DNA of 64,000 nt from Solitalea canadensis DSM 3403. GTDB lineage: Bacteria > Bacteroidota > Bacteroidia > Sphingobacteriales > Sphingobacteriaceae. Where the stretch lies: positions 3,732,669 to 3,796,668 of the forward strand of contig NC_017770.1 in NCBI RefSeq assembly GCF_000242635.2, given 5' to 3'. The translations under genes were made by a program, and so were the position numbers. Shown here piece after piece: positions 1 to 64,000 of this stretch (its first letter is position 1; every line of letters begins with the position of its first letter). The notes below the pieces were generated by a model. The model had not been told where the DNA came from. It worked only from the letters and a program-made list of their open reading frames with translations, and ran no database searches.

Positions 1-1
1 A

Positions 2-469
2 AGAGTTACCAATAACTATATTCACCACAACAGACGTTGGTTAACCGGATACGGTGTAAACTTCTACACTGGCCAGGGTCTAGTGGCTTATAATATTTTT
101 GATAAAAACCGTCATGCGATTGCAGGTTGGGGTACACCGGGTACAAGCTATGAAGCAGCTTACAATACGGTAATCAGTTCAACAAGTCATGCTTTCGATA
201 TGCATGGTGGTGCTAACAGAGGAGACGGTACTAACATTGCAGGAACCCGTATCTATATTCATCATAATACATTTTATAACACTGGTCAGAGAGCCATCTT
301 TATTAATGGTGTAGCACAAGAATTAATGTCATTCCAGTACAACAAATGTGTTCAGGCTAATGATCCAAAAACAGGAGTATATTATTACCCTGCTCCAAAT
401 GCATACAATAGATACAACACTTTTAGTATTATTAAAAAGCCTGTATCTATTGCTCTTAAATCATACTAA
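2..469 (+). CDS. C-terminal part of a secreted right-handed beta-helix protein (partial)
   Basis: The reading frame is open from base 2 to a TAA at 467-469, so the start lies outside the window. The visible 155 residues contain repeated Asn/His/Gly-rich segments such as NNYIHHN, AYNIF, IYIHHNTFYNT and FQYNKCV. These are typical of parallel beta-helix (pectate-lyase or NosD-like) repeats in which aligned Asn side chains stack. The C-terminus ends KPVSIALKSY, without an obvious sorting domain. It converges with the polysaccharide locus, and a strong terminator follows. A polysaccharide-degrading or polysaccharide-binding role is a guess from fold and neighbours only; the catalytic part, if any, is not visible. 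Confidence 0.6.
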   Translation, partial: RVTNNYIHHNRRWLTGYGVNFYTGQGLVAYNIFDKNRHAIAGWGTPGTSYEAAYNTVISSTSHAFDMHGGANRGDGTNIAGTRIYIHHNTFYNTGQRAIFINGVAQELMSFQYNKCVQANDPKTGVYYYPAPNAYNRYNTFSIIKKPVSIALKSY

Positions 470-505
470 GTTAGCTTTTACAACAATAAAGCTTTCCTAA
501 AACCT

Positions 506-539
506 GAGGCTGTCTTTAATATAGACAGCCTCTTTTTTT
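506..539 (+). terminator. Rho-independent terminator after the beta-helix gene
   Basis: A ten-base-pair stem (GAGGCTGTCT at 506-515 with AGACAGCCTC at 523-532) is followed by seven T residues at 533-539. It lies 37 bases after the stop codon of the plus-strand gene. Confidence 0.9.
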
Positions 540-628
540 ATTATAAGATTTTTAGAAAACTAGTTAAACACTTAAATTATCCAATACTTCTATTAGTAAT
601 TTAGCACCAATACAGTAATGGTTTAAGA

Positions 629-1966
629 TTAAGTAAGCTGGTGAATACTTGTATTGGAAACCACGCTTCTTCTACCTACACTAAAATAATTAAAACCGAG
701 TTCACTCATTTTAATCAGATCGTACTGATTTCGTCCATCAAAAATAACCTTCGATTTCAATTTTCCTGCGATCGTATCAAAGTTTGGATTTCTGAAACAC
801 GACCACTCTGTTACTAGAATTAAAGCATCTGCATCTGTTAATGCTTCATACTGGTCATCTGCAATTGAAACACGATCACCAAACATCGATTTTATGAAAG
901 GCCCGGCAACAGGATCATAACCAACAACACGAGCTCCCGCTGCTGATAATTCATCAATAATGTAGATGGATGGAGCCTCCCGAATATCATCTGTTTCCGG
1001 CTTAAAAGATAACCCCCAAAGTGTTATTGTTTTACCTGCCAAATCACCTCTGAAAAACGACTTTATTCGGTTAACAAACTTTTTGCGTTGAGCCTGATTG
1101 ATCTTAATAATTGACTCAACCATCTCGTGCTCACAATCATTATCGCTGGCAATCTTATTTAAGGCAAGCACATCCTTAGGGAAACAACTTCCACCATAGC
1201 CAATACCCGCATATAAGAATTGTTTTCCGATACGGTCGTCTGTTCCGATGCCTTTTCTTACATCTTCGATATTAGCGCCAAGTTTCTCACAAATGCCTGA
1301 AATTTCATTCATAAAGGAAATTTTGGCCGCTAAAAATGCATTTGCTGCATACTTGGTGATTTCCGCTGAACGTTCGTCCATAACAATCATCTTATCACTT
1401 TGCCGCATGTAGGGTTCATACAATTCCCTGAAAACTTTTTTAGCGTATTCAGATCGAGTACCCACTACTATACGATTAGGCTTCATAAAATCATTTATGG
1501 CTACCCCTTCTCGTAAAAACTCAGGATTTGAAACTACATCGAATTCTGTATCAGTATATTTTCTGATCGTTTTTCTTACCAATTCAGTTGTTCCAACAGG
1601 CACTGTACTTTTATTTACGATGATCTTGTAGTCATTCATGCAAACTCCAATCCCTTCACTCACTTTTATAACATAGGAAAGATCTGCTGATCCATCTTCA
1701 GCAGGAGGTGTTGGTAAAGCAAGGAAAATAATCAACGATTCATTAACACCATGAGCTAAATCAGATGTAAAGGTTAATCGACCTTGCTCTATGTTTCTTT
1801 TGAACATACTTTCAAGACCCGGCTCATAAAATGGTATGATTCCATTTTGCATGGATGCTACCTTCTCAACGTTATTGTCAACACAAATAACATCATTACC
1901 GGTTTCTGCTAAACAAGTTCCGGTTACAAGTCCGACATAACCTGTACCTATAATTGTAATTTTCAT
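629..1966 (-). CDS. ugd: UDP-glucose 6-dehydrogenase
   Basis: This enzyme of 445 residues is predicted to oxidise UDP-glucose to UDP-glucuronate with two NAD+ in the cytoplasm, supplying a uronic acid to the polysaccharide locus. The N-terminal Rossmann fold begins with GTGYVGLVTG (7-16). The segment NEISGICEKLGANIEDVRKG (220-239) is typical of the central dimer helix. The catalytic cysteine is Cys261 in GYGGSCFPKD. The C-terminal UDP-binding domain contains LWGLSFKPETDDIREAPS. It belongs to the Ugd/TuaD branch and not to the UDP-GlcNAc dehydrogenase branch (WbpA, WecC), which carries a GVGGHC motif. It is the last gene of the minus-strand locus, 61 bases after the aminotransferase gene. Confidence 0.95.
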   Translation of the reverse strand: MKITIIGTGYVGLVTGTCLAETGNDVICVDNNVEKVASMQNGIIPFYEPGLESMFKRNIEQGRLTFTSDLAHGVNESLIIFLALPTPPAEDGSADLSYVIKVSEGIGVCMNDYKIIVNKSTVPVGTTELVRKTIRKYTDTEFDVVSNPEFLREGVAINDFMKPNRIVVGTRSEYAKKVFRELYEPYMRQSDKMIVMDERSAEITKYAANAFLAAKISFMNEISGICEKLGANIEDVRKGIGTDDRIGKQFLYAGIGYGGSCFPKDVLALNKIASDNDCEHEMVESIIKINQAQRKKFVNRIKSFFRGDLAGKTITLWGLSFKPETDDIREAPSIYIIDELSAAGARVVGYDPVAGPFIKSMFGDRVSIADDQYEALTDADALILVTEWSCFRNPNFDTIAGKLKSKVIFDGRNQYDLIKMSELGFNYFSVGRRSVVSNTSIHQLT

Positions 1967-2027
1967 AGAGCGTAAACTTTAGATTTTCAAAGAGTAAACA
2001 AACAGAACTCTCTATACTATTTTTATG

Positions 2028-3140
2028 TTAAGCGTATACTTGTACAAATTCCATAATGCACTGAGCAGCATACTCAATTTGTTCAGAAGTTAGTTCTGCA
2101 TACATTGGAAGTGATAATATCTCATCCTGATATTGACTAGCAATAGGAAAATCATCCTTTGTATGTCCCAAATATTTATAACAAGCCATATTAGGCAATG
2201 CTGTAGGGTAATGAACTGCGGTTTCTACCCCCTTCTCATGCAAAAAACGTTGTAACTCATCACGTTGTTTGGATCTGATCACATACAGGTGATAGGTGTG
2301 TTTTGTATGCTCACGTTCTGTTGGAATAATAACTCCTCCAACATTTTGCAATGCTTCGGAATATGCCTTGGCATTTTGCCTGCGTTTCTCCGTCCATTCC
2401 AAAATATACGGAAGTTTAGCACTTAAAATACTGGCCTGTAAACCATCTAGTCGGCTATTAATCCCTTCCATTTCATGCTGATGTTTTTTCAATGCTCCAT
2501 GTCTCGCAAACATTTTGCAGCGCAGGGCCAGATCACTATCATTAGTAATAATACATCCGGCATCACCATAGGCACCCAGATTTTTTCCGGGATAGAAGCT
2601 AAATGAACCTGCAATTCCTATTGTCCCAGCTCGCTTTCCTTTGTATTCAGAAAAATGAGACTGTGCACAATCTTCAATTACATATAAGTTATGCTCCTGA
2701 GCGATACTCATTATTTTATCCATTTCACACATTTGTCCCTGCAAATGAACGGGCAGAATAGCTTTTGTTCGTGCCGTAATTTTAGAGGCTAACTGCGCTT
2801 CATCAATGGTGTAATGAATCGGATCAATGTCTACAAAAACGACACGGGCACCTGTTTGAGTAATAGTTTCAGAACTTGATATCCAACTATTTGCCACAGT
2901 AATTACCTCATCACCAGGACCAATACCCAGCATTTTCATAATAACATAGATAGAATCAGTTCCATTTCCTACTGCGATACAGTGCTTAACACCGTACAAT
3001 TCGGCAAAGGATTTCTCAAATTCTTCTACATAATGCCCGCCAATGAAAGCAGTTTCTTCAATAACACGGCTTATTGCATTATCAATATCTGCTTTAATAC
3101 TTAGATATTGACTTTTAAGATCTACAAATGGGACTTGCAT
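2028..3140 (-). CDS. DegT/DnrJ/EryC1/StrS-family nucleotide-sugar aminotransferase (WbpE-like)
   Basis: This PLP-dependent sensory-type sugar aminotransferase has 370 residues, the usual family length. The opening VPFVDLKSQY is the standard family start. The PLP-binding lysine is Lys186 in SFYPGKNLGAYGDAG, and EDCAQSH (156-162) contributes the PLP-pairing aspartate. It is expected to put an amino group on a 3-keto UDP-sugar. It follows an N-acetyltransferase gene by 14 bases and a WbpB-like oxidoreductase further upstream, so a WbpB-WbpE-WbpD type route to a 3-acetamido sugar is the best reading. The exact substrate (UDP-3-keto-GlcNAcA or a dTDP-3-keto-6-deoxyhexose) cannot be settled from the sequence. 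Confidence 0.9.
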   Translation of the reverse strand: MQVPFVDLKSQYLSIKADIDNAISRVIEETAFIGGHYVEEFEKSFAELYGVKHCIAVGNGTDSIYVIMKMLGIGPGDEVITVANSWISSSETITQTGARVVFVDIDPIHYTIDEAQLASKITARTKAILPVHLQGQMCEMDKIMSIAQEHNLYVIEDCAQSHFSEYKGKRAGTIGIAGSFSFYPGKNLGAYGDAGCIITNDSDLALRCKMFARHGALKKHQHEMEGINSRLDGLQASILSAKLPYILEWTEKRRQNAKAYSEALQNVGGVIIPTEREHTKHTYHLYVIRSKQRDELQRFLHEKGVETAVHYPTALPNMACYKYLGHTKDDFPIASQYQDEILSLPMYAELTSEQIEYAAQCIMEFVQVYA

Positions 3141-3154
3141 ATTTGTTTTTTTAG

Positions 3155-3637
3155 TTAGATTGATAATTTTCGAATAAGACGAGCAGGATTTCCTGCATAA
3201 ATTCCCGGTTCAATAATATCTTTAGTTACAACTGCACCGGCTCCAATAACAACACCAGAACAAATGTTTACACTTAAAATTGTTGCATTACTTCCAATGG
3301 AAACATTGTCGCCAATGGTGGTGTATTGCCATAATTCTTTTTTTCCACCTGCTGGGGCCCCAGTCTGAAACAGGTCGTTTATAAACATAACACCATGGCC
3401 AATAAAGCACGAATTACCTATTGTTACCAACTCACAAATGAAACTATGGGATTGAATTTTTGTATTATTTCCAATGGTAACATCCTTTTGAATTTCTACG
3501 AACGGACCAATGAAACAATTATCACCAATCGTGCATCCATAAAGATTTAAAGGTTCAACAACTTTAACATTTTTGCCGAGGGTTACATCCTTTATCCCTA
3601 CCTGATAACGAATTACATCATTAGCTATGGTTTCCAT
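3155..3637 (-). CDS. Hexapeptide-repeat (left-handed beta-helix) sugar N-acetyltransferase, WbpD/QdtC-like
   Basis: The protein of 160 residues is almost entirely imperfect hexapeptide repeats (for example IGDNCFIGPFVEI, IGNNTKIQ, IGNSCFIGHGVMF, IGDNVSIGSNATI) and ends with a GAGAVVTKDI...AGNPARLI segment typical of WbpD, QdtC and FdtC acetyltransferases. These act as trimers and transfer acetyl from acetyl-CoA to the amino group made by the neighbouring aminotransferase. The gene lies 14 bases upstream of the aminotransferase gene on the same strand, which supports pathway coupling. The substrate is inferred from context only. Confidence 0.88.
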   Translation of the reverse strand: METIANDVIRYQVGIKDVTLGKNVKVVEPLNLYGCTIGDNCFIGPFVEIQKDVTIGNNTKIQSHSFICELVTIGNSCFIGHGVMFINDLFQTGAPAGGKKELWQYTTIGDNVSIGSNATILSVNICSGVVIGAGAVVTKDIIEPGIYAGNPARLIRKLSI

Positions 3638-3726
3638 ATATTGATTATTGACAGATTTAGAACCACCTTATTAATATCAAGAGCTGATCTTAATAAAATG
3701 TACAAGACTAATTATTGAACTAATGA

Positions 3727-4821
3727 TTAGGATACTTTAACTACGGGAATAGGATTGATTGGCACAAGAACATCTTTCCTGAACACTTCCTGTTCTTTCA
3801 CAGGAATAGTTGATAACTGATTTGCCGATCTATAGATCTTATCAATGATTTCAACTGTTTTTAATCCTTCAAAGGAATTAGTACTGATTATGCCACCTTG
3901 TGTAAGTACATTAATGACATTTTCGTAAACTTTATCGTGGTTTGACATGGAGCCCTGGTAGGTGCCGTAATTATTCGCCTTATTACCTTCTGGTAAATCT
4001 TTGAATTCGAAACCATCAATATTTTGGTATTCCAATTCGTTAAGATATTGTCCTCCAATTTTCACGGTTCCTTTTTCACCAAAAATGGTTAACGAGCCTT
4101 CCATGTTTTTACCAAAACTATTTACGGTATAATTGATGGTACCTAATGCACCGTTGTTGAACTCTAAAGCCACTACTCCTGTATCTTCAAATTCAATTAT
4201 ATCATGATGAGCAAAATTTCCGGTTAAGGCGTAAACACGTTTAACATCACCGATTAACCAATACAACAAGTCTACAAAATGGCTAAACTGTGTGTAGAGC
4301 GTTCCTCCATCCAGCAACCTTGTACCTTTCCAAGAATTAGCATAATAATCAGCATTACGATTCCAGAAACAACTTAATTGTACACTGTAAATCTTACCCA
4401 GAACTTTTTGGTCCAAAGCAGCTTTTACTGCAGCAACAGGAGGGTTAAAGCGATTCTGTTTTATTACAAACAAGCGTTTATTTGCTTGTTCAGCTGCCTT
4501 AATCATCTCTCCACAATCATCCGCATTTATGGCAAGCGGTTTCTCGCACAGTACATTAATACCCGCTTGTAAACAAGTAATTGAATGCTCTGCATGCAAT
4601 CCATTAGGACTACAAATGGCCATTAAATCTAAGTGAGGTTCGTTTTCTAAGAGTTCAGATAAGGAAGAATACGCTTTGCAGCCATATTGCTGGCTAAATT
4701 TCAAAGCTTTTTCATAATCGATGTCGCAAACAGCTGTTAGTTCAGCCTTTGCGTGAATGTGTTCTGCATGACGTTGACCAATACGGCCACAACCAATCAT
4801 GCCTACCTTTAAGAGCGTCAT
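3727..4821 (-). CDS. Gfo/Idh/MocA-family oxidoreductase, WbpB/WlbA-like
   Basis: This NAD-dependent sugar oxidoreductase has 364 residues. The Rossmann motif is GMIGCGRIGQRHAE (7-20), the conserved CEKP is at 92-95 with Lys94, and KQNRFNPPV (121-129) resembles the WlbA/WbpB subgroup, which oxidises C3 of UDP-GlcNAcA. The segment GGTLYTQFSHFVDLLYWLIG carries the usual catalytic-region histidine and aspartate. It is placed upstream of the acetyltransferase and aminotransferase, as expected for a C3-amination route. No UDP-GlcNAc 6-dehydrogenase (WbpA) is in the window, so either it lies elsewhere or the substrate differs. Confidence 0.88.
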   Translation of the reverse strand: MTLLKVGMIGCGRIGQRHAEHIHAKAELTAVCDIDYEKALKFSQQYGCKAYSSLSELLENEPHLDLMAICSPNGLHAEHSITCLQAGINVLCEKPLAINADDCGEMIKAAEQANKRLFVIKQNRFNPPVAAVKAALDQKVLGKIYSVQLSCFWNRNADYYANSWKGTRLLDGGTLYTQFSHFVDLLYWLIGDVKRVYALTGNFAHHDIIEFEDTGVVALEFNNGALGTINYTVNSFGKNMEGSLTIFGEKGTVKIGGQYLNELEYQNIDGFEFKDLPEGNKANNYGTYQGSMSNHDKVYENVINVLTQGGIISTNSFEGLKTVEIIDKIYRSANQLSTIPVKEQEVFRKDVLVPINPIPVVKVS

Positions 4822-4947
4822 ATGTTGTTTTGTTTATTTTAGCTTAATTCATTTTTGATTCAATTTTGTTACACGGTTTTCATTTAACAATAAACAGACC
4901 AAATGTTAGGAATAATCACAAAATAGTCTATTGTATACAATAACAGT

Positions 4948-6075
4948 CTAAAGAGAACTGTTTGCGGTCAATCCTAAATAAAAACCGAACAGTTTTCCCT
5001 CTTCTACTGTCCAGTTATATTTCTCAATAACAGAACGTTGTCCATTCGCACCCATTCTTATAGCTTCCTCATCATTTGCTAATAAATAGTTAACTGCGGA
5101 AGCAATTTCATCAGGGTTTAACGGATCAATGCAAATTCCACATCCTTTATCTTTTACCACATCTTCAATAGCAGGAAAATTTGATGCTACAACAGGAATT
5201 CCGGCAAGCATGTATTCAAACATTTTAACAGGCAGTCCTTCAATGTAATTTTTATTTGGCAGCAGCGTCACCAATCCTACTTTTGAAACAGCTAATACGC
5301 TATTTACACCTGTTCTGTTTAAAAATCCATGTTCATTTACCTTACTCCAACCATCTATCTCGATAGTTTCATTATAAAGTTGTTTAGATTCAAATTCTCC
5401 GACCAGATTTAAAATAGCATTATCTACCTTATCCATTGCCTTAACAATGTTTTTTATTCCACGTTCTTCGGCGATTGTTCCTACATAGCATACTTCATTC
5501 TTCTTATTTTGCCAGTCAAATGAATGAATATCTCCATTTAAAATAGGAAAGTTGTTGACATCCAATGAATTAGAGTTAAATTTCAGAAATTTATTTCGAA
5601 TAAAGGGTGTTGCAGTAACAATACCTGACATTCTTTTTGAAAAGTAAATTTCTAACAGATTAACCACACGCGATAATGGCATTCTAAAAATAGCCGGCAC
5701 ATACTTTTTCCCTTTAATTTGCTCTGGCAAATCTTCATGGGCATCGTAAACAACTATTTTTTTCTTATTACGTAAAAAGTAACCTATGATCAGAAGTTCA
5801 GGATCATGAAAGTGGTATATCAGAGCATCTTGCGCCAAAGCCGTTTTATATGCCCTAACAGCATACATAATAAACCGTTCGAAACGAGATTTGGGTTTAC
5901 CTATATCAATAATCTTAATGCCATTTTTGGTTTCATTTCCTAATCCATCAGCAACTATTAATACAACTTCATATCCTGCTTTTGAAAGGCTTCCACATTC
6001 CTTGTAAAAAATACGAGAGTCATAACGCTGATGAATAGTTGAAATATGGCAGACCTTTGGTCGAGAACTATTCAT
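4948..6075 (-). CDS. GT4-family glycosyltransferase
   Basis: This cytoplasmic GT-B fold glycosyltransferase of 375 residues begins PKVCHISTIHQRYDSRIFYK, typical of capsule GT4 enzymes of Bacteroidota. The C-terminal nucleotide-sugar binding region contains EGLPVKMFEYMLAGIPVVA, with the E-x7-E motif of retaining GT4 enzymes. It probably adds one sugar of the repeat unit to the lipid-linked oligosaccharide. Donor and acceptor cannot be read from the sequence. Confidence 0.9.
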   Translation of the reverse strand: MNSSRPKVCHISTIHQRYDSRIFYKECGSLSKAGYEVVLIVADGLGNETKNGIKIIDIGKPKSRFERFIMYAVRAYKTALAQDALIYHFHDPELLIIGYFLRNKKKIVVYDAHEDLPEQIKGKKYVPAIFRMPLSRVVNLLEIYFSKRMSGIVTATPFIRNKFLKFNSNSLDVNNFPILNGDIHSFDWQNKKNEVCYVGTIAEERGIKNIVKAMDKVDNAILNLVGEFESKQLYNETIEIDGWSKVNEHGFLNRTGVNSVLAVSKVGLVTLLPNKNYIEGLPVKMFEYMLAGIPVVASNFPAIEDVVKDKGCGICIDPLNPDEIASAVNYLLANDEEAIRMGANGQRSVIEKYNWTVEEGKLFGFYLGLTANSSL

Positions 6076-6122
6076 GTATTTGTGTTTAATTGTTTATTTC
6101 TTGAGTATATTTTTCTTCATAA

Positions 6123-7517
6123 TTATGGAATAATTCCCTCTACAATCTTTTTATAATTAGACTTTTGTCTGTCAGATATCAAGTAATTATTATGAAATAG
6201 CAATACCATATTACCATTAAAGTGCCTGCATACACTTGCCAGCTTTATCGATTGTTTAATAAATTGATCATAATTGGCAAAAGCAGCATGAGAAACATCC
6301 ATCACAATTAAAGGCCTTTCGATTAGATTCAAAATTTTTCTTTCCTGTAAATCATACACCGGGTACTCATAACAGGTGCCAGATCTAAATCCGGTTATCG
6401 TGCTCCATCCAATTGATGAATCAAAATTCGCACCCATTTTATCCCATATTCTCCAGGTATCCGGATTTTTCCACCGTAAGAAATGCTGCCGCCCTCCCCA
6501 TTTATCTTGTTTTATACCCAATTCGTCACAGATCTTTCTAAGTTTTGAAAACTCTTGCTGGGTTTTATCATAATTACAAAATGTAAAAAAGCTTGGATGA
6601 AACCCTACCTGATGATTTCTGGAACTTATAACAGAAAGCATCTTCTTATAAAAGGGACTATTTAATTCATAGTTACCATCAATCGTATTATTGCCTTTGG
6701 TAACAATGAAATAAAACTCACTTTTTAACCCATAATGCTCACTTACCCCCATTATAAACTCAAAGGTGTTATTAGGATCAATCGTATCTAAACTGTCTGT
6801 CGAATAGAACTTCGACATTATTCTCTTAGTCATCACCTTTGGCGACTTTCTACTAACCAAATCTCCAACACACGCCTTAACAAAAATCCAGCTACTTGCA
6901 TAACTGCTTAAAGGGTGATCTACATCATGAGTTAAATAAAGTTTATACTTTCTTTCTTTTCTTTTTAACTCCGGATCTATGGATGCTAACAAATACCAAA
7001 GAACTTCCAGGTATTCATTAACCACTGCCCGGTCATACAATCCATGCTGAAAAAGAATCGATTTAGAATAATCGAAACGACCATATGCATCATAAGTATT
7101 CAACGCATATTCTTCATATAAGGTCAGGTAAAAGAACATTCCCCCAATCAAATCCACATTAAAAAAGGTTGCAGATTCATCTAAATCGTCCGGCGGCAGT
7201 CCTTCATACAATACAGGAATATTTGGCGCGTAAAATTGATTTTCTGGAGCAATGGTGGTAAGGTCAAAGAACTTAATTGGAGAAACAGGTAAGCTGCTTT
7301 TTTTCAACCACTTACGTTCATGCGTTTGAAATAAGGTATCGGGTAATACTAACAGGTTAGTCTTAAAATCCTTGTCAGTTGATATTTTAATATGCGATGA
7401 ATTATCAACAAAGCTAACCTCATTCTCAATCCCTAAAAAATGATCAAAAATTACATGAGAAATGTATATTTTCTCATTAATAAACGTCAATGGATACTGA
7501 ATAAACAACTTTTTCAC
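6123..7517 (-). CDS. Polysaccharide deacetylase-family protein
   Basis: The protein has 464 residues with an N-terminal region of about 180 residues of unknown fold, then a NodB-like deacetylase domain. LYLTHDVDHP (193-202) matches the first metal-binding motif (T-x-D-D/H-x-D), and GFHPSFFTF near residue 305 has the position of the histidine motif. This two-part arrangement is seen in capsule loci of Bacteroidota. A likely role is removal of an acyl group from the polysaccharide or its precursor. No signal peptide is evident, so action on the cytoplasmic side is inferred. It lies 20 bases downstream of the acetyltransferase-like gene. Confidence 0.8.
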   Translation of the reverse strand: MKKLFIQYPLTFINEKIYISHVIFDHFLGIENEVSFVDNSSHIKISTDKDFKTNLLVLPDTLFQTHERKWLKKSSLPVSPIKFFDLTTIAPENQFYAPNIPVLYEGLPPDDLDESATFFNVDLIGGMFFYLTLYEEYALNTYDAYGRFDYSKSILFQHGLYDRAVVNEYLEVLWYLLASIDPELKRKERKYKLYLTHDVDHPLSSYASSWIFVKACVGDLVSRKSPKVMTKRIMSKFYSTDSLDTIDPNNTFEFIMGVSEHYGLKSEFYFIVTKGNNTIDGNYELNSPFYKKMLSVISSRNHQVGFHPSFFTFCNYDKTQQEFSKLRKICDELGIKQDKWGGRQHFLRWKNPDTWRIWDKMGANFDSSIGWSTITGFRSGTCYEYPVYDLQERKILNLIERPLIVMDVSHAAFANYDQFIKQSIKLASVCRHFNGNMVLLFHNNYLISDRQKSNYKKIVEGIIP

Positions 7518-7537
7518 TAAAATCGATTTTTTTACCC

Positions 7538-8572
7538 CTATCTTTTAAAAAGAAAGGTGAAAAGATTGAGAAATATAGAATTAGACTTGGTAATGATAAA
7601 ATAGGGAATTTGCTTAGCTCCAAAATTCCGATAAGCTGCTTCAACACCTTTTATCATACTTCCTTCAAAATCAAAGCGAGTTACTCTTTTGGATGAAGTC
7701 TTTATTGCTTCGTAAAACAAAAGACTTAATGAATTACTACTGCTATGATCGGGGTGTATAACGCTAATTAGTGAGTAGGCCGACACATTATCCCATACGT
7801 AAAATAAGCCACTATGCATTTCACCCTTTTCATCCACTGCATAAAAAATTTCTCCACGCCCTTTTTTAATCGTTGCATCATAAATTCTTTCAAACAGTTC
7901 ATATGAATAAGAGACTTTAAACCCTTCCTTTTCAAGAGATTGTTTATGAAATTTATAAAACTCTTCACAACTTAAGCCTTGCTTAACTTCCACAAGTTTT
8001 TGAGCTTTTCGAATATTATTTCTTTTATTCTTTGAGAAACCTGCAAATGTTTGATCGATATCAGAAATATCCTCTAGTACATAGGAATATCTAATCGTTT
8101 GACTAAAACCTCTCCAATAAAAAGCAAGCCAATTCTTAAATGAATAATTAAACCCTTGATAGAAGTAGTCGTGCTTAGGCAGCATTTCAATGAGCGCACT
8201 ACACAGCTCAATTTCATATCCTAACTTATTGGTATAATTTTGATTAGATGGATATTTAATCCAAATGCCTGTAAAAGGGGTAAATTTGGGAGTTGTTATT
8301 AGGTTAAAAATAAAGCGTTTTTTCTTGTATACAGGCCACGATGCTACGATCTGTCCGTCTGATTCAATAAAATTTACATCCCAATTATTTTCACCACAAA
8401 CCGCATCCAACCACCAGTATTGGGAGTACACGGGGATATCATTCGTGAGACACAATTCTCTGTATTTTTCCTTATTGCTAATAAAGGAATTGTGAATATC
8501 CTTTGACGCTTCTTGGGCAATATATGCCGTAATTGCAGTGTCAGTATTCATAGGAGGCGATTGATAATTCAT
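7538..8572 (-). CDS. FemAB/GNAT-like (BioF2/CelD-type) acyltransferase
   Basis: The protein of 344 residues carries a GNAT-type fold of the FemAB/CelD group. It shows a conserved stretch around FAGFSKNKRNNIRKAQK, then HKQSLEKEG and a C-terminal SNSLSLLFYEAIKTSSKRVTRFDFEGS. The last segment matches the acyl-acceptor region of peptidyl- or acetyl-transferases found in exopolysaccharide loci. A second in-frame ATG (Met8) is possible as start. The role is probably acylation or aminoacylation of a sugar, which would sit well beside the deacetylase downstream. The substrate is unknown. Confidence 0.75.
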   Translation of the reverse strand: MNYQSPPMNTDTAITAYIAQEASKDIHNSFISNKEKYRELCLTNDIPVYSQYWWLDAVCGENNWDVNFIESDGQIVASWPVYKKKRFIFNLITTPKFTPFTGIWIKYPSNQNYTNKLGYEIELCSALIEMLPKHDYFYQGFNYSFKNWLAFYWRGFSQTIRYSYVLEDISDIDQTFAGFSKNKRNNIRKAQKLVEVKQGLSCEEFYKFHKQSLEKEGFKVSYSYELFERIYDATIKKGRGEIFYAVDEKGEMHSGLFYVWDNVSAYSLISVIHPDHSSSNSLSLLFYEAIKTSSKRVTRFDFEGSMIKGVEAAYRNFGAKQIPYFIITKSNSIFLNLFTFLFKR

Positions 8573-8756
8573 AATATTTTTTTTGTTAATGCATGGAAAG
8601 TACCATGAGTATTATATTATTTATATCTATTAGATTAATTACCCTTAACGACAGTATTTTTAACACGAACGAGTGTTATATTACTAATATATAGCTAATT
8701 AACTATCTTTAATGACAGTTTTTTAAACATTTTTTATGCCAGAAAACAGCATTTAA
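8573..8756. repeat. AT-rich spacer with an imperfect direct repeat
   Basis: The 184-base gap inside the polysaccharide locus contains two related stretches, TTACCCTTAACGACAGTATT (from 8639) and AACTATCTTTAATGACAGTT (from 8701), each followed by a T-rich run. A short inverted repeat AACAC/GTGTT flanks GAACGA near 8661-8677. No gene is visible. Function is unknown; the inverted repeat is not followed by a U-run on the transcribed minus strand, so I do not call a terminator. Confidence 0.35.
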
Positions 8757-9983
8757 TTAATTAAAAAGCTCAGAATAAGACAATGCCAGCTTATCAAAGG
8801 TTCTATTTTCAATAATGTATTTTTTACCTCTAAGACCAATTTCATTAAGCTGATCATTAGACATAAAAAGATAGCTTTGCAATGCATTTTTTAATGCTTC
8901 AACGTCCTCTGCCGGAACTACTAAACCACAATTTGCCTCGTTTATCATACTTACATATCCTGTATAAGAAACAATAATCGGTCTTCCGCTTAGCATGTAA
9001 TCAACCCACTTATTTCTCGACAACCCAAACTGATATAATGGAGTAGATTTAACTCCATCATACAACACGTGACACTTTTCAAGGAATGGTTTAACATCTT
9101 TTTTTGCCACTTTCCCTAAAAATGACACATTACTTAATCCAGCAGCAGATTGTTGCAACTCCTCTTTTTTATATCCATCACCCAGAATTAAGAAATGAAA
9201 CTGACGCAAACCAGATTTTTCAAAGCATTTTGCAGTCTCAATCAGTGTTTCAAGATTATTGGCAGCCCCAATGGTTCCTGCATAACCGATAATAAACTTA
9301 TCCTTAGGAAAATTCTCTTCGAAGGAAGGATTTAACACGGATTGAGTCTCTTTAAGAATTTCTTTATCTATTCCCTGTGGGATACATTTAAAATTAAAAT
9401 CATTGTTTACCACTTCTCTAACATGTAAATCGGCCTTAGGCATTGTTGATACAATAAAGTCTGATTTTGAATAAGCAAATTTTTCAAGCCACGATAAAAC
9501 AACGATCAACGGATGTCCTTTAGGATATTTTCCAATTGTTGTTAATGTTAGGGGCCATATATCCCTGATTTCCATTATGAGCTTCGATTTAAATTTTCGT
9601 TTAAATAGATAACCATTGATAATTGGAAAAATTGAAGGAGATGATACAATTATCACATCTGGCTTTTTAACCTCATCCCCTACTCTTATCCAAAGCATTC
9701 TGAGTGAGAACAATAACCAACTAAAAACACGGCCTAACCCTGATGGTTTTCTGTATGTATTGCCCTTAACCCAGCAAACCGTTATATCATTAATTTTTTC
9801 GTAAGTATAATTTCCATTTATTACGGGTTTTGTATGAATAAAATGATTAAATGATGAAGTAAATATCGTTACTTCGTACCCCTGCTTAATCCATTCTTCA
9901 GCCAAATAAAAGTGTCTGCTACCGAATCCATATTTCAATGGAGCTGCGTATTGACAAATAATCCAAACTACTTTTTTAGTCAT
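8757..9983 (-). CDS. GT4-family glycosyltransferase, WbuB-like
   Basis: The protein of 408 residues opens with IICQYAAPLKYGFGSRHFYL, the signature start of WbuB-type GT4 enzymes. It shows the membrane-proximal region MEIRDIWPLTL and a C-terminal segment FGLSRNKWVDYMLSGRPII matching the nucleotide-sugar binding loop. WbuB-type enzymes transfer an N-acetyl-fucosamine-like sugar in O-antigen synthesis. The specific sugar here is not known. It follows a 193-base gap after the polymerase-like gene in which I see no gene. Confidence 0.88.
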   Translation of the reverse strand: MTKKVVWIICQYAAPLKYGFGSRHFYLAEEWIKQGYEVTIFTSSFNHFIHTKPVINGNYTYEKINDITVCWVKGNTYRKPSGLGRVFSWLLFSLRMLWIRVGDEVKKPDVIIVSSPSIFPIINGYLFKRKFKSKLIMEIRDIWPLTLTTIGKYPKGHPLIVVLSWLEKFAYSKSDFIVSTMPKADLHVREVVNNDFNFKCIPQGIDKEILKETQSVLNPSFEENFPKDKFIIGYAGTIGAANNLETLIETAKCFEKSGLRQFHFLILGDGYKKEELQQSAAGLSNVSFLGKVAKKDVKPFLEKCHVLYDGVKSTPLYQFGLSRNKWVDYMLSGRPIIVSYTGYVSMINEANCGLVVPAEDVEALKNALQSYLFMSNDQLNEIGLRGKKYIIENRTFDKLALSYSELFN

Positions 9984-10176
9984 TTCGTAATCTTAATATC
10001 ACTCCTTATAAATCTCTCAGAGTTAGTTTCAAAATAGATTTGATGAAGTGCTAATGACTTCTAAAAAGTGATGCATTCTTAATTGGTCTCTGCTTTAAAA
10101 AACGTGGTACATCCATAAATCAACAATCAGACCATGAAGGATATTGTTTTAATTTTTAATGTGATACACTAACTAC

Positions 10177-11442
10177 TTAAAGCACCTGAAGTTGGTTATT
10201 TACACCTTTTTCCGTAGGAATTCTATAAAATATCACTGATAAAAATATCCAGGTAACTTGCGTTTTTAAATATGTTGAGTTTTGAGCTGACAATAGCATA
10301 AATGCAATTGTCGTAATAAGTATACACACCCCCCAAGTTGTTTCAGTGTCTGTGTTACGCAGCGATGCAACGATAAATACGACTAGTAGCAATCCTACAT
10401 AAAAACCATAATTTACAATCACTTCAATTACCAAATTATGCGGACTCTCATTGCCATAAGTATAATAGGGTTTATTAAAGGAACCTATACTTTCATAAGT
10501 TCCAGGACCTAACCCCAGACCTCCGGTTTGTATAGTATAATAAACACAGTTTTTAAAGTGATTAACCCTTATCTGGAAGGTCTCTTTACTTGATGTTTCC
10601 TCACTAACCTCCAGTTTTTCCTTGAAGCCCTCCGCCAAAAATTTCCAACCACCAAAAATCAATACCAGACATAGTAAAACTGCTGAAATAGAAACTGCAT
10701 ACAAGTTAAATCTCCTTCTAAGCATGAACCATCCAAAGAGGCCAACATTCACCAAGAATACCACTATCGAGAAACGAGCATCGGTGAAATAGATCAGATA
10801 AGGTGTAATTAAGCAAGTAAGAATAATGACACTTTTTAAAAATTTGCCCTTAACAATGGTGTACAGGTAATATAGAAATGGCTGGCTTAATACCATAAAA
10901 TAGGCGTAGCCATTAGGATTTTCCAGAAAGGCAATAGCTATCTGTCTATCCAGTGCGTAATCAGGAAGATTGGTTATGTATGAACCTTTAAGGTGGTTAA
11001 GAGTGGACAACTCCCATAATGCTACCGGAATAGAAATAATATTTGCCAATAATAAGCCCAAGCAAAAATAATAGGGCATCTTTTTACCTGTCATTAGCAT
11101 TAATTGGCAAAACATCAAAAAGATTACTACACCCCAAACTAAAGCCATCCATGCTTTAAAACCTTCCATGAAATCTTTGATAAATAACAATGACACTAAC
11201 CCATAGACAACCCAGAAGAAACAAAAATGTATAAACCAAAAATTTGGCGTGTTGTAACGAAAGTTAAGCAATCGGAAGTTCCGAAACACAAATGGAGCGA
11301 ACAGAATTAACAGCAGCCTAAAAAAGAACAGATTAATCCCTCCAATATTAATTGGTAATAAATGACTTCCAATAATTCCCGTTACTACAAAAAGGACTAA
11401 CAGCAAACCACTTTTATCAGACTCTTGAAGACTTTTCTGCAT
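10177..11442 (-). CDS. O-antigen ligase/polymerase-type (Wzy-like) integral membrane protein
   Basis: The protein of 421 residues is strongly hydrophobic with about ten predicted membrane helices. A large periplasmic loop near residues 290-345 contains GLGLGPGTYESIGSFNKPYY and YGNESPHNLVIEV, the usual location and style of the O-antigen ligase/Wzy_C domain. It is expected to polymerise repeat units in the periplasm after flipping. Its start overlaps the end of the upstream glycosyltransferase gene by 26 bases, which suggests translational coupling. Confidence 0.85.
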   Translation of the reverse strand: MQKSLQESDKSGLLLVLFVVTGIIGSHLLPINIGGINLFFFRLLLILFAPFVFRNFRLLNFRYNTPNFWFIHFCFFWVVYGLVSLLFIKDFMEGFKAWMALVWGVVIFLMFCQLMLMTGKKMPYYFCLGLLLANIISIPVALWELSTLNHLKGSYITNLPDYALDRQIAIAFLENPNGYAYFMVLSQPFLYYLYTIVKGKFLKSVIILTCLITPYLIYFTDARFSIVVFLVNVGLFGWFMLRRRFNLYAVSISAVLLCLVLIFGGWKFLAEGFKEKLEVSEETSSKETFQIRVNHFKNCVYYTIQTGGLGLGPGTYESIGSFNKPYYTYGNESPHNLVIEVIVNYGFYVGLLLVVFIVASLRNTDTETTWGVCILITTIAFMLLSAQNSTYLKTQVTWIFLSVIFYRIPTEKGVNNQLQVL

Positions 11443-12604
11443 ACTTATAATTACTTATAGTTTCCTTATATATATCAATCATATTGGTTGAAACCACATT
11501 ATCACTGTAATTGATTATTGCGTGAGTTCTGAGTTCGACAGGGTCATACTTATTATAATTCTGATAAACAAAAAGCATTGCCTGGGCATATTCCTCTTCA
11601 TTATTGTTTTCAACCAATACCCCCAAATTATCTGTAAGTATATATTCCGGTCCTCCGCATTTAGTGGCAATTACTGGCAATCCCATTGATAAGGCCTCAA
11701 TAACTACTACACCAAATGTTTCAAAGAAGCTAGACACCACAAATACATGAGCTTTATTTAATTCCGTTACAACTTCTTCTCGACTTAACTTACCTGGAAA
11801 TAACACTTTGTCTGCTAAACCGTATGATTCAACCAACAATTTTAAATCCTCCAGGATATCTCCATCTCCACCGATTATTAATTGAACATCACTCACTTTT
11901 TCAGTTAGGCTTTTAAAAGCCTTAATCAATAATGGAATATTCTTTATTTCTCTTAATCCTGCCACAAATAAGAAAGTGAATATCTCATACTTTTTAATAT
12001 CCGGATCTGGCTCAAAAAAATCTGTATTAATAAAGTTTGGCGTCACCACAATCTCTTTGTTGGTGTATTTCTGCATTTTTAATGCTAATGGTTTGCTTAC
12101 AGCTGTTAACACATCTGAATTATTAAATGCTTCTCTTACAAATGGAGCCTGACTTTCCTTAATTGAATCGCTTAGAAAAGTGGAAGAATGCTCCGTTAAT
12201 ACATAGGGTATATTGTAACGTTTCTTTAATTGGTAAGCTACATACCCCGACATGTATGCATGGGCTTGAACAACATCCGGCACACCAAATCTTTCAACAT
12301 AGTCATCATATAACTTCAATGTGAGGTAAGTCCAAAACCGTTTACCTAATGCGTACTTAATATTTAATATATTAATACCATTAATCCTGAATGTTGGTAT
12401 ATTATCATTTACCTGGTACTTTCTTAGGAACAGAAAATCCTTAAGCTTTATTTGTCTAAAGGAACTAAGCGGTTTAAAGTCTGTGTATATTAAAGAAGCA
12501 TCTATTTTATTAGTAATCAGAGCCCTTGTTTGTTCACCAAAAAAGTTACCTGCCAATGGCCTTATGTCACTATTATACCATGCTGGTATCACTAACACTT
12601 TCAT
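11417..12604 (-). CDS. GT4-family glycosyltransferase
   Basis: The protein of 395 residues has a GT-B fold. It begins MKVLVIPAWYNSDIRPLAGN, has VLTEHSSTFLSDS in the acceptor half and SSFFETFGVVVIEALSMGLP with the E-x7-E motif in the donor half, followed by CGGPEYI. It probably adds one residue of the repeat unit. Its end overlaps the polymerase-like gene by 26 bases. Confidence 0.92.
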   Translation of the reverse strand: MKVLVIPAWYNSDIRPLAGNFFGEQTRALITNKIDASLIYTDFKPLSSFRQIKLKDFLFLRKYQVNDNIPTFRINGINILNIKYALGKRFWTYLTLKLYDDYVERFGVPDVVQAHAYMSGYVAYQLKKRYNIPYVLTEHSSTFLSDSIKESQAPFVREAFNNSDVLTAVSKPLALKMQKYTNKEIVVTPNFINTDFFEPDPDIKKYEIFTFLFVAGLREIKNIPLLIKAFKSLTEKVSDVQLIIGGDGDILEDLKLLVESYGLADKVLFPGKLSREEVVTELNKAHVFVVSSFFETFGVVVIEALSMGLPVIATKCGGPEYILTDNLGVLVENNNEEEYAQAMLFVYQNYNKYDPVELRTHAIINYSDNVVSTNMIDIYKETISNYKYAEKSSRV

Positions 12605-12678
12605 ATAGTAAGAGTCTTTTATTTAATACGAATTACTTGTTTATTTAAGCTCAAGCAGTATACAATATATCATTATTT

Positions 12679-14127
12679 TCAAGATAAATATCTATATTTC
12701 AAGAATTTAAACTTATCAATCATAATAAAAACAAAAGCAACAATAAAAATCAACACGGCATAGCTTGTACCCCCAAAATATTGAGCTGTTAATACGATGA
12801 TTACAAACAAAAGATCATACCTAAAATATCCAATATTTCTTTTTATAAAATCTATCAGGCTTGAGTTCAGTAGTCTAAGAATCCAATTAATGTAATAGAT
12901 ATAAATTATTGTACAGGCAATTGCGTACAAGCTGATTGATAACATTGGAGAATTGAGGAAGTAATAACCAAGATACAGAACTATAAACCTGGTAATTGTT
13001 TCAACAATTGTAATAACTGTAGCCGTTTTCTGGTTCTTGGAAACAAGTGCATATGAGCTTATAGGACTTGATACCATTGAAAACAAATAACTAATTGACA
13101 TAACTCCGGCAAATTCAGCCGTCAGGCTCCATTGTTTGCCTAAAACAGCCAGAATAATAGGCTTACTGTAAAAAATTACCGGAATAAAGAAGAGAAATGA
13201 GATACCATACAGATAAATTATGGACCGTTCAACTAACCGACGTCTCCCCTCCAAATCATCGATCTTTGCCACTCGCGGAAAAAACACTTGAGCAACTGCG
13301 GCCCCTACTAAACCTAAGGGAAAGCCTACAGTACTTGCCAGCATACCGTACTGTCCGGTTACATTGGTTGAATAAAGAATTGTTAGTATAACCGGAACAA
13401 AATTGGTCCCTAAGGTGGTAATTAATACTGCGGGTAGATTATATAAGGGAATTTGCTTGTGAATTATGATCTGTTCGATATACTCCGCCTTGCTGAATAC
13501 TCTTTTTTTCTCCAATTTCACTGACCAGAGCAATACAATAACACTAATGGCGTAGGCTATTAAAAACCCATAAATTAATCCATCATATTTATTAATAAGT
13601 ATTAAACCAAGGCAAAGCTGTAATATCGCTTGAAAAAAGGGTCTCAAAAAATTGGATAGTCCTACATTTCTGAACTTCTCATGATCCAGATTCCATGCTC
13701 TGAACACATTGTAGCAACCCATAATTAACACAGATACCCCCAGATAATTTCTAAATTCAGGGTATATGTTAATTCCCAAACAAATAACTACTACAACGAT
13801 TGATATTACAACGACGCTAATCAGGGCTATTCCTAGCACCTTATATTTATCCTCACCTTTAGACAAAGGGATTGCAGATTCCATTTTCAGGGTGGCAACA
13901 TAGGATAAGATAAAGGATATTGAAATAAGGTTAGCCTGAACACCAAAAACATCTGGGGTATATATATCTTTAAGAAACAGCACGGTGATACCCATTAATA
14001 CCACTTGTCCCAAAACAGTTCCAAGCGATATTAATGCCGCTCCTTTAAAATATTTACTCGAACTTAAATTTTTTAATACATGCAACGAGTTGCGCAACGG
14101 ACCTGAAATTTGTTTACTCAAGAGCAT
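12679..14127 (-). CDS. Wzx-type polysaccharide flippase (MATE/MOP superfamily)
   Basis: The protein of 482 residues has about 12-14 predicted membrane helices. The N-terminal half contains ISLGTVLGQVVLMGITVLFL followed by YTPDVFGVQANLIS, typical of the polysaccharide biosynthesis MOP family, and QYGMLASTVGFPLGLVGAAV in the middle. It should move the undecaprenyl-linked repeat unit across the inner membrane. It lies between the Wzc-type kinase and the glycosyltransferases, as usual for Wzx/Wzy loci. Confidence 0.9.
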   Translation of the reverse strand: MLLSKQISGPLRNSLHVLKNLSSSKYFKGAALISLGTVLGQVVLMGITVLFLKDIYTPDVFGVQANLISISFILSYVATLKMESAIPLSKGEDKYKVLGIALISVVVISIVVVVICLGINIYPEFRNYLGVSVLIMGCYNVFRAWNLDHEKFRNVGLSNFLRPFFQAILQLCLGLILINKYDGLIYGFLIAYAISVIVLLWSVKLEKKRVFSKAEYIEQIIIHKQIPLYNLPAVLITTLGTNFVPVILTILYSTNVTGQYGMLASTVGFPLGLVGAAVAQVFFPRVAKIDDLEGRRRLVERSIIYLYGISFLFFIPVIFYSKPIILAVLGKQWSLTAEFAGVMSISYLFSMVSSPISSYALVSKNQKTATVITIVETITRFIVLYLGYYFLNSPMLSISLYAIACTIIYIYYINWILRLLNSSLIDFIKRNIGYFRYDLLFVIIVLTAQYFGGTSYAVLIFIVAFVFIMIDKFKFLKYRYLS

Positions 14128-14170
14128 AATACGAAGGCAGTGATCAATAAGTTTTAATCAGTAATTATTA

Positions 14171-16531
14171 CTAATTCAATTTCAGGCGCTTATTAAGCTT
14201 CTTATTCACATGATTGTGAGTATAATAACCATGATCATTGTACATGTATTCTTCAGATGCTTCTAGATCCACTGCATTAAATACAATACTCATGTTTTTG
14301 AATTTACCTTTGCTGTGAAGGTCTGAGATCATTTTCAAGTGTGGCACCAATGTATAACCATATCTTACCACATAAATGGATGCCTGAGCATATTTTTCGA
14401 GTAATAATGCATCCGTTACTAAGCCAATTGGAGGTGAATCGATAATAACCTGATCAAACAAAGCAGAAACTTCCTTAAATAATTCATCAAGCTTGTCGCT
14501 CAGCAACAGTTCTGCGGGGTTAACAGGAATTGCACCACAAGGCAATAAGTAGAGATTCGGTTGATTTTCAACCGGAACTATGATCTCATCAATGGTAACA
14601 AGACCGTTCAAATAATCTGATAAGCCCAAACGCTTATTTGCATTAATCTTATTACCGATATCTGGTTTACGGAAATCCATTTCAAGAATAACCGTTTTCT
14701 TCCCAGTAATCGAAATGCTTGAACCTAAATTCAATGAAATAAAGCTCTTTCCTTCATTACTGATACTAGAGGTAACCAAAATAGTTTTGTAGTTTTTCCC
14801 TTGATCAATGTATTGAAGATTAGTTCTTAGGAATCTGAATTGTTCAGAGATTGCGGTTCTACTTCCTTCTTTAACAACCATTACTTCTTTTGAGTGATTT
14901 TTTCCAATAACTCCTAAAATTGGTGCATTGGTAGCATCCTCGATCAGTTGCTTATTAAGGATTTTGTTGTTAAGAATTTTTCGTCCCCATATTGAACCAA
15001 TTGGAATCAACCCACCTAATAACATGGCAATTGCTAAGGCTTTTGTTTTGGATGGACGAACAGGTATAGTTGAGCTTTGTGGAGGATCTACCACCTGACT
15101 ATCAATTACCATTGCCGCATAAGAAAGAGCAGTTTCTTCCCTTTTCTGTAATAGATAGAGGTATAAATCCTGTTTAATATTTTTCTGACGCTCAATATTG
15201 ATTAATGAGCGCTCTTTTTGAGGAACAGCCCGTATTGCAGAAGAATACTGAGAATTATTACGTTCAAGCGTATTTTTAGTGGTTGATAATCCTGTTTTAA
15301 TATCCTGAATTGAATATAAAATACTGCTTTTAGTATTAGCTATCTGCTCATTAACTCCTTCTACCAATGGGTTGCTTTCTCCGGTTGTCGACAATAATTT
15401 AGTACGTTCAAGTTCCAGATCGTTCAGTTTATTTAGCTTATTTTGAAGTACGGGATCAGCTGTAAAAACATTTGGCGGAGAGTTTCGGCCCCCACTTTGA
15501 ATAAAATCGCTAACAGATTCTAAGGTACCCAGTTGAATATTTACCTGGTTTAATTGTGAATCATTCTCTTTCATTTGTTGTAGCAACTGAGCTGATTGAG
15601 TGCTTATATCAGTAATTTCTTTGCTGGTTTTATAGGCTTGCACATCTTGTTCAACAGTTGAAAGTTCACCTGTTATAAGTTTTAAGCGATCATCAATAAA
15701 TGCTAAAGCTTTAGATGCTTCACGATTTTTCTCTTCAATTGCAGATTTATTGTATTCTTCAATAAGTGCATTTAGCAGATCAGTACCACGAACAGGTACT
15801 GCATCTTCTAACTGTAAACGAAACACAGTAGCATTTTTACCTCTTACAGAAACTTCAAGGCGTTCCATCAAGGCGTCCACTTTTTTATCAACGCTTGTTA
15901 CGTTAACCTTAATCATTTTGCCTTCTTCCGTTGGCTCTCCCACTAAGTGAACTGTAAATTTCCCATCCTCAGTGTTAACAGATTCTCCAAAGGCATATAA
16001 TTTACTCTTGCCCTCAATCTTAAACTTTGTCTTATCAACAAGTTCTATTTCCATTGGCTCCTTAAATCCTTCAGGATAAATGGTTTCAACATTAACTCTT
16101 ATAGGAGAATATTTATAAAGCTCTTTTGAATACCATGGTTTAGCGATGTAATCGGCAAATGTTTTGTCAGCTGAGTTAAAATAAGAAACATTCAATCCTA
16201 AACTTCTTACCACCTTATCCATTAAAATCCGAGATTTCAAGATCTCCATCTCGTTTTCAACTATTTTAGTGTTGTCAAATACGTTAAGTTCATTTAATAC
16301 ACTTTCCTTACTTTCTTTCTCACTTGTTTTTGGTTGTTTTACAAGGATACTGGCTGTTACATCATAAACAGGCACAGCAAATTTCAAATAAAGGAAAGCT
16401 AATAGTAAACAAGTGGTGATAGAAGCCAGAAACCAAGGCCAGTTTCGTAGGCAGGTATTAATAAACTCCTTTACCGCTTGTTCCTGAGCAGGAATAGTGG
16501 TATTGTTATAGGAATTGTTTTCACTAATCAT
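14171..16531 (-). CDS. Wzc-type polysaccharide co-polymerase and tyrosine autokinase
   Basis: This 786-residue protein has a cytoplasmic start, a first membrane span near 33-53, a Wzz-like periplasmic domain with a long coiled coil (about 255-460), a second span near 498-515 and a C-terminal BY-kinase domain. The kinase shows Walker A SSISNEGKS (588-596, Lys595), Walker A' VILEMDF (614-620) and Walker B VIIDSP (695-700). The tail has tyrosines 762, 764, 769 and 770, suited to autophosphorylation. It controls chain length and export together with the Wza-type lipoprotein 120 bases upstream. No low-molecular-weight tyrosine phosphatase (Wzb) is visible in the window. Confidence 0.95.
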   Translation of the reverse strand: MISENNSYNNTTIPAQEQAVKEFINTCLRNWPWFLASITTCLLLAFLYLKFAVPVYDVTASILVKQPKTSEKESKESVLNELNVFDNTKIVENEMEILKSRILMDKVVRSLGLNVSYFNSADKTFADYIAKPWYSKELYKYSPIRVNVETIYPEGFKEPMEIELVDKTKFKIEGKSKLYAFGESVNTEDGKFTVHLVGEPTEEGKMIKVNVTSVDKKVDALMERLEVSVRGKNATVFRLQLEDAVPVRGTDLLNALIEEYNKSAIEEKNREASKALAFIDDRLKLITGELSTVEQDVQAYKTSKEITDISTQSAQLLQQMKENDSQLNQVNIQLGTLESVSDFIQSGGRNSPPNVFTADPVLQNKLNKLNDLELERTKLLSTTGESNPLVEGVNEQIANTKSSILYSIQDIKTGLSTTKNTLERNNSQYSSAIRAVPQKERSLINIERQKNIKQDLYLYLLQKREETALSYAAMVIDSQVVDPPQSSTIPVRPSKTKALAIAMLLGGLIPIGSIWGRKILNNKILNKQLIEDATNAPILGVIGKNHSKEVMVVKEGSRTAISEQFRFLRTNLQYIDQGKNYKTILVTSSISNEGKSFISLNLGSSISITGKKTVILEMDFRKPDIGNKINANKRLGLSDYLNGLVTIDEIIVPVENQPNLYLLPCGAIPVNPAELLLSDKLDELFKEVSALFDQVIIDSPPIGLVTDALLLEKYAQASIYVVRYGYTLVPHLKMISDLHSKGKFKNMSIVFNAVDLEASEEYMYNDHGYYTHNHVNKKLNKRLKLN

Positions 16532-16651
16532 GATAAGAGAGCTAAATGAAGTATTAAGTTATAAGTTTTAAGTCACAACTACCTAAAACTTTATCAATTA
16601 ATATTTTGAGTAAAATTAACAGTTATGTTAATTAATTATTGAGACTGCTTA

Positions 16652-17425
16652 TTACTTAATAGCGTAAATAGCTGCAACGTTCAATAAACCAATTAACACA
16701 GTAAGTACTTGATAGGTTCGGTTTTCACTGGCGTAAACTTTACGCGGACCTGGTTCAACATATATCACATCACCTTTGTGCAGGTAGTAGTAAGGAGAAC
16801 TAAATACATCTGTTTTATTCATGTCGATCCGTGCGAATTGGCGTACACCATTTTCCTCACGAATTAACAACACGTTTTCGCGCATACCGTAAATAGTTAT
16901 ATCTCCGGCCATACTTAGGGCTTCAGTAATGGAGATCTTCTCGTTTGGAATATTATAAACATTTGGACGAGCAACCTCCCCTAATACAGATATCTTAAAG
17001 TTTAGGAATTTTACTTTAACAGTAGGTTCCTTTAAATAATTAGTTAAACGAGATTTTATCAATTCTGAAGTAGCTTCAGTTGTTAAGCCCTGTATCTTTA
17101 GTACTCCTAAAATTGGTAATTCAATATTTCCGTTTTTATCAACCAGGTAACCATCTAGCTGACGGAGTTCAAGTGAGTTTGAATTTCCAGTATTGGATTG
17201 TGGATTAAACATCTGCGTAGCTTCGGGACTTAAACTCGAAATGGTAACAGAAACTATATCGTTAGGTTGAATAAGGGGTTCGTAACTATTAATTGCTTGC
17301 TGGGGAGCAGTTTGCTTGGTTCCTGCTCCTTTAAAGTATGCAATATTCTCTGTTGAAGAACATGAAACAACTAAAAAAGACGACAATAATACGAAGACAG
17401 AGGTAATGTAATGCGTAAACTTCAT
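16652..17425 (-). CDS. Wza-type polysaccharide export lipoprotein
   Basis: The protein of 257 residues has a lipoprotein signal peptide (VVSCSS, lipidation at Cys22). It then has a Poly_export domain (about 45-125, starting YEPLIQPNDIVSVTISSLSP), an SLBB domain (ISVLGEVARPNVYNIPNEKI onwards) and a C-terminal hydrophobic helix LTVLIGLLNVAAIYAIK. It should form the outer-membrane export channel with the Wzc protein. It is the first gene of the polysaccharide locus; the 391 bases upstream probably hold the promoter, though I found no good TAnnTTTG match there. Confidence 0.93.
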   Translation of the reverse strand: MKFTHYITSVFVLLSSFLVVSCSSTENIAYFKGAGTKQTAPQQAINSYEPLIQPNDIVSVTISSLSPEATQMFNPQSNTGNSNSLELRQLDGYLVDKNGNIELPILGVLKIQGLTTEATSELIKSRLTNYLKEPTVKVKFLNFKISVLGEVARPNVYNIPNEKISITEALSMAGDITIYGMRENVLLIREENGVRQFARIDMNKTDVFSSPYYYLHKGDVIYVEPGPRKVYASENRTYQVLTVLIGLLNVAAIYAIK

Positions 17426-17816
17426 GGTAATGGGTTATGTTAATACATACGTGTAAATTTGGGATGTACATAATCAATTTATATACCAAAAAAAGGAAGT
17501 CAATAAAAATTTGCTCGAAACTTATTTTTTAGATTAAATAAAATTAACACTAAGAGCCAGGACCTTACACATTCTTTAATACGATCACTGTCTACCTTAG
17601 ACATGATTTTAGACACCTCCAATAAGTTTATATTACAGATTGCCTAATTAATTATTGAGACAGCAAAACGTTATGTTGATATTTATATCAACTGTTTCAT
17701 TCATCTTGACTTATAATAAAAAAGGTATGACTATTATTTAAGCCATACCCGTTTTACAGTATACAAAAACGCTTTAAACCACTATAACTAAAGCAATTTT
17801 TGACTACCAGCAGTTA
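17426..17816. other. Non-coding region upstream of the polysaccharide locus
   Basis: These 391 bases hold no credible gene. They contain the terminator of the sigma-factor operon (17717-17750), a small inverted repeat around 17672-17691 (GTTGATATTTATATCAAC) and presumably the promoter of the polysaccharide locus, which I could not place. Confidence 0.6.
17717..17750 (-). terminator. Rho-independent terminator of the sigma-factor operon
   Basis: On the minus strand a nine-pair stem (GGTATGGCT / AGTCATACC, one G-U pair; 17741-17749 with 17724-17732) is followed by a T-run at 17723-17717. It lies 67 bases after the stop of the beta-barrel protein gene. Confidence 0.8.
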
Positions 17817-19097
17817 TCATTTGCCAAACGAAAACTTCAAATTTAAACCTGCAGAGGTCCATTTAATTTGCTCAGCACCTAATCCGCCCAGTGGATACTT
17901 TAGATAAGGTTCAACTGTTAACTTATTGTTTTTTAGATTATAATCAATCCCGAATGACATATTAAACGTACGGAACCAATCTATCCTTGAGAATAATTTG
18001 CCCGAATTATCCTCATTTTCAAATTCAGTTGTGGAGAATGCCATTGCCGATCCGTTTACGTTAGGCGATTGATACATCTGTGTATAAGACGCTTTATAGG
18101 AGTCTTCAATGTAAGAGTAACTACTCAATCCACCACTAACAAACCATGAATGCTTCTCTCCTGGAAAAACTACTTTAACATTTACCGGAAGATCAATGGC
18201 TAACATACTGGCTTTATAGTCATCCAATGTTCCCATTGAATATACAGTGCTCATTTTTGAAGATAATCGAGGAGGAAGTTGATTGTCATTTGCAAATGTC
18301 AACGACTGATGTCCTAAATTCAACCCTGTATTAATGTGTACATTAGAAGCAATAGGAATTTCCACGTCAAAACCTGCCTTGTAACCTAGCGTATTATTTT
18401 CAGCACCTTTTGAATAACTCATAAAAGATCCCGCTAAAAATCCTACATCAACGTTATCTTTTTTCTTTTTCCTGGTTTCTCCTGCAATGTATTCCTTTAC
18501 ATTATCTTCATTCCTTAATGTTTTTTGAGGAGCAGGGATGTTAGTTTTAATAGTTGTTAAGGTTAAGGCTGGTTGCCCCAAAACACCTTTTGACAGCCCG
18601 TTAAAATTGCCTTCCCGCTTTTGCAGTGCGACCAATTCTTCATCATATTTCAGTACTGGTTCTTCAACATGAGACGGAGCATAAGCAAAATTTACAACTG
18701 ATTTAGGTTTCAGATCACTTGCATTGGGAGTCTTAACCTGCTCATTTATTGCAATTTCACCAAACGACTTCCCTATCGTAACAAGAGCACCTGTGTTTGC
18801 TTTAGGTTGCTTGATTACTGGTGTAGTTGTTGATGATTTTTCATTTTTAGTAACCATATGTTCTCCGCTATTCATTTTCTCCACATTTAATATATTGATA
18901 TTAAAAGCAAAGAAGACAAATAATGCGGCAACAGCAGGCCCTAACCAATACCATAAAGGAATGATTTTACGTTTCTTCTCAGGTTCTGCTTGCTTTATAA
19001 GCAGCTTGTTCCAGCCTTCGAATGCATCGCAATCCTCGTAATTGTCGAAAACCTCACGGATATGCGCTGATAATTTTTCGTCAAACCGCTCTTCCAT
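17817..19097 (-). CDS. Single-span membrane protein with C-terminal outer-membrane-barrel-like domain, coupled to an ECF sigma factor
   Basis: The 426-residue protein has a charged N-terminal segment of about 45 residues (MEERFDEKLSAHIREVFDNY), one strong membrane helix (about 47-70, PLWYWLGPAVAALFVFFAFN), a low-complexity linker and a C-terminal domain from about residue 220. That domain has repeating amphipathic strands (VGFLAGSFMSYSKG, HINTGLNLGHQSL, WFVSGGLSSYSYI, FNMSFGIDYNL, AGLNLKFSFG) like an OmpW/PorT-type barrel. The start overlaps the sigma factor gene by 17 bases, the position usually taken by an anti-sigma factor. An anti-sigma-like role for the N-terminus is inference. Confidence 0.7.
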   Translation of the reverse strand: MEERFDEKLSAHIREVFDNYEDCDAFEGWNKLLIKQAEPEKKRKIIPLWYWLGPAVAALFVFFAFNINILNVEKMNSGEHMVTKNEKSSTTTPVIKQPKANTGALVTIGKSFGEIAINEQVKTPNASDLKPKSVVNFAYAPSHVEEPVLKYDEELVALQKREGNFNGLSKGVLGQPALTLTTIKTNIPAPQKTLRNEDNVKEYIAGETRKKKKDNVDVGFLAGSFMSYSKGAENNTLGYKAGFDVEIPIASNVHINTGLNLGHQSLTFANDNQLPPRLSSKMSTVYSMGTLDDYKASMLAIDLPVNVKVVFPGEKHSWFVSGGLSSYSYIEDSYKASYTQMYQSPNVNGSAMAFSTTEFENEDNSGKLFSRIDWFRTFNMSFGIDYNLKNNKLTVEPYLKYPLGGLGAEQIKWTSAGLNLKFSFGK

Positions 19098-19650
19098 AAC
19101 CCTTTGCTGTTAATTCGCCAACTAATTTTCTTAATTTATCTTTCGCTCGTGATAAGTATACACGAGAGCTACTCGATGTTATATTGAGTAATCCGGCTAT
19201 TTCGTCATGTGAATAACCGTCAATTTCATACATATTGAACACCATTGATTGAAGCTCAGGAAGTCTGTTGAGCATGGAGAGAATATCCTTGTAACCTAAT
19301 AAACTAATAGCATCAGCATCTGCCCAAACAGGTTCAGCTACCTCATCAATTGATTGTTCATTTTCAATTTTAAGCCACTTCCTTTTCCGATCGATGGATT
19401 GATTTACAACAATTTGTCGCAACCAAGGCTTAAATGAACGGTTGGGATCAAATAAATGGAATTTATCAAAAATCTTAATAAATGCATCGTTAACAACTTC
19501 AAGAGCATCATCACGATTGATACAATACCGCAATGCAACGCCCATTGCATATCCGTAAAAACGTTTATACAATAGTTCGTAACACCGCTTTTCTCCTTTG
19601 CAGCAACGTTCTATAATCTCTAAATCTGTTAACTTATCCAACTTAAGCAT
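19081..19650 (-). CDS. RNA polymerase ECF-type sigma-70 factor
   Basis: The protein of 189 residues has region 2 (YGYAMGVALRYCINRDDALEVVNDAFIKIF..., including the RSFKPWLRQIVVNQSIDRKR end) and region 4 (RLPELQSMVFNMYEIDGYSHDEIAGLLNI..., ending VYLSRAKDKLRKLV). This is the standard two-domain ECF layout. It directs RNA polymerase to a set of promoters, probably controlled by the membrane protein encoded immediately downstream. The target genes are not known. Confidence 0.93.
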   Translation of the reverse strand: MLKLDKLTDLEIIERCCKGEKRCYELLYKRFYGYAMGVALRYCINRDDALEVVNDAFIKIFDKFHLFDPNRSFKPWLRQIVVNQSIDRKRKWLKIENEQSIDEVAEPVWADADAISLLGYKDILSMLNRLPELQSMVFNMYEIDGYSHDEIAGLLNITSSSSRVYLSRAKDKLRKLVGELTAKGYGRAV

Positions 19651-19852
19651 TATGCTTTAAAAGGTTTTTACCGTTCCTACCATTCATTATCAATTAAAAA
19701 CCAGTCATTTTCGGTTGCAAAGAAACAAAGAGTTGAGCATACAGGCCAAATTAATTCACGCTTACAAATTCTACGTCGACCATTGGAGAGAAGATCTGCA
19801 GAAAGGGGACCTGTATTACTCAACCTTTGTTCTGTTTACAACTAATCGAAAT

Positions 19853-20293
19853 TTATTTTACCGGACTATATAACATATAGCCTTTTTTTCCGGCATGTAT
19901 TAAAACTGTATTATTTTTAATCTCGTACAGAGCTCCTGCTTTTAGGAAAACCAATGACAGGCTATCTTTAACCGACACAACTGTTTTGTCTGTTGCAATT
20001 TGACCTGCAGTTAACTTATAGTTGCCGTCCATTTTATAGGATCCAGTCATGGTTACACTTTCAGGTTTTCCTGTAAATGCTGCAAGACTCTTAGCTTTAT
20101 CAAAATTGATTGACAACGTACTTTTGTCAAGTTTTGTTGTTGCCGAATCTTTTCCGGTTTTATCAAAGTGATGTAGTTCAACTAATTTCCAGGAACCAGT
20201 AGGCACCTGAACAATTGGTTGAGGATCATCATTATCACTGCACGATGCAAATGAAATTGCCATCATTATTAAGGCTACAAATTTAGTCTTCAT
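19853..20293 (-). CDS. Lipocalin-like lipoprotein
   Basis: The protein of 146 residues has a lipoprotein signal peptide (SFASCSD, Cys18) and a body resembling lipocalin-like domains of Bacteroidota. It has GSWKLVELHHFDKTG near the start, then predicted antiparallel strands ending VLIHAGKKGYMLYSPVK. It is probably attached to the inner or outer membrane. A ligand or function cannot be assigned. It is on its own between the sigma-factor operon and the transhydrogenase operon. Confidence 0.75.
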   Translation of the reverse strand: MKTKFVALIMMAISFASCSDNDDPQPIVQVPTGSWKLVELHHFDKTGKDSATTKLDKSTLSINFDKAKSLAAFTGKPESVTMTGSYKMDGNYKLTAGQIATDKTVVSVKDSLSLVFLKAGALYEIKNNTVLIHAGKKGYMLYSPVK

Positions 20294-20498
20294 GTTTTTT
20301 TACTTTTAAATTCTGATTGATTTTTCCGGAAGAACCGGAGAGAGCACCAACCTGTCGACAGAAGGCTTGTAGCTGTTAATATGACTCCGCGAAAGTATAT
20401 CAACCGTTACATTAGATATTACGGAGCTAAAAAGTTAAATGCTACAGTTGGTATGAAAAAAATTAAAAGCCACGATGATTTAATGGCTCAGGAAGACA

Positions 20499-20526
20499 TA
20501 AAAAAGGTCAGCCTTATCAGCTGACC
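20499..20526 (-). terminator. Rho-independent terminator of the transhydrogenase operon
   Basis: On the minus strand a seven-pair G/C-rich stem (GGTCAGC at 20526-20520, GCTGACC at 20512-20506) is followed by six or more T residues (20505-20499). It lies 48 bases downstream of the pntB stop. Confidence 0.9.
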
Positions 20527-20574
20527 TCAAATTTAGTTATATAAAGTGTATTGAAATTGGGTTCAAAGAATAAT

Positions 20575-21993
20575 CTACATATTTTTAAGCTCACTTACCA
20601 GTTGTTGTAGCACCGCTTTTGCATCGCCGAACAACATAGAGGTTTTAGGCTGGAAGAACAAAGCATTTTCGATTCCGGCATAGCCAGGTTTCATACTTCT
20701 CTTATTGACTACCACAAGCTTGGCATCTTCAACCTCAAGGATAGGCATGCCATAAATAGGTGATGATGGATCTTTTTTGGCCGCAGGGTTTACGACATCG
20801 TTCGCTCCCAACACCAAAACAACATCAGTGGTCTTAAACTCCTCATTAGCCTGTTCCATTTCCATCAACTTATCGTATTCAACATCTGCTTCAGCAAGCA
20901 ATACATTCATATGCCCTGGCATACGGCCAGCTACTGGGTGTATCGCATAAACCACATTTACTCCTCTTGATACTAATGTTCGTTCCAATTCATGGCAAAC
21001 GTGTTGAGCCTGAGCTACTGCTAAACCATATCCCGGAACAATGATCACTTTTTGAGCATAGTTCATTGCAACGGCAGTATCACTAATACTTATTTCCTTA
21101 TAAGTACCACCAACTTCACTATTTCCATTGGAAGTTTTCTTTGCACCAAAAGAACCGATTAATACATTTTTAAGGCTTCGGTTCATGGCCTTACACATCA
21201 AAATTGTTAACAAAGTTCCCGCCGCACCTACTAAGATCCCTCCGGTAAGCATTACCTTGTTATCATATAAAAAACCACCACACGCAGCCGCTATCCCGGT
21301 AAATGAGTTCAGCAATGATATTACTACTGGCATATCAGCTCCACCTATTGGCAAAACAAATAGCATCCCATAGATAAATGCCAGAGCAAGTAAAACATAG
21401 AACAAGTAAAAATTGGAAGCGTTTAGATTAAAAATCAGATAAATGCATAAAGTGAAAATCACCAGCAACAACCCAATATTAACAAAGTGCTGACCATTAA
21501 ATGAATAATCTTTTAACCGACCATTAAGTTTCGCCCAAGCTATTACACTCCCGGTAAAGGAAACAGATCCGATAATCAGCCCTAAGAAAATGATTAATAA
21601 CAGTCCGTGTGGGACCTGCGTTGTCTGTTCTGAAACAGAGAATAATGTATGTTTTAAATGATCAAACTCAATTATTGAAATAAGAGCAGCACAGGCACCT
21701 CCTACGCCATTGAATAAACTAACCATTTCGGGCATGGCAGTCATTTTTACTTTTTTGGCAGCCAGCATTCCAACTACACTACCTATAATAATTGCACTAA
21801 AGATCCATACGTAATTATGAAGAGGATTTCCTTCCGCATCTTTATAAAAGAAAATAGTGCCTAAGATGGCCAGCGTCATTCCAATGGCTGCTACTATATT
21901 CCCTTTTCTTGCTGTCAACGGATGTGACAGCATTTTTAAGCCCATAATAAAGTTGACAGACGCTATTATATATATAAGAACTAATATTTGCAT
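20575..21993 (-). CDS. pntB: NAD(P) transhydrogenase subunit beta
   Basis: The protein of 472 residues forms most of the membrane proton channel and the NADP(H)-binding domain III of proton-translocating transhydrogenase. The first roughly 280 residues contain about nine hydrophobic helices. The C-terminal domain contains VPGYGLAVAQAQHVCHEL, HPVAGRMPGHMNVLLAEA and LGANDVVNPAAKKDP, the known NADP-site motifs. It is the third gene of a three-subunit operon (pntA1-pntA2-pntB), 62 bases after pntA2. The enzyme makes NADPH from NADH using the proton gradient. Confidence 0.97.
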   Translation of the reverse strand: MQILVLIYIIASVNFIMGLKMLSHPLTARKGNIVAAIGMTLAILGTIFFYKDAEGNPLHNYVWIFSAIIIGSVVGMLAAKKVKMTAMPEMVSLFNGVGGACAALISIIEFDHLKHTLFSVSEQTTQVPHGLLLIIFLGLIIGSVSFTGSVIAWAKLNGRLKDYSFNGQHFVNIGLLLVIFTLCIYLIFNLNASNFYLFYVLLALAFIYGMLFVLPIGGADMPVVISLLNSFTGIAAACGGFLYDNKVMLTGGILVGAAGTLLTILMCKAMNRSLKNVLIGSFGAKKTSNGNSEVGGTYKEISISDTAVAMNYAQKVIIVPGYGLAVAQAQHVCHELERTLVSRGVNVVYAIHPVAGRMPGHMNVLLAEADVEYDKLMEMEQANEEFKTTDVVLVLGANDVVNPAAKKDPSSPIYGMPILEVEDAKLVVVNKRSMKPGYAGIENALFFQPKTSMLFGDAKAVLQQLVSELKNM

Positions 21994-22055
21994 GTTGATT
22001 TAGTTAAATTGAATTCATGATTCGGACAAAAGACAATGTTTTTTCGCATCGATAA

Positions 22056-22364
22056 CTATTTCTTCTTTTTAAACATTTCCAGCATCCGATCCGTAACTAC
22101 AAATCCGCCGACCACATTTATAGCTCCTAATACAACGGCTAAAAACCCTAACCCAAGTGCCAGGTAATTATCGGGCTCTGCTTTACCCATAACTATTATT
22201 GCACCTATTATAACCACCCCATGAATGGCATTTGCTCCGCTCATAAGAGGTGTATGTAGCACACTTGGTACTCGTCCGATCACTTCAATCCCTAAAAAGA
22301 TCATCAACACTAAAATGTAGATATACTGTTCATAGGATGAAATGAATGAAAGCACTGTTTCCAT
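22056..22364 (-). CDS. NAD(P) transhydrogenase subunit alpha part 2 (membrane segment)
   Basis: The small protein of 102 residues has three hydrophobic helices, including YIYILVLMIFLGIEVIGRVP and the conserved VLHTPLMSGANAIHGVVIIG segment typical of domain II of the alpha subunit. In E. coli this is fused to the C-terminus of PntA. Here it is a separate subunit, as in Rhodospirillum. It lies between pntA1 and pntB on the same strand. Confidence 0.95.
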   Translation of the reverse strand: METVLSFISSYEQYIYILVLMIFLGIEVIGRVPSVLHTPLMSGANAIHGVVIIGAIIVMGKAEPDNYLALGLGFLAVVLGAINVVGGFVVTDRMLEMFKKKK

Positions 22365-22428
22365 ATAATTTAATTGACAGATTTATTGTATAACTATTCC
22401 TCGAGCTAACACTCTTCAGAAATAATCC

Positions 22429-23508
22429 TTATTGTTTTTTTGATATACAGGTTGCATTAACAATATCGTCTTCAAAATTTAAAGCGATCTCCCCTTCAGG
22501 TGTTAATACCAACTGTAAGAAATTAAGAAGATTTTTGCCATAGAGCTTACTGGCATCGAAAGGCATTGTTGAAGCCAAGTTGCTATTGCCAACAATTATC
22601 ACTCCTTTATGCAAAATGGTTTCTTCATTTTTAGTAACCGCTGTATTTCCACCAGTAGCAGCTGCAAGATCAATGATTACAGATCCTGTACGCATCTTAT
22701 CCAGCATATCTTCAGTAATTAAAACTGGTGCTTTTTTACCTGGAATTTGGGCGGTGGTAATTACCACATCCGCCTTTTGAATGGAATTTGCAATGAGTTC
22801 CTGTTGACGTCTTTTATATTCTTCGGTTTGTTCAACTGCATAGCCTCCGGCTTTAGATGCATCAGCGGCACCGTCTACTTCTACAAATTTGCCTCCTAAA
22901 CTCATCACCTCCTCTTTAACGGCAGGTCTTGTATCGAAAACCTCCACAACAGCCCCCAGCCTTCGCGCTGTGGCTATAGCCTGTAACCCAGCAACCCCTG
23001 CCCCTATTATCAGCATTTTAGCAGGAGGAATACTTCCGGCAGCAGTCATAAACATTGGGAAATAACGAGGATACAATTGAGCTGCTAGTAAAACAGCTTT
23101 ATATCCGGCTATATTTGCCTGACTACTTAACACATCCATACTCTGCGCCCTGGTTGTACGCGGAATGGCATCAAGACTAAATAATGTTATTGATTTTGAT
23201 TGGCATTGTTGAACCCATTCTGCATTAAACAATGGCTGAAATACGCCTGCCAGAATAGTTCCTTCTTTTATATCACCGCTTGGGATTGGGTGAATGGAAA
23301 AAATTAGGGAAGCTTTTAGTAGTGCCTCCTCCCGGCTAACTATCTCTGCCCCCTTCTGAACATAATCTTCATCGGTTGCAAAGGCATTTAATCCGGCATT
23401 GTGCTCTACCAACACCTTTATGTTTTTTTCCGTAAGTACCTCAACCTGTTCAGGTAACAAGGATACTCGTTTCTCGGTGGAAGACTCCTTCAGTATTGAT
23501 ACAATCAT
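22429..23508 (-). CDS. pntA: NAD(P) transhydrogenase subunit alpha part 1 (NAD-binding)
   Basis: The protein of 359 residues is domain I, which binds NAD(H) in the cytoplasm. It opens with MIVSILKESSTEKRVSLLPE, has the alanine-dehydrogenase-like N-terminal part, RTTRAQSMDVLSSQANIAGY (dimer and hinge), and the Rossmann segment IIGAGVAGLQAIATARRLGA followed by VFDTR. The membrane part is encoded separately downstream. It is the first gene of the transhydrogenase operon. Confidence 0.96.
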   Translation of the reverse strand: MIVSILKESSTEKRVSLLPEQVEVLTEKNIKVLVEHNAGLNAFATDEDYVQKGAEIVSREEALLKASLIFSIHPIPSGDIKEGTILAGVFQPLFNAEWVQQCQSKSITLFSLDAIPRTTRAQSMDVLSSQANIAGYKAVLLAAQLYPRYFPMFMTAAGSIPPAKMLIIGAGVAGLQAIATARRLGAVVEVFDTRPAVKEEVMSLGGKFVEVDGAADASKAGGYAVEQTEEYKRRQQELIANSIQKADVVITTAQIPGKKAPVLITEDMLDKMRTGSVIIDLAAATGGNTAVTKNEETILHKGVIIVGNSNLASTMPFDASKLYGKNLLNFLQLVLTPEGEIALNFEDDIVNATCISKKQ

Positions 23509-23626
23509 GAGATGAAATACGAAGTTTTCTTAAGATAAAAAAACGATTTATATCATAAAAGTTATTTTGAAGAAGTTTTTATTTTATTCTTTAAATAAGG
23601 CTTTAGGAGTTAATGAATTAGAAAAT

Positions 23627-23910
23627 TTATTCCTGAATGTTTTCAATTGAAGTGCCTGGCGGCAACAAATGTTGTACGGTTTCAATGTATTCAGGTCCAG
23701 CATATTTTGGCAATCGATTTTTCCCACCAATTATCAGTATGCCAGGAAATATCAAAGGTAACAGACCGGTATTTTTCGTCAACCTCTCCGATCTTATCAG
23801 TAAAATACTTAAAATCTTCAAACTCTTTAAGAGAATTCGCATTTAAAAGCACCTCAATACCCTTTCTATCTCTCATTTCATAGTCAGCTTCCCACATTGT
23901 GGCAGAATAC
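23627..23910 (-). pseudogene. Truncated and frameshifted gene remnant next to the insertion sequence
   Basis: Read on the minus strand from the IS edge, the frame gives YSATMWEADYEMRDRKG and continues to IAKICWT before a stop at 23691. A shift of one base at the AAAA run near 23705-23708 joins it to a second frame that reads KYAGPEYIETVQHLLPPGTS and ends at 23627. The parts fit one protein of about 95 residues broken by a single-base frameshift and cut off or displaced at its start by the IS. I do not recognise the family; its acidic, Trp-rich look resembles small immunity or cytoplasmic proteins, which is only an impression. Confidence 0.6.
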
Positions 23911-23936
23911 GGATCAACCCGAAAAGTTGGGGGCTT
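23911..23936 (+). repeat. Left terminal inverted repeat of the outer IS
   Basis: It matches the reverse complement of 26712-26737 over all 26 bases. Confidence 0.95.
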
Positions 23937-23963
23937 GAATTAAATTATTTTCTTTGCAGTTCC

Positions 23964-24332
23964 ATGCAAGATTTTAGCGTAGCCCAATTAATACTGCCGG
24001 AGGGAATGTTAGATTATTTTCTCCTTAGCGATATAGAACAAACTGACGAGCATATTTATATTTCGTTAACCGAAAAAAACACTAAACCGGAACAGTACGG
24101 CTCTGAGCATTTGGAATCTAAAGGATTCTTTGATCCAATTAAGGTTCAAGACTTTCCATTACGGACAAAAACGGTTTATCTACTCATTAAACGAAGAAAA
24201 TGGTTGAATCATAGCACAGGGAACATTGTTTACAGGGATTGGGAGCTGGTTGCCAAAGGAACCCGAATTACCAAGGAATTCGGGGCTTTTTTAAAAGCAT
24301 TGGCTCGATACTCAGCCAGTCAGCGCCAATAG
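23964..24332 (+). CDS. Outer IS, transposase N-terminal region (ISAon1-type)
   Basis: The product of 122 residues (MQDFSVAQLILPEGMLDYFL...) matches the style of the ISAon1 transposase N-terminal region. It has a basic segment VYLLIKRRKWLNHSTGNIVY and a conserved end AKGTRITKEFGAFLKALARY, likely the DNA-binding part. The catalytic part is in the +1 frame and overlaps its end. It is 36% or more alike by eye to the N-terminal region of the inner element; no exact identity was computed. Confidence 0.85.
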   Translation: MQDFSVAQLILPEGMLDYFLLSDIEQTDEHIYISLTEKNTKPEQYGSEHLESKGFFDPIKVQDFPLRTKTVYLLIKRRKWLNHSTGNIVYRDWELVAKGTRITKEFGAFLKALARYSASQRQ

Positions 24333-25299
24333 TGTTGGGACTTATTTCAAAGTAGATGGCAAACAACTGGAAGAACACTACCGCTGTCATCTAAGTCATT
24401 ACCATAGCTGGGATCAACGGGAACATGCCCAGGACTGGATTTTATTTGAGCATAATGTGGGGCCTTGTTTGAGCATTGATGAAACAGCTCTTTCTCAGGG
24501 TGAACTTTATACGATCATTACCAATAAAGCGGCCAAGGGTCGAAAAGGAGCATTGATAGCCATGGTAAAGGGAACCAACAGTGATAAAGTCAGGGCTGTG
24601 CTGGAAAAGATTCCTGTCCGCAAGCGTAACCAGGTCATCGAGGTGACCTTGGACATGGCTGCCAGCATGGAAAAGATTGTCCGTTATTCTTTTCCTAAGG
24701 CCAGTCTGGTAACAGATCGGTTTCATGTTCAGAAATTAGCTTACGATGCCGTTCAGGAAATGCGGATTCAGTACCGGTGGGAAGCTATCGAACAGGAAAA
24801 CCAAGAGATTGCTTTAAGCAGGGAACTGGGACGAAAATACATTCCTGACCTGCTTGAAAATGGAGACACTCTGAAACAATTACTGGCCCGCAGTAGATAC
24901 CTGCTATTTAAAACACGTTCCTCTTGGACTCCCTCTCAGGAACATCGTGCAGAACTGTTGTTTAAGTACTATCCGCTATTGGAACAAGCCTATGAGTTGT
25001 CCATGCAGTTGGGTAAGATCTTTCATTCCACTAAAGATAAAGGCATTGCTTTTACGCGACTAGCCCGATGGTATGACCAAGTGGAAAAAGCCGGATTTAA
25101 ATCCTTTAATGTGGTGGCCCGGTCTATTCAGGCTCACTACCTGACCATCCTGAATTACTTCGATAACAGGAGCACCAATGCCGCTGCCGAATCTTTTAAT
25201 GCCAAGATAAAGGCATTCAGATCTGCTTTCAGAGGTGTAAAGAATGTCAGTTACTTTCTTTTCAGGGAACAGGAACAAAAGTTGTGGAGTTTAGGCTAA
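24295..25299 (+). CDS. Outer IS, ISAon1-type transposase catalytic region, 3' end replaced by the inner IS
   Basis: The frame is open from 24295 (after a TAA at 24292-24294), and no ATG, GTG or TTG occurs in it before GTG 24457. The conserved part already begins at SVGTYFKVDGKQLEEHYRCH. It carries a DDE transposase of the ISL3 type: SIDET, VTLDMAASM, TDRFHVQKLA and NAAAESFNAKIKAFR supply the acidic residues. The last native codons read YFLFR; the inner IS then adds EQEQKLWSLG and a stop. Only about six native residues are lost, so residual activity is conceivable. Confidence 0.8.
   Translation, partial: KHWLDTQPVSANSVGTYFKVDGKQLEEHYRCHLSHYHSWDQREHAQDWILFEHNVGPCLSIDETALSQGELYTIITNKAAKGRKGALIAMVKGTNSDKVRAVLEKIPVRKRNQVIEVTLDMAASMEKIVRYSFPKASLVTDRFHVQKLAYDAVQEMRIQYRWEAIEQENQEIALSRELGRKYIPDLLENGDTLKQLLARSRYLLFKTRSSWTPSQEHRAELLFKYYPLLEQAYELSMQLGKIFHSTKDKGIAFTRLARWYDQVEKAGFKSFNVVARSIQAHYLTILNYFDNRSTNAAAESFNAKIKAFRSAFRGVKNVSYFLFREQEQKLWSLG
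25258..25265 (+). repeat. Target site duplication of the inner IS (left copy)
   Basis: CTTTTCAG at 25258-25265 is repeated exactly at 26684-26691, flanking the inner element. Eight bases is the duplication size known for the ISL3 family. Confidence 0.85.
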
Positions 25300-25330
25300 A
25301 AGCTGATTTTTGTGGATCAAAAAAAGAATA

Positions 25331-25696
25331 ATGCACGATTCCTTTCAAGCCCTTCTTCACTTGGTTATTCCCGAAGGTGTTTCAGATTATTTCAAACTGG
25401 TTGACCATAAAACGCAGGCCAACTCCATTCATATTTACCTGGAAGAACTCAATAGTATTCCCCTGGAGTACCAGTCCAACCGGCTGCAATCCAAAGGTTT
25501 TTTCGATGAAGTGATTTTACAGGATTTTCCCCTCCGTGGCCGGGAGGTGTTCTTGCACGTGAAGCGTCGCCGATGGCTGAATTTAGATAGCAATAAAGTG
25601 GTTTTCCGTAACTGGGAGGTAGTGGCCAAGGGAACGCGAATCACCCAGGATTTTGCCGCTTTTTTAAAAGCTATCAGCCGATACCAAGGCACATAG
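25331..25696 (+). CDS. Inner IS, transposase N-terminal region (ISAon1-type)
   Basis: The product of 121 residues starts at ATG 25331 (MHDSFQALLHLVIPEGVSDY) and ends SRYQGT. An upstream TTG at 25310 is possible but less likely. It parallels the outer element's N-terminal protein along its length, including VFLHVKRRRWLNLDSNKVVF and AKGTRITQDFAAFLKAISRY. Confidence 0.85.
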   Translation: MHDSFQALLHLVIPEGVSDYFKLVDHKTQANSIHIYLEELNSIPLEYQSNRLQSKGFFDEVILQDFPLRGREVFLHVKRRRWLNLDSNKVVFRNWEVVAKGTRITQDFAAFLKAISRYQGT

Positions 25697-26660
25697 CCTG
25701 CAAACGATCGGTTCATTTTATGGTGTTAACGGAAAGAAACTACAGCGCTATTATCGGGATAAACTCAGTGACTACTCCCTTTGGGAACACAAAGAGAATG
25801 CTCGCAAGGGACTTGTTTTTGAACAGAATATGGGACCTTTTCTATCGATTGATGAAACCTCGCTGTCTCACGGAGAACTCTATACGGTGGTGACCAACAA
25901 GCAAGCAAAAGGGAAGGCAGGAACTTTAGTGGCCATTATGGAAGGCACCAAGTCGGAAACGATCATCCCTTTGCTGCAAAAGCTATCGCTGAAACAACGC
26001 AATAAGGTACAGGAAATAACCCTGGACCTGGCGGGCAACATGAGCCTGATTGCCAAGAAGTGTTTTCCCAATGCCACCCGGGTGATCGATCGGTTTCATG
26101 TGCAGCAGTTGGCCACAGAAGCCTTGCAGGAGATAAGAATTAAATACCGCTGGCAAGCAATCGATGCAGAAAATCAAGCAATAGAAGATGCTAAAACAGC
26201 CCAAGTAACCTACTGCCCTCCGGTTCTCTCCAATGGAGATACGCTCAAGCAGCTGCTGGCCAGAAGCAGGTACCTCTTGTATAAAAAAGAGGATAACTGG
26301 ACTGCCGAACAGGCCCAGAGGGCCGGCCTGTTATTTGAAAAATACCCCGATCTAAGAAAAGCCTATGAACTCACTCAAAAACTATCCTGGATCTTTAGTA
26401 CTACCACAGATAAATTATATGCTTTTGCAAGATTGGCCAAATGGAACGAACTGGTGGAACAATCGGGATTCAAGTCTTTCAATACCCTCTCCAGAACAAT
26501 TATTAATCACCATCAACACATTCTTAACTACTTTGATAACAAAAGCACCAATGCTTCTGCCGAATCGTTCAATGCCAAGATCAAAGCGTTCAGAGCTCAA
26601 TACAGGGGTGTGGGAAATGTGAATTTTTTCCTTTTCAGGCTGGCTAAATTATATGCTTAG
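25668..26660 (+). CDS. Inner IS, ISAon1-type transposase catalytic region
   Basis: The frame is open from 25668 to the stop at 26658-26660. The first ATG is at 25830 (MGPFLSIDETSLSHGELYTV), but conserved sequence (SFYGVNGKKLQRYYRDKLSD) lies upstream in the same frame without a start codon, so frameshifting from the N-terminal frame is likely. DDE elements are SIDET, ITLDLAGNMS, IDRFHVQQLA and NASAESFNAKIKAFR. The native end is FFLFRLAKLYA. It looks intact. Confidence 0.85.
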   Translation, partial: KLSADTKAHSLQTIGSFYGVNGKKLQRYYRDKLSDYSLWEHKENARKGLVFEQNMGPFLSIDETSLSHGELYTVVTNKQAKGKAGTLVAIMEGTKSETIIPLLQKLSLKQRNKVQEITLDLAGNMSLIAKKCFPNATRVIDRFHVQQLATEALQEIRIKYRWQAIDAENQAIEDAKTAQVTYCPPVLSNGDTLKQLLARSRYLLYKKEDNWTAEQAQRAGLLFEKYPDLRKAYELTQKLSWIFSTTTDKLYAFARLAKWNELVEQSGFKSFNTLSRTIINHHQHILNYFDNKSTNASAESFNAKIKAFRAQYRGVGNVNFFLFRLAKLYA

Positions 26661-26683
26661 TCCACAGATTTTGGACCTGATCC

Positions 26684-26691
26684 CTTTTCAG
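26684..26691 (+). repeat. Target site duplication of the inner IS (right copy)
   Basis: It is an exact copy of 25258-25265. After it the outer transposase frame resumes with CTT TCT AAT ATC TAT GCT TAA. Confidence 0.85.
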
Positions 26692-26711
26692 ACTTTCTAA
26701 TATCTATGCTT

Positions 26712-26737
26712 AAGCCCCCAACTTTTCGGGTTGATCC
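26712..26737 (-). repeat. Right terminal inverted repeat of the outer IS
   Basis: It is a perfect inverted copy of 23911-23936. Confidence 0.95.
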
Positions 26738-26782
26738 ATAATTTATCAATCTGTGGAAATATTATCTGAAGGTATAACAAAC

Positions 26783-26820
26783 AAAAAAAGGAAACAATTT
26801 TATAATTGTTTCCTTTTTTT
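26783..26820 (-). terminator. Bidirectional hairpin terminator downstream of the tRNA genes
   Basis: A ten-pair stem (GGAAACAATT at 26790-26799, AATTGTTTCC at 26804-26813) is flanked by A7 and T7, so it can stop transcription on both strands. On the minus strand it lies just after the first tRNA. Confidence 0.9.
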
Positions 26821-26825
26821 GTTTT

Positions 26826-26901
<76 letters not shown>

Positions 26902-26955
26902 CTGTATTGTATTGAAAAGATTTGCTTGGTCATAACTCCTTTCGGTAAAGAAATG

Positions 26956-26963
26956 CAAATCTA
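26956..26963 (-). promoter_or_regulatory. Possible -7 element for the first tRNA copy
   Basis: On the minus strand TAGATTTG matches the Bacteroidota TAnnTTTG motif 55 bases upstream of the tRNA. The surrounding leader resembles that of the second copy. No clear TTTG lies at -33, where a hairpin sits. Confidence 0.4.
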
Positions 26964-26969
26964 AAAATT

Positions 26970-26994
26970 AAAGGCCGACGACTTGTCGACCTTT
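26970..26994 (-). terminator. Hairpin between the two tRNA genes
   Basis: AAAGG/CCTTT and CGAC/GTCG arms with one mismatch form a stem just downstream of the second tRNA copy on the minus strand; a short T-rich stretch follows. It is either a terminator or a processing site. Confidence 0.55.
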
Positions 26995-27000
26995 GATCTT

Positions 27001-27076
<76 letters not shown>

Positions 27077-27137
27077 CTATTTTTATTTCAGGGATTTTCT
27101 ATTTGCGATCATAACTCGCTATCCCCTTTTGGGACTG

Positions 27138-27168
27138 CAAAGATAGGAATGATTATTTAATCACCAAA
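27138..27168 (-). promoter_or_regulatory. Promoter of the initiator tRNA genes
   Basis: On the minus strand TTTG (27168-27165), a 19-base spacer and TATCTTTG (27145-27138) give a full match to the Bacteroidota sigma consensus. The tRNA starts 62 bases downstream. Confidence 0.75.
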
Positions 27169-27194
27169 AATTATTTTAAAAATATTTCAAACCG

Positions 27195-27202
27195 TATCTT
27201 TG
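27195..27202 (+). promoter_or_regulatory. Probable -7 element of the era promoter
   Basis: TATCTTTG matches TAnnTTTG on the plus strand; the -33 region is only T-rich. It would give a leader of about 130 bases before era. Confidence 0.5.
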
Positions 27203-27335
27203 CCGAAACTTTTGCTTAACTCTTTACAATTGTAACACAAATAATTGCATCGTTTTAAGCTGATCACCTTTCAGATTATATAGGCTAAAACTTCTTAAAT
27301 GTAGTTTTCTATTGATCTGAACTTAAATTAACTAA

Positions 27336-28214
27336 ATGGAACACAAAGCAGGTTTTGTAAGTATTGTAGGTAAACCAAATGCCGGCAAGTCAACCCTAAT
27401 GAACATTCTGGTGGGTGAACGTATGTCGATTATTACGCATAAAGCGCAAACTACCCGTCACCGTATCATCGGAATTATCAATGACGAGGACACCCAGATC
27501 ATTTTTTCTGACACTCCTGGAATGATCCAACCTAAATATGGCTTACAAAAGTCAATGATGTCGGCTGTAAATGAATCCTTTTTAGATGCCGACGTACTTT
27601 TGGTTGTAACCGACATCAATGAAAAGCATGATGAAGCTGACTTAATAGAAAAAGTAAAAAAATATGAAGGTCCGGTTGCTGTATTGATCAATAAAGTTGA
27701 TCAGTCTAACCAAGAACTGGTAACTGCAAAATTCGAATACTGGCAAAAAGAATTAAATCCGGCTGCTATTATTCCTATTTCAGCATTAAAGGAATTTAAT
27801 ATTGATGCGATTACTTCCTTCATTCGCGCCAATTTACCTGTTCACCCTCCTTATTACGACAAAGAGGAGTTAACCGACAGAAGTGAGCGTTTCTTCGTAT
27901 CTGAGATCATTCGTGAACAGATATTTAAATGTTGCGAAAAAGAAGTGCCTTATAGCTCTGAAGTTGTAATCGTTTCGTTTAAAGAAGGTGAAGATATAGA
28001 TCGTATCAGTGCTGAAATTATTGTTGAACGCGAAACTCAGAAGGCTATTATTATAGGTAAAGGCGGATTGATGTTAAAGAAAATCGCTTCTGCGGCCCGT
28101 TATGATATAGAACTGTTTTTACAGAAAAAAGTATTTCTTGAGGTCTTTGTTAAAGTGCTGGACGACTGGCGCAATAAAGACAACTACTTAAAAAGATTCG
28201 GATACGAATCTTAA
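27336..28214 (+). CDS. era: GTPase Era
   Basis: The protein of 292 residues is the ribosome-assembly GTPase that binds the 3' end of 16S rRNA. It has G1 GKPNAGKST (12-20), G3 DTPG, G4 NKVD, and a C-terminal KH domain with IIGKGGLMLKKIASAARYDI. The length is normal. der follows after 148 bases on the same strand, so two GTPases of ribosome maturation lie together. Confidence 0.97.
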   Translation: MEHKAGFVSIVGKPNAGKSTLMNILVGERMSIITHKAQTTRHRIIGIINDEDTQIIFSDTPGMIQPKYGLQKSMMSAVNESFLDADVLLVVTDINEKHDEADLIEKVKKYEGPVAVLINKVDQSNQELVTAKFEYWQKELNPAAIIPISALKEFNIDAITSFIRANLPVHPPYYDKEELTDRSERFFVSEIIREQIFKCCEKEVPYSSEVVIVSFKEGEDIDRISAEIIVERETQKAIIIGKGGLMLKKIASAARYDIELFLQKKVFLEVFVKVLDDWRNKDNYLKRFGYES

Positions 28215-28362
28215 TATACTGATGGATATAAATTGATCTACTGATTATAGCAGCCAAGATTGAATTATACCCATCCTATTGTTGAACTATAAAGTTCAGA
28301 ACTGTTAAATTTAATGAATTAGCAATAAGAGAATTGCTGATTGAACACCTGATTTTAAAAAA

Positions 28363-29667
28363 ATGAGCAATATTGTAGCTATAGTTGGTCGCCCGAATGT
28401 AGGCAAGTCCACCTTATTTAATCGTTTAACCGAAACCCGCAAAGCCATTGTTGACGATATGAGCGGCGTAACCCGCGACCGTCATTATGGAAAAGCTGAA
28501 TGGTTAGGACGTGAGTTTATCGTGATCGACACCGGAGGTTATGTGGCCAACTCCGAAGATGTTTTTGAAACAGCCATCCGTGAGCAGGTAATGATCGCTA
28601 TTGAAGAAGCATCCGTTATCATTTTTATGGTTGATGTAACTACTGGCGTAACTGACTTGGAAGATGACGTGGCAAACATTCTTCGCCGCTCTAAAAAGCC
28701 GGTTTTTGTAGTTGCCAACAAAGTAGATAATACCAAACTGGTTCACGAATCAGCTGTATTTTATTCATTTGGATTAGGCGAAGTGTACAATCTTTCTTCA
28801 ATGACAGGAAGCGGTACTGGAGAATTATTGGATGACATTATAGCCAAATTCGAACCTGATGCTGAAGACACCACAAGTGATTTACCTAAATTCGCAATCG
28901 TTGGTCGTCCAAATGTGGGAAAATCGTCCATTATTAACGCCTTTTTAGGTCACGACCGTAACATTGTTACTCCAATTGCAGGAACAACACGAGATTCAAT
29001 CCATATCCATTACAAACAGTTTGGTCATGAATTCATGTTAATCGATACTGCTGGTCTTCGCAAGAAAACCAAAGTAAAGGAAAACATTGAATTCTACTCA
29101 GTTATGCGTACCATCAAAGCTTTGGAAGAAGCAGATGTTTGTATTTTGATGGTGGATGCCACTGCAGGCATTGAATCTCAGGATATTAATATTTTCCATC
29201 TAGCAGAAAAAAACAGAAAAGGTATTGTATTGCTGATCAACAAATGGGACCTGATCGCCAAGGATCATAAAACCATGAAGCAGTTTGAGGAAGCAATTAA
29301 ACAAAAAATAGCTCCTTTTACTGACGTGCCTATTGTTTTTACTTCAGTAACGGAGAAACAACGCATTTTCAAAGCAATTGAGGTTGCACAAGAAGTGTAT
29401 ACTAACAAAACCAAGAAAATACCTACTTCAAAACTTAATGATGTAATGCTGGAAGTGATTGAACACTATCCACCACCATCAACAAAAGGTAAACACATTA
29501 AGATAAAATACATTACGCAACTGCCGGGCTCAGCTCCTACTTTTGCGTTCTTCTGTAATTTACCTCAGTATATTAAAGAACCTTACAAGCGTTACTTAGA
29601 GAACAAACTTCGTGAGAACTTTGATTTTACAGGTGTTCCGGTAACGATCTATTTCAGACAGAAATAA
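28363..29667 (+). CDS. der: GTPase Der (EngA)
   Basis: The protein of 434 residues has two GTPase domains in tandem (GRPNVGKST near residue 9; GRPNVGKSS near 183), each with DTxG and NKxD motifs, and a C-terminal KH-like domain ending [10 protein letters not shown]. It acts in 50S subunit maturation. A clear terminator follows. Confidence 0.98.
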
Positions 29668-29687
29668 TCACCCTTAAAAAAATAACC

Positions 29688-29730
29688 ATGGCTTTAGCTT
29701 AAAACAGATTTAAGTTAAAGCCATTTTTTT
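29688..29730 (+). terminator. Rho-independent terminator after der
   Basis: A long stem (ATGGCTTTAGCTTAAA with TTTAAGTTAAAGCCAT, one mismatch) is followed by seven T residues ending at 29730, about 20 bases after the der stop. Confidence 0.9.
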
Positions 29731-29772
29731 GCTTAAAAAGCCCCTATAATCAAAAAAATATAAATTTAATTA

Positions 29773-29805
29773 TTTGCTTATTAAGTTTATTAATATTTAT
29801 CTTTG
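29773..29805 (+). promoter_or_regulatory. Promoter of the small lipoprotein gene
   Basis: TTTG (29773-29776), a 21-base spacer and TATCTTTG (29798-29805) match the Bacteroidota promoter. The coding start is 34 bases downstream of the -7 element. Confidence 0.7.
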
Positions 29806-29839
29806 CCCCCGTTAAAAAATCTAACAAGTAAGAAAACAC

Positions 29840-30040
29840 ATGAAAAAAGTATTTGCATTAATGTTAGCTGCTGGTATGTTCGCAGTAGTTGCTTGCGGTG
29901 AAGGTAAAAAAGCTGAAGGTTCTGCTGATTCAGTTGCTGTTGATTCTGCTCAATCTGCAACTGTTGATTCATTAGCTAATTCAGTAGACTCTACTAAAGC
30001 TGTTGACTCTGCTGCTGTTGATACAGCTGCTAAAAAATAA
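29840..30040 (+). CDS. Small low-complexity lipoprotein with VDSA-like repeats
   Basis: The product of 66 residues has a lipoprotein signal peptide (FAVVACG, Cys19). The mature part is built almost only of Val, Asp, Ser, Ala and Thr in repeats like SVAVDSAQSA, TVDSLANSVD and AVDSAAVDTAAKK. It has its own promoter and a strong terminator, so it is a separate and probably well-expressed gene. The acidic, extended form suggests an envelope spacer or surface lipoprotein; function is unknown. Similar small lipoproteins occur in Bacteroidota. Confidence 0.8.
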   Translation: MKKVFALMLAAGMFAVVACGEGKKAEGSADSVAVDSAQSATVDSLANSVDSTKAVDSAAVDTAAKK

Positions 30041-30052
30041 TTTTAGCTTAAT

Positions 30053-30094
30053 AAAAAATGAAAGGCTATCCAATTGGATAGCCTTTCATTTTTT
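30053..30094 (+). terminator. Strong hairpin terminator, usable from both sides
   Basis: A perfect palindrome with arms of about 19 bases around AATT (centre 30073) has A6 on its left and T6 on its right. It lies between the convergent lipoprotein and protease genes. Confidence 0.92.
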
Positions 30095-30107
30095 ATAGCA
30101 CTACTGT

Positions 30108-31745
30108 TTACTTAGCCGAAACATTTCCGGCCACAGTTTGCACCGTATTACTTATCGACCTTAAAACTACCTGGTCGTTGCTATTTATTACTTTATAAAA
30201 GCCCTCATCTTTCCAGTACCTTCGGGCAATTAAAGCTTTTATCTGTTGCTTTATTAAGCCTTTACTTCTTTTTAAATCAGTATCATTTACATTGATCTTC
30301 TGTTCGCGCGCCAACTTCATTAGCTCTTTCACATCATTATCAGCTATTTCAAAGCTTTTCACAAAATCTTCCAAAGAGGTGTAGGATTTCAGCATACTAT
30401 AATTCTTCTCCATATAATCATAGGCATAATCAACCACTAATCCCTTGTAGGAAATATAATTGTACAAAGCTGAGCCAGCAGAAGTATCAACTGGAATAAA
30501 ATTATCTGGCATAATTCCGCCGCCGCCAAATAAAGTCTTTCCTGATGGTGTTATGTACTTTGGTGCATTAACAAATGCAATCTTGTTACTATCTGCATTA
30601 AACAGTTCTCCATGCTTTAAACGCTCATCCACTTCATTCTTATAACTCTCAATCCCTGCCGAGTATGACTTTTGAATACAACGGCCAAGTGGGGTATAAT
30701 AACGTGCTACGGTCAACCGCAATGCCGAACCATCAGGAAATAATACCTGATCCTGAACTAAGCCTTTACCGAATGAGCGGCGACCAATGATAGTAGCTCG
30801 TTCAGTATCTTGTAAAGCACCCGCAACAATTTCACTGGCAGAAGCTGAATTTTCATCAATAAGAACTACCAGGTTTCCTTTTTCGAATTCTCCCGAACCT
30901 GTCGCAAAATATTCTTCTTTAGCCTGCTTACGTCCTTGCGTATAAACGATCAACTGTCCATTTGGCAAAAATTCGTCAGCAATAGCGATCGCTGCCCTTA
31001 AGTAGCCTCCTCCATTTCCACGTAAGTCGAGCACCAGACTTTTTAAGCCTTGTTGCTCCAACTTTTCCATTGACTTCAAAAATTCTTTATGAGTAGTAGC
31101 AGCGAAACGGGCAATCTTAATATAACCTGTTTGCTCATTAAGCATGTAAGAGGTTTCAATACTATTGTACGGAACCTTTCCACGGGTAATACTAAACTGT
31201 TGCAACGCAGCTTGTCCGTAGCGCTTGATGCCTAAATTTACGGTTGTACCGGAAGGACCTCTTAAAACCTTGAATATATCTGCATTGGAGGCTTTTACAA
31301 TGCTCTTTTCATTCACATTGACAATCTTATCTCCGGCTATTAAACCAGCTTCAGCAGATGGACCATCAGGCACTACATTCACAATTAGCAATGTATCTTT
31401 CAGCATGTGAAATTCTATGCCTATTCCGTCAAAATTGCCATCTAAAGATTCCGACAGTATCTTATATTCATCCGGGGTTACATATTGCGAATGTGGGTCG
31501 AGCCTTGACATTACAGCTTCGATCGATTGTTGCTCTACTTTATCGATATCAACCGTGTCAACATACCTGTCTTGAATTACTTGTAAGATCCGACTCATTT
31601 TATCTACAGACCTTGCACTGAAAGGGAAACTAAAGTTGAGGTCAGATGTAGAGGTATCGCCCATTCTAGACCCCACAACCATCCCTCCAGCCATCATTAA
31701 GGCTGCAATCAACGCAATTCGGGCATTATTTTTAGTAGCGCTCAT
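30108..31745 (-). CDS. S41-family C-terminal processing protease (CtpA/Prc type)
   Basis: The protein of 545 residues has an N-terminal membrane anchor or signal (about 9-27), a PDZ domain (about 95-175, GIGIEFHMLKDTLLIVNVVP) and an S41 catalytic core. The catalytic dyad is Ser302 in ENSASASE and Lys327 in RRSFGKGLVQ, with the 25-residue spacing known from Prc. A C-terminal extension of about 150 residues follows. It is expected to degrade or trim envelope proteins in the periplasm. Confidence 0.95.
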   Translation of the reverse strand: MSATKNNARIALIAALMMAGGMVVGSRMGDTSTSDLNFSFPFSARSVDKMSRILQVIQDRYVDTVDIDKVEQQSIEAVMSRLDPHSQYVTPDEYKILSESLDGNFDGIGIEFHMLKDTLLIVNVVPDGPSAEAGLIAGDKIVNVNEKSIVKASNADIFKVLRGPSGTTVNLGIKRYGQAALQQFSITRGKVPYNSIETSYMLNEQTGYIKIARFAATTHKEFLKSMEKLEQQGLKSLVLDLRGNGGGYLRAAIAIADEFLPNGQLIVYTQGRKQAKEEYFATGSGEFEKGNLVVLIDENSASASEIVAGALQDTERATIIGRRSFGKGLVQDQVLFPDGSALRLTVARYYTPLGRCIQKSYSAGIESYKNEVDERLKHGELFNADSNKIAFVNAPKYITPSGKTLFGGGGIMPDNFIPVDTSAGSALYNYISYKGLVVDYAYDYMEKNYSMLKSYTSLEDFVKSFEIADNDVKELMKLAREQKINVNDTDLKRSKGLIKQQIKALIARRYWKDEGFYKVINSNDQVVLRSISNTVQTVAGNVSAK

Positions 31746-31945
31746 TTATAATTAATAATCTGCAATATTAATACAATTAATATTCCGCTATTGTTCTTTA
31801 AAAAAAACAATCCGTAACAATGCATTTACTGAATTGATTAAGAAAATGTTGTATACTTTTAGTAAATAAATAACGTTTCAACACTATTTTTCATTATGAT
31901 TTAAGTGTTGCAATACAGAACTTTGCAGTTAAGATATTTTCTTGT

Positions 31946-32758
31946 ATGCACAGAACAACTGAATCCGATTCAAAATATGAACATTTAGAAAAAATGTCAG
32001 TTCTTGAATTATTGAAAAACATAAATAATGAAGATAAATTAGTTCCTCTTGCTGTGGAAAAGACAATTCCGGCAATTGAAACTTTAGTTATGGCAATTGT
32101 TGAACGACTGCAAAATGGTGGTCGTCTATTTTATATTGGTGCAGGAACAAGCGGCCGCCTTGGTGTTGTTGATGCATCTGAATGCCCTCCCACCTTTGGT
32201 GTTCCCCATGGCTTAGTGGTTGGTATAATTGCAGGCGGTGATACAGCAATTCGTAAAGCTGTGGAATTTGCGGAAGACAATGAACAACAAGCGTGGATTG
32301 ATTTGCAACAACACGACATCAACGAAAAAGATTGTGTTATTGGAATCGCAGCTTCGGGAACCACTCCATACGTTATTGGAGGATTGCAACAAGCTAATAA
32401 AAAAGGACTACTTACTGGCTGCGTTGTTTGTAATGGCGGCAGTCCGGTAGCGGCAGAAGCACGGTATCCGGTTGAAGTAATTGTAGGCCCTGAGTTTTTA
32501 ACCGGATCAACCCGTATGAAATCCGGAACGGCTCAAAAATTGGTACTGAATATGATATCTACTTCGGTGATGATCAAATTAGGAAGAGTCAAAGGCAACA
32601 AAATGATCGATATGCAGTTAAGTAATCATAAACTTGTTGACCGTGGTATCAGAATGGTAATGGAAGCAACCGGTGTTGATCAAACGTTGGCTGCAAAATT
32701 ACTTGAAGAGTGCGGCAGCGTAAGAAAGGCTGTTGAGCATTTTGAGAAAAAAGATTGA
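31946..32758 (+). CDS. murQ: N-acetylmuramic acid 6-phosphate etherase
   Basis: The protein of 270 residues splits the lactyl ether of MurNAc-6-phosphate to GlcNAc-6-phosphate in peptidoglycan recycling. It has a SIS domain with IGAGTSGRLGVVDASECPPT (catalytic Glu in ASE), GIAASGTTPYVIGGL, and GSTRMKSGTAQKLVLNMIST. It is somewhat shorter than the E. coli enzyme at the C-terminus. The next gene, 46 bases on, is an unknown conserved protein. Confidence 0.96.
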   Translation: MHRTTESDSKYEHLEKMSVLELLKNINNEDKLVPLAVEKTIPAIETLVMAIVERLQNGGRLFYIGAGTSGRLGVVDASECPPTFGVPHGLVVGIIAGGDTAIRKAVEFAEDNEQQAWIDLQQHDINEKDCVIGIAASGTTPYVIGGLQQANKKGLLTGCVVCNGGSPVAAEARYPVEVIVGPEFLTGSTRMKSGTAQKLVLNMISTSVMIKLGRVKGNKMIDMQLSNHKLVDRGIRMVMEATGVDQTLAAKLLEECGSVRKAVEHFEKKD

Positions 32759-32804
32759 TCGAAAACTATTCGTTCATCACTCTGTATTATTTTTTATTTA
32801 AATC

Positions 32805-33374
32805 ATGCACGAATTAGAACCATATTATAACTGGCGGGATTATTATGTTGCTTCGGAAGACAAGTTATCACCGTTCTATAATCGTGAGTATAGCGAGTTT
32901 TATTTCGATAAAACAGTTTATAATTATTACATCCATCCTCAATGGGATTTTTTTGGATCTAACACCTTATACCTGAAAGTCTTGTTTGCTGATTATACTG
33001 CAGGCTATGGCATCATTGAGTTTATTGGCGAATGGAATGATTGTATTAACAATGACATCATGCTCTTAAAACGTGAAGTACTGGAAGACATGATGGCTGA
33101 AGGAATTAATAAATTCATCCTGATTGGCGAAAATGTACTTAATTTTCATGGTTCTGACGATTCTTATTACGAGGAATGGTATCAGGAAGTAGAAGACGGA
33201 TGGATAGCACTTATTAATTTCCGTGAGCATGTTTTACAGGAAATGGTTAGCAATAATCTTGATTATTACTTGAATTTGGGAGGTGAACTTGATGAATTAG
33301 GATGGCGTACGCTAAAACCAATGCAGCTTTTTAAAAAAGTAGATAATATGATGACGAAAAGGTTAGGGATGTAA
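32805..33374 (+). CDS. Conserved Bacteroidota protein of unknown function linked to murQ
   Basis: The protein of 189 residues is acidic and very rich in Tyr and Trp (YNWRDYYVASEDKLSPFYNR, YYEEWYQEVEDGWIALINF). It has no signal peptide or membrane span, so it is probably cytoplasmic. I do not recognise a named domain. Its close spacing to murQ on the same strand suggests co-transcription and possibly a role linked to wall recycling, which is inference. Confidence 0.75.
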   Translation: MHELEPYYNWRDYYVASEDKLSPFYNREYSEFYFDKTVYNYYIHPQWDFFGSNTLYLKVLFADYTAGYGIIEFIGEWNDCINNDIMLLKREVLEDMMAEGINKFILIGENVLNFHGSDDSYYEEWYQEVEDGWIALINFREHVLQEMVSNNLDYYLNLGGELDELGWRTLKPMQLFKKVDNMMTKRLGM

Positions 33375-33433
33375 TTTACACCCTATTCTTTTCAACCATT
33401 AGTTTTACCAGAATTACCCATGATCGTCATGAA

Positions 33434-33778
33434 TTACTCTTCCACTCTTTTTAACTCTTCTCCATCAACAGTCATTTTCCAAACACCTTCTTCTTCATGA
33501 GGAGGATTTGTAACCTTGAAAGTAGTTGTTATACCTAGTGCTCCTACTTCGAAATCATTTCCAATGAACTTCTGGAGTGGGCCAGATACACTTTTAGATG
33601 TCCCTCCTTCAATCCTCTCGTACTGAACACTTCCATCCTTAGTAATAACCAGTTCCATTGATAACGATTTCCACCTGCCAACATAATTCATTTTATCTGA
33701 CGGGATACCGGGACTTTTTAAATTACAGGCCGTGATCAAAAACATAGAAATCAACAAAAGTAGAATGTGATTTTTCAT
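33434..33778 (-). CDS. Small lipocalin-like lipoprotein
   Basis: The product of 114 residues has a lipoprotein signal (FLITACNL, Cys18) and a small predicted beta domain with YVGRWKSLSMELVITKDGS at its start and VWKMTVDGEELKRVEE at its end. The pattern resembles short lipocalin-like domains. Function is unknown. It lies downstream of the pst operon but beyond that operon's terminator. Confidence 0.7.
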   Translation of the reverse strand: MKNHILLLLISMFLITACNLKSPGIPSDKMNYVGRWKSLSMELVITKDGSVQYERIEGGTSKSVSGPLQKFIGNDFEVGALGITTTFKVTNPPHEEEGVWKMTVDGEELKRVEE

Positions 33779-33822
33779 GATGATAAATGGTTAGTACTCA
33801 AGAATACATAATTATTTTCAAT

Positions 33823-33850
33823 AAAAAAGGTCCGCACTCACTTGCAGACC
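33823..33850 (-). terminator. Rho-independent terminator of the pst-phoU operon
   Basis: On the minus strand GGTCTGCA (33850-33843) pairs with TGCGGACC (33836-33829) with one T-G pair, followed by T6. It lies 33 bases after the phoU stop. Confidence 0.88.
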
Positions 33851-33883
33851 TTAAATCATACTATTTTTATTGGCAAGCAACGA

Positions 33884-34570
33884 TTATTCATCGTCATTAT
33901 CCATTAAGCTGGCCTTTTTTCCATGTTTCAACACTTTGGCTTCAAGGAAGAAAATGATCTCTTCAGCAATGTTAGTAACATGATCACCAACGCGTTCAAG
34001 CTTGCGAATGATAGTCATCAGGAACAATGCCTGTTTAACATTATGAGGATTTTTGCCAATATAATCAGCAATCAGGTCCGTCGCTTGCTTGTTGATAGCA
34101 TCTAAGATACTGTCCATGCTAAATACCGTACGAGCAAGCTTTGCATTTCGTTCAGCATAAGCGCGATTAGAGGCACTCAGCATCAGCTTAACAGTTTCAG
34201 CCATTTCGTAAAAACGACATTCTTCCAAAAGATTCTTATCAAACCCCTTTTCAAAATCGATCACATAATGAGCAATACCTTCGGCGTTATCACCAATACG
34301 CTCCAGATTATAATTGATTTTTAAAGTGGCAAAAACAAAACGCATATCCTGCGCAAACGGATTTAATAAAGTGAATATATTCTCACAATCCTTGTCAATC
34401 TTTAACTCATAAGCATTTACGCGCTTTTCATTAAAAACCACCTCTCTTGCTAATCCTTTATCTTCGTCTACCAATGAAGCAATACATTTCTCAATTTGGC
34501 CTTCAACCAAACTTGCCATATCGTTCATCTGGTAAAATAATTTCTGTAGTTCTTCTTCTAAGTGTGTCAT
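33884..34570 (-). CDS. phoU: Phosphate transport regulator PhoU
   Basis: The protein of 228 residues is made of two PhoU helical bundles (about 15-105 and 120-210) with the metal-binding type motifs DKDCENIF, RIGDNAEGIAHY, and RKLERVGDHVTNIAEE. It links Pst transport to the sensor kinase and so represses the Pho response under high phosphate. It is the last gene of the pst operon, 101 bases after pstB. Confidence 0.96.
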   Translation of the reverse strand: MTHLEEELQKLFYQMNDMASLVEGQIEKCIASLVDEDKGLAREVVFNEKRVNAYELKIDKDCENIFTLLNPFAQDMRFVFATLKINYNLERIGDNAEGIAHYVIDFEKGFDKNLLEECRFYEMAETVKLMLSASNRAYAERNAKLARTVFSMDSILDAINKQATDLIADYIGKNPHNVKQALFLMTIIRKLERVGDHVTNIAEEIIFFLEAKVLKHGKKASLMDNDDE

Positions 34571-34671
34571 AGTTGCTTCCTCCGAAGAGTGATATGCATA
34601 ATGTAATTAATAAACCCTAAATATGGTATAAAATAATGACGAAATCCACTTTGTCTGTCAATCCTTTTACA

Positions 34672-35424
34672 TCAACCAAATCTACCCGTTACGTAATTTT
34701 GAGTAGCCTCTTTAGCCGGATTAGTGAACATAGTTGATGTTTCATCATATTCAATTAATTCACCCAAGTAAAAGAAAGCTGTTTTATCACTAATACGCGC
34801 AGCTTGTTGCATATTATGCGTTACAATTACAATCGTGTATTTGTGTTTAAGTTCGTGTATAAGTTCTTCAATTTTTGCAGTCGAAATTGGATCAAGTGCC
34901 GATGCGGGTTCGTCCATCAGGATAACAGAAGGCTCAACCGCCAATGTTCTTGCAATACACAAACGTTGTTGTTGTCCACCAGATAAAGCTAATGCTGATT
35001 TCTTAAGATCATCCTTAACCTCATCCCATAAAGCTGCCTGACGCAAGGAACGTTCAACGGTTTCATCAATAAACTTCTTATGAGTAATACCGTTAATTCT
35101 TAATCCGTACGCAACATTCTCGTAAATAGATTTTGGAAATGGATTGGGTTTCTGGAATACCATTCCTATCTTTTTACGGTGATCCACTACGTTGATTTTA
35201 TTTTTATAAATATCACGACCGTCAATAAGTATTTCACCTTCCACTCTACAATTATCGATCAAATCGTTCATACGATTAAAACAACGCAAAAATGTTGATT
35301 TACCACAACCCGACGGACCAATAAAGGCGGTAACACTGTTGGCTTTAATACCCATGCTAATGCCTTTTAATGCGTGCTTTTCGCCGTAATACAAATTGAC
35401 GTCTTTAGCTTCTAATTTATTCAT
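34672..35424 (-). CDS. pstB: Phosphate ABC transporter ATP-binding protein PstB
   Basis: The protein of 250 residues has Walker [10 protein letters not shown] (36-44), signature LSGGQQQR, Walker [10 protein letters not shown], and the PstB-type segment [20 protein letters not shown]. It drives high-affinity phosphate import with PstA and PstC. Confidence 0.98.
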
Positions 35425-35443
35425 GTATATTCAATTTGGCTAA

Positions 35444-35471
35444 TAGCTATTGGCTATTAGCTATTGGCTAT
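35444..35471. repeat. Tandem 14-base repeat between pstA and pstB
   Basis: TAGCTATTGGCTAT occurs twice in direct tandem (35444-35457 and 35458-35471), with a further partial copy before it. The words GGCTAT and TAGC(C/T) also pair to form a possible hairpin. It fills the short spacer between the two genes. Confidence 0.7.
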
Positions 35472-36329
35472 TTAATATTTTATTCTTCTATTATGGCGAT
35501 TACGTAAAAATACGGCGATGCCATTTAATATGAAAACAAACAATAACAAGATGATAATTGCAGCCGCTGCATTCACAACAAATCCTTGTTGTGGTCTGCT
35601 CGTCCAGTTAAAGATCTGGATAGGCAGTACCGTAAACTGATCCATTGGCGATTTAGGAGCAAAGGGTACATAAACCAAGGCACCAACAACAATTAGTGGA
35701 GCAGTTTCTCCTACAGCCCTTGAAACGGCCAGAATCATACCTGTTAAAATACTTCCGAAACTTGCCGGAAGCACAATACGGCTAATTGTCTGCCAACGAG
35801 TAGCACCTAATCCTGTCGATGCTTCACGCAATGAGTTAGGAACAGCCTTAACAGCCTCACGGGTAGCAACGATAATAACCGGTAATACCAATAAGGAAAG
35901 CGTTAAACTCGCAGCCAAAATACTATTACCTAATGCAAGCAAACGACCAAATAATTCTAATCCGAGAATACCGTAAATGATAGAAGGCACACCTGCAAGG
36001 TTAGCAATATTGATTTCAATAAATTTGGCAAACCGATTCTTTTTGCCGTACTCTTCCAGATATACACCTGCTCCAATTCCAATTGGAAATGAAATTAACA
36101 ACGTTAATGTTACTACCCAGATCATTCCTAACAAAGCGGTATAGATACCGGCTTTGCCTGGTCTGCGTGAAGGGAGGTTAGTAATAAAATCCCAGTTGAT
36201 ACGTGTTAAACCAACGGAAATAATGTTGTACAACAGCAAGCCTAAAACAATAAGACCAACAGATGTACAGACAAGCGCAAACACTTTAAAAGTATTGTCT
36301 TTCAGCTCATTCTTACGCGCGTTATTCAT
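35472..36329 (-). CDS. pstA: Phosphate ABC transporter permease PstA
   Basis: The protein of 285 residues has six predicted membrane helices and the binding-protein-dependent permease motif region EASTGLGATRWQTISRIVLP. The N-terminus (about 16-42) gives the first span. It overlaps pstC by eight bases, so the two permease subunits are translationally coupled. Confidence 0.97.
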   Translation of the reverse strand: MNNARKNELKDNTFKVFALVCTSVGLIVLGLLLYNIISVGLTRINWDFITNLPSRRPGKAGIYTALLGMIWVVTLTLLISFPIGIGAGVYLEEYGKKNRFAKFIEINIANLAGVPSIIYGILGLELFGRLLALGNSILAASLTLSLLVLPVIIVATREAVKAVPNSLREASTGLGATRWQTISRIVLPASFGSILTGMILAVSRAVGETAPLIVVGALVYVPFAPKSPMDQFTVLPIQIFNWTSRPQQGFVVNAAAAIIILLLFVFILNGIAVFLRNRHNRRIKY

Positions 36330-37200
36330 ATTTCTGCTGAAATTTACGTTTCATCCAAAACGAAATATTGTTCAGGATAAAGGTTAAACCAAATAATGTA
36401 ATACCTGCCGCAAATATTGATCGGAACTCAATTGAGTTTTGAGGGACATCACCCATGCTCACCTGTACGATATAAGTAGTAATCGTTTCAACCGAGTTCA
36501 ATGGATTGAAGGTAAGCTTTGGCTCCTGCCCTGCTGCAACGGCAACGATCATTGTTTCTCCAATCGCCCGAGATATAGCAAGGATCACGGAAACAATTAC
36601 ACCGGAAGAAGCCGCAGGCAGCATAACTTTAAAAGCTGTTTGCAAACGGGTGGATCCCATTCCATAAGCAGCCTCTCGTAAAGAATTTGGTACCGCACTT
36701 AAAGCATCCTCACTCATCGACGATACATACGGAATAATCATAACTCCCATTACTAAACCAGCCGACAATGCATTAAAACCGCCTAAGGATGGAATAAATG
36801 TTTGTAGAATTGGAGTAATAAATGTGAGCGCAAAAAAACCATATACTACTGTCGGTATAGCAGCTAATATTTCTAATAAAGGCTTAATAAATGCTTTAAA
36901 GCGTTTATCAGCATATTCATTTAAATAAATAGCAATGGTTAACCCTAGCGGAAGAGCCACTAAAATAGCTATCAAGGTGGTTAATAAAGTTCCTGAAACC
37001 AAGGGCAAAATCCCGAACTTCTTATTGGCAAACAACGGGGTCCATTCAGTACCGGTAAAAAACTCAACAATTGAAACATCCTTAAAAAACTGGAATGTTT
37101 CAATTGTTAATATGATAATAATCCCTAATGTGGTTAAGACAGTGATGGAACTGCAAAAGAACAGTATTCCTTCAATGATCTTTTCTTTGATTTTTTGCAT
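36322..37200 (-). CDS. pstC: Phosphate ABC transporter permease PstC
   Basis: The protein of 292 residues has six predicted helices and the EAA-loop REAAYGMGSTRLQTAFKVML. It pairs with PstA to form the membrane channel. An 88-base spacer with an inverted repeat separates it from pstS upstream. Confidence 0.97.
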   Translation of the reverse strand: MQKIKEKIIEGILFFCSSITVLTTLGIIIILTIETFQFFKDVSIVEFFTGTEWTPLFANKKFGILPLVSGTLLTTLIAILVALPLGLTIAIYLNEYADKRFKAFIKPLLEILAAIPTVVYGFFALTFITPILQTFIPSLGGFNALSAGLVMGVMIIPYVSSMSEDALSAVPNSLREAAYGMGSTRLQTAFKVMLPAASSGVIVSVILAISRAIGETMIVAVAAGQEPKLTFNPLNSVETITTYIVQVSMGDVPQNSIEFRSIFAAGITLFGLTFILNNISFWMKRKFQQKYE

Positions 37201-37224
37201 TTATGGTGATAGTTCAGAGATGAT

Positions 37225-37276
37225 AGTTTATAGCTAATTAGTTAAGTTATTCAACATCAATAATTAGCTATAAACT
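37225..37276. repeat. Inverted repeat between pstS and pstC
   Basis: AGTTTATAGCTAATTA (37225-37240) is exactly complementary to TAATTAGCTATAAACT (37261-37276), with a further AGTTC/GAACT outside. In the transcript this gives a strong stem directly after the pstS stop region. Confidence 0.8.
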
Positions 37277-37288
37277 GAGAACTTAATC

Positions 37289-38296
37289 TTATTTTCCTTC
37301 TTCCAGTTTAAGAAGATCAGACATTTTAGTACCTACAATTGATTTACCATTGGCAAACATAGTACCTGTTACTTTTTTAGTAAAACGTTCTTCGGCTAAC
37401 TTATATTCAGCATCACCCAATGGAACGTAGCCAATTTCTTTGGCTAATTTCCCTGCATTCTGAATGTAAAACTTCACGAAATCCTGCACTTCTTTACGCT
37501 CTGCAGATTTTGCGTTTACATAGATAAATTCTGGACGAGATAATGGCTGATAGGTTCCGTTTCCTACCGTTTCCTGACTAGGAGCAATCGGACCATTTCC
37601 GTTATCAACTGGAATTAGTTTTAACTTATCAATATTTTGTTCGTAATAAGCTAAACCAAAATAAGCCAATCCGTTTTTATCATTAGAAACACCTTGTACT
37701 AACACGTTATCATCCTCACTAGCTGTATAATCACCACGTGAAGCTCCTTTTTTACCACAAATTGCTTCGGTAAAATAATCGTAAGTACCTGATGCTGTTC
37801 CTGCACCGTATAATTTAATTGGTTCTTTCGGAAAAGAAGAGCGAATTTGATCCCATGTTTTAACAGTACCTTGTGCAGCTGGTTCCCAAAGTTTTTTCAA
37901 CTCTGCCACTGTTAAATGATCTATAAAAGTATTTTGCTTACTTACAACTACTGCTAAACCATCGAAAGCAACGGGAATTTCAATAAAGTTAATGCCTGCT
38001 TTGGTACAAGCCTCTATTTCTTCTACAGTAATCGGACGAGATGCATCACTAATGTCAATTTCATTTCTGGAGAATTTCTTGAAACCACCGCCAGTTCCTG
38101 ATTCACCAACTGTTACGTTAACATTTGGTTGGATCGCCCTGAATTCTTCAGCTACTGCTTCCGAAACAGGATAAACGGTACTTGAGCCATCAATTTTAAT
38201 AGCTCCGGTTGCACTTTCCGTTTTATTCGTTTTTTGTCCACCGCCACAAGAGCTTAAAAATGCTGCTGTTGCGATTAAAAGAAAAATCTTTCTCAT
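37289..38296 (-). CDS. pstS: Phosphate-binding lipoprotein PstS
   Basis: The protein of 335 residues from the chosen start (ATG 38296) has a lipoprotein signal MRKIFLLIATAAFLSSCGGG (Cys17). It has the PstS motifs IDGSSTVYPVSEAVAEEF, TVGESGTGGGFKKF, and GSGTASGTYDYF-like GAGTASGTYDYFTE. A start 12 codons further up would put extra residues before the signal peptide and is rejected. It captures phosphate in the periplasm. A tandem Pho-box-like repeat lies upstream. Confidence 0.96.
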   Translation of the reverse strand: MRKIFLLIATAAFLSSCGGGQKTNKTESATGAIKIDGSSTVYPVSEAVAEEFRAIQPNVNVTVGESGTGGGFKKFSRNEIDISDASRPITVEEIEACTKAGINFIEIPVAFDGLAVVVSKQNTFIDHLTVAELKKLWEPAAQGTVKTWDQIRSSFPKEPIKLYGAGTASGTYDYFTEAICGKKGASRGDYTASEDDNVLVQGVSNDKNGLAYFGLAYYEQNIDKLKLIPVDNGNGPIAPSQETVGNGTYQPLSRPEFIYVNAKSAERKEVQDFVKFYIQNAGKLAKEIGYVPLGDAEYKLAEERFTKKVTGTMFANGKSIVGTKMSDLLKLEEGK

Positions 38297-38329
38297 AATT
38301 ACTTCTTTGGATAGAATATATTTCGGATA

Positions 38330-38388
38330 CAAAGAAGAAAGAATTACATTACTTGAACATTAATCTAATGTTAAGTAAATGTTAAGTA
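38330..38388 (-). promoter_or_regulatory. Pho-box-like repeats and weak promoter of pstS
   Basis: On the minus strand TTAACA occurs twice with five bases between (two perfect tandem 11-base units AATGTTAAGTA on the plus strand at 38367-38388). This is the layout of PhoB/PhoP-type binding sites. About 30 bases downstream is CTTCTTTG (38337-38330), a poor TAnnTTTG match with no TTTG at -33, as expected of an activator-dependent promoter. Confidence 0.55.
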
Positions 38389-38454
38389 ACATTTCTTTAA
38401 CAATTTATTCACTTTAACACTGATAAACAAGTAATTAAAAAAGAAAAAAACAGA

Positions 38455-39231
38455 CTAGATATTTACAATTGTTAATTCAACTCCTGCATCTTCAATTTGT
38501 CCGGCTGTTCTGGGATTAATATTACTATCGGTAATAATGTGATCTATATCTGAGAAATCGCAAATCTTACCAAAACCACGCTTACCAAATTTCGATGAAT
38601 CGGTTAAAACAATTGTCTTCTGCGCAGCCATAATCATGTGCTGATTTACATGAGCCTCTAAAATATTACTGGTTGTACAACCATATTCAAGGTCGATTCC
38701 ATCTACGCCTAAAAATAACTTACTGGCCGAAAATTGTTTTAAAATATACTCAGCAAATGGACCAGTAACTGAGGTTGACGTTTTACGAATAATTCCGCCA
38801 AGTTGTATTACTTCAATATTATCCTTCTTAAGTAAAGCCATGGCAACGTTCAACGCTGAGGTAAGCACTGTTAAGCGATCCTTGGGTTCTACCACTTGGG
38901 CAAGTTGCAAAATGGTAGTACCTGACGCAAATATCACCGCATCTTTAGGCTCAATTAACTCAGCAGCCTTCAACGCAATCCGTTTCTTTTCATCAGCAGA
39001 AAGAAACTCTTTTTCTTCCACATGCTTGTCTTGTGTATAAGGACTCGAAACACATATCCGCCCATGTGTTTTATATAAAAGTTTCTTACTTTCTAAATAT
39101 TCCAAATCCTTTCTAATTGTTACCATTGAAACATTTAGCTCGTTGCTAATATCTATCACCTTAAGCTCACCCTCTTTCCTAAGTTTATTTAAGATAAAAG
39201 TGTGTCTTTGGGTCTGTGAAAGCTTATCCAT
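38455..39231 (-). CDS. DeoR/GlpR-family transcriptional regulator
   Basis: The protein of 258 residues has the DeoR helix-turn-helix (LKVIDISNELNVSMVTIRKDLEYLE, about 19-43) and a C-terminal DeoRC sugar-phosphate sensor domain (FASGTTILQLAQVVEPKDRL, LFLGVDGIDLEYGCTTSN, DSSKFGKRGFGKI). It is divergent from glpD and so most likely represses the glycerol genes and responds to glycerol-3-phosphate. Effector and target are inferred from position. Confidence 0.92.
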   Translation of the reverse strand: MDKLSQTQRHTFILNKLRKEGELKVIDISNELNVSMVTIRKDLEYLESKKLLYKTHGRICVSSPYTQDKHVEEKEFLSADEKKRIALKAAELIEPKDAVIFASGTTILQLAQVVEPKDRLTVLTSALNVAMALLKKDNIEVIQLGGIIRKTSTSVTGPFAEYILKQFSASKLFLGVDGIDLEYGCTTSNILEAHVNQHMIMAAQKTIVLTDSSKFGKRGFGKICDFSDIDHIITDSNINPRTAGQIEDAGVELTIVNI

Positions 39232-39336
39232 ACCAATTCTTTGTGCAACTAAGATAATTCTTTTATTGCTTTCTGCTTCTTTTTTATAGCCTGCAAAACA
39301 TGATATAAATCATATAAAAAATAACTATTAAAAACA

Positions 39337-39364
39337 TACATTTGTTTCTAATTATTTCTAATTG
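39337..39364 (+). promoter_or_regulatory. glpD promoter -7 element and candidate DeoR-family operator
   Basis: TACATTTG (39337-39344) matches TAnnTTTG without a clear -33 TTTG. Directly after it TTTCTAATTA and TTTCTAATTG (39345-39364) form a tandem 10-base repeat over the likely transcription start, a plausible repressor site for the divergent DeoR-family gene. Confidence 0.5.
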
Positions 39365-39382
39365 TTACTTTTTATTGCGGAT

Positions 39383-40954
39383 ATGAAAAAAAGAAATGCA
39401 TTAATTGATCAACTTGAGCAGGAAGAAATTTGGGATATAGTGATAGTTGGCGGAGGCGCAACCGGTTTGGGAATTGCTCTCGACGCTGTTACACGAGGCT
39501 ATAAGACCCTATTGCTTGAGCAACATGATTTTGCCAAAGGAACTTCAAGTCGCAGTACTAAATTAGTACACGGCGGAGTTCGATACATGGCACAAGGCGA
39601 TCTTGCTTTGGTTAAAGAAGCTTGCTTTGAACGTGGCCTTCTACTAAAAAACGCTCCACATTTAGTAAAGAACCAATCATTTGTAATTCCCAATTATTCA
39701 TATTGGAATAATCTGAAATACACCATTGGTTTAAAATTCTACGATTTCCTCGCCGGAAAACTAAGCTTAGGAAAATCGGAATACATAAATAAGGCTGAAA
39801 CAAAAAATCTTTTGCCTACCATAAAAACAGAAGGATTAAAAGGAGGCGTAAGGTATCACGACGGCCAGTTTGACGATTCGCGCCTGGCGGTAAACATTGC
39901 ACAATCGGCTATTGAAAATAATGCTTGTTTATTGAACTACTTCAAAGTTAAAGGTTTATTAAAGTCTGAAACCGGACAAGTTGCGGGTGTTGTAGCTCAA
40001 GACATTGAAACCAATAAATCGTATGAAATAAAAGCAAAGTCGGTTATTAACGCTACAGGAGTATTTGTGGATGATGTATTATTAATGGATAAACCTGAAG
40101 CACGGAGAATTGTACGTCCAAGTCAGGGAATTCACTTAATGCTCGACAAAAAATTCCTTCCCGGAAACGATGCCTTGATGATTCCTGAAACCAGCGACGG
40201 ACGGGTATTGTTTGCAGTTCCATGGCACGATAAATTAGTGGTAGGTACCACTGACACTTTACGTGATCATCCGGAACTAGAACCCCATGCATTGGAAGAA
40301 GAAATCAACTTTATTCTAAATACTGCAGCTGCTTATTTAGTTAATAAACCTCAACGATCTGACGTTTTATCTGTATTTGTTGGACTTAGACCTCTTGCTG
40401 CCGTTGAAGGAAACAACCAAAGCACTAAAGAAATATCAAGAAGCCATAAAATCATTGTTTCATCCAGTAAACTCATCACTATTACCGGAGGAAAATGGAC
40501 AACCTACAGAAGAATGGCCCAGGATACCCTTGAAAAGGCTATTAAACTCGATCTTTTACCTAATCGTCCATGTGTTACTCAAAATTTTAAGATACATGGA
40601 TATAAGGAAAAAGTAGACAGAACGGATCCGCTTTATATTTATGGTTCTGACAAGGATGCGCTTTTACAGCTTAGCCATACCGAGAGAGAACTTTCTGAAA
40701 AGCTACATCCAGCCCATCCTCATCTAAAAGCAGAAGTTGTATGGTGTGTTAGGAATGAATTTGCGAGAACTGTTGAAGATATATTATCACGAAGAGTTCG
40801 GTTACTATTTCTTGATGCAAGGGCAGCCGTTGAAGCAGCCCCAACCGTTGCTCGTCTAATAGCTAATGAATTAAATAAGGATGAAAACTGGATCAATCAG
40901 CAAATAGCAGACTTTACAGCTTTAGCCAAAGAATACATACTACCAAACAAATAA
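39383..40954 (+). CDS. glpD: Glycerol-3-phosphate dehydrogenase (FAD-dependent, membrane-associated)
   Basis: The protein of 523 residues from ATG 39383 oxidises glycerol-3-phosphate to dihydroxyacetone phosphate and passes electrons to quinone. It has an FAD motif IVIVGGGATGLGIALDA near residue 20, TSSRSTKLVHGGVRYM, and a C-terminal helical domain. A TTG seven codons upstream is possible, but the ATG is preferred. It is the first gene of the operon; glpK begins 18 bases after its stop. Confidence 0.96.
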   Translation: MKKRNALIDQLEQEEIWDIVIVGGGATGLGIALDAVTRGYKTLLLEQHDFAKGTSSRSTKLVHGGVRYMAQGDLALVKEACFERGLLLKNAPHLVKNQSFVIPNYSYWNNLKYTIGLKFYDFLAGKLSLGKSEYINKAETKNLLPTIKTEGLKGGVRYHDGQFDDSRLAVNIAQSAIENNACLLNYFKVKGLLKSETGQVAGVVAQDIETNKSYEIKAKSVINATGVFVDDVLLMDKPEARRIVRPSQGIHLMLDKKFLPGNDALMIPETSDGRVLFAVPWHDKLVVGTTDTLRDHPELEPHALEEEINFILNTAAAYLVNKPQRSDVLSVFVGLRPLAAVEGNNQSTKEISRSHKIIVSSSKLITITGGKWTTYRRMAQDTLEKAIKLDLLPNRPCVTQNFKIHGYKEKVDRTDPLYIYGSDKDALLQLSHTERELSEKLHPAHPHLKAEVVWCVRNEFARTVEDILSRRVRLLFLDARAAVEAAPTVARLIANELNKDENWINQQIADFTALAKEYILPNK

Positions 40955-40972
40955 AGTTTAACCAAGAAAATT

Positions 40973-42472
40973 ATGAATACACAAAAGTTTATCCTTGCCT
41001 TAGATCAAGGCACAACAAGCTCACGTGCAATTATTTTCAACCATCAGGGCGAAATCGTGAGCCTTTCACAAAAACCATTTGAACAAATTTTCCCACAACC
41101 GGGGTGGGTTGAGCATGATGCCAACGAAATCTGGTATACACAATCTTCGGTTGCTGCAGAAGCTATTGCCAAATACGATCTCACAGGTGAAAATATAGCA
41201 GCAATAGGCATCACGAACCAACGTGAGACAACTATCGTTTGGGACCGTCAAACAGGTATTCCCCTTTACAATGCCATCGTTTGGCAAGACAGAAGAACAT
41301 CAAGATACTGTGATGACCTTAAAGCACAAGGCCTTGAGAAAATGATCAAAGACAAAACCGGGTTAGTTATCGACGCTTATTTCTCTGGAACTAAGGTAAA
41401 ATGGATACTCGACAATGTGAAAGGGGCCCGTGAACGGGCAGAGAATGGGGAGCTCTGTTTCGGAACCATTGACAGTTGGCTGGTATGGAAGTTTACACGA
41501 GGAAAAATGCACATCACAGATGTTTCAAATGCGAGCCGTACGCTACTTTTCAATATCAATACAATGGAGTGGGACAAGGAATTGCTTGAATTATTTAACA
41601 TTCCTGAAAGTATGTTGCCTGAGGTAAAACAAAGCTCAGAAATATACGGAGAAACCTCTACTACCCTGTTTGCTTCAAAAATTCCGATTGCAGGTATTGC
41701 AGGAGATCAGCAAGCTGCATTATTTGGTCAAATGTGTGTTCATAAAGGCGATACCAAAAATACGTATGGGACTGGTTGTTTTATGTTGATGAACACTGGA
41801 GATAAACCTGTTCAATCTAAAAACAGTCTGCTAACAACAGTTGCATGGAAAATAAACGATAAAGTAACCTATGCACTAGAAGGTAGTGTATTTGTTGGGG
41901 GAGCTGTTATTCAATGGCTTCGTGATGGATTAGAGATCATTAAAAAATCAAGTGACAGTGAGGCTCTTGCCCTTTCTGTTGAGGACAATGGAGGCGTTTA
42001 TTTTGTCCCTGCCTTAACAGGATTAGGTGCTCCTTACTGGGATCAATACGCAAGAGGAGCCATTTTAGGTATCACTCGCGGAACAAACAACGGTCATATT
42101 GCAAGAGCGGCTTTAGAAAGTATTGCATTCCAGGTTTATGAATTATTAAGAGCAATGGAATCTGATTCGGGACAAAAATCGACCGGACTTAAAGTGGATG
42201 GTGGTGCAGCCAACAATGACCTGCTGATGCAATTCCAGGCCGACATCTTTGGCAGTGCCGTTATTCGTCCGAAAACACTTGAAACAACCGCTTTAGGAGC
42301 TGCATATCTTGCAGGACTTGCTGTTGGCTATTGGTCAGATATTGATGAGATCAAAAACCAATGGGCAGTTGACAAACGATTTGAACCTGCTATTAATGAT
42401 GAGAAAGCTGTTGAATTATTAAAATACTGGAAAAAAGCAGTTACCAAATCCTTAAGCTGGATTGAAGACTAA
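40973..42472 (+). CDS. glpK: Glycerol kinase
   Basis: The protein of 499 residues is a FGGY kinase that phosphorylates glycerol with ATP. It starts with [18 protein letters not shown], has [30 protein letters not shown], and [19 protein letters not shown]. The length is normal. It lies between glpD and glpF. Confidence 0.98.
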
Positions 42473-42504
42473 TATCAAAAACTAACACAACCAAAAATAG
42501 TATT

Positions 42505-43212
42505 ATGTCAAATTTTATTTCTGAATTTATTGGCACTGCTGTGCTTATTCTTCTGGGGGGAGGAGTTGTTGCTAATGTTGTTTTAAACAAAACAAAGGGC
42601 AATAGTTCCGGTTGGATTGTTATTACGGCGGGTTGGGCATTTGCCGTATTCTGTGGAGTTATTGTTTCTATGCCAAGCGGCGCTCATTTAAATCCGGCAG
42701 TGTCTTTATGTTTAGCCATTGCAGGCAAATTTTCATGGGCAAGCATGGCAACTTACATAACAGCCCAGCTTTTTGGAGCCATGACCGGAGCCTTTCTTGT
42801 GTGGCTTACTTACAAAGATCATTTTGACCAATCGGATGCAGGTTCTCAACTTGCCGTTTTCAGCACTGGACCCGCAATTAAAAATCCAATCCTGAATTTA
42901 ATAAGTGAGGTCATAGGAACTTTTGTTTTAACATTTGTGATCTTATGGTTTGGTACTGGAGCCAATGTGCAAGGATTAGCAGCATTAGGTCCATTACCTG
43001 TATCCATACTCGTTTGGGCAATTGGCTTATCATTGGGTGGAACTACCGGATATGCCATTAACCCCGCCCGCGATTTAGGTCCACGTATTATGCACGCCAT
43101 ACTTCCGATGAAAAACAAAGGATCATCTGATTGGCAGTATGCCTTAATTCCCGTTGCAGGACCTTTAATTGGCGGTGCATTAGCTGCTATTATTTTTAAT
43201 TGTGTACAATAA
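42505..43212 (+). CDS. glpF: Glycerol facilitator (MIP/aquaporin family)
   Basis: The protein of 235 residues has six predicted membrane helices and both pore motifs: SGAHLNPAVSL and GYAINPARDLGPR. The aspartate after the second NPA-Arg is the mark of glycerol channels as opposed to water channels. It brings glycerol across the inner membrane to GlpK. Confidence 0.96.
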   Translation: MSNFISEFIGTAVLILLGGGVVANVVLNKTKGNSSGWIVITAGWAFAVFCGVIVSMPSGAHLNPAVSLCLAIAGKFSWASMATYITAQLFGAMTGAFLVWLTYKDHFDQSDAGSQLAVFSTGPAIKNPILNLISEVIGTFVLTFVILWFGTGANVQGLAALGPLPVSILVWAIGLSLGGTTGYAINPARDLGPRIMHAILPMKNKGSSDWQYALIPVAGPLIGGALAAIIFNCVQ

Positions 43213-43262
43213 CTATCCCACATCTACCCGAAAAACACCATTAAAATTAACGCTCATGTTTT

Positions 43263-44006
43263 ATGAAAAAACTATTTATTACTCTCTTTTCGCTTGTTGC
43301 ATTTGCGACAAGCTCTTACGCGCAATCTGAATACAAACCAGTTGATTTTACTTTACAATTAAAGAATATGCACTTATGGCGTGGTTACACAGTTACCAAT
43401 ACGCCAATGACTGCTGTTGACTTACATTACAATTCAAAAAACGAACATTTTAGTGCAGGAGTTTGGGGAGGAGCAGGTTTTACAGGTGATTACAAAGAAT
43501 TCGATTATTACCTCTCTTATCAAAACAAAGGATTTAATATAGCGCTTTGGGATATTTACAACTTCTCGACAGGAGCAACTTATAACAACTCCGAATTTTT
43601 CAATTATAAAGCAGGAGAAACTGGTCATTTTATCGACTTAACTGTTGGTTATAAATTCCAGGGAAGTTTTCCATTGAGCATGTCGTGGAGTACAATCCTT
43701 TACGGAAGGGACAGAGGAAGCCAAAATCAGCAAAATTTATATTCGACTTTTGTTCAGCTAGGTTATCCAGTGATGAAAAGCGACATCGTCAATATTGATG
43801 TTTTTGCAGCAGGCGCCTTTGCCTTAAATCCTGAAGATGGATCTAAAGCCAACTTTTACGGTTCAAAAAGTAACCTGGTCAGCTTAGGATTTACTGCATC
43901 GAAAACCCTGAAAATCGGCAATTTTAGCCTTCCTGTTTCAGTTATGCCAATGTGGAACCCAGAACTAAACCAGGGAAACATTCAATTCGCAGTTAACTTA
44001 TTCTAG
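43263..44006 (+). CDS. Outer-membrane beta-barrel protein of the glycerol operon
   Basis: The protein of 247 residues has a signal peptide (MKKLFITLFSLVAFATSSYA, cut before Q) and alternating amphipathic strands ending with SLPVSVMPMWNPELNQGNIQ and a terminal phenylalanine (VNLF), typical of an outer-membrane barrel. Short aromatic-ended strands such as FSAGVWGGAGF, FDYYLSYQN and FNIALWDIYNF support this. It lies 50 bases after glpF on the same strand, so an outer-membrane pore for glycerol or related polyols is a reasonable guess. I know no named family for it. Confidence 0.75.
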   Translation: MKKLFITLFSLVAFATSSYAQSEYKPVDFTLQLKNMHLWRGYTVTNTPMTAVDLHYNSKNEHFSAGVWGGAGFTGDYKEFDYYLSYQNKGFNIALWDIYNFSTGATYNNSEFFNYKAGETGHFIDLTVGYKFQGSFPLSMSWSTILYGRDRGSQNQQNLYSTFVQLGYPVMKSDIVNIDVFAAGAFALNPEDGSKANFYGSKSNLVSLGFTASKTLKIGNFSLPVSVMPMWNPELNQGNIQFAVNLF

Positions 44007-44024
44007 TTTCATAAGTTATTTATA

Positions 44025-44340
44025 GCACGCAAAGCCGCTAAGACGCAAAGTATTATACTTTTATGCCTTAGCGGCTTCTTCGTATCTATGTCAAAATCAC
44101 GCAAAGTCACTAAGAGCACAAAGTAATCATTCCTTCACTTAGTGTCTTTGCATGACTTATCTTCTTTCTATATCCATTAAAATCAGGCAAAGCCGCTAAG
44201 ACACAAAGCAGAACTTTCGTTTGCGCCTTAGCGTTCTTTGCATGACATATCTCCTTCCTTTACCTTGTATGATAAAATCACTAAAGCCGCTAAGCACAAA
44301 GTAGAACATCCCTTTGCGTCTTAGCGGCTTTGCGTGACTT
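44025..44340. repeat. Four tandem hairpin-forming repeat units
   Basis: Between two convergent genes there are four diverged units at about 44025-44080, 44096-44157, 44181-44247 and 44275-44340. Each has a left arm related to CGCAAAGCCGCTAAGACGC and a right arm related to its reverse complement (for example CTTTGCGTCTTAGCGGCTTT in unit 4), around a variable loop of roughly 20-25 bases. The period is about 75-90 bases. There is no gene in this stretch. It looks like a REP-type hairpin cluster. Confidence 0.85.
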
Positions 44341-44350
44341 ATTTCTTAAT

Positions 44351-44953
44351 TTATTTCTTTTCTTCGGTAACCTGTAATACTAAGCATAACTCCACTTCGC
44401 AGTTATCCTTAATTTCAACAAGTCGATTAGCGTCTGAAGGATTTAAGCCAAAATCTCGTAGATTAATTTGTTGTAAAGCTTTAAATCTTAACCCACAAGT
44501 AGAAGACTCTCCCTTATACGGAATTAAATAAGTCTTTTTAACACCAGCAATGGTAACACTTACCTTGCTTAAACCATTTTGCCATGGCATTTCATTGGCT
44601 CCTGGCTTAGGTGAAATAGAAATTACTTCAATCTTACAAATTGGATGTTCCTTGGACTTTAACAATTTTCTAAAATCCCGGTTCATTAAAAAATTACCAG
44701 AAGTAAATTTCTCAATTTCCAATTGTAAATCTCCAAATGCACTAATCAGTTGTTCATTGGTAGAGTTTGCTCCTATTTTAAAAGCCCGCATCATATCACC
44801 TTTATAGGTAAATGAGTACCCACCTATAGAAGTACGACCTTTTAATTTCACAGTGCTTTCAGGAAGTACTTTTACGAAGGTTTGCTGAGCTTCTACAGGA
44901 AGCGTTTGCAGCAGAAAGAATCCGGCAACAAGCACGATTAAATTTAGCTTCAT
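44351..44953 (-). CDS. Exported YceI-like protein
   Basis: The protein of 200 residues has a signal peptide (MKLNLIVLVAGFFLLQTLPVEA) and a body that recalls the YceI fold. It has KLKGRTSIGGYSFTYKG near the start, RDFRKLLKSKEHPICKIEVI in place of the YceI segment MNKxVYKSLxxxxYPxIxF, and VTIAGVKKTYLIPYKG. It is the third gene of a minus-strand group with an outer-membrane protein and a clear YceI protein. Such proteins bind isoprenoid-like lipids, but the ligand here is unknown. Confidence 0.7.
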   Translation of the reverse strand: MKLNLIVLVAGFFLLQTLPVEAQQTFVKVLPESTVKLKGRTSIGGYSFTYKGDMMRAFKIGANSTNEQLISAFGDLQLEIEKFTSGNFLMNRDFRKLLKSKEHPICKIEVISISPKPGANEMPWQNGLSKVSVTIAGVKKTYLIPYKGESSTCGLRFKALQQINLRDFGLNPSDANRLVEIKDNCEVELCLVLQVTEEKK

Positions 44954-45008
44954 TTTATTCGCCGTTAAAGTCTTTAAGAGGGGTAAATTAGAATTGAGAG
45001 CTTAAGAA

Positions 45009-45034
45009 AGCAGCAGACCTATAGGTCTGCTGCT
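45009..45034. terminator. Perfect 26-base palindrome downstream of the outer-membrane protein gene
   Basis: An 11-pair stem (AGCAGCAGACC with GGTCTGCTGCT around TATA) lies between the outer-membrane protein gene and the YceI-like gene on the minus strand. It is followed only by TTTCTT, so it may be a weak terminator, an attenuator or an mRNA-stabilising hairpin. Confidence 0.6.
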
Positions 45035-45067
45035 GGTTATGAAGAATTTGTGTTTGTTTTTTACACC

Positions 45068-46405
45068 TTAGAAAGAGATGGCTGCTTCAATTACGTAACC
45101 ATTGAATTTACCACCGCTACGATAATCAGCTGTTGGGAAATCTTTGTATTTTTGGTCAACGTATTCAGCTTTCATCATGATGTTTTTAGTGATGAACCAA
45201 CCAGCACTTCCAGCGATACGGTCAATTTTTACATCATCAGCTACACCCATTACTTTACCGCTAACTGTATTGTAACGTGCTCCTACAAAAAGATTCTCAT
45301 TTTTTCCGAATCTGTACACACCTTCAACAGCATATTGATTTAAGGTTCTGCTAGTTGTTTCAGCCGCTGCTCTACCTTTTGCATTTTCGTAAGTTCCGAA
45401 GAATTCAAAACCTTCATACTTTACAAAAGCGTTGATCATAAAGGCATCCACTTTCTGACTGAAGTTTGGATTTAAACGACCTGACCAAGGAATATTTTTA
45501 TAATCCGCAGGAGTAGTTTTGCCATCATTAGCATTATAGGCTCCCCATTTTTCCATCACGTTTTGATAGTTGGAACCTGTTCTATCACCCCAGTATAAAG
45601 TACCAGCATTGTTTCCGGCATTTCCATTGTGATAATAACTACCTGACAAACGTACTCTTAAATTTTCCTGGATTTGTTTGTCAACCCCAGCTTTCAGGAT
45701 AAGAGATGGTGATTTTTTAGCATCTGTATTTGTTGCAGAAGTTACAATTGAGTCAACATTACCTTTTAATTGACCACCAGTTACTCCCACCATTCCGAAG
45801 AAACCATCTTTTTGAACGAATACATCACCACCAATTTCAGTTGTGAATCCATCAAGAATATAGCCTTCCATGAACGGATTTTGAAGGGTTTGGCCACCGT
45901 CAGATCTGCGGAAGTGCATGTCACCGTAGTTTACTTCATAGTGACCAGCTCTGATCGTGGTGTATTTCATAATGTTATCCCATAACTCACCTTTAAACGG
46001 CAACTTGTCAATTTGTAAGTAACCGCCTTTTACCCAAGTTTCATTGTGGTGACGAGATGACAAATAAGTAGTTAAGTTCAAGCGGATACCATCGTATAAC
46101 TGCGCATCAAGATATAAATTAGCCTGAGCAGTCATAAAACCAGGTGAAAGCGGATATAACTTATTGGCAGCTTGATTATTTAAGGCTTTAGGATTTTCTT
46201 GTTTCAAATTTTGAAACTGCTGAGTAAATCCAGCGCCAATTCTAAATTTGAATCCATCATAAACTACGCTATCATTTTTACCGGTTTCAAACATGTTGAT
46301 ACCACGTTGATCGTATGGACGGAAATATTGGATTTTTTGTTGTTGAGCATATATGGCTGTCGAGCTCGCTGCTAATACAGCCAAAAGAGTAAACACTTTT
46401 TTCAT
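45068..46405 (-). CDS. Outer-membrane porin-like protein
   Basis: The protein of 445 residues has a signal peptide (LLAVLAASSTAIYAQ) and a long beta-rich body with many strands ending in aromatic residues (ANLYLDAQLYDGIRLNLTTY, LRVRLSGSYYHNG, ENLFVGARYNTV, NIMMKAEYVDQKYKDF). The C-terminus GYVIEAAISF ends in Phe, as outer-membrane barrels do. It is probably a phosphoselective-porin-like channel of 16 or more strands. It lies 43 bases downstream of the YceI gene and is probably co-transcribed with it. Confidence 0.8.
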   Translation of the reverse strand: MKKVFTLLAVLAASSTAIYAQQQKIQYFRPYDQRGINMFETGKNDSVVYDGFKFRIGAGFTQQFQNLKQENPKALNNQAANKLYPLSPGFMTAQANLYLDAQLYDGIRLNLTTYLSSRHHNETWVKGGYLQIDKLPFKGELWDNIMKYTTIRAGHYEVNYGDMHFRRSDGGQTLQNPFMEGYILDGFTTEIGGDVFVQKDGFFGMVGVTGGQLKGNVDSIVTSATNTDAKKSPSLILKAGVDKQIQENLRVRLSGSYYHNGNAGNNAGTLYWGDRTGSNYQNVMEKWGAYNANDGKTTPADYKNIPWSGRLNPNFSQKVDAFMINAFVKYEGFEFFGTYENAKGRAAAETTSRTLNQYAVEGVYRFGKNENLFVGARYNTVSGKVMGVADDVKIDRIAGSAGWFITKNIMMKAEYVDQKYKDFPTADYRSGGKFNGYVIEAAISF

Positions 46406-46448
46406 CTTTTTATCCTTTAACTTTTAAAAAACTTTTTTTTACGTTGGG

Positions 46449-47033
46449 TTATTTGTAAACCACATCAAATTCGATAGAGATATCGTCGCCTGTTTTTATA
46501 GCGCCAAGCATCGCTTTAGGAGGGGTGATACTAAAATCAGTCATCTTCATTTCCTTTTTCCCTGTAATTTTCACAGCACCATTACCTAATACTTTAGCAT
46601 TTCCGGTTACAACAATGTCTTTTGCAACTCCGGCAATTGTTACCTGAGCAATCGCATTAACATCTCCTGTTGTACTGATACTGTTTACTTTTTTGAGATT
46701 AAAGACTATCTGAGGATATTTATCAGCATTTAATGATTTGTAAACATTTTTATCCATTCCTGAATCATAATATTTACCATCTTCTTTTAAACTTTTCATC
46801 GATTTCACCACCATTTGCATTTGCATGGCTTTGATCGATTTTAAAGTAGTTCCTGATTTTTCGGCCTGCAACTCACCTGAAAGCTGCTCCACTTTACATC
46901 TCCAATCATGAAGTGTAGAAGTTCCTTTAACCATTACTTTACTTTCGCTTGCGGAAATTTTTTGTTGAGCACTCGTCATTAGTGGCAATGACAACAAACA
47001 AATTCCAATGAGAATTTTCATTTTACGTTTCAT
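46449..47033 (-). CDS. YceI-family periplasmic lipid-binding protein
   Basis: The protein of 194 residues has a signal peptide (ILIGICLLSLPLMTSAQ) and the YceI lipocalin-like fold: VMVKGTSTLHDWRCKVEQLS, MQMVVKSMKS, NKYVYKSL-like DKNVYKSLNADKYPQIVFNL, and MTDFSITPPKAMLGAIKTGD near the end. YceI proteins bind long-chain isoprenoids. It is the first gene of the operon with the porin-like protein; palindromes upstream may regulate it. Confidence 0.93.
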   Translation of the reverse strand: MKRKMKILIGICLLSLPLMTSAQQKISASESKVMVKGTSTLHDWRCKVEQLSGELQAEKSGTTLKSIKAMQMQMVVKSMKSLKEDGKYYDSGMDKNVYKSLNADKYPQIVFNLKKVNSISTTGDVNAIAQVTIAGVAKDIVVTGNAKVLGNGAVKITGKKEMKMTDFSITPPKAMLGAIKTGDDISIEFDVVYK

Positions 47034-47082
47034 ATAATTCCCTTTCTATTTATTATTTATTGTTTCGTTTCCTTTTGTACAG

Positions 47083-47090
47083 CAAATATA
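47083..47090 (-). promoter_or_regulatory. -7 element of the YceI operon
   Basis: On the minus strand TATATTTG matches TAnnTTTG 50 bases upstream of the YceI start. The -33 region lacks TTTG but contains an ATGTTAAAACAT palindrome (47103-47114). Confidence 0.55.
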
Positions 47091-47102
47091 AGGGGAAATT
47101 AG

Positions 47103-47173
47103 ATGTTAAAACATGATTAAAATCATTGTGTCAAAAACACACTAATAATCAATGTTAAAACATTGATTATTAG
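47103..47173. promoter_or_regulatory. Cluster of palindromes upstream of the YceI operon
   Basis: ATGTTAAAACAT (47103-47114) overlaps ATGATTAAAATCAT (47113-47126), which fits TGAT-N4-ATCA, the core of Crp/Fnr-type sites. Then comes a perfect 32-base palindrome (47142-47173, arms CTAATAATCAATGTT) whose centre repeats ATGTTAAAACAT. These are likely operators, the larger one possibly also a hairpin. Confidence 0.5.
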
Positions 47174-47244
47174 TCAAAAACAATTCAATAACTATTAGAT
47201 AGTATACCGTATGGATAAAGAAGGTCTATTAATCAATAAAAAAC

Positions 47245-47275
47245 TTGTAATTAACCAATGAATTACAGACTTTTG
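47245..47275 (+). promoter_or_regulatory. Likely promoter of the metH leader
   Basis: TTG (47245-47247), a 20-base spacer and GACTTTTG (47268-47275), a weak TAnnTTTG, place the transcript start at about the first base of the riboswitch. Confidence 0.4.
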
Positions 47276-47279
47276 TATC

Positions 47280-47380
47280 GCTTATAAAGAAAGACGGAGG
47301 GAATAGACCCGATGAAGTCTTGGCAACCTGTGCTAACAAGGTGCCAAATTCTATCCTGATAAAATCAGGAGAAGATGAGC
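47280..47380 (+). ncRNA. SAM-I (S-box) riboswitch
   Basis: The aptamer shows P1 (GCTTAT 47280-47285 with ATGAGC 47375-47380), the S-box core AAAGAAAGACGGAGGGAATA, then CCCGATGAAGTCTTGGCAACC, the P3-region GTGCTAACAAGGTGCC and P4 CCTGATAAAATCAGG. It lies before metH and senses S-adenosylmethionine to shut methionine synthesis off. A second ATAAGC at 47408-47413 could compete for the 5' strand of P1, which may be the switching element. Confidence 0.92.
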
Positions 47381-47614
47381 AAAGTGGGAATCTCCACTTG
47401 ATATCTGATAAGCACATAAATTATAAGTTGACACAGATTATCTCTTTACAGAAATAATCCGGTTTATTCCGATACCACAATTGATGTTATGGGAATTGAT
47501 TATTCCAAACTTGGCTTAATCATTTAAACTGAAAATGTGGTAATAAAACGGAAGATAGCTGATTATATCGCCGTTAGGTTTTATGGCCAATTGCCGGCCG
47601 TTGATACTTGAATA
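47381..47614 (+). other. Long metH leader after the riboswitch aptamer
   Basis: The 234 bases between aptamer and metH hold a hairpin (AAGTGG 47382-47387 with CCACTT 47394-47399), the alternative P1-pairing strand and no convincing gene or U-run terminator. A 12-codon frame near 47488-47526 has no support. Confidence 0.55.
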
Positions 47615-50600
47615 ATGGATATTAGAAATATACTTACAAAACGCATTTTGGTACTTGATGGTGCAATGGGAACCATGATCCAGCGATATAAATTGCAGGA
47701 GGATGATTTTCGTGGCAAACGTTTTAAGGACCACCCTACCGATCTGAAGGGCAATAATGACTTATTAAGCATTACCCGCCCGGATGTAATCAAAGCGATT
47801 CATCGCGAATATCTTGAAGCTGGTGCTGATATTATTGAAACCAATACCTTCAGTGGTACCACTATCGCTATGGCTGATTACCAGATGGAACATCTTGCAT
47901 ATGAACTAAATTATGAATCAGCTAAAATAGCTAAAGAAGTTACAGCGGAGTTCAATGCTAAATATCCTGAAAAACCTCGTTTTGTAGCTGGTGCCATTGG
48001 TCCGACAAACAGAACGGCTTCATTATCTCCGGATGTTAATGACCCTGGATTTCGTGCAATCACTTTTGACCAGTTAGTTGAAGCTTACACCGAACAAGTA
48101 CATGGACTTGTTAGTGGTGGTGCTGATATTATTTTGGTGGAAACTATTTTTGATACGTTAAATGCCAAGGCCGCCTTATTTGCTATCGACCAATACTTTG
48201 AAGTAAATAAGATTAAGCTTCCAATCATGGTTTCGGGAACAATTACTGATGCCAGCGGACGTACTCTTTCCGGACAAACAGCAGAGGCTTTTTTAATTTC
48301 ATTATCCAATTTTGATCTTTTATCAATAGGTTTTAACTGTGCTTTGGGTGCAAAAGATATGCGTCCATACCTGGAAGAAATTTCAGAAAAGGCTCCATTC
48401 TTTGTGGGGGCCTACCCAAATGCAGGCTTACCGAACCAATTTGGTGAGTACGATGAAACCCCTGATCAAATGCTTGATCAAATTCGCGATTTCTTAAAAA
48501 GCGGATTTATAAATATTGTTGGAGGTTGTTGCGGAACCACGCCGGATCACATTCGTGCGATTGCAGATGAGGTTGCTAAATATGCTCCCCGTAAAAAAGC
48601 TGAACCTCAACCTTTTTTGCGTCTGAGCGGTTTGGAACCTATTGTGATTACTCCGGAAACTAATTTCGTAAATGTTGGTGAGCGAACTAACATTACCGGA
48701 TCTCCCAAATTCTCAAAATTAATATTATCAGGAGATTACGAAGGTGCCCTTGCTGTTGCTCGTCAGCAAGTGGAAGGCGGCGCTCAAGTTATTGACGTTA
48801 ATATGGATGAGGGGATGTTGGATTCGGAAGCAGCAATGGTTAAATTTTTAAATCTTATTGCATCCGAACCTGATATCGCAAAACTGCCCATCATGATCGA
48901 CTCTTCAAAATGGTCGGTTATTGAGGCTGGACTTAAATGTTTACAGGGAAAAGGAATTGTTAACTCCATTTCACTAAAAGAAGGCGAAGAAAAATTTAAA
49001 GAACATGCTCGCAAAATAAAACGTTATGGCGCTGCAACAGTGGTGATGGCTTTTGATGAAAAAGGTCAGGCCGATACTTATGAGCGTCGTATCGAAATCT
49101 GTGAACGTTCTTATAAGTTATTAGTTAATGAGATTGGATTTGCTCCTCAAGACATTATCTTCGATCCTAACATTTTAACTGTTGCGACTGGTTTAGATGA
49201 ACACAATAATTATGCAGTCGATTTTATTGAAACAGCCCGATGGATCAAACAAAATCTTCCGTTAGCAAAGGTTAGTGGCGGTGTAAGTAATATTTCGTTC
49301 TCCTTCCGTGGTAATAATACAGTAAGAGAAGCGATGCATTCAGCTTTCTTGTATCATGCTATTAAAGCGGGACTTGATATGGGTATTGTTAACGCTGGTA
49401 TGCTGGAAGTTTATGAAGAAATCCCTAAAGATCTTTTAGTATTAGTAGAGGATGTTCTTCTAAACCGTAAACCTGATGCCACAGAGCATTTAGTCGCTTT
49501 TGCAGAAACTGTAAAAGCCAAAGGAAAAACAATCGTAAAAGATGAGGAATGGAGAAAAGAAGGAGTTGAAAAACGACTGAGTCATTCATTAGTAAAAGGC
49601 ATTATTGAATACCTGGAGGAAGATGTAGAAGAAGCCCGCCAGAAATATGATCGTCCGTTACAGGTTATTGAAGGTCCGTTAATGGACGGCATGAACGTAG
49701 TAGGCGATCTGTTTGGTTCCGGAAAAATGTTTTTACCTCAGGTTGTTAAGTCGGCCCGTGTGATGAAAAAGGCGGTGGCTTATCTATTACCATTTATTGA
49801 AGCTGAAAAAGAAAAGCTGGCCCACGCTGATCCAAGTTCTGTTATCGAGGGAGGCCGTGAAGGGGCCGGAAAAATTTTATTAGCTACGGTTAAAGGTGAC
49901 GTTCATGATATTGGAAAAAACATTGTAGGCGTTGTTTTGGCTTGCAATAACTACCAGATTATCGACTTAGGAGTAATGGTTTCCTGTCAGCAGATATTGG
50001 AAACTGCCCGTAAAGAAAATGTGGATATAATCGGCTTGAGCGGCCTTATTACACCTTCACTTGATGAAATGGTGCATGTGGCCAAAGAAATGGAACGCGA
50101 AGGATTTAACATCCCGCTTTTGATTGGAGGTGCCACCACTTCACGTGTACATACAGCAGTAAAAATCTCTCCGAACTATAACGGACCTGTTGTTCACGTA
50201 TTAGATGCATCGCGTTCAGTTCCTGTTGCAGGAAATTTGCTAAATGATCAAAAGGATAATTTTATGGCTGGTATTACCAAAGAATACGACCAGCTTAGAG
50301 ATTTCCATCTTAATAAAAAATCAACAAAGACATTCGTCTCTATTGAAGAGGCTCGTAACCGCAGGCTGAAACTAAACTGGGAAAGTTATCAGCCTGTTAA
50401 ACCTTCTTTCACTGGAGCTAAGGTTTTGGACAATTACGATCTTGCTGAATTGGCTGAATATATCGACTGGACACCATTTTTCCATACTTGGGAATTATAT
50501 GGAAGTTATCCTAAAATATTCAATGACGAGGTTGTTGGGACAGAGGCTAAAAAGCTTTTTGCGGATGCGCAGGTTTTATTAAAACGCATTGTTGACGAGA

Positions 50601-51310
50601 AACTACTGACAGCTCGAGCTGTTATTGGTTTCTGGCCAGCCAACTCGGTTGGTCATGATGATATTGAGTTATATACTGATGATAGTCGTTCCGAAAAACT
50701 GACGACCATTCATACACTCCGTCAGCAATTAGAAAAGGCTCAGAACATTCCATATTTTGCATTGGCCGATTTCATTGCACCTAAAGAAACAGGAATTACT
50801 GATTATTGGGGTGGTTTTGCTGTTACCACAGGTATTGGACTGGACAAGTTGGTGGAGGAATTTGAAAGTCAGCACGATGATTACAATAGTATCATGGCAA
50901 AGGCTTTGGCCGATCGTTTAGCCGAAGCATTTGCAGAGCGTATGCATGAACGCGTTCGTAAAGAATACTGGGGTTATGTTGCAGATGAACACTTCAGTAA
51001 TGAAGAATTGATTGAAGAAAGATATAAAGGAATCCGTCCGGCACCAGGCTATCCTGCCTGTCCGGATCATACGGAGAAAACCACACTATTCGAAATCTTA
51101 GATGCAGAAGCCAATACAGGAATCTTCTTAACCGAAAGTTTAGCAATGTATCCGACAGCAGCGGTTAGCGGATTCTATTTTTCTCATCCTGAATCTAAAT
51201 ACTTTGGCTTAGGAAAAATCCAGAAAGATCAGGTTGAAGATTATGCAACACGCAAAAAAATGACTGTGGCCGAAGTAGAAAGATGGATGGCTCCGAATTT
51301 GGCGTATTAA
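47615..51310 (+). CDS. metH: Cobalamin-dependent methionine synthase
   Basis: The protein of 1231 residues is a full-length MetH. The homocysteine domain begins [13 protein letters not shown], and its zinc cysteines lie in GFNCALG (about 241) and GGCCGT (about 305). The pterin-binding domain has [11 protein letters not shown] and [11 protein letters not shown]. The cap and cobalamin domain has [10 protein letters not shown] with the axial His764. The C-terminal SAM-binding reactivation domain ends [11 protein letters not shown]. It transfers a methyl group from methyltetrahydrofolate to homocysteine and is controlled by the SAM-I riboswitch upstream. Confidence 0.98.
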
Positions 51311-51313
51311 TTA

Positions 51314-51410
51314 ATTACGAGTTGCGGGTTACAGATTACGAGTTAATTAATTAAACGATAAGAATTCGTGATTATGAACCCGAAACACATAACCTGTAAT
51401 ATTATAACAT
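51314..51410. repeat. Intergenic inverted repeat of the GAGTTGCGGGTTACAG word family
   Basis: GAGTTGCGGGTTACAGATTA near 51320 and a degenerate reverse copy (GAACCCGAAACACATAACCT near 51376) form an imperfect hairpin between metH and metF. The same words recur after dtd at 61896-61978. Confidence 0.65.
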
Positions 51411-51416
51411 ATAAAA

Positions 51417-52370
51417 ATGAAGATTACCGAACATATACAAAACGCAAAAAGACCGCTCTTTTCATTTGAGCTTTTGCCTCCAATGAAAGGTCAGAGTATT
51501 GACCAGATATTTGAAGCAATTGAGCCTCTAATGGAATTTGAGCCTCCTTTTATAGATGTTACTTATCACAGGGAAGATTTCATTTACAAAAAACAACCGA
51601 ACGGGTTACTCGAAAAAGTTTCCACCAGAAAACGTCCGGGAACTGTTAGTATTTGCGCTGCAATTCAATTTAAATATAAAGTAGATGCTGTTCCCCATTT
51701 GATTTGTGGTGGCTTTACGAAAGAAGATACGGAAAATGCATTAATCGAACTTAAGTTTTTAGGTATTGATAATGTATTAGTTTTAAGAGGGGACGCGCGC
51801 AAAGAAGATGGAGGGTTTATTCCTGAAGCGGGAGGCCACTCCTATGCATCTGAATTATTGGAGCAGGTGGTGAATATGAACCGTGGAAAATACCTTCATG
51901 ATGAGTACAACGGAATCAATGGCACTAACTTCTGTATAGGAATTGCGGGGTACCCTGAGAAACATTTTGAGGCCCCTAATTTAAAGACTGACATTCGTTA
52001 CCTGAAAATGAAGGTTGAAATGGGAGCTGAATACATTGTTACACAGATGTTTTACGATAATGAAAAGTATGCATCGTTTGTAAAAACCTGTCGTGATAAC
52101 AGAATAAATGTTCCAATAATTCCCGGATTAAAACCTCTTACCACTAAAAAACAGTTAACCTTACTGCCCAAGGTGTTTAATATTGACATTCCTGAAGATT
52201 TAGCAGATGCTGTAATGGATTGTAAAACAGATAAAGAAGTTCGAGAAGTAGGTATTGAATGGTGCATACAACAATCGAAAGGACTAATTGATTTAGGAGC
52301 GCCTTGCCTACATTATTATACGATGGGTAAGTCTGAAACGATTAAACGAATCGCTAAAGCGGCATTTTAA
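51417..52370 (+). CDS. metF: Methylenetetrahydrofolate reductase
   Basis: The protein of 317 residues is a TIM-barrel flavoprotein that reduces 5,10-methylene-THF to 5-methyl-THF for MetH. It has FSFELLPPMKGQ near the start with the catalytic Glu, IDVTYHRED, LVLRGDARKED, and IVTQMFYDNEKY. It follows metH by 106 bases on the same strand and shares its pathway. Confidence 0.97.
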   Translation: MKITEHIQNAKRPLFSFELLPPMKGQSIDQIFEAIEPLMEFEPPFIDVTYHREDFIYKKQPNGLLEKVSTRKRPGTVSICAAIQFKYKVDAVPHLICGGFTKEDTENALIELKFLGIDNVLVLRGDARKEDGGFIPEAGGHSYASELLEQVVNMNRGKYLHDEYNGINGTNFCIGIAGYPEKHFEAPNLKTDIRYLKMKVEMGAEYIVTQMFYDNEKYASFVKTCRDNRINVPIIPGLKPLTTKKQLTLLPKVFNIDIPEDLADAVMDCKTDKEVREVGIEWCIQQSKGLIDLGAPCLHYYTMGKSETIKRIAKAAF

Positions 52371-52542
52371 AAACTGACTCTAAAACTCAAATTCTCAATT
52401 TTATAATTAATTCAAAATATTTTTAACTATTTTGTAAAATAAAATTGTTTAATTAAAAAAATTATTAGTAATATTGAATAAGCTTGAGAAAGTTACTAAA
52501 ACGTCTCTTTCTTCATATACAACCTATATCATCCACAATTGG

Positions 52543-52572
52543 CCGACTCATTTTTAATGAGTCGGTTTTTTT
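52543..52572 (+). terminator. Rho-independent terminator after metF
   Basis: A ten-pair stem (CCGACTCATT 52543-52552 with AATGAGTCGG 52556-52565) is followed by T7. Confidence 0.9.
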
Positions 52573-52582
52573 ATGATGCTGA

Positions 52583-53149
52583 TCATTTTCTTAAGAGTGT
52601 GTCATTTCCAAATTTAGCTTCACGCTCACTAACTTCTTTTAATAAGTGCAAGCCTTCTTCAAAACTTCCGCCTATCGATTTGTCCATGTCCATAAACATC
52701 ATCATAACATTGTATGGAAAGGTATAATGTGCCTTAAATCCCCATGTTGCCTTAGTTCCTTCCAGCAAAGGTTCAGTCATCACCCAACCATCAGCTTCAC
52801 TTTCGAAGGGTTTAATAAATATCATTTTATACTCCATGCGATTTTCTGCAACAGCAATATTTTTCACAATCCCTTCGCCAACTTCCTTGTTACCTTCCCA
52901 ATGATAGGTTGCCCCTATTGCCCCGTCCGTCCCCTGATAAGTTTCCTTCATTTTTGGATCAAAATGTTTCCATGGCGACCATAATCCCCATTTTTTAAAA
53001 TGAACCATGTGATCATATACAATATCTTCAGGAGCATTGATGTTTATACTTCTTTCGAGTTGGTAGTCTTTCGGGGCCCAGATGCCCAATATTACAAAAA
53101 TGGCTACAAGTGCAATGAGAGTAACAGCCAAAAACTTAAGCGTTTTCAT
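52583..53149 (-). CDS. SRPBCC-family (polyketide-cyclase/START-like) protein with N-terminal anchor
   Basis: The protein of 188 residues from ATG 53149 has an N-terminal hydrophobic helix (LKFLAVTLIALVAIFVILGI) and a single SRPBCC domain (ERSININAPEDIVYDHMVHF, KWGLWSPWKHFDPKMK, ATYHWEGNKEVGEG). A more distant start at 53212 would add 21 residues before the hydrophobic helix and is less likely. These domains bind hydrophobic ligands; the ligand here is unknown. Confidence 0.85.
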   Translation of the reverse strand: MKTLKFLAVTLIALVAIFVILGIWAPKDYQLERSININAPEDIVYDHMVHFKKWGLWSPWKHFDPKMKETYQGTDGAIGATYHWEGNKEVGEGIVKNIAVAENRMEYKMIFIKPFESEADGWVMTEPLLEGTKATWGFKAHYTFPYNVMMMFMDMDKSIGGSFEEGLHLLKEVSEREAKFGNDTLLRK

Positions 53150-53329
53150 TACAATTTGTTTAGGTAAAAAACTGATTAACTTAAAGTTAAGAAAATTAAA
53201 TATCTCTAGCAAAGAGGCAAAAAAGTTATAGGTATACCTTTTAAAGTATCGATAAAGAATTCTTAAATGGATGAGGATTCTCTAATGAGAATTCAAATGC
53301 GAGAACATTTGACTTGTGTGTGTTTTCTC

Positions 53330-54280
53330 TTAAGCCTCCTCTTCAATGTGGTATCTCGGACGGGCTTTGGTTTCCATGTAAATCTTACCTAAATACTCAC
53401 CAATAACGCCTAAAGCAAGCAATTGAATTCCACCTAAAAAATACATTGGTAATGTGATAGATGCCCAACCTGGAACGGTTATACCATAGAAACGTTGGAA
53501 AAGCACCCATAAACTGATCAAAAAGGAAGCAACAAACACGGTGAACCCAATATAAGTGATCATTTTTAACGGAAGGTTAGAAAATGAGGTAATCCCATCT
53601 ACAGCCAAATGAAGCATTTTTTTAAATGGGTATTTTGTTTTCCCTGCAACTCGTTCTTTTCTTGCATAATAAACAATACTCGATTGAAAGCCCATCATTG
53701 GGAACAATCCCCTAAGGAAGAGATTTACTTCTTTATAGTGCTGCAGTTCGACCAAAACCTTATTTGACAATAACCTAAAGTCGGCATGGTCATAAATTAA
53801 ATCAACGCCCATCTGTTTCATTAATCGATAAAATAAATGAGCTGTACCACTCTTCATTTGTTTATCCGAGTTCCGACTCCCTCGTACACCATACACAATT
53901 TGCGAGCCCTGACGATAATCCTGTATCATTTGTTCGATAACAGAGCTGTCATCCTGTAGATCAGCATCCAACGAAACACAACAATCAACTTTATTGGTAA
54001 CATAGGTTAATCCCGCCATTAGTGCGTATTGGTGACCTACATTATGACTCAGCTTAATGGATTTTACATGGGGCGATTGATTGGTCAGTAATATGTTCCA
54101 GGTACGGTCTCTACTCCCATCATCAACAAATAAAGCAAAACTATCCGCCGAAATCAGTTTGTTCTCAATGTAAGAATTCAACAATGCTGATAAGTGTGGA
54201 ATAGTGATACCCAACACATCCTCTTCGTTAAAACAGGGTAAAACGAGCGCAAGTGTAGGTAATGGTTTTATTAAACTCAT
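53330..54280 (-). CDS. GT2-family polyprenyl-phosphate glycosyltransferase (GtrB/ArnC-like)
   Basis: The protein of 316 residues has a GT-A domain with LVLPCFNEED, FVDDGSRDRT and SLDADLQDD (metal-binding) and two C-terminal membrane helices (about 235-258 and 270-292) like DPM1/GtrB/ArnC enzymes. It probably loads a sugar from a nucleotide donor onto undecaprenyl phosphate. It is divergent from a GT39-type transferase that could use this lipid-linked sugar. Confidence 0.9.
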   Translation of the reverse strand: MSLIKPLPTLALVLPCFNEEDVLGITIPHLSALLNSYIENKLISADSFALFVDDGSRDRTWNILLTNQSPHVKSIKLSHNVGHQYALMAGLTYVTNKVDCCVSLDADLQDDSSVIEQMIQDYRQGSQIVYGVRGSRNSDKQMKSGTAHLFYRLMKQMGVDLIYDHADFRLLSNKVLVELQHYKEVNLFLRGLFPMMGFQSSIVYYARKERVAGKTKYPFKKMLHLAVDGITSFSNLPLKMITYIGFTVFVASFLISLWVLFQRFYGITVPGWASITLPMYFLGGIQLLALGVIGEYLGKIYMETKARPRYHIEEEA

Positions 54281-54408
54281 GAATAGGCCTTATTAAACGA
54301 TAAATATAATAAGTTTTTTACCTGCAACGGTCCGCATTTTGTTAACTTAATAATGATTTAACGATTCGTTTTCAATGCACACCTACTTTTAGCAACTAAA
54401 CAAAACGT

Positions 54409-56106
54409 ATGGATCAGCCTATAAGTAATCGGACTTATAATCTATTGTTTACTTTATCTTTAATCGTTTATTTCACCGGACTTTGCTTTCCACTGCTAGA
54501 GCCTGATGCAAATGAATATGCATGTATCGCAATGCGCATGTATCAGCAGCATGATTTTGTTGATATCATTAGTCGTTCGGTTTTCACTTTTAAAGAATAT
54601 GATTACTTAGACAAGCCTCATTTATTATTCTGGCTTTCCGGACTCTCGTTTAAGTTATTCGGTTTACACGATTGGGTCTATCGTTTACCTTCTCTCCTAT
54701 TTACGATTTTAGCAACCTACTCAACCTACAGCTTAGGCAAACTATTATACAACAAAGAAATTGGCAAGATTGCAGCATTAATCTTCATTACCTCCCAATC
54801 TATTATAATAGCCAATCATGATGTAAGAACCGATTCATTATTAACGAGCTTTCTTATTTTAGGCATATGGCAATTAACCAGATTCCTTCAAACCGATAAA
54901 TTAGCTGCAATCATAATAGGTAGCGCAGCAATTGCATTGGCAGTGGCAACAAAAGGCATGATTGCAGTTATTGTAGCTGGTAGTGCCTTGGTTTGTTATG
55001 TAATTTATCAGCGTGAATGGCGAACCTTTTTAAATTGTAAATGGCTGATAGGACTGTTATCCTTCTTCGTTGCACTTTCGCCATTCCTATATTGTTACTA
55101 CTTACAGTTTGACCTGCACCCTGAGAAACTGGTAAACGGAAAATACAATCAATCTGGAATTAAATTTCTGTTATGGACGCAGAGTGCCGAGCGTTTTGCA
55201 GGTAACCGAGACTTTGTTTCGAGTCCTGAGTTTTCTTTCTTCTATCATACATTATTGTGGGCCATATTACCTTGGAGTTTTCTCGTTTACACTGCTTTAG
55301 TTGGTCGGATAAAAGCTTTTTGGGATGCTCGCTTCAGAAAAACAGGCACTCTGGAATTTCTAACATTAGGTGGAATTCTAATCGTCTTTCACCTGATGTC
55401 GGCCTCACAGTTCAAACTCCCGCATTATTTAAATGTACTATTTCCACTGTTTGCTATTTTATGTGCTTCTTACTTATATAACCTGGTAAAGAACAATAAC
55501 CATAGGCTGCTGAACATTTTAGAAAAACTACAATTATTTACCATCGGAGTTCTCCTCATTTTCGCTTACGTGTTAAACTTCTGGTTTTTCCCTATACAAT
55601 CAATCTGGCTAAAATTGACCAGTTTTGTTTTGCTTACTTTTTTATTCTATTTAATTATCAGGAGTTCTCCAAGTGGTGTTTTATACCGGATTATTGTCCC
55701 TTCAGCATTTGCGATTTTAAGTGTCAATCTGCTTCTTAATACGAACTTCTACCCTCAGCTAATGCATTATCAAGCCGGTAGTGAAATGGCACTTATAGCG
55801 AAAAAAAATGCTATCCCAGTTGAAAAAACATTTATCTATAAAAAACTCCTTTTTTCTTTTGATTTCTACTCCGGTAAAACAATTCCAGCATTAAATTCAG
55901 TGCAGATAATAACTAAATCAAAAACAGGAGAACGATTTTATCTTTTCCTAAGGGCAAAGGATTTCACGGACTTACCATCGGGTTTAACAATAACTCGTAG
56001 ATTAGAAACTCCACACTTCCATGTTTCACAGTTAAAATATGAGTTTTTAAATCCTGCTACTCGTTCACAAGCTATTGAAGCCTATTATTTACTCCAGTTT
56101 AATTAA
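54409..56106 (+). CDS. GT39/ArnT-type membrane glycosyltransferase
   Basis: The protein of 565 residues has about 11-13 predicted membrane helices. The first periplasmic loop has LEPDANEYACIAMRM, holding the acidic residues of ArnT/PMT enzymes, and YLDKPHLLFWLSGLSFKLFG matches the KPPLxYW segment. The C-terminus is a small soluble domain. It likely moves a sugar from a polyprenyl carrier to lipid A or a protein in the periplasm. It starts 128 bases from the divergent GT2 gene. Confidence 0.9.
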   Translation: MDQPISNRTYNLLFTLSLIVYFTGLCFPLLEPDANEYACIAMRMYQQHDFVDIISRSVFTFKEYDYLDKPHLLFWLSGLSFKLFGLHDWVYRLPSLLFTILATYSTYSLGKLLYNKEIGKIAALIFITSQSIIIANHDVRTDSLLTSFLILGIWQLTRFLQTDKLAAIIIGSAAIALAVATKGMIAVIVAGSALVCYVIYQREWRTFLNCKWLIGLLSFFVALSPFLYCYYLQFDLHPEKLVNGKYNQSGIKFLLWTQSAERFAGNRDFVSSPEFSFFYHTLLWAILPWSFLVYTALVGRIKAFWDARFRKTGTLEFLTLGGILIVFHLMSASQFKLPHYLNVLFPLFAILCASYLYNLVKNNNHRLLNILEKLQLFTIGVLLIFAYVLNFWFFPIQSIWLKLTSFVLLTFLFYLIIRSSPSGVLYRIIVPSAFAILSVNLLLNTNFYPQLMHYQAGSEMALIAKKNAIPVEKTFIYKKLLFSFDFYSGKTIPALNSVQIITKSKTGERFYLFLRAKDFTDLPSGLTITRRLETPHFHVSQLKYEFLNPATRSQAIEAYYLLQFN

Positions 56107-56147
56107 CAATCATTTCTACAAGAAAAACAGATTGCAAGATATTTGAG

Positions 56148-56155
56148 TAGCTTTG
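56148..56155 (+). promoter_or_regulatory. Probable -7 element of rsgA
   Basis: TAGCTTTG matches TAnnTTTG. A leader hairpin follows (CCGAATA 56167-56173 with TATTCGG 56186-56192). No TTTG lies at the ideal -33 position. Confidence 0.45.
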
Positions 56156-56206
56156 CAAAAAGTTAACCGAATAACAACGAATAACTATTCGGTCTTGCAC
56201 AACTGA

Positions 56207-57127
56207 ATGACAGGAAAAGTAATTAAATCAACCGGTAGCTGGTATAGCGTTTTAGGAAATGACGGACAAGCCTATGAATGTCGTATAAAAGGCAAATTCC
56301 GAATTAAAGGGATTAAAAGTACAAACCCTATTGCTGTTGGTGATATTGTTGATTTTGAGCTTGAACCGGGAGAACCCACCGCAGTAATCATTCATTTGCA
56401 CGACCGCGAAAACTATATTATCCGTAAATCAGTAAACCTGTCGCGTCAAACGCAGATTATTGCGGCCAACATGGATCAGGCTATTTTAGTTGTTACTTTG
56501 GCAGCCCCGCGCACCTCTTTAGGTTTTATCGACCGTTTTCTGGTAACTGCAGAAGCTTATCATATACCCAGCATCTTGGTTTTTAACAAATATGACCTAT
56601 ATGACGATCCTGAAAAATATTTACTTAATGAGGTAAAAGCTATTTATGAAAACATCGGGTATCCATGTTATGAGATCTCGGCCTTAAATGGCTATCATAT
56701 TGACCAGGTCAATGAATTGCTAAAAGATAAAACCACCCTATTCTCAGGACACTCTGGTGTTGGAAAATCTTCACTGATCAATGCAATTTGCCCAGAAAAA
56801 CAACTTCGAACAGCAGCCATTTCCGAAGCTCATCAAAAAGGAATGCATACTACTACATTTGCTGAGATGTTTGCATTACCCAACGGAGGGTTTGTAATTG
56901 ATACTCCCGGTATTCGTGAATTAGGAGTGGTAGAAATTGAACCGGAAGAACTTTCGGGCTATTTTCCGGAAATGCGCCAATTCAGTGAGGAGTGTAAGTT
57001 TAATAACTGTACTCATATTCATGAACCAGGCTGTGCCGTTTTAAAAGCTGTTGATGAAGACCTGATTGCCCCTTCCCGATATGATAGTTATGTAAGTATC
57101 TTTCACAATTTTGATTCAAGAGCCTAA
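56207..57127 (+). CDS. rsgA: Ribosome small-subunit-dependent GTPase RsgA
   Basis: The protein of 306 residues has an N-terminal OB fold, a circularly permuted GTPase (NKYD first, then GHSGVGKSS, then DTPGIRELG) and a zinc-binding end with CKFNNCTHIHEPGC. It helps the final assembly of the 30S subunit. The length is normal. Confidence 0.97.
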   Translation: MTGKVIKSTGSWYSVLGNDGQAYECRIKGKFRIKGIKSTNPIAVGDIVDFELEPGEPTAVIIHLHDRENYIIRKSVNLSRQTQIIAANMDQAILVVTLAAPRTSLGFIDRFLVTAEAYHIPSILVFNKYDLYDDPEKYLLNEVKAIYENIGYPCYEISALNGYHIDQVNELLKDKTTLFSGHSGVGKSSLINAICPEKQLRTAAISEAHQKGMHTTTFAEMFALPNGGFVIDTPGIRELGVVEIEPEELSGYFPEMRQFSEECKFNNCTHIHEPGCAVLKAVDEDLIAPSRYDSYVSIFHNFDSRA

Positions 57128-57172
57128 AAATCACAACATTTAAACCTATTTACTGTTAATTTAATATTGCTT

Positions 57173-57202
57173 TTTGAACTAATTTTAAAAAGTGTATTTT
57201 AG
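57173..57202 (+). promoter_or_regulatory. Possible promoter of the RBBP9-type hydrolase gene
   Basis: TTTG (57173-57176), an 18-base spacer and TATTTTAG (57195-57202), one base off TAnnTTTG, lie 26 bases before the coding start. Confidence 0.4.
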
Positions 57203-57228
57203 CAAAAAATAAATACTCTATATAGTCG

Positions 57229-57777
57229 ATGGGAAAAGTAGAATTTAATTCAGCAGTAGTAATAATTCCGGGATTAGGTAACTCAGGCGAGCAACATTGG
57301 CAAACCCGGTGGGAAAAGAAATATGGTTTCAACCGAATTGAACAGGTGAATTGGGACGAGCCCGATAAACAATCATGGGTAAATGCTCTTGAAAAACAAT
57401 TATCGAATATAGTTGATAAACCAATTATATTGGTAGCACACAGCCTCGCATGCATTACAACGGCTTTATGGGCATCTGAATTTTCTAAAAAGATAAAGGC
57501 TGCCTTATTAGTTGCGCCTGCAGATACAGAAGCGAATGCTATTCCTAAGGAAATTACCGACTTCGCTCCTATTCCATTAAATAAACTGCCTTTTAAATCC
57601 ATTGTAGTTGCAAGTACCAACGATCAATACATTTCGTTAGAAAGAGCCAATTTTTTAGCTGAATCATGGGGAAGCGAATTCATTAATATTGGTGCGACAG
57701 GCCATATCAACTCGGATTCTAACCTAGGAGATTGGGAGCTAGGCTTGGAACTGTTAAAAGAATTGGACCGATACTAA
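57229..57777 (+). CDS. RBBP9/YdeN-family alpha/beta hydrolase
   Basis: The protein of 182 residues is a small serine hydrolase with GLGNSGEQHWQTRWE (15-29), nucleophile Ser72 in AHSLAC, probable acid Asp132 in STNDQY and His159 in GATGHI. It is cytoplasmic, with unknown substrate. The triad assignment is by eye against the family. Confidence 0.9.
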   Translation: MGKVEFNSAVVIIPGLGNSGEQHWQTRWEKKYGFNRIEQVNWDEPDKQSWVNALEKQLSNIVDKPIILVAHSLACITTALWASEFSKKIKAALLVAPADTEANAIPKEITDFAPIPLNKLPFKSIVVASTNDQYISLERANFLAESWGSEFINIGATGHINSDSNLGDWELGLELLKELDRY

Positions 57778-57797
57778 AAATATAAATACCATCACTG

Positions 57798-57849
57798 AAA
57801 AAAGGCTTTAGCTAACACTCGAGTAAAGTGTTGGCTAAAGCCTTTTTTC
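57798..57849. terminator. Bidirectional hairpin terminator
   Basis: GGCTTTAGCTAACACT pairs with AGTGTTGGCTAAAGCC (one mismatch) between A6 on the left and T6 on the right. It separates two convergent genes. Confidence 0.9.
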
Positions 57850-57902
57850 TTTTTTACTTTATGAACCGTTGACTAAAGTCAACATCAAACGAAACAAAAT
57901 CC

Positions 57903-60353
57903 CTATCTTCTTCTTACAAAATCTCTCAAATAACTACATTCATTAACTGCTGTAACATAGAATGGAGTAGTTGAATAGTTCTTTTTCAGTTCAGCGAAAT
58001 ACTTATTATTGATCAACATTAAATAATACTTCCTTGCTGCAATATCATTTTGCTCGCTCCAGTTTTCAACATCGTAAGGAACATTGGGATACTTTACTCT
58101 GGAGTTTAAACATTTAGCTGCCATAAATGTACATTTAGCTTTCAGGTTATTATCCGTTGTCAATTTCAGTGCTTTCAGGTAATACTGCTCAGCAGTATAG
58201 TTGAAATAGTAATCCTTTAGGTAAGGTAAATCTGTTTTACTGTTAAATTCTCTATCGGTAGTAGACCAGTAATAGTTAACCAATAACCACGAATTTCCGT
58301 TATAACTCATGTTATAAAATCCGTTGGCCATCTGATAATAACAGAAAGCTGCATTCTTTGGATCCTCCTTCGCTTTTTTCTCAAATGCAATCATTGTTTG
58401 TGCAAACGATAGCTTCGTAAATTTCTTTGTATCGCGATGAGTTGGAGCATGTGTATCAGTAATCAAATCAACAAATGAATTGGCTGCCAGATAGGTTTTG
58501 TAAGGTTCATCCTCAAAATACTTTGCAGGTAACTTTTTAAAAGCCACAACTGCTTTTGAGAAATTATATTCACGCAAATAACAGGTTCCCAAAAGCTCAA
58601 ACAGAAAATCATTACCCACTGCATTTAAGGTATTGGTCATTAGCTGATGATATTCTGTTTTAGTAGCATTGTTTTTTACTTGTATTAACTTTTCTACTTC
58701 CGCAGAGTTCATGCTGTTTCGAAGAAAGTCCACCGAGGTCCAGATTGTCCAACGGATTGAATTATCCTTTTTTGCTTTTTCAATCATTTGTGTTGAAACC
58801 ATTTCACTTTGAAGCACACATAGTGCTGCACTTACCCGATCTTTCTGACTCAAATATTTAGGTTGAAGGATATTCAACATCAAATACTTATAAATCTTGG
58901 TAAACGGCAAATCTGAGTCCCAGTTCTCTTTCTTTGAAGATAACTCTTGCTGACGTTTTTCTTCTAACCAATTTAATGAAGGGTAAATTTTAGCTTCAAA
59001 ACTTGCATCAATTGTTTGCTGCTCATTAATCGTAATCAACATTCGTAGCACTTCAAACTGATCGCGAACTTTAGCACTCATTTTCATCCCCTCAGCTTGC
59101 TTTAACGATGCTTTAGCCGCAACTAAATCGCGGCGCATAAATTTGATATAGGCTCCTGAGATTTTCCAAAGTGCAGGCTCCTTTACCTTATTATCATTCG
59201 CCACATTATTACAGAATGTATAAAGACTGTCGGCGTACTTTTCCTCGATCTTTAATGACGATGCTTCAACGATTCCATAAGTAGTTAATCGTAGTGAATC
59301 CTTAGGGTTAGCAAGAGCCAATGATGGCGACATATAAGAGTTTTCGAGCTTTGATATTTCACGAACAAGTAATACATCCAGTGTTGGAACGCGAGGGTCA
59401 AGTTTGTACATTTTTTCCAATTGTTTCAACTCATTGCCAGCGCTCCCCAAACTTTCAACTCCTAAAAAATTAGCTTTTTCTGTATTATTCTTACATAAGG
59501 CAAGTACATTATTCTGGTTATACTTATCGTACACCGATAGATATAGCACATTTTGATAGGCCATGATGCGTTTATTTTTACACTCGCTAAAAACGGTTGA
59601 AAACAGGTAGGCACTCTCTTCTTTCTTACCCACTTTACGTAAGGCCCCTGCTTTTAAAGCCAATGCCCAATAATACACCGTGCTCTCACTTTTATATGGA
59701 GCCACATTCGATTCAAAAAGTCGCAAACATGCTTCGTAATTTCCACTGTAGTGAGCTAACCGGCATAATTGAAAGCCATAACGCAATTGTAGATAATTGT
59801 CTTTTTTTACTGTTGCAGCTGCAGCCTCCCCTTCCTTTATTAAAGCATCCATAGCTTCAGTATTCGGTTGTTGAGGATCCCATTCATTATAGGGCATATT
59901 TACATAAGGCTCACAACGTTTAGCAAAAAGCAGGTAATCCAATGCTGCACTGTTCTTCTTTTTCGCCAAGGCCACTGCAAATCCATTATTTTTCAGACTA
60001 TCCGGCCAATCGCTTTCTTGCTTATTTTTAAGAATATTTAAAGATTCTTCATCATTGTAATAAATAATCCCTGCTATAATTGGACCATCGACAGATTCTG
60101 TTTTAAGGTATTTTTTCCATTCTTCCGTATTCTGCATCACATCACTATAAGGTTCTTCATAGTCATATAAACTTTGATAAGCGATATAATAGAAAGGCTT
60201 ATAGTCAGGATCGCCGGCTACATGGTTATTAAAAAAGGTAACCCGGTCGTCGTAAGGGTCTTCCCACCCTCCACAGGCTATACCGTAAATTACCGCGCCG
60301 GTAATAAGTAAAAAAATACTACTAAAAACTACTGTATACTTTTTCAATTTCAT
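57903..60353 (-). CDS. Large conserved Bacteroidota lipoprotein with helical-repeat (TPR-like) body, unknown function
   Basis: The protein of 816 residues starts with a lipoprotein signal (VIYGIACGGW, Cys27). The start of the mature part, CGGWEDPYDDRVTFFNNHVA, is of a style I have seen repeated in Bacteroidota. The body is helical with repeats such as CRLAHYSGNYEACLRLFESN, YWALALKAGALRKVGKKEES and LLGTCYLREYNFSKAVVAFK that look like degenerate TPRs. Its 5' end overlaps the upstream lipoprotein gene by 32 bases, so the two are coupled. No enzyme motif is seen. Confidence 0.8.
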   Translation of the reverse strand: MKLKKYTVVFSSIFLLITGAVIYGIACGGWEDPYDDRVTFFNNHVAGDPDYKPFYYIAYQSLYDYEEPYSDVMQNTEEWKKYLKTESVDGPIIAGIIYYNDEESLNILKNKQESDWPDSLKNNGFAVALAKKKNSAALDYLLFAKRCEPYVNMPYNEWDPQQPNTEAMDALIKEGEAAAATVKKDNYLQLRYGFQLCRLAHYSGNYEACLRLFESNVAPYKSESTVYYWALALKAGALRKVGKKEESAYLFSTVFSECKNKRIMAYQNVLYLSVYDKYNQNNVLALCKNNTEKANFLGVESLGSAGNELKQLEKMYKLDPRVPTLDVLLVREISKLENSYMSPSLALANPKDSLRLTTYGIVEASSLKIEEKYADSLYTFCNNVANDNKVKEPALWKISGAYIKFMRRDLVAAKASLKQAEGMKMSAKVRDQFEVLRMLITINEQQTIDASFEAKIYPSLNWLEEKRQQELSSKKENWDSDLPFTKIYKYLMLNILQPKYLSQKDRVSAALCVLQSEMVSTQMIEKAKKDNSIRWTIWTSVDFLRNSMNSAEVEKLIQVKNNATKTEYHQLMTNTLNAVGNDFLFELLGTCYLREYNFSKAVVAFKKLPAKYFEDEPYKTYLAANSFVDLITDTHAPTHRDTKKFTKLSFAQTMIAFEKKAKEDPKNAAFCYYQMANGFYNMSYNGNSWLLVNYYWSTTDREFNSKTDLPYLKDYYFNYTAEQYYLKALKLTTDNNLKAKCTFMAAKCLNSRVKYPNVPYDVENWSEQNDIAARKYYLMLINNKYFAELKKNYSTTPFYVTAVNECSYLRDFVRRR

Positions 60354-61359
60354 TTGTTTGATAGTTGTTTAATATGGAAGAATCGAGGTGAAATAAGACT
60401 ACATGGATATTGTCATTCTGAATACGGGAAGAGCAAAATTCAGCTGCATTTAAAACATCTGAAATCGTATAGCTTTCATCTCGGATCACTTCACCTTTTT
60501 TGAATGAATATCCTTTCAAATTTACATCATTTAGCACTTTATAGAGTGTTTTACCCTGCTTTTCGAAGTAATTTTTATTGTCAAGATCTGTTGAAGAAAG
60601 TTTTCCCAATAAGCCGGCATAAAGTTCATTCCTGAAAAGAACCGACCAGGAAAATAATGGGAAGGCGATATCAAGCTTTATTGGATATTTACTTAACGGT
60701 TGCAAATAAGATTCAATGGAGCGTTGATCAATAATTGAGTTATGATCACCATATCGCCTCAAATCGCCCATGTTATAGCACATTAATAAGCCTTTATCAA
60801 CCGGAGGAATCCCTGTTTGAGTTTGGTATTTAATCTGATGCATCCGAATTGTTGCTGACAATTCTTTAGATTTCATGAAACTGTGCTTCTTTAATTCGGT
60901 TAATAGCAGAAAATACCGATCGCGTGAATTTCCGGACCAATCACAATCAATTTGAACTTCTGCAGGATGAATTTGTTGCAATTCACATTGTTTTTTCACA
61001 AAGTGAATAATATTACCTGCAAGCTCTTTTATCGTTAGGCTGTCTGCGTTAAGTATTGTTTTATTGGTAATGTACACAACCGGAATTGCATTAATAGAAC
61101 GACTGACCGTGTCCTTAAATTTCATTGGCGAAATAGGCCTGGCAGCTTTTTGTACATCGTCCCAATCCACATCCAAAAAACGCAAATAAAGATTGTTTGC
61201 ATTCAGCTTAGCAATCGTTTCCTTTTCTTTCTGATTTAACTCAAATGAGGTTTTCCAATAGTAAAATCCTCGATGAACTACTCGGTCTGATTGATTATGA
61301 CAGGATGCAATGGAGAAAAGAATAAAGAGAAATAAAAAAAGAAAATATCTGTTTTTCAT
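60322..61359 (-). CDS. Conserved Bacteroidota lipoprotein, possible TIM-barrel (GH-like), unknown function
   Basis: The protein of 345 residues has a lipoprotein signal (FSIASCHN, Cys20). The mature part begins GFYYWKTSFELNQKEKE and has NNLYLRFLDVDWDD, AIPVVYITNKT, and VQIDCDWSGNSRDRYFLLL. The alternating strand and helix pattern and the strand-end acidic motif IDCDW recall glycoside hydrolase barrels (GH18-like), but this is only a resemblance. Its stop lies inside the start of the TPR-like lipoprotein gene. Substrate and function are unknown. Confidence 0.78.
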   Translation of the reverse strand: MKNRYFLFLFLFILFSIASCHNQSDRVVHRGFYYWKTSFELNQKEKETIAKLNANNLYLRFLDVDWDDVQKAARPISPMKFKDTVSRSINAIPVVYITNKTILNADSLTIKELAGNIIHFVKKQCELQQIHPAEVQIDCDWSGNSRDRYFLLLTELKKHSFMKSKELSATIRMHQIKYQTQTGIPPVDKGLLMCYNMGDLRRYGDHNSIIDQRSIESYLQPLSKYPIKLDIAFPLFSWSVLFRNELYAGLLGKLSSTDLDNKNYFEKQGKTLYKVLNDVNLKGYSFKKGEVIRDESYTISDVLNAAEFCSSRIQNDNIHVVLFHLDSSILNNYQTNEIEKVYSSF

Positions 61360-61442
61360 GTTTTACAAAACTAACAATTCGGAATGGGATAATTGTGTAT
61401 CCTTTTTATTAACTCTTGACTGGTTATTATATCTTCGTTGCT

Positions 61443-61895
61443 ATGAGAGCAGTTATTCAACGTGTTTCAGAGGCATCTGTTAAAATCGACGGAATTATTA
61501 AAGGAGAGATCAACCAGGGATTTATGGTTTTGTTAGGCATTGAAGATGCTGATACGCAGGAAGATATTGATTGGCTATCACAAAAAATTGCGAATATGCG
61601 TGTTTTTGGTGATGAAAACGGCCTAATGAACAAAGCATTAGCAGATATTGACGGCAACATATTATTGATCAGCCAGTTCACACTATTTGCCTCCACTAAA
61701 AAAGGTAATCGTCCCGGATTTACCCGCTCCGCTAAGCCAGAGAAGGCAATTCCGCTATATGAATTATTTATTAAGAGCTTGGAAAACCTAACTGGTAAAA
61801 AAATCGTGACAGGTGAGTTTGGTGCCGATATGAAAGTGAGCTTAATCAACGATGGCCCGGTTACAATAACCATAGACTCGAAAGATAAACAGTAA
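61443..61895 (+). CDS. dtd: D-aminoacyl-tRNA deacylase
   Basis: The protein of 150 residues begins MRAVIQRVSEASVKIDG and contains the two signature motifs SQFTLFA and NDGPVT (GP cis-dipeptide). It frees tRNA from D-amino acids and glycine. An upstream TTG-type start would add nine residues and is not supported. Confidence 0.97.
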   Translation: MRAVIQRVSEASVKIDGIIKGEINQGFMVLLGIEDADTQEDIDWLSQKIANMRVFGDENGLMNKALADIDGNILLISQFTLFASTKKGNRPGFTRSAKPEKAIPLYELFIKSLENLTGKKIVTGEFGADMKVSLINDGPVTITIDSKDKQ

Positions 61896-61978
61896 ATTAC
61901 GTGTTGCGTGTTACGGATTACGAGTTATTGACAATTCATTACAATTTAATCCGTAACTCGAAACCCGAAACCCGAAAT
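61896..61978. repeat. Intergenic inverted repeat, second copy of the GAGTTACGGATTACG word family
   Basis: GTTACGGATTACGAG near 61910 and AATCCGTAACTCGAAACCCG near 61948 form a hairpin between dtd and the MazG-type gene. The words are shared with the metH-metF spacer 10 kb to the left. Confidence 0.65.
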
Positions 61979-61985
61979 TTAGATT

Positions 61986-62321
61986 ATGAAAGATATAACA
62001 ATAAAAGAAGCACAGGAATTGGTTGATAAGTGGATCAATACAACCGGTGTACGCTATTTCAGTGAATTAACCAACATGGCGATATTAACTGAGGAAGTAG
62101 GCGAAGTTGCCCGCTTAATGAGTCGTATCTACGGCGACCAATCGTTTAAAGAAAGTGATAAAGGAAAAGAGTTAAACGATGAGCTTGCGGATGTGCTTTG
62201 GGTATTAATCTGTATCGCCAACCAAACCGGAGTAGACCTATCAGCGGCTTTAGAGAAGAACTTCGAAAAGAAAAGCATCAGGGATGCGGAACGGCATAAG
62301 AATAATGAGAAACTTAAGTAG
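61986..62321 (+). CDS. MazG-type nucleotide pyrophosphohydrolase
   Basis: The protein of 111 residues is an all-alpha NTP-PPase. It has ILTEEVGEVARLMSRIYG (the ExxE acidic motif) and ELADVLWVLICIANQTGVDL (ExxD). It hydrolyses abnormal nucleoside triphosphates. It lies 90 bases after dtd, so both quality-control genes may be in one transcript. Confidence 0.92.
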   Translation: MKDITIKEAQELVDKWINTTGVRYFSELTNMAILTEEVGEVARLMSRIYGDQSFKESDKGKELNDELADVLWVLICIANQTGVDLSAALEKNFEKKSIRDAERHKNNEKLK

Positions 62322-62330
62322 TTAATAGTT

Positions 62331-62367
62331 GATGGTTCATAGATCATAGCACTTACTATGAACCATC
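62331..62367. terminator. Hairpin between convergent genes
   Basis: GATGGTTCATAG (62331-62342) pairs perfectly with CTATGAACCATC (62356-62367), and related words continue to 62383. There is no U-run, so it may end transcription weakly or protect the mRNA ends. Confidence 0.6.
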
Positions 62368-62376
62368 ATCCATGAA

Positions 62377-63084
62377 CTATGAACTTCTCACAATTTGCCC
62401 ATTCTTAATCACGGGTACAGAGTCAAGGATATCCACATTTAAGCAAAACTCAATATCTTTTTCAATACCTAGTTTTTTAAGGCGTTCACTGTGGGAGGTT
62501 TTCTTCATGTATTCATTCAGATTACCTTGGGCACACAAATACAGGTCTTCGGCTAATACAGATGAATCACACCATGCATCAAATTTGTCTTTTAACTTAT
62601 TTACAACTGCACCTGCAAATAGGGTATCTTCCAGGTTAACCTTGTTTTTCCAGCCAGAACATAACAAGAAAACATTCTTGTCTTGCTTAACTAAGTAATC
62701 ACAAACTGCAGTAAGATTCAAAAAGGAACCTATAACAATTTCGTCTGCATTTTTAGATTCATTGATTGCATGTGTGCCATTTGTGGTTGTAAGCACCAAT
62801 GTCTTACCGGCTACTTTTTCCTTCGTATAACTAAACGGAGAATTTCCAAAGTCAAAACCTGCAACAACTTCACCATTACGCTCTGCACCTAACAGATGGC
62901 CATGGTCCTTATAAGACAGACATTCTTCTACACTTGCAACAGGAATAATCGCTGCAGCTCCATTATCAATTCCATAGCTTATTGAAGAGGTAGCCCTGAA
63001 AATATCAATTACCACAACAATGCTTCCTTTTAAATCATATAATGGTAAAAGAGCGGGAGTCAAGCAGACTTCGAGGTGTTTCAT
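62377..63084 (-). CDS. comB: 2-phosphosulfolactate phosphatase
   Basis: The protein of 235 residues matches the ComB family: VVVIDIFRATSSISYGIDNG near residue 22, LGAERNGEVVAGFDFGNSP, and LTTTNGTHAINESKNADE with FLNLTAVCDYL. ComB removes phosphate from 2-phosphosulfolactate in coenzyme M synthesis, but the family is common in bacteria, including Bacteroidota, where sulfolactate or sulfonolipid-related roles are discussed. The real substrate here is open. Confidence 0.92.
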   Translation of the reverse strand: MKHLEVCLTPALLPLYDLKGSIVVVIDIFRATSSISYGIDNGAAAIIPVASVEECLSYKDHGHLLGAERNGEVVAGFDFGNSPFSYTKEKVAGKTLVLTTTNGTHAINESKNADEIVIGSFLNLTAVCDYLVKQDKNVFLLCSGWKNKVNLEDTLFAGAVVNKLKDKFDAWCDSSVLAEDLYLCAQGNLNEYMKKTSHSERLKKLGIEKDIEFCLNVDILDSVPVIKNGQIVRSS

Positions 63085-63110
63085 TTAACTAGATTTGAGA
63101 TTGGAGATTG

Positions 63111-63145
63111 GAGATTTGAGACTGATTTGCATTTTCTCAAATCTC
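63111..63145. repeat. Hairpin of GAGATTTGAGA words between gcvT and comB
   Basis: GAGATTTGAGA (63111-63121) is complementary to TCTCAAATCTC (63135-63145). Further copies of AGATTTGAGA (63091) and TCATATC (63144, 63151) surround it. It could separate gcvT and comB transcription. Confidence 0.65.
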
Positions 63146-63160
63146 ATATCTCATATCTTC

Positions 63161-64000
63161 TTATTTAAAAGGGTATTTAACCACTTTGGCTTTTACTTTA
63201 TTATCGCGGATACCGATAAACAACTCAGTTCCTTCTTTGCTATTATCAAGCGTTACATAACCCATCCCGATGGCTTTCTGTAAAGAAGGGGCCTGAGTTC
63301 CAGATGTAACACGACCAATCTTAGTTCCGGCAGCATCAAAAATCTCATAATCATGACGTGGAATTCCACGGTCAATCATTTCAAAACCAACTAATTTACT
63401 TTTTAATCCCGCTTCTTTTTCTGCTTTAAGCGCTGTCGAGTTGGTAAATTCTTTTGTGAATTTTGTAATCCAACCTAAACCGGCCTCTAAAGGAGAAGTA
63501 GTATCATCAATATCATTTCCGTAAAGAGCAAAGCCCATTTCTAAACGCAATGTATCACGAGCACCTAAACCAATTGGTTTGATACCAAACTCAGCACCTG
63601 CTTCAAAAATAGCTTTCCAAATCTGTTCGGCATGTTCGTTTTCGAAATAGATCTCAAACCCTCCTGCTCCGGTATAACCTGTTGCTGAAACCACTACATT
63701 ATCAACACCGGCAAACTTGCCTTTCTTGAAGCTGTAGTATTCCATACTAGCAAGATCAAAATCGGTAAGCTTTTGCAAAGCAGCAGCTGCTTTTGGACCT
63801 TGAACAGCTAATAAGCTTGTTTTATCAGAAATGTTATGCATTTCTACGTTGTTAGTATTGCGCTCACTGATCCAGTTCCAGTCTTTTTCAATGTTTGAAG
63901 CGTTTACTACCAACATATATGTTTTATCGTCGATGCGATAAACTAAAAGGTCATCTACAATACCGCCATTTTCATTAGGAAGGCAAGAGTATTGAACCTT
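63161..64000 (-). CDS. gcvT: Aminomethyltransferase of the glycine cleavage system (partial)
   Basis: The frame is open to the right edge, giving the last 280 residues. The segment starting [20 protein letters not shown] is the folate-binding region of GcvT, followed by [42 protein letters not shown], and [20 protein letters not shown]. It releases ammonia and forms methylene-THF from the H-protein-bound intermediate, feeding the same folate pool that MetF uses. The N-terminal part lies outside the window. Confidence 0.97.

Follow-up and report, generated by a model that had tools for sequence, protein, structure and literature searches.

A conserved gene pair in Bacteroidota encoding a predicted GH18-type barrel protein devoid of the catalytic glutamate and a predicted TPR-like solenoid protein

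The window analysed here, a stretch of 64,000 nucleotides from Solitalea canadensis DSM 3403, contains on its minus strand two genes of unknown function which, as claimed in a preliminary description of this DNA, overlap by 32 bases (60322..60353). Judged by open reading frames, predicted structures and homologues, the first gene of the pair (60322..61359) encodes a putative lipoprotein of 345 amino acids with a GH18-like (β/α)8 barrel (“barrel protein”), and the second (57903..60353) a protein of 816 amino acids with an N-terminal signal and a predicted all-α solenoid (“TPR-like protein”). The motifs singled out in that description lie where it had placed them, namely FYYWKTSF at residues 32–39, AIPVVYITNKT at 91–101 and IDCDWSGN at 137–144 of the barrel protein, and CGGWEDPYDD at residues 27–36 of the TPR-like protein. 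The relative frame of the overlap is identical in all 74 named loci measured, with a length of exactly 35 bases in 48; with the second gene starting inside the end of the first, translation of the two may be coupled and the products thereby kept in step. Between convergent genes, a 20-pair stem-loop with a T tail (57800..57846) was reported on the plus strand; it is preceded by an A run, so that the hairpin could also serve the minus strand. The long stem is its notable feature; the stem-loop count, with one site versus a mean of 2.5 in shuffles, is not above chance, and promoter-like sites (10) were fewer than in shuffles (14.8).

For comparisons within the two families, first alignments combined the window proteins with 17/21 barrel genomes and 13/20 TPR genomes, while the folding alignments combined them with 45/80 named barrel loci and 39/74 loci with the TPR-like gene, chosen by eye for spread. 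The AlphaFold model of the barrel protein (pLDDT 95.6) is a TIM barrel of the GH18 type. Its nearest solved structures are the spore cortex enzyme SleL and GH18 chitinases (Foldseek E 9.7e-11 for SleL; VIA Z 19.4), the best four matching over the whole length of the barrel (Z 19.0–19.4, 279–303 residues, rmsd 4.0–7.4, 8–11 percent identity). The Pfam model Glyco_hydro_18 matches none of the barrel members (18/18 and 46/46 without a match at E up to 10), and profile comparison with GH18 gave probabilities of 7.5 and 12.7 percent, dropping to 0.1 percent when one sequence or the global mode was used, the latter in another register. Sequence comparison is weak, and the kinship of the barrel with GH18 rests on the fold. 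When the PDB was searched with a barrel profile, nothing beyond short and weak matches came up, namely to a cysteine desulfurase (E 0.021) and to 7v6e (E 0.25). Neither window protein matched Pfam, PHROGs or PADLOC at the limits used, and neither attains any Pfam or NCBIfam family; an NCBIfam match to spanin2_2 was dismissed as chance (14.4 bits versus a cut-off of 100). A named family of known function, which the preliminary description had considered damaging to its proposal, did not turn up for the barrel in the libraries searched.

The region corresponding to the GH18 motif DxDxE is Q136-I-D138-C-D140-W141-S142 at the end of strand 4 (60934..60954). Both Asp residues, D138 and D140, are invariant in 46/46 aligned members, which bears out the expectation of an acidic pair at a strand end. 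In contrast, position 142, that of the catalytic Glu, is occupied by Thr in 43 members, Ser in two and Asn in one, the register being set by a profile alignment, itself weak, with 14 GH18 proteins picked from search matches. Further residues invariant in all 46 members are R172, Q175, Y195, R293 and E295, and the LMxY of strand 6 aligns with GH18. Active sites of TIM barrels sit at the C-terminal strand ends; of the invariant residues, 15/30 are found there (p 1.6e-5) and 3/30 at the N-terminal ends. The glycosidase core proposed initially thus stands as far as the GH18-type barrel of the predicted structure is concerned; however, with the Glu missing in 46/46 members and the Pfam GH18 model not matching, it is not an ordinary one.

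The model of the TPR-like protein (pLDDT 87.8) comprises 45 helices of at least four residues and no strand, describing an all-α superhelical solenoid. Its structural matches are led by TPR proteins, at Z values that can be reached through repeat arrangement alone. At E up to 10, no more than 6/14 TPR-like proteins are matched by TPR-type profile models (best E 1.5e-4), and at E up to 1 the protein encoded in the window has no such match; a PDB profile search returned a short, weak match to a redesigned chain of TPR fold (E 0.011). The predicted structure supports a degenerate TPR-like solenoid, in keeping with the earlier suggestion. The type IX translocon protein SprE ranks among the better structural matches (Z 11.1, rmsd 15.0), but eukaryotic TPR proteins, LGN among them (Z 11.6), do equally well, and the likeness may reflect no more than a helical arrangement that is common; a type IX role deduced from it was set aside on these grounds.

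Both proteins had been described as carrying clear lipoprotein signals, which holds for one of them. The cysteines concerned are aligned in 46/46 barrel and 40/40 TPR-like proteins of the folding alignments. The strict lipobox, a PROSITE-type rule, was found in 74/100 barrel relatives versus 21/96 TPR-like relatives, a count that leaves the window proteins aside and includes, among the 96, a few internal fragments. Inspected by eye, Cys20 of the window barrel (codon 61300..61302), preceded by S-I-A-S, meets the rule and is a predicted lipidation site, whereas Cys27 of the TPR-like protein (codon 60273..60275) lies in a non-canonical Y-G-I-A-C with Tyr at −4 and is a possible one. The acidic stretch GGWEDPYDD comes directly after Cys27; across 40 sequences, residues +2 to +6 comprise 77 acidic and 0 basic ones, resembling the acidic export signals described in PMC5080379.

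The barrel gene is present in 47/395 genomes of the phylum and the TPR-like gene likewise in 47/395; 46 genomes have both and 347 neither, one has the barrel alone (as a fragment) and one the TPR-like gene alone (as a weak match). The distribution is patchy, and co-occurrence is strong (Fisher p 7e-58 over 395 genomes that are not independent of each other). The partner adjoins the barrel gene in at least 55/58 places, counted after second pieces of already-counted genes had been dropped (4/62 barrel rows and further TPR pieces). This agrees with the suggestion of a conserved adjacent pair and is the opposite of the rare adjacency that would have spoken against it. In a family-level sample, the barrel occurs in 22/101 genomes and the partner lies alongside in 21; in the twenty-second (G094), the partner is adjacent once a wider profile is used. 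Exceptions are G273, in which the two genes lie on separate contigs, distant from contig ends; G324, with a barrel fragment and the partner absent from the 9 kb read; and the named loci L073 and L092, with a barrel that has no adjoining partner.

Distances among barrel proteins and among TPR-like proteins correlate across 91 loci (r 0.95, 0/999 permutations), in part owing to species history. Three genomes of one genus each carry two unlike pairs, with barrel copies of 30–34 percent and TPR copies of 18–21 percent identity, and every barrel class is accompanied by a single TPR class; eight loci enter this comparison, from which the second TPR gene of G265, split in two frames, is omitted. The two genes are one conserved unit, whose partnership has lasted long enough for unlike copies within a genome to retain their own partner class. 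Two conserved genes of unknown function have thereby become one testable unit, with a predicted chitinase fold in which much of the cleft is kept and the acid Glu is lost. No paper on this pair was among the literature matches listed.

Outside the pair, neighbours were grouped by clustering, with part of them annotated. The commonest neighbour cluster occurs at 19/80 named loci and the runner-up at 18/80; by eye, we take these two to be mazG-like and dtd-like, and the label polA-like is of the same informal kind. Among 20 distant loci, no printed neighbour occurs in more than four. These loci were picked from genomes with known matches and overlap 54 places of the adjacency count; being pre-selected in this way, they inform on neighbours and not on adjacency. 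A constant third neighbour that would suggest a polysaccharide system was not found among the clustered neighbours of the 80 named and 20 distant loci.

Several known systems invite comparison. The barrel shares the whole-length fold (Z 19) and both strand-4 Asp residues with GH18 enzymes and differs from them in the points given above. Chitinase-like lectins (SPG-40, MGP-40, BRP-39), presumably represented by the structures 1syt, 1ljy and 2esc, share the fold at Z about 18, and they, too, have lost the Glu; in contrast to these, both motif Asp residues are invariant here, and the protein is bacterial, probably lipidated and provided with a constant partner gene. The family DUF3142 (PF11340, of unknown function) matches 4/18 and 3/46 barrel members weakly (E up to 10, best 0.0032); one match spans residues 89–246 and two span about 60 residues, the displayed scores of 14.3–16.1 bits lie far below the cut-off of 30 bits, and CDC48_2, evidently a chance family, scored better (E 0.00066 in 2/46). 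The DUF3142 model matches 2/296 phylum genomes, the window genome not being one of them; a genuine DUF3142 fragment in G327 reads QIDFDA where the barrel family has QIDCDW[TS]. In poly-GlcNAc export, according to PMC9384988, an envelope TPR protein, PgaA, binds PgaB, a glycan-processing partner containing a glycoside hydrolase domain, whose activity is raised by the binding. The present pair may work in a similar manner, a comparison of function rather than a claim of common descent: homology to PgaA or PgaB did not surface in the searches with the pair, PgaB-type barrels are absent among the best 50 structural matches listed for the barrel, and, with no constant third gene among the clustered neighbours, a shared synthase or porin is not apparent. 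Loci of the PgaA/PgaB type would carry a deacetylase as well as these two.

The interpretation we favour, at about even chances, is a barrel that binds glycan, or processes it unconventionally, docked on a TPR scaffold, the two acting as a single unit in the envelope of Bacteroidota. The barrel would be exported and most likely lipidated at Cys20, with a GH18-type cleft under strong selection although the Glu is gone; its ligand would be an envelope glycan or a polysaccharide still being made, which it may alter through chemistry independent of that Glu. The TPR-like solenoid, exported and possibly lipidated, would hold the barrel and perhaps also the glycan. More specifically, the barrel might be an enzyme that cuts or transfers envelope glycan via a DxDx[TS] centre together with R172, Y195 and E295, carried by a TPR superhelix dedicated to it, with duplicated pairs of one genome acting on different glycans, which we deem unlikely; if glycan processing were true, a fold that is very common would have acquired a new chemistry, and the envelope biology of Bacteroidota would gain a new component. 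A GH18 fold without Glu can also serve as a pure binding protein, and it is possible, if doubtful, that the barrel is a lectin-like pseudoenzyme and the pair a glycan sensor or attachment module without catalysis. Loss of the Glu throughout the family and the chitinase-like lectins among the best structural matches are in line with this; however, the full set of invariant residues (the two Asp, R172, Q175, Y195, R293 and E295) seems, in our judgement, more than binding alone needs.

A module for envelope biogenesis or protein handling, such as an outer-membrane or type IX scaffold in which the glycan site of the barrel is historical, is rather improbable: the TPR-like solenoid, the SprE match and the acidic stretch after Cys27 are compatible with it, but the tie of SprE with LGN weakens the structural hint, and the patchy presence in 47/395 genomes is at odds with a core machine. 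That two unrelated genes are held together by short-range synteny alone is very improbable indeed; although the two further neighbour clusters are kept at some loci, adjacency of the pair persists in many families with differing neighbours and in duplicated copies.

In one genus, the barrel follows a membrane domain within a single fused protein in 3/3 genomes, which fits the favoured interpretation; two separate genes were ruled out and the fusion accepted because stops in two genomes precede the start Met. A search of plasmids with the barrel gave no match at E 0.01, and the lone phage match was, by its gene content, a mislabelled bacterial piece. Some copies look decayed, with one stop in each gene in G255 and two stops in the TPR-like gene in G428.

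The barrel gene (61359-60322, minus strand; 345 aa) and the TPR gene (60353-57903, minus strand; 816 aa) form a genuine, unnamed gene pair that is widespread but patchy among the genomes of Bacteroidota, within which its spread was searched. In the window, the TPR gene starts 32 bases inside the 3' end of the barrel gene. Upstream of the pair, a dtd-like gene (labelled by eye) runs in the opposite direction from about 61416; downstream, a plus-strand gene converges with the pair, and a stem-loop of 20 pairs with a T tail (57800-57846) lies between this gene and the TPR gene. Given these divergent and convergent boundaries, the pair appears to make up a complete transcription unit of two genes; a promoter search at the pair returned no candidate that stood out. 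The genome of S. canadensis holds one copy of each gene.

Profile searches of 395 genomes of the phylum found the barrel in 47, the TPR protein in 47 and both in 46, and at 54 of the 58 barrel places the partner lies directly downstream on the same strand, bearing out the conserved adjacency claimed in the preliminary description. On closer inspection, the partner is also present at the second barrel place of genome G409; in G251 the contig ends 47 bases beyond the barrel, in G273 the two genes are on separate contigs, and in G324, which contains a barrel fragment, no partner was seen within the 9 kb read. Within the family, the barrel occurs in 22 of 101 genomes and the TPR protein, adjacent by coordinates, in 21 of these, while the 22nd (G094) has an adjacent but more divergent partner. 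The named loci represent the top 80 among 575 places confirmed in a list that was itself limited, and are thus no census; the partner was found by profile in 74 of these 80, its start is still readable in four further loci truncated by contig ends, and no TPR partner adjoins the barrel gene in L073 and L092. Among these 80, the closest named relative is a congener of S. canadensis, Solitalea agri (barrel identity 62 percent). Some copies of the pair are not healthy, with one stop in each gene in G255 and two stops in the TPR gene in G428. The TPR gene also occurs in three tandem copies (G251; locus L260, 1-7048) and in two (Pedobacter ginsenosidimutans; L101, 10962-15957). Locus L184 (MT837997.1, 12-6263), deposited as Bacteriophage sp. 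and originating from human faeces, resembles a bacterial chromosome; it carries a polA-like gene (by eye) followed by the pair, with the TPR homology divided between two frames.

The coupling of the two genes is uniform: with the first possible codon taken as its start, the TPR gene begins inside the barrel gene, in an always identical relative frame, at each of the 74 named loci that were measured, and the overlap is 35 bases in 48 of them. Pairwise distances of barrel and TPR proteins are strongly correlated (r 0.95, 91 loci, 0 of 999 permutations), part of which species history alone would give. A stronger test of co-divergence is provided by unlike pairs within one genus, three genomes of which (G301, G409 and G436) contain two unlike pairs each, with 30-34 percent identity between the barrels and 18-21 percent between the TPR proteins of a genome. 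Barrels and TPR proteins of this genus sort into identical three classes (eight loci shown); the pairs duplicate and then diverge as units.

The AlphaFold model of the barrel protein, obtained with 46 sequences, has a pLDDT of 95.6, and we read its predicted order of strands and helices as that of a TIM barrel. SleL and GH18 chitinases are the top Foldseek matches (best E 9.7e-11, TM-scores about 0.5), and the top four rows of VIA-align reach Z 19.0-19.4 over 279-303 residues with an rmsd of 4.0-7.4. Profile alignment with 14 GH18 proteins of the same bacterial family was weak (probability 7.5 and 12.7 percent), falling to 0.1 percent with a single sequence or in global mode. Where this weak alignment covers strand 4, I-D-C-D-W-[ST] of the barrel stands opposite I-D-x-D-W-E of GH18, and in the resulting register the position of the GH18 Glu is occupied by Thr (43), Ser (2) or Asn (1) in the 46 barrels. 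D138, D140, W141, R172, Q175, Y195, R293 and E295 are identical in all 46, and invariant residues at the C-terminal strand ends amount to 15/30 (about 5 expected, p 1.6e-5), as against 3/30 at the opposite ends. Since the Glu is replaced, other cleft residues are invariant, and invariant residues cluster at the C-terminal strand ends, the site of the barrel is maintained, yet it is not a GH18 site. By its predicted structure, the barrel is a member of the GH18 fold that has lost the GH18 catalytic Glu. Of the TIM-barrel glycosidase core proposed from the sequence alone, the barrel of GH18 type is thus retained at the level of predicted fold, but not the glycosidase, the GH18 Glu being missing in 46 of 46. 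Weak hits and a similar motif suggest that DUF3142 may be a distant relative; because an evidently chance family, CDC48_2, scored better in the same scan (E 0.00066), this kinship is a lead only.

For the TPR protein of the window, no domain was matched at E up to 1, and its relatives match TPR models weakly. Its model (pLDDT 87.8) is all helix, and its structural matches are TPR and other helical-repeat proteins with Z up to 11.6, a value that for repeats may reflect the arrangement alone. C748 and C806 (protein encoded at 57903-60353), invariant in 40 aligned sequences, possibly form a disulfide.

Lipoprotein signals had been ascribed to both proteins. A strict lipobox is present in 74 of 100 barrel proteins, in agreement with this, but in 21 of 96 TPR proteins, despite a Cys27 aligned in 40 of 40. 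The core ideas of the preliminary description stand, whereas its glycosidase and lipoprotein wording has to be amended on the points given here. In 40 TPR proteins, positions +2 to +6 after the Cys hold a total of 77 acidic residues and 0 basic ones, versus 22 acidic and 76 basic residues in 46 barrel proteins. In Bacteroidota, acidic stretches following the lipidation Cys are reported to drive surface export (PMC5080379). The motifs published there differ from the acidic stretch of the TPR protein; therefore, a TPR protein at the surface with the barrel facing inward is only a guess. In a sample of 61 genomes from one family, all 3 genomes of one genus (loci L239, L240 and L241) carry the barrel fused behind a multi-pass membrane domain, which is ~480 residues long and has several hydrophobic stretches; in the one checked (G285) the TPR gene still adjoins the fused barrel. 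This domain has no match in Pfam, NCBIfam or PDB, and standalone relatives of it are encoded by further genomes of that family. As a membrane anchor on the barrel, it favours a periplasmic location, if thinly, from one genus.

The nearest working parallel is PgaA/PgaB, in which, according to PMC9384988, the TPR region of PgaA binds both PgaB and the polymer and enhances the two activities of PgaB, as a deacetylase and as a glycoside hydrolase. By analogy, labour might be divided alike, with the TPR protein acting as the TPR region of PgaA and the barrel as PgaB. We judge it probable that both proteins form a physical complex, consider putative glycan binding an evenly balanced prospect, and regard putative catalysis as rather unlikely. 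In contrast to PgaA/PgaB, no constant export gene is found at the locus. Beyond the pair, the most frequent neighbour cluster occurs in 19 of the 80 named loci, and in 20 distant loci, chosen from known hits, the pair sits amid varying neighbours, no printed neighbour recurring in more than four. In one genome, a gene resembling beta-N-acetylhexosaminidase and penicillin-binding protein PBP4B, both below curated cut-offs (L231, 11089-14013), precedes the barrel gene on the same strand, with about 20 bases between its end and the barrel gene.
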